Made by a program: the position numbers and the translations under genes
Origin: Candidatus Undinarchaeales archaeon SRR5007147.bin71
GTDB lineage: Archaea > Undinarchaeota > Undinarchaeia > Undinarchaeales > Undinarchaeaceae
Reading direction: 5' to 3'
Assembly: GCA_014189675.1 (NCBI GenBank)
Contig: DVAE01000028.1
Span: 1 to 6,587, forward strand
DNA: 6,587 nucleotides
The notes under the pieces: generated by a model
Told to the model about the DNA's origin: nothing
What the model saw: only the letters and a program-made list of their open reading frames with translations
Databases searched by the model: none
In this document: positions 1 to 6,587 of the stretch, piece by piece
How positions within the stretch are numbered: position 1 is the first letter of the stretch
Layout of the letters: each line of letters begins with the position of its first letter

Positions 1-78
1 AGCGCAATTTATCTACCCAGCATCCTATTTATATTTCCCCTTCTTATCCTCCTTAATGAATATCAACAAGGCAAATAA
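1..78 (+). CDS. C-terminal end of a membrane protein (partial, 5' end outside window)
   Basis: This frame is open from the first base of the window and ends at a TAA at 76-78. It encodes 25 residues whose first 18 are almost all hydrophobic (the core reads LPSILFIFPLLILL), followed by a short polar tail NEYQQGK. This looks like the last membrane helix of an upstream integral membrane protein. The codons (ATC, CTT, CTC, CCC) match the preferences of the later genes better than the alternative frame does. The frame starting at base 2 is also open and runs into the next ORF, so the upstream gene could instead end at 229. Family not recognisable from so short a tail. Confidence 0.4.
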   Translation, partial: SAIYLPSILFIFPLLILLNEYQQGK

Positions 79-229
79 AATACTCCGCTATTCTTCCTTG
101 GCGGCGATAGTTCTTGTTCTCCTTATTGGATTTTCTCTCAACTGGAATTTTTTCATAACAATCTCAATAGTTCTTGCCATTCTGCTTGTCAGAATAAGCA
201 TGCTACTATATTTCATAAGAATAAAATAA
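56..229 (+). CDS. small two-helix membrane protein, hypothetical (57 aa)
   Basis: An ATG at 56-58 opens a 57-residue reading frame ending in TAA at 227-229. The product has a short basic N-terminus (MNINKANKILR), a hydrophobic helix at about residues 12-28, a brief polar turn SLNWN, a second hydrophobic helix at about 32-54 and a basic end (RIK). This is the composition of a small two-pass membrane protein. It would overlap the preceding frame by 23 bases, suggesting translational coupling. The same frame is open upstream to the window edge, so this may instead be the C-terminal two helices of a longer protein. No promoter or ribosome binding site decides between these. I do not recognise the family. 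Confidence 0.45.
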   Translation: MNINKANKILRYSSLAAIVLVLLIGFSLNWNFFITISIVLAILLVRISMLLYFIRIK

Positions 230-239
230 AGCGAAAGTA

Positions 240-246
240 TTATAAC
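240..246 (+). promoter_or_regulatory. TATA box of the cupin gene
   Basis: TTATAAC preceded by an A-rich BRE-like stretch (gcgaaag). Its first base is 31 bases before the ATG at 271 and only 22 before the GTG at 262. The other genes here have 27 to 30, so the box favours the ATG as the start of a leaderless message. Confidence 0.5.
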
Positions 247-270
247 AAAAAACCGAAACAAGTGAGTGAA

Positions 271-624
271 ATGAAATTCAATTTCGATACATTCAAGGAC
301 GTCGCAAATCTCGTCAAGAGCACAGAGCGCTACGATTTGTACGATATGAAGTTAGATCACCTTACACTATCTATGACACGAATGAATCCAAAGCAAGAGA
401 CCAGAGGACACGATCACGAGGGTGTTGAAGAAGTCTATTTCTGTCTCGACGGAGACGGGCAAATCCAAGTCGGTGAGGAAAAAATTGATTTCAAAAAAGG
501 CGATGTTGTTACAATTCCTCCTGGGGACTTCCACAAAGTTTTCAACCCCAGCGATTCCGAGCTGGTATTCTTCTCAATTTTCGAGAGCTACGACCGAGAC
601 AGCGCAAACTACAGCTCAAAGTAA
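271..624 (+). CDS. single-domain cupin protein (RmlC-like, cupin_2 family)
   Basis: Small cytosolic beta-barrel of the cupin superfamily with both conserved motifs intact. Motif 1 is GHDHEGVEEVYFCLDG, where two histidines and the glutamate before VYF are the usual metal ligands. Motif 2 is GDVVTIPPGDFHKVFN, an exact fit to G(X)5PXG(X)2H(X)3N and supplying the third histidine. A bound divalent metal is therefore likely, but the substrate cannot be told: members range from sugar isomerases and dioxygenases to sensors. The length, about 117 to 120 aa, is normal for a one-domain cupin. An in-frame GTG at 262 would add three residues; I prefer the ATG at 271 because of TATA spacing. The gene seems to be its own transcription unit, since the next gene has its own promoter right after the stop. 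Confidence 0.85.
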   Translation: MKFNFDTFKDVANLVKSTERYDLYDMKLDHLTLSMTRMNPKQETRGHDHEGVEEVYFCLDGDGQIQVGEEKIDFKKGDVVTIPPGDFHKVFNPSDSELVFFSIFESYDRDSANYSSK

Positions 625-632
625 TCAACAAC

Positions 633-640
633 TTTATAAG
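633..640 (+). promoter_or_regulatory. TATA box of the coiled-coil protein gene
   Basis: TTTATAAG begins 29 bases before the ATG at 662 and 9 bases after the cupin stop codon. A second weaker match (TTATAAT, 641-647) is too close to the ATG. No ribosome binding site is present, consistent with a leaderless message. Confidence 0.6.
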
Positions 641-661
641 TTATAATTCTAAACTCTGGCT

Positions 662-1456
662 ATGGGATTACTGGACAAATTCAAGAAGAAAAAGGAAGAC
701 CTTGTCGACGATGAGCTTATGAAGGATTTGGGCGTTCCAGATCTTCCTCCAGCTCCTAAGCCGCCAAAACCTTCTCAAACTATAGCTCCAAAACCAAGGG
801 CAGCTCCAAAACCAGCCCCAAAAATTCCGGCAAAACTCCCTGCTCCAGTCTCAAAAACAAGTCCTCGAAAACCAGCCCAACTCTCTGAAAAACAAGTCGC
901 AAAACTCCCACTCTTTATGAAAGTTGAGAACTACCAAAAAGTTGTCGGCGAGTTAAAAACCCTCGTTGACTCTCTCAACAATATCGGAACTACTCTTAAT
1001 GAAATGTCAAAACTCGAGCACGAGCACGAAGAAGCTCTTGGAAGGTGGCGCCAGCAGCTTGACATAACAAAGGACCAGGTTCACAAACTTCTTTCGGATA
1101 TGCCTGAAACAGGAAGGCTGAAAGCCCTTGTCAGCGCAAAAACTAAAACAAAGAGCCAGGAGAAAATTAAGAAGGAACTTTCTGACTTAAAGAAGGGTAT
1201 GAGTGAAGCGGAGAAAAAAGATTCAACAATCGTCCAGAAGGAAATAAAGGACATGCGCTCAGGAATAACAAGCCTACACGATGAGATGAACCGTCTCCAT
1301 CTTGAATTGAAGACACTCAACAATCTGACTCAACTGAGCAGTGCTCAGGTAGTTGGAGGGATAAAGGAGAAGTCAAAGACTTCAAAGCCGGCAAATATTC
1401 CCCTACCTTCCTCTAAAAAACCAATTCTAAAAAAATCCAAAGCCAAAGCATTCTAG
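662..1456 (+). CDS. proline-rich linker plus coiled-coil protein, function unknown
   Basis: 264 residues in three parts. The N-terminus (1-24) is a charged amphipathic segment, MGLLDKFKKKKEDL, followed by an acidic stretch. Residues 25-75 are a disordered Pro/Ala/Lys linker with repeated PKP and APKP steps. Residues about 84-145 and 165-225 are heptad-like, highly charged helices (PLFMKVENYQKVV onward), and the tail 233-264 is Lys/Ser/Pro-rich. There is no signal peptide or membrane helix. Proteins with this 'PLF-K-Y' start to a helical domain occur in archaea without a known role. A cytosolic scaffold or oligomerising protein is a guess from architecture only. The gene has its own TATA box and its TAG stop overlaps the stop of the opposing DUF192 gene. 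Confidence 0.75.
   Translation: MGLLDKFKKKKEDLVDDELMKDLGVPDLPPAPKPPKPSQTIAPKPRAAPKPAPKIPAKLPAPVSKTSPRKPAQLSEKQVAKLPLFMKVENYQKVVGELKTLVDSLNNIGTTLNEMSKLEHEHEEALGRWRQQLDITKDQVHKLLSDMPETGRLKALVSAKTKTKSQEKIKKELSDLKKGMSEAEKKDSTIVQKEIKDMRSGITSLHDEMNRLHLELKTLNNLTQLSSAQVVGGIKEKSKTSKPANIPLPSSKKPILKKSKAKAF
1415..1435 (-). terminator. U-rich terminator for the DUF192 gene, inside the opposing coding region
   Basis: On the minus strand this stretch gives a run of seven T (1435-1429) and then six T (1420-1415), starting 18 bases past the DUF192 stop. Archaeal RNA polymerase and the aCPSF1 factor terminate at such U-tracts. The runs are encoded as Lys and Asn-free AAA-type codons in the tail of the opposing gene. 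No hairpin precedes them. This is an inference from sequence only. Confidence 0.4.
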
Positions 1457-1776
1457 GTACTAATTGTAACTTTTCTTCCGACAGTAAAGTTCTTTCCCAT
1501 TCCAGTCGGCAGCTCAAGAACATATCTTGATTTTTCTTGAGGGTAGTAAGCTCTCCAAGGGCGCGCTTTTATCACCTGCACAACCACTTTATTTGAATTT
1601 ATATAAACAATATCAATAGGCTTCAACATGAAAAAGGTGTGTATACTACACAAAATAGTTGAATCTCTCCTAAAGTCAAACAAAAGTGGCTTGATTTTCT
1701 TCCGCATCATTAATCCACTGGCTTTCTCGAAAAGACTGTCAGCAATTTCCACAGAAATCCCATTAACCTTCGCCAT
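1453..1776 (-). CDS. DUF192 family protein
   Basis: 107 residues matching the DUF192 family (PF02643, COG1430) over nearly the full length. The visible pattern is the early A-GLM-R segment (residues 19-25, ASGLMMR), the LLFDF strand, the FFMLKPIDIVYI core (48-59) that corresponds to the 'M-n-PLDI-F' signature, then VVVQV-KA-P and the YVLELPTG motif (85-92) ending in a VG-KV strand. The family has a small beta-barrel fold and no established biochemical function. Many members carry a signal peptide, but this one does not, so it should be cytosolic. It is transcribed divergently from the COG2426 gene from a TATA box 21 to 27 bases upstream, and converges on the coiled-coil gene, sharing CTAG as both stops. 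Confidence 0.85.
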   Translation of the reverse strand: MAKVNGISVEIADSLFEKASGLMMRKKIKPLLFDFRRDSTILCSIHTFFMLKPIDIVYINSNKVVVQVIKARPWRAYYPQEKSRYVLELPTGMGKNFTVGRKVTIST

Positions 1777-1781
1777 AAGTC

Positions 1782-1788
1782 TTTTAAG
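1782..1788 (+). promoter_or_regulatory. TATA-like box of the COG2426 gene
   Basis: TTTTAAG starts 28 bases before the ATG at 1810, the same spacing as the other leaderless genes. It would be 10 bases before the GTG at 1792, too close to serve that start. It is a weaker match than the other boxes. Confidence 0.4.
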
Positions 1789-1796
1789 TCCGTGAC

Positions 1797-1803
1797 TTTA
1801 ATA
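1797..1803 (-). promoter_or_regulatory. TATA box of the DUF192 gene
   Basis: Read on the minus strand as TATTAAA, it begins 27 bases before the ATG at 1776-1774. It lies between the divergent gene's box and that gene's start, so the two promoters interlock. Confidence 0.5.
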
Positions 1804-1809
1804 CCTTTT

Positions 1810-2271
1810 ATGGTCTTCCTCTATATCGTTCTCCTAAGTGCCGCACCTTTTCTTGAGTTGCGTGGTGCAATCCCATTCGGAATAGCGGCCGGCTTAGACT
1901 ACTTTACAGTTTTCCTCGTGGCAACAAGTGCAAACATCATTATAATTCCAGTAATTTACATACTCTTCAACACATTTTTCAAAGAATTATATAAATTTCC
2001 TTACATAGGAAATAAGTTCGAAAAAACAGTCCACAAAGCTCACCGAAAATCAGAGAAGTATCTCGACAAATACGGTTATCTCGGTCTCGCACTCTTTGTT
2101 TCAATTCCTCTCCCTGGCAGCGGGGCATATACTGGTTCCATTGTCGCCAACTTTCTGGAAATGGACAGACGCAAGGCAATGCTCGCAATAGCTGTCGGGG
2201 TTTTTGTCGCTGGAATTCTCGTAACACTCATTTCAGTCGGATTTCTGGAGTCCTTACGTTTCCTCCTATAA
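1810..2271 (+). CDS. small multidrug export-type membrane protein (PF06695, COG2426)
   Basis: Integral membrane protein of about 153 residues matching the family named putative small multidrug export protein; that name rests on little experimental evidence. The signatures, counted from the GTG at 1792, are LELRGAIPFG (21-30) in the first helix, a helix at about 38-58, a basic loop with KYLDKYGYLG (89-98), the SIPLPGSGAYTGS motif (104-116) typical of the family, and a last helix at 129-152. The two half-motifs RGAIP and PLPGSGAYTG recall the paired re-entrant loops of DedA-type transporters, which is only an analogy. I place the start at the ATG at 1810 because the TTTTAAG box is correctly spaced for it. 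The in-frame GTG at 1792 adds MTLIPF. The gene stands alone with promoters on both sides. Confidence 0.85.
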   Translation: MVFLYIVLLSAAPFLELRGAIPFGIAAGLDYFTVFLVATSANIIIIPVIYILFNTFFKELYKFPYIGNKFEKTVHKAHRKSEKYLDKYGYLGLALFVSIPLPGSGAYTGSIVANFLEMDRRKAMLAIAVGVFVAGILVTLISVGFLESLRFLL

Positions 2272-2273
2272 TC

Positions 2274-2281
2274 TTATTAAG
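2274..2281 (+). promoter_or_regulatory. TATA box of the repeat-tailed protein gene
   Basis: TTATTAAG starts 28 bases before the ATG at 2302 and just after the stop codon of the previous gene. An ATG at 2297 hits a stop after four codons, so 2302 is the start. Confidence 0.5.
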
Positions 2282-2301
2282 ATTGGTGACTAAACTATGG
2301 T

Positions 2302-2841
2302 ATGGAAATAGAGATAATTCAGAACAGGAAAAAATGGGATAGCTTAATGGACGAACTGGAACCTAAGCGCCTCAAAGATCCTGATGAAGGTATAGATTTT
2401 ACAGTAAACAAAAATGGAGCAGTTCACTGCCTCTTCTCAGCAAGCTGCCTTCTTATAATGATGTCCGGAAAAAAATCGGCTGTTGCACATCTAGATACGT
2501 TCTGGCTCAGAGGCTCAAATCACAAAAGAAATATCAGGGAGGCCGCACGCATTTTTGAGGATCTGGAAAAAGCATTTGGATCACGAAGAAATGTTGATGT
2601 AGCAATACTTTCTGGAAGCGAAGAGCTCAGAAAGTTTGTAAAAGAGGCTTTCCCGAAGGAGCTCGCTGTGGAGTACTATGAAAATTTTCCCCGAGGAGTA
2701 ATGAGTCATCCTATGAAAAGAGCTATCGCAGATCCTGAAAGCGAGAAAATATTCATTTTTGTGTCTAACCGAGATCGCCGTGGTTCAATAAGTACTGGGA
2801 GTGGTTCAATAAGTACTAAGAGCCGCTTTTGGGTTAGCTGA
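2302..2841 (+). CDS. hypothetical protein, possible CheD/NTAN1-like cysteine hydrolase fold, repeat tail
   Basis: 179 residues without a signal peptide or membrane helix. The core reads SASCLLIMM (46-54), then AVAHLDTF (60-67), a helix rich in charged residues (73-92), and VDVAILSGSEELRKFV (98-113). Strand with Cys, strand with His, helix, strand ending in a Gly-containing loop is the order seen in CheD deamidases and in N-terminal asparagine amidohydrolase (NTAN1), with Cys49 and His63 in the catalytic places. The threonine that CheD has six residues before its Cys is replaced here by Cys43. The match is from memory of motifs and is weak, so deamidase activity is a hypothesis. The last 20 residues are a Gly/Ser-rich tail made by a 21-base tandem repeat. 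The stop lies 8 bases inside the end of the opposing gene. Confidence 0.7.
   Translation: MEIEIIQNRKKWDSLMDELEPKRLKDPDEGIDFTVNKNGAVHCLFSASCLLIMMSGKKSAVAHLDTFWLRGSNHKRNIREAARIFEDLEKAFGSRRNVDVAILSGSEELRKFVKEAFPKELAVEYYENFPRGVMSHPMKRAIADPESEKIFIFVSNRDRRGSISTGSGSISTKSRFWVS
2780..2821 (+). repeat. two-copy 21-bp tandem repeat in the 3' end of the coding region
   Basis: Copies at 2780-2800 and 2801-2821 share gtggttcaataagtact (17 bases) and the final GA, differing only at two adjacent bases (GG against AA). The period is a multiple of three, so each copy adds a seven-residue Gly-Ser-Ile-Ser-Thr-type unit without a frameshift. Confidence 0.9.
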
Positions 2842-3196
2842 TTCTTCTTTTATAGTATATCCAGGTCGCAGAAAAGATCGCAAATATCGCAACAATTGGC
2901 CACAATATCGGTCTCGAAATAAGAAGTGCAAATATCGCAACCAACGACCAGGCTATTTTCATCGTTAAAAGAGCATCATAAACTTCGCGGCCTTTCTTAT
3001 GCGCATAAAGTGACACAAAACCAAGACCAAGCAGCCCCGCTCCCAAAAGTCGGGCAGTTATCAACTCTACAAAAGGAAGACCAAAGAGCTTGAAAAGGAA
3101 GTCCGGCTGAAAAAGCAGGGGAAGTCCAAACGCGAGGTCCACGGCAAAGTGGAACAAAAACCACATTCGGAGGGATTCCGGAACAGCTTTCGCCAT
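2834..3196 (-). CDS. four-helix membrane protein, hypothetical
   Basis: 120 residues with four predicted membrane helices: about 11-30 (MWFLFHFAVDLAFGLPLLF), 46-64 (ITARLLGAGLLGLGFVSLYA), 79-94 and 97-115. The first loop carries Pro-Asp-Phe, a loop at 66-75 carries HKKGREVYDAL, and the C-terminus is WIYYKRRIS. The pattern 'HF-DL-FG-PLL-P', 'TARL-GA-LLG-G', 'GREVY-ALL--KI-WS' is one I associate with unnamed small membrane proteins in archaea and bacteria; its function is unknown. The very strong TATATATAA box begins 30 bases before the ATG, making this a probable leaderless gene independent of the tRNA upstream. Its 3' end overlaps the opposing gene by 8 bases. Confidence 0.8.
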   Translation of the reverse strand: MAKAVPESLRMWFLFHFAVDLAFGLPLLFQPDFLFKLFGLPFVELITARLLGAGLLGLGFVSLYAHKKGREVYDALLTMKIAWSLVAIFALLISRPILWPIVAIFAIFSATWIYYKRRIS

Positions 3197-3217
3197 ATTT
3201 ACAATAAGAAGTTCTTC

Positions 3218-3226
3218 TATATATAA
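3218..3226 (-). promoter_or_regulatory. TATA box abutting the tRNA 3' end
   Basis: On the minus strand it reads TTATATATA and starts 30 bases before the ATG at 3196. Its first base is also the discriminator base of the tRNA-Thr gene, so promoter and tRNA are packed without a spacer. Confidence 0.65.
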
Positions 3227-3299
3227 GCCCCAGGAGAGAGTTGAACTCTCGACCCCCTGTTTACGAAACAGGTGCTCTACCGAGCTGAGCTACTGGGGC
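3226..3299 (-). tRNA. tRNA-Thr (anticodon CGT)
   Basis: A complete 74-base cloverleaf on the minus strand. The acceptor stem GCCCCAG/CTGGGGC is seven perfect pairs, the D arm is GCTC/GAGC, the anticodon stem CCTGT/ACAGG encloses the seven-base loop TTCGTAA, the variable region is five bases, and the T arm is GAGAG/CTCTC with loop TTCAACT. The anticodon CGT reads the threonine codon ACG. The discriminator is U73, which archaeal threonine tRNAs often have. No intron is present and CCA is not encoded, so it must be added after transcription. Its promoter is probably the TATA-like stretch at 3329-3335. Confidence 0.95.
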
Positions 3300-3327
3300 A
3301 TCTTTAACCTAGCTTAGTTAGCCATTT

Positions 3328-3336
3328 CATATAAAG
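3328..3336. promoter_or_regulatory. TATA box of the hydrolase gene, possibly shared with the divergent tRNA
   Basis: CATATAAAG starts 31 bases before the ATG at 3359, with its ATATAAA core 30 bases before it. Read on the minus strand the same core is TTTATAT, placing a start site roughly 25 bases away near 3307, a few bases before the mature tRNA 5' end. No better box for the tRNA is visible in the 59-base gap. Confidence 0.55.
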
Positions 3337-3358
3337 GGATTTTCCCTCAAAGCTCTGC

Positions 3359-5185
3359 ATGGAAATTCATCCGGCACAACTCGGTCAAAGCAAGTCTCTA
3401 CTCTCAAAATATCTGTTCATTGGAGCTGTAGCTCTAATGCTTACAGGCTCCAGTATATTACTCCTCTCTGAAAATACGGCTCAAGCAGGTCTGTCATCAG
3501 TCACCGGTTTTCTAACACTTTCCAAAGCTGAGGCTCCCTTGAACATCGTTGAATCTCCGGAAAGTGAAAGCTCTTCTGATACAGAAAATCCTCCCGAATC
3601 TGAGCCTGTCTCAGGCTTTCTAAACCTTTCAGAAAACCAGGAAGAAGAAATTACAGAAGAGCAAGCAATCCCTCAAGATATTTTTCCAGGCACTCCTAAA
3701 AATCTTGTACTCCTGATTCTCGACGGAGCCGGCTGGAACTACTTCAGTGAGCAGAATACTCCAAACATGCTCAGCATCTCCAGAAATGGTTTTGTTCTGG
3801 AAAATATGCGAGTCCACCTCCCGGAAACCGCTAGCTCTCACTCCACAATCTTTACAGGACTCTTCGACAAGCGCTACGACTGGGCAGCATCTCTTCAAAT
3901 TCTCAGCTCAAGAAATGACACAATTATGGACTCTGCCCGCGCTTCAAATATGACAGTTCTCGCAGTTCTTCCTAACGGCGATTCTTCCCAGCTCCTCAAC
4001 AAAACGGACGCCGCTCTCTTTGACAGAGACAATGGCTACTATTATTTGGATTCAAATCTTCACATCGGAAACATCTCCTCAAAGCTAAACATCACAATAA
4101 CCTCTGCAAACAATCTCTCCTCCTACTCTGGTTCAAATCCTTACACTGAAAAAAACAAATGGGTAAAAGATTCCCTAATTTCAATCCTTGAAAATCGGCC
4201 GGATAAATTTATCCTGCTGGCAAATATGCCAGGAACAGACAGCGCCGCCCACCAAGGATTCTCAGACTATCTTCCAGCTCTCCGAGAAACAGATCTCTTC
4301 GTCGGCCAGCTTTACAATGCTATGAAGCGCCTCGGAGTTTTCAATGACACAGTCTTAATCATAACATCAGACCACGGTATGGACAGAAGCCGTTATGGAA
4401 ACGGGGTTCACTCAGATCTATATAATGACAAAACTCTCAATGTTCCCTTCATAGCCGTCGGTCCCGGAATCCCCATAAAGAGTTCATCTGAACTCAGCCA
4501 CAACGATGATATCTTTCCGAGCATAGCAAAACTGCTAAATATTTCACGGCCTGCAAATGTCTCAGGTTCTCCAATTCCAAGTCTTTTCAACAACTCAACA
4601 ATACTCTATATAATAAACAGCTCAAGTTCTTACATCTCCGGAAATGTCAGCACAAGAATCTGGATTCGTAATACAGGACTTCCAAGAAACGCAACACTGT
4701 GCCTCAATATATCAACCATAGGCTATTCCGGAAACTCCTGTCTAAACTTCACAGCCTCGGAAGAATCAGAAGTAGAGTTCATATGGCAGCCGACAGGTTC
4801 TGGTATTTACGAAACAAAATCAATACTATATAACAAAACATTTTCCAGTCTCTTTACCCTTGGAAACATTTCTGACATGGGCGTATCTAAAATCTACACA
4901 ACACGCGACAGCGAAAATCCGAACAAGCTCATAGTCAAGGCAGTCATCACAAACTACGGAGCCTTTATAGAGTCAGGTCTCGGAGCAAAAATCACCGTCG
5001 GAAACCAAACAAGGGAATACGGTCCTTACAGCACTAATGTCACAATTCAGAAAACAGTGAGCTCAACATGGACTCTAGCTCCTGGTTGGTATAATATAAG
5101 CGCGGAAGTGACAAATTACACAAATTTCCAAAATGATGCCAACCACAACAATAATATAAGGCATATAATTACCTACTTAAGCTGA
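3359..5185 (+). CDS. membrane-anchored alkaline phosphatase superfamily hydrolase with CARDB-like C-terminus
   Basis: 608 residues, predicted outside the cell and held by one N-terminal helix (17-36). Residues 45-110 form an acidic Ser/Glu-rich linker. The catalytic domain (114-400) resembles type I phosphodiesterases (PF01663): metal ligand Asp122 in LLILDGAG, probable nucleophile Thr157 in PETASSH, the D-x3-H pair Asp294/His298 in GTDSAAHQG, Asp338/His339 in TSDHGMD, and His351 in GVHSDLYN, so the two-metal site looks complete. Two beta-sandwich regions follow (about 412-500 and 505-605), the last CARDB-like and ending DANHNNN. More than 20 N-x-S/T sequons suggest heavy N-glycosylation. The substrate is unknown: a nucleotide or phospholipid-type phosphodiester, or a sulfate or phosphoethanolamine ester, are all possible. 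It has its own TATA box. Confidence 0.85.
   Translation: MEIHPAQLGQSKSLLSKYLFIGAVALMLTGSSILLLSENTAQAGLSSVTGFLTLSKAEAPLNIVESPESESSSDTENPPESEPVSGFLNLSENQEEEITEEQAIPQDIFPGTPKNLVLLILDGAGWNYFSEQNTPNMLSISRNGFVLENMRVHLPETASSHSTIFTGLFDKRYDWAASLQILSSRNDTIMDSARASNMTVLAVLPNGDSSQLLNKTDAALFDRDNGYYYLDSNLHIGNISSKLNITITSANNLSSYSGSNPYTEKNKWVKDSLISILENRPDKFILLANMPGTDSAAHQGFSDYLPALRETDLFVGQLYNAMKRLGVFNDTVLIITSDHGMDRSRYGNGVHSDLYNDKTLNVPFIAVGPGIPIKSSSELSHNDDIFPSIAKLLNISRPANVSGSPIPSLFNNSTILYIINSSSSYISGNVSTRIWIRNTGLPRNATLCLNISTIGYSGNSCLNFTASEESEVEFIWQPTGSGIYETKSILYNKTFSSLFTLGNISDMGVSKIYTTRDSENPNKLIVKAVITNYGAFIESGLGAKITVGNQTREYGPYSTNVTIQKTVSSTWTLAPGWYNISAEVTNYTNFQNDANHNNNIRHIITYLS
3500..3631 (+). repeat. duplicated VTGFLTLS / VSGFLNLS motif flanking an acidic linker
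   Basis: Residues 48-55 (VTGFLTLS) and 84-91 (VSGFLNLS) of the hydrolase are six-of-eight identical and lie 36 residues apart, separated by a Glu/Ser/Pro-rich stretch. The DNA copies, 3500-3523 and 3608-3631, have drifted, so this is an old or selected duplication. Confidence 0.6.
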
Positions 5186-5208
5186 TTCATTGAGATTGTA
5201 TCATTCAA

Positions 5209-5706
5209 ATGGCAAAAAAATCAACAGCCAATAAAGGAAAGAAAAACGGCAAAGGAAAGCTCACAATGAAACACAGGGAGCTTATCGAAGATGCCGGCTG
5301 GTTTAACGCTGGGATTATTATTGAAGTTCAGGGTAATAGCAAGGAGCATGTAAGTTCCACTCTTGAAGCTCTTGTAGAGCGCCTTGGAAAGGAAGAAGAT
5401 GTCAAAATCTACAGTACAGATTACGACGAAATGCAGGAATTTAAAGACGGCTTTTTCTCACTTATGGTGGATACCAGATTCATCACAAAGGACTTCGGAA
5501 GGCTGGTCCACATAGCCCTTCTCTACTCACCATCAGTATTCGAGATATACAGCGATAAGAAAGATGTCGAAATCGCTATCGGTGACGCCCAAAACATACT
5601 CGTTGACGTGTCAAATCTTGTCAACAGGCTGGCTCACCAAGTCTTTATTCTGAAAGGACACATAAACAGACTGGAATCTGGTGAAAAAAATGGAAAATCT
5701 GCCTAA
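5209..5706 (+). CDS. conserved archaeal protein of unknown function
   Basis: 165 residues, cytosolic, with no signal peptide. Residues 1-23 are a Lys/Gly-rich basic tail (nine lysines), which could bind nucleic acid. The folded part starts near WFNAGIIIEVQGNSKEHVSSTLEALVERL as strand-helix and continues with a second strand (VKIYSTDYDEM), a third (FFSLMVDTRFI), a segment LLYSPSVFEIYSDKKDVEIAIGDAQNILVDVSNL and a long C-terminal helix (125-156). The order resembles a ferredoxin-like alpha-beta fold followed by a helix. The 'PS-EI' and 'AQN-L-D' spots match a family I recall from DPANN archaea, with no known function. It begins 23 bases after the hydrolase stop and lacks a well-placed TATA box, so it may be cotranscribed. 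A possible box, CATATAATT at 5162-5170, would give a leader of about 15 to 20 bases. ATG 5266 is an alternative start. Confidence 0.75.
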   Translation: MAKKSTANKGKKNGKGKLTMKHRELIEDAGWFNAGIIIEVQGNSKEHVSSTLEALVERLGKEEDVKIYSTDYDEMQEFKDGFFSLMVDTRFITKDFGRLVHIALLYSPSVFEIYSDKKDVEIAIGDAQNILVDVSNLVNRLAHQVFILKGHINRLESGEKNGKSA

Positions 5707-5722
5707 AAGGCTCACAGAAACC

Positions 5723-5730
5723 TTTATATA
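5723..5730 (+). promoter_or_regulatory. strong TATA box of the S-layer gene
   Basis: TTTATATA preceded by a BRE-like cagaaacc, 16 bases past the upstream stop. A start site about 25 bases downstream of its centre falls near 5752, giving a 5' leader of roughly 75 to 80 bases before the ATG at 5830. Confidence 0.65.
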
Positions 5731-5765
5731 CTAAACTTACGTGTTCTGATGATAACACAGGCTGT

Positions 5766-5801
5766 GTTTTTGTTTTGTTTTACAAAAAACAAAGCAGAAA
5801 C
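5766..5801 (+). promoter_or_regulatory. 16-bp hairpin in the S-layer mRNA leader
   Basis: Bases 5766-5781 pair continuously with 5786-5801 around the loop ACAA (5782-5785): three G-C, eleven A-U and two G-U pairs, with no mismatch. The 5' arm is a U-rich tract (tttttgttttgtttt). A smaller 6-bp hairpin, 5754-5759 with 5763-5768, begins about at the predicted mRNA 5' end and competes for bases 5766-5768. Likely roles are mRNA stability, attenuation or termination of the upstream transcript. Confidence 0.6.
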
Positions 5802-5816
5802 TGGCCGCCTAAAATA

Positions 5817-5821
5817 GGAGG
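5817..5821 (+). promoter_or_regulatory. Shine-Dalgarno site of the S-layer gene
   Basis: GGAGG with eight bases before the ATG at 5830, an ideal match and spacing. It is the only clear ribosome binding site in the window and fixes the S-layer start. Confidence 0.9.
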
Positions 5822-5829
5822 AAAAAAAT

Positions 5830-6587
5830 ATGCAAAACCTATGGAAGAAAGTTGGAGCAGCTTTCGGCAGTGCCGTAATGATCGGTGCAACACTTGCCGG
5901 TGCAGCTCTAGCTCAGACAGGTTCTGACCTCGGGGACTATAATGATCTTGTAGTCACTGATGGCGCAGTAAGTGCGCTATACGTTGTAGGAGCAAACGCA
6001 GCAACAGCTGACGTTGTTTCCGCAATGGGTCTGACTGCATGGGCCGGTAACCAGCAGGTTTCCGGAACTGCAGCAGGCGCAGGAACTGTCACTTTGACAC
6101 CGCTAAAGGCTAGCGCCGAGGGTGTAACAAGACACGTTGAGATTGACCACCATGCAGAGCAGGCATACGAGTTCTCAACAACCGCAACAAGCGACAAGCT
6201 TGCTGGAGAAACATACGCTTCAGGAGACAGCCTTGTTGACTTCCTTTACAGCCACAAGGGCAAGGGAGCAATATATGTCAACAGTACAACATACAACTGG
6301 CATGAAGAGCTTGTCATTGATCTGAGCGACTTCAACGTTTCCAGAGACACACTTGACTCAAATGCTGGAGACCAGTACGACGAGATTTTCATGTCTGTCG
6401 AATCTGGTTCTCTGCAGTACAAGTGGACCTTTGATAACAGCCAGGAACTTGGAAACCTCGACCTACAGGGCGAGAAGATGTGGTTCATGGGAGAGGAGTA
6501 CACAATTGTCTCCGTTACCGGAACCAAGGTCAAGCTAGGAGCATCAGATGCTGAGCTTGTTCTAACATCTGCAAATCCAAGTGCAAC
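5830..6587 (+). CDS. S-layer protein, N-terminal part (3' end outside window)
   Basis: The frame runs open from the ATG to the window end, giving 252 complete codons. A Sec signal peptide is clear: basic MQNLWKK, a hydrophobic core GAAFGSAVMIGATLAGA and an ALA cut site at residue 28. The mature start QTGSDLGDYNDLVVTDGAVSALYVVG fits the N-terminal S-layer domain of Methanococcales-type proteins (PF05123), where GDYP-like and 'VVG-NAA--DV--A' segments recur. The rest is Thr/Ala/Gly-rich beta sheet with several acidic patches and two sequons (NST at 151, NVS at 169). The protein should assemble into the surface lattice and be among the most abundant in the cell. Expression signals agree: strong TATA box, structured leader, perfect GGAGG. 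The domain call is from recognition of motifs; the missing C-terminus would normally carry an anchor or second domain. Confidence 0.85.
   Translation, partial: MQNLWKKVGAAFGSAVMIGATLAGAALAQTGSDLGDYNDLVVTDGAVSALYVVGANAATADVVSAMGLTAWAGNQQVSGTAAGAGTVTLTPLKASAEGVTRHVEIDHHAEQAYEFSTTATSDKLAGETYASGDSLVDFLYSHKGKGAIYVNSTTYNWHEELVIDLSDFNVSRDTLDSNAGDQYDEIFMSVESGSLQYKWTFDNSQELGNLDLQGEKMWFMGEEYTIVSVTGTKVKLGASDAELVLTSANPSA

Follow-up and report, generated by a model that had tools for sequence, protein, structure and literature searches.

Of all proteins of an archaeon, the S-layer protein is usually the most abundant; it makes up the surface that faces hosts and viruses, and to our knowledge the control of its supply in archaea is largely not understood. 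The locus described here raises the question of whether the message for such a protein begins with a folded leader and, if so, what the fold does. We analysed a stretch of 6,587 nucleotides (hereafter the window), which is contig C13 of a 623,718-base genome (G000) of the phylum Undinarchaeota. The closest named relative of this genome is archaeon UBA55 (G001, DAFN01000007.1), and six species genomes (G000-G005) represent the phylum in our search set. An earlier note on this DNA had assigned the leader to an S-layer gene, and profile searches confirm the assignment: the part of the gene in the window scores 25.7 bits with PF05124 (curated cut-off 23.9) and the complete gene of G001 scores 66.5 bits with TIGR01564 (cut-off 25). 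The gene is present in all six genomes of the phylum.

The features discussed below are collected in Table 1. The gene that precedes the S-layer gene encodes a protein of 165 aa without a Pfam, NCBIfam or significant PDB match, and relatives of this protein occur in 45 of 101 archaeal genomes. In G002 its homologue and the S-layer gene lie on different contigs, owing to a contig break. Also near the S-layer gene, positions 3359-5185 of the window encode a secreted-looking protein of 608 aa with a sulfatase/phosphodiesterase domain and many N-glycosylation-type sites. The end of reading frame 2302-2841 contains a direct repeat, GTGGTTCAATAAGTACT (2781-2820), whose two copies lie some 20 bases from each other; G001 differs in this part of the window. 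The sole match of the window in an Rfam search at gathering scores is a tRNA.

Table 1. Features of the S-layer locus and of related leaders. Positions refer to the window unless a contig or locus is given.
Feature	Position	Strand	Evidence or remark
Upstream gene, 165 aa	5209..5706	+	adjoins the S-layer gene in G000, G001, G003, G004 and G005
Block without difference from G001	5629..5933	+	305 bp; 93.3% identity over the 3.3-kb alignment
TATA box TTTATATA	5723..5730	+	sequence; promoter string shared with G003 and G005; genome-wide TATA-to-start spacing
22-codon upstream reading frame	5749-5817	+	ATG at 5749-5751; stop at 5815-5817 overlaps the ribosome site
Predicted transcription start	5752..5754	+	deduced from leaderless spacing, 21-23 nt past the TATA box
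Weak 6-bp 5' hairpin (AACACA/UGUGUU)	5754..5768	+	transient, -3.6 kcal/mol
Main hairpin	5760..5806	+	16-bp stem and 5-bp foot with bulged U5765; 21-bp helix
U-rich arm GUUUUUGUUUUGUUUU	5766..5781	+	same letters in G001 and G005, similar stretch in G003
4-bp hairpin over part of the ribosome site	5808..5818	+	RNA folding, pair probabilities
Ribosome site GGAGG	5817..5821	+	first base 13 nt before the start codon
S-layer gene, 5' third	5830..6587	+	remainder on G000:C7, which overlaps the window contig by 151 bases
3' hairpin and U-tract	G000:C7 1659-1715 (L068)		counterparts at the S-layer 3' ends of G001-G005
f37 leaders	L148, L149, L150, L151, L152, L153, L156		just before the S-layer start
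f95 leaders	L157, L171-L176		upstream of S-layer genes

We first consider the hairpin itself. The earlier note had described a 16-bp stem closed by an ACAA loop, and RNAfold, which it had proposed as a check, recovers this stem in a stronger form than was described. Positions 5766-5781 pair without interruption with 5786-5801 around the loop at 5782-5785, two of the 16 pairs being G-U (U5770-G5797 and U5773-G5794), and five further pairs (5760-5764 with 5802-5806) form a foot below the bulged base. The stem alone is worth -16.0 kcal/mol, stem and foot together -23.0 kcal/mol and the whole fold of 5753-5835 -25.1 kcal/mol. None of 1000 dinucleotide shuffles of 5751-5838 was equally stable (z -4.5), against z -1.1 for the antisense strand, which makes the fold specific to the sense strand; the sense RNA is favoured by both G-U pairs. 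No uninterrupted stem on either strand of 243 kb of G000 is longer, and the one that ties with it is weaker and rich in G-U pairs. Among 247 upstream regions in the same 243 kb, that of the S-layer gene has the lowest z (-5.15), in agreement with the suggestion that the structured leader is particular to this gene. The hairpin is thus real and a structure of the sense-strand RNA.

The place of the hairpin in the message depends on where transcription starts. In the genus of G000, the spacing of TATA octamer and ATG has a sharp maximum at 21-23 nt; from 347 starts, this bin holds 19 matches and most other bins about one to two. This peak is the mark of leaderless genes. A match of at least five bases to the ribosome site precedes 26 of the 236 starts assessed, so that the earlier impression that the other starts are leaderless was broadly right. 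When the leaderless spacing is applied to the TATA box of the S-layer gene, the 5' end is predicted at 5752-5754 and the leader at about 77 nt; the helix is thereby predicted to begin 6-8 nt from the 5' end of the mRNA. These results, like those below, were obtained on metagenome assemblies, with predicted transcript starts, heuristic gene calls and start choices, and with some kinship among the sampled genomes.

The comparison within the phylum gives a mixed picture. The leader is identical in G001, as part of a block with no differences where about 20 were expected from the alignment; this block includes coding sequence on both sides, and selection on the proteins or recombination may contribute to it. 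G003, G004 and G005 belong to other genera and their S-layer proteins are about 50% identical. In G005 the U-rich arm, 31 nt past the TATA box, is preserved in every base, whereas the A-rich partner of this arm is gone without compensation, and the leader of G005 taken from its predicted start folds no better than shuffled sequence (z +0.8). The leader of G003 has a similar U-rich stretch and a possible 10-bp U/A stem, and its folding is at the level of shuffled sequence (z -0.6). In the leader of G004 the U-rich arm is absent, and two unrelated strong hairpins (z -4.2) begin some 2 nt from the predicted 5' end. The leader of G002 falls in an assembly gap and was left out. In short, three of the four genera have the U-rich sequence, two of the four a strong 5' structure, and the exact helix is not conserved. 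As the arm of G005 is kept without its partner, part of the constraint is on the sequence and not on the helix. One of the conditions that the earlier note had named as refuting its reading, homologous leaders that lose the pairing without compensation, thus applies in part, through G005.

In a wider search, 39 of the 197 archaeal genomes encode relatives of the S-layer protein. We compared a first set of 29 S-layer leaders, collected before any choice by structure, with 286 control leaders of at least 60 noncoding bases each. Values of z below -2.5 were observed in 10 of the 29 and in 14 of the 286 (Mann-Whitney p 1.3e-6). The difference persists when the leader of the window is removed (p 3.6e-6) and when family means are used (7/19, p 1.5e-5). 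In a set of 40 leaders, enriched by two families followed up later, the fraction below this threshold is 47%. Methanococcus-type S-layer leaders are not structured, and no relative was found in viral contigs.

Two families, f37 and f95, were compared in more detail. MAFFT alignments of both broke the hairpins, and compensatory pairs were therefore counted on hairpins anchored by hand. The seven leaders of family f37 have two tandem hairpins between promoter and ribosome site, many with GNRA loops. Double compensatory changes occur at 13 of 14 pairs, with the caveat that anchoring by hand favours pairing, and on these hand-anchored hairpins 92% of cells pair, compared with 22-42% for shifted partners. 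Looking for compensatory changes, as the earlier note had advised, spoke against the exact helix in G005 and for pairing in the f37 leaders. The f95 leaders have the motif CCC(A/G)AG in common; in most of them CACUG and then a long variable hairpin come after it, and this combination is a possible further RNA element; for its basal helix alone the statistics are weak (double changes at two of six pairs, 30 of 2000 shuffles equally good). An Rfam search at gathering scores gave no match in 12 S-layer loci, nor do the leaders of f37, of the phylum, of G031 and of G129 match any family. It looks as if folded S-layer leaders recur in many small-genome archaea and represent a little-studied protection or control of the message. 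We tentatively propose, with rather less than even confidence, that small-genome archaea share a widespread class of structured S-layer leaders, undescribed in the openly readable literature, in which each lineage places different hairpins between the RNA start and an open ribosome site and thereby controls the dosage of the coat protein, perhaps via Lsm, aCPSF1 or the S-layer precursor.

What might the hairpin of the window do? In each of the six genomes, a strong hairpin and then a U-tract come directly behind the S-layer stop codon, and the stem sequences of these 3' hairpins differ among genera. The closeness of the helix to the predicted 5' end, the structured S-layer leaders elsewhere and the 3' hairpin together make stabilisation of the mRNA, one of the roles put forward in the earlier note, the most economical. 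Under this reading, the S-layer mRNA would start about 77 nt before the AUG and, within its first 10 nt, fold into the 21-bp hairpin, which would be followed by a largely open stretch with GGAGG. By shielding its 5' end, the hairpin would most likely guard a very abundant mRNA against 5'-end-dependent decay, and it would leave the ribosome site within an unobstructed stretch where ribosomes can land; the second hairpin with its U-tract would close the 3' end. We infer the transcription start, the abundance of the mRNA and the stabilising effect alike, and shielding presupposes a 5'-to-3' exonuclease that is putative in these cells. The leaders of G003 and G005, which fold no better than shuffled sequence, count against stabilisation. 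On balance, we give about even credence to a 5'-end hairpin that stabilises the abundant S-layer mRNA and leaves the ribosome site open.

The conservation of the U-rich arm points to another explanation, in which the arm is the actual element, a promoter-proximal site to which a U-binding protein, either SmAP/Lsm or the archaeal termination factor aCPSF1/FttA, would attach and which perhaps also stops transcripts that read through from the upstream gene. In that case the hairpin would be secondary and hide or present the tract. The exact 16-mer recurs in G005 and a similar one in G003, at 31-35 nt from the TATA box, and across the six genomes perfect matches are confined to S-layer leaders. 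Positions 5767-5781 hold runs of U5, U4 and U4, i.e. three runs of at least four U, and efficient binding of aCPSF1 needs two U4 runs (PMC8716108), which are to be neighbours, as they are here. Lsm is encoded in all six genomes, aCPSF1 at full length in five and as a fragment in G003, and between the upstream stop codon and the S-layer start neither G000 nor G005 has a comparable U-tract elsewhere. On the other hand, the arm is absent from the leader of G004, stop codons in G000 are not generally followed by a U-rich signal, and in the window the arm is buried within the 21-bp helix. Moreover, it lies about 14-29 nt past the predicted start of the S-layer gene itself, so that strong termination there would halt the S-layer mRNA at about +30. 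We therefore regard this explanation as rather unlikely when taken as an alternative. It is compatible with the hairpin reading, since the U-tract may have a role of its own and the helix may hide a tract that is read by a protein.

Other copies of the U-rich arm in the six genomes were considered and set aside, as near-matches are no commoner than those of a reversed control pattern. They include one orthologous pair in T-rich intergenic regions with repeated TTCCANNGGAA-like boxes (G000:C38, about 20,150-20,650, L082; G002:C6, about 34,700-35,200, L083). Lying beside an Orc1/Cdc6-like gene, this region is a probable replication origin, named by eye.

The earlier note had also raised the possibility of a switch or attenuator. 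In the form considered here, a hairpin at the 5' end, the long helix and a pairing over the ribosome site would exchange upon a signal. Its elements exist in part. The competing 5' hairpin is a genuine pairing of negligible weight at equilibrium (probability about 0.1-0.2%): it forms only in RNA shorter than about 50 nt, that is in truncated transcripts, and is then displaced by the main helix. This order of folding in the growing RNA would suit a switch, as would RNA motifs that accompany S-layer genes in bacteria and have been put forward as candidate riboswitches (SLH motif, PMC6429828). However, the two exclusive folds have energies of -23.0 and -14.9 kcal/mol, about 8 kcal/mol apart, whereas a riboswitch calls for folds of comparable energy; with such a gap, a balanced switch in which the 5' hairpin and the long helix alternate is not supported. 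Nor does the ribosome site behave as a switch would require. It lies outside the main helix and, in all four genera, GGAGG is placed 13-14 nt from the start codon. The pairing of 5805-5810 with 5816-5821 can be drawn as described, and full masking fails, because its outer two pairs have a probability of about 1% at equilibrium; in the shorter pairing of 5808-5811 with 5815-5818, two of the five GGAGG bases are covered about 70% of the time. As full pairing is rare, no counterpart was seen in the leader of G003, and masking in G004 and G005 uses other pairings, masking of the ribosome site is weak, not conserved and not supported. The leader also lacks a conserved ligand-like core and an Rfam match. 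A conditional switch is accordingly improbable.

Two further explanations fare worse. The 22-codon upstream reading frame could encode a leader peptide whose translation opens the hairpin and hands ribosomes on; the frame is visible in the sequence, and an ATG frame of G005 reads the U-rich arm as FLFCF. However, the transcript of the window is predicted to start 3-5 nt downstream of the ATG of the 22-codon frame, and G003 and G004 have not preserved this frame, which leaves this a very remote prospect. We give equally little credence to a DNA palindrome bound by a regulator, with incidental RNA folding: its position just downstream of the promoter would fit, but in DNA both G-U pairs become mismatches, the strand asymmetry noted above speaks against it, and S-layer leaders elsewhere keep the pairing with different sequence. 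Antitermination by TRAM was rejected because no stand-alone TRAM protein was found in the six genomes of the phylum.

Uncultured lineages such as these are hard to study genetically. A recurring strand-specific RNA structure with compensatory changes offers a concrete element, testable also in tractable hosts, for asking how archaea achieve exceptional stability or translation of one mRNA.

How does this leader compare with known systems? The slmA1 S-layer protein of Methanosarcina is of another type than the one studied here. Its gene is similar in having a long 5' UTR with predicted structures, whose role is not established, a terminator-like hairpin after the coding sequence and very high expression (PMC3361143), the last being presumed for the mRNA of the window. 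It differs in its leader of 154-159 nt, its measured 5' ends and its unrelated sequence. In Lactobacillus acidophilus, the slpA leader folds into a large stem-loop, for which a protective effect on the mRNA has been proposed, according to the passage of PMC6482533 that cites Boot et al. 1996. That system is bacterial, with a different sequence and different decay enzymes, and the same passage reports the slpA mRNA as stable, whereas for the window stability is presumed. The 5'-UTR hairpins of Methanococcus maripaludis that are opened by TRAM0076 (PMC6705878) are likewise archaeal and affect expression; in contrast to the hairpin proposed here, these stems of 9-13 bp lower expression unless unfolded, and a stand-alone TRAM that would do so was not found in the six genomes. 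The bacterial SLH motif (PMC6429828) is also a structured RNA upstream of surface-layer genes, but it is a riboswitch candidate, and the archaeal leaders had no Rfam match in a library that may not hold this motif. Finally, the U-tract terminators of aCPSF1/FttA (PMC8716108) resemble the U-rich arm in having several U4 runs within about 20 nt, but they lie at the 3' ends of genes, whereas the tract of the window lies near the 5' end of the mRNA and is paired.
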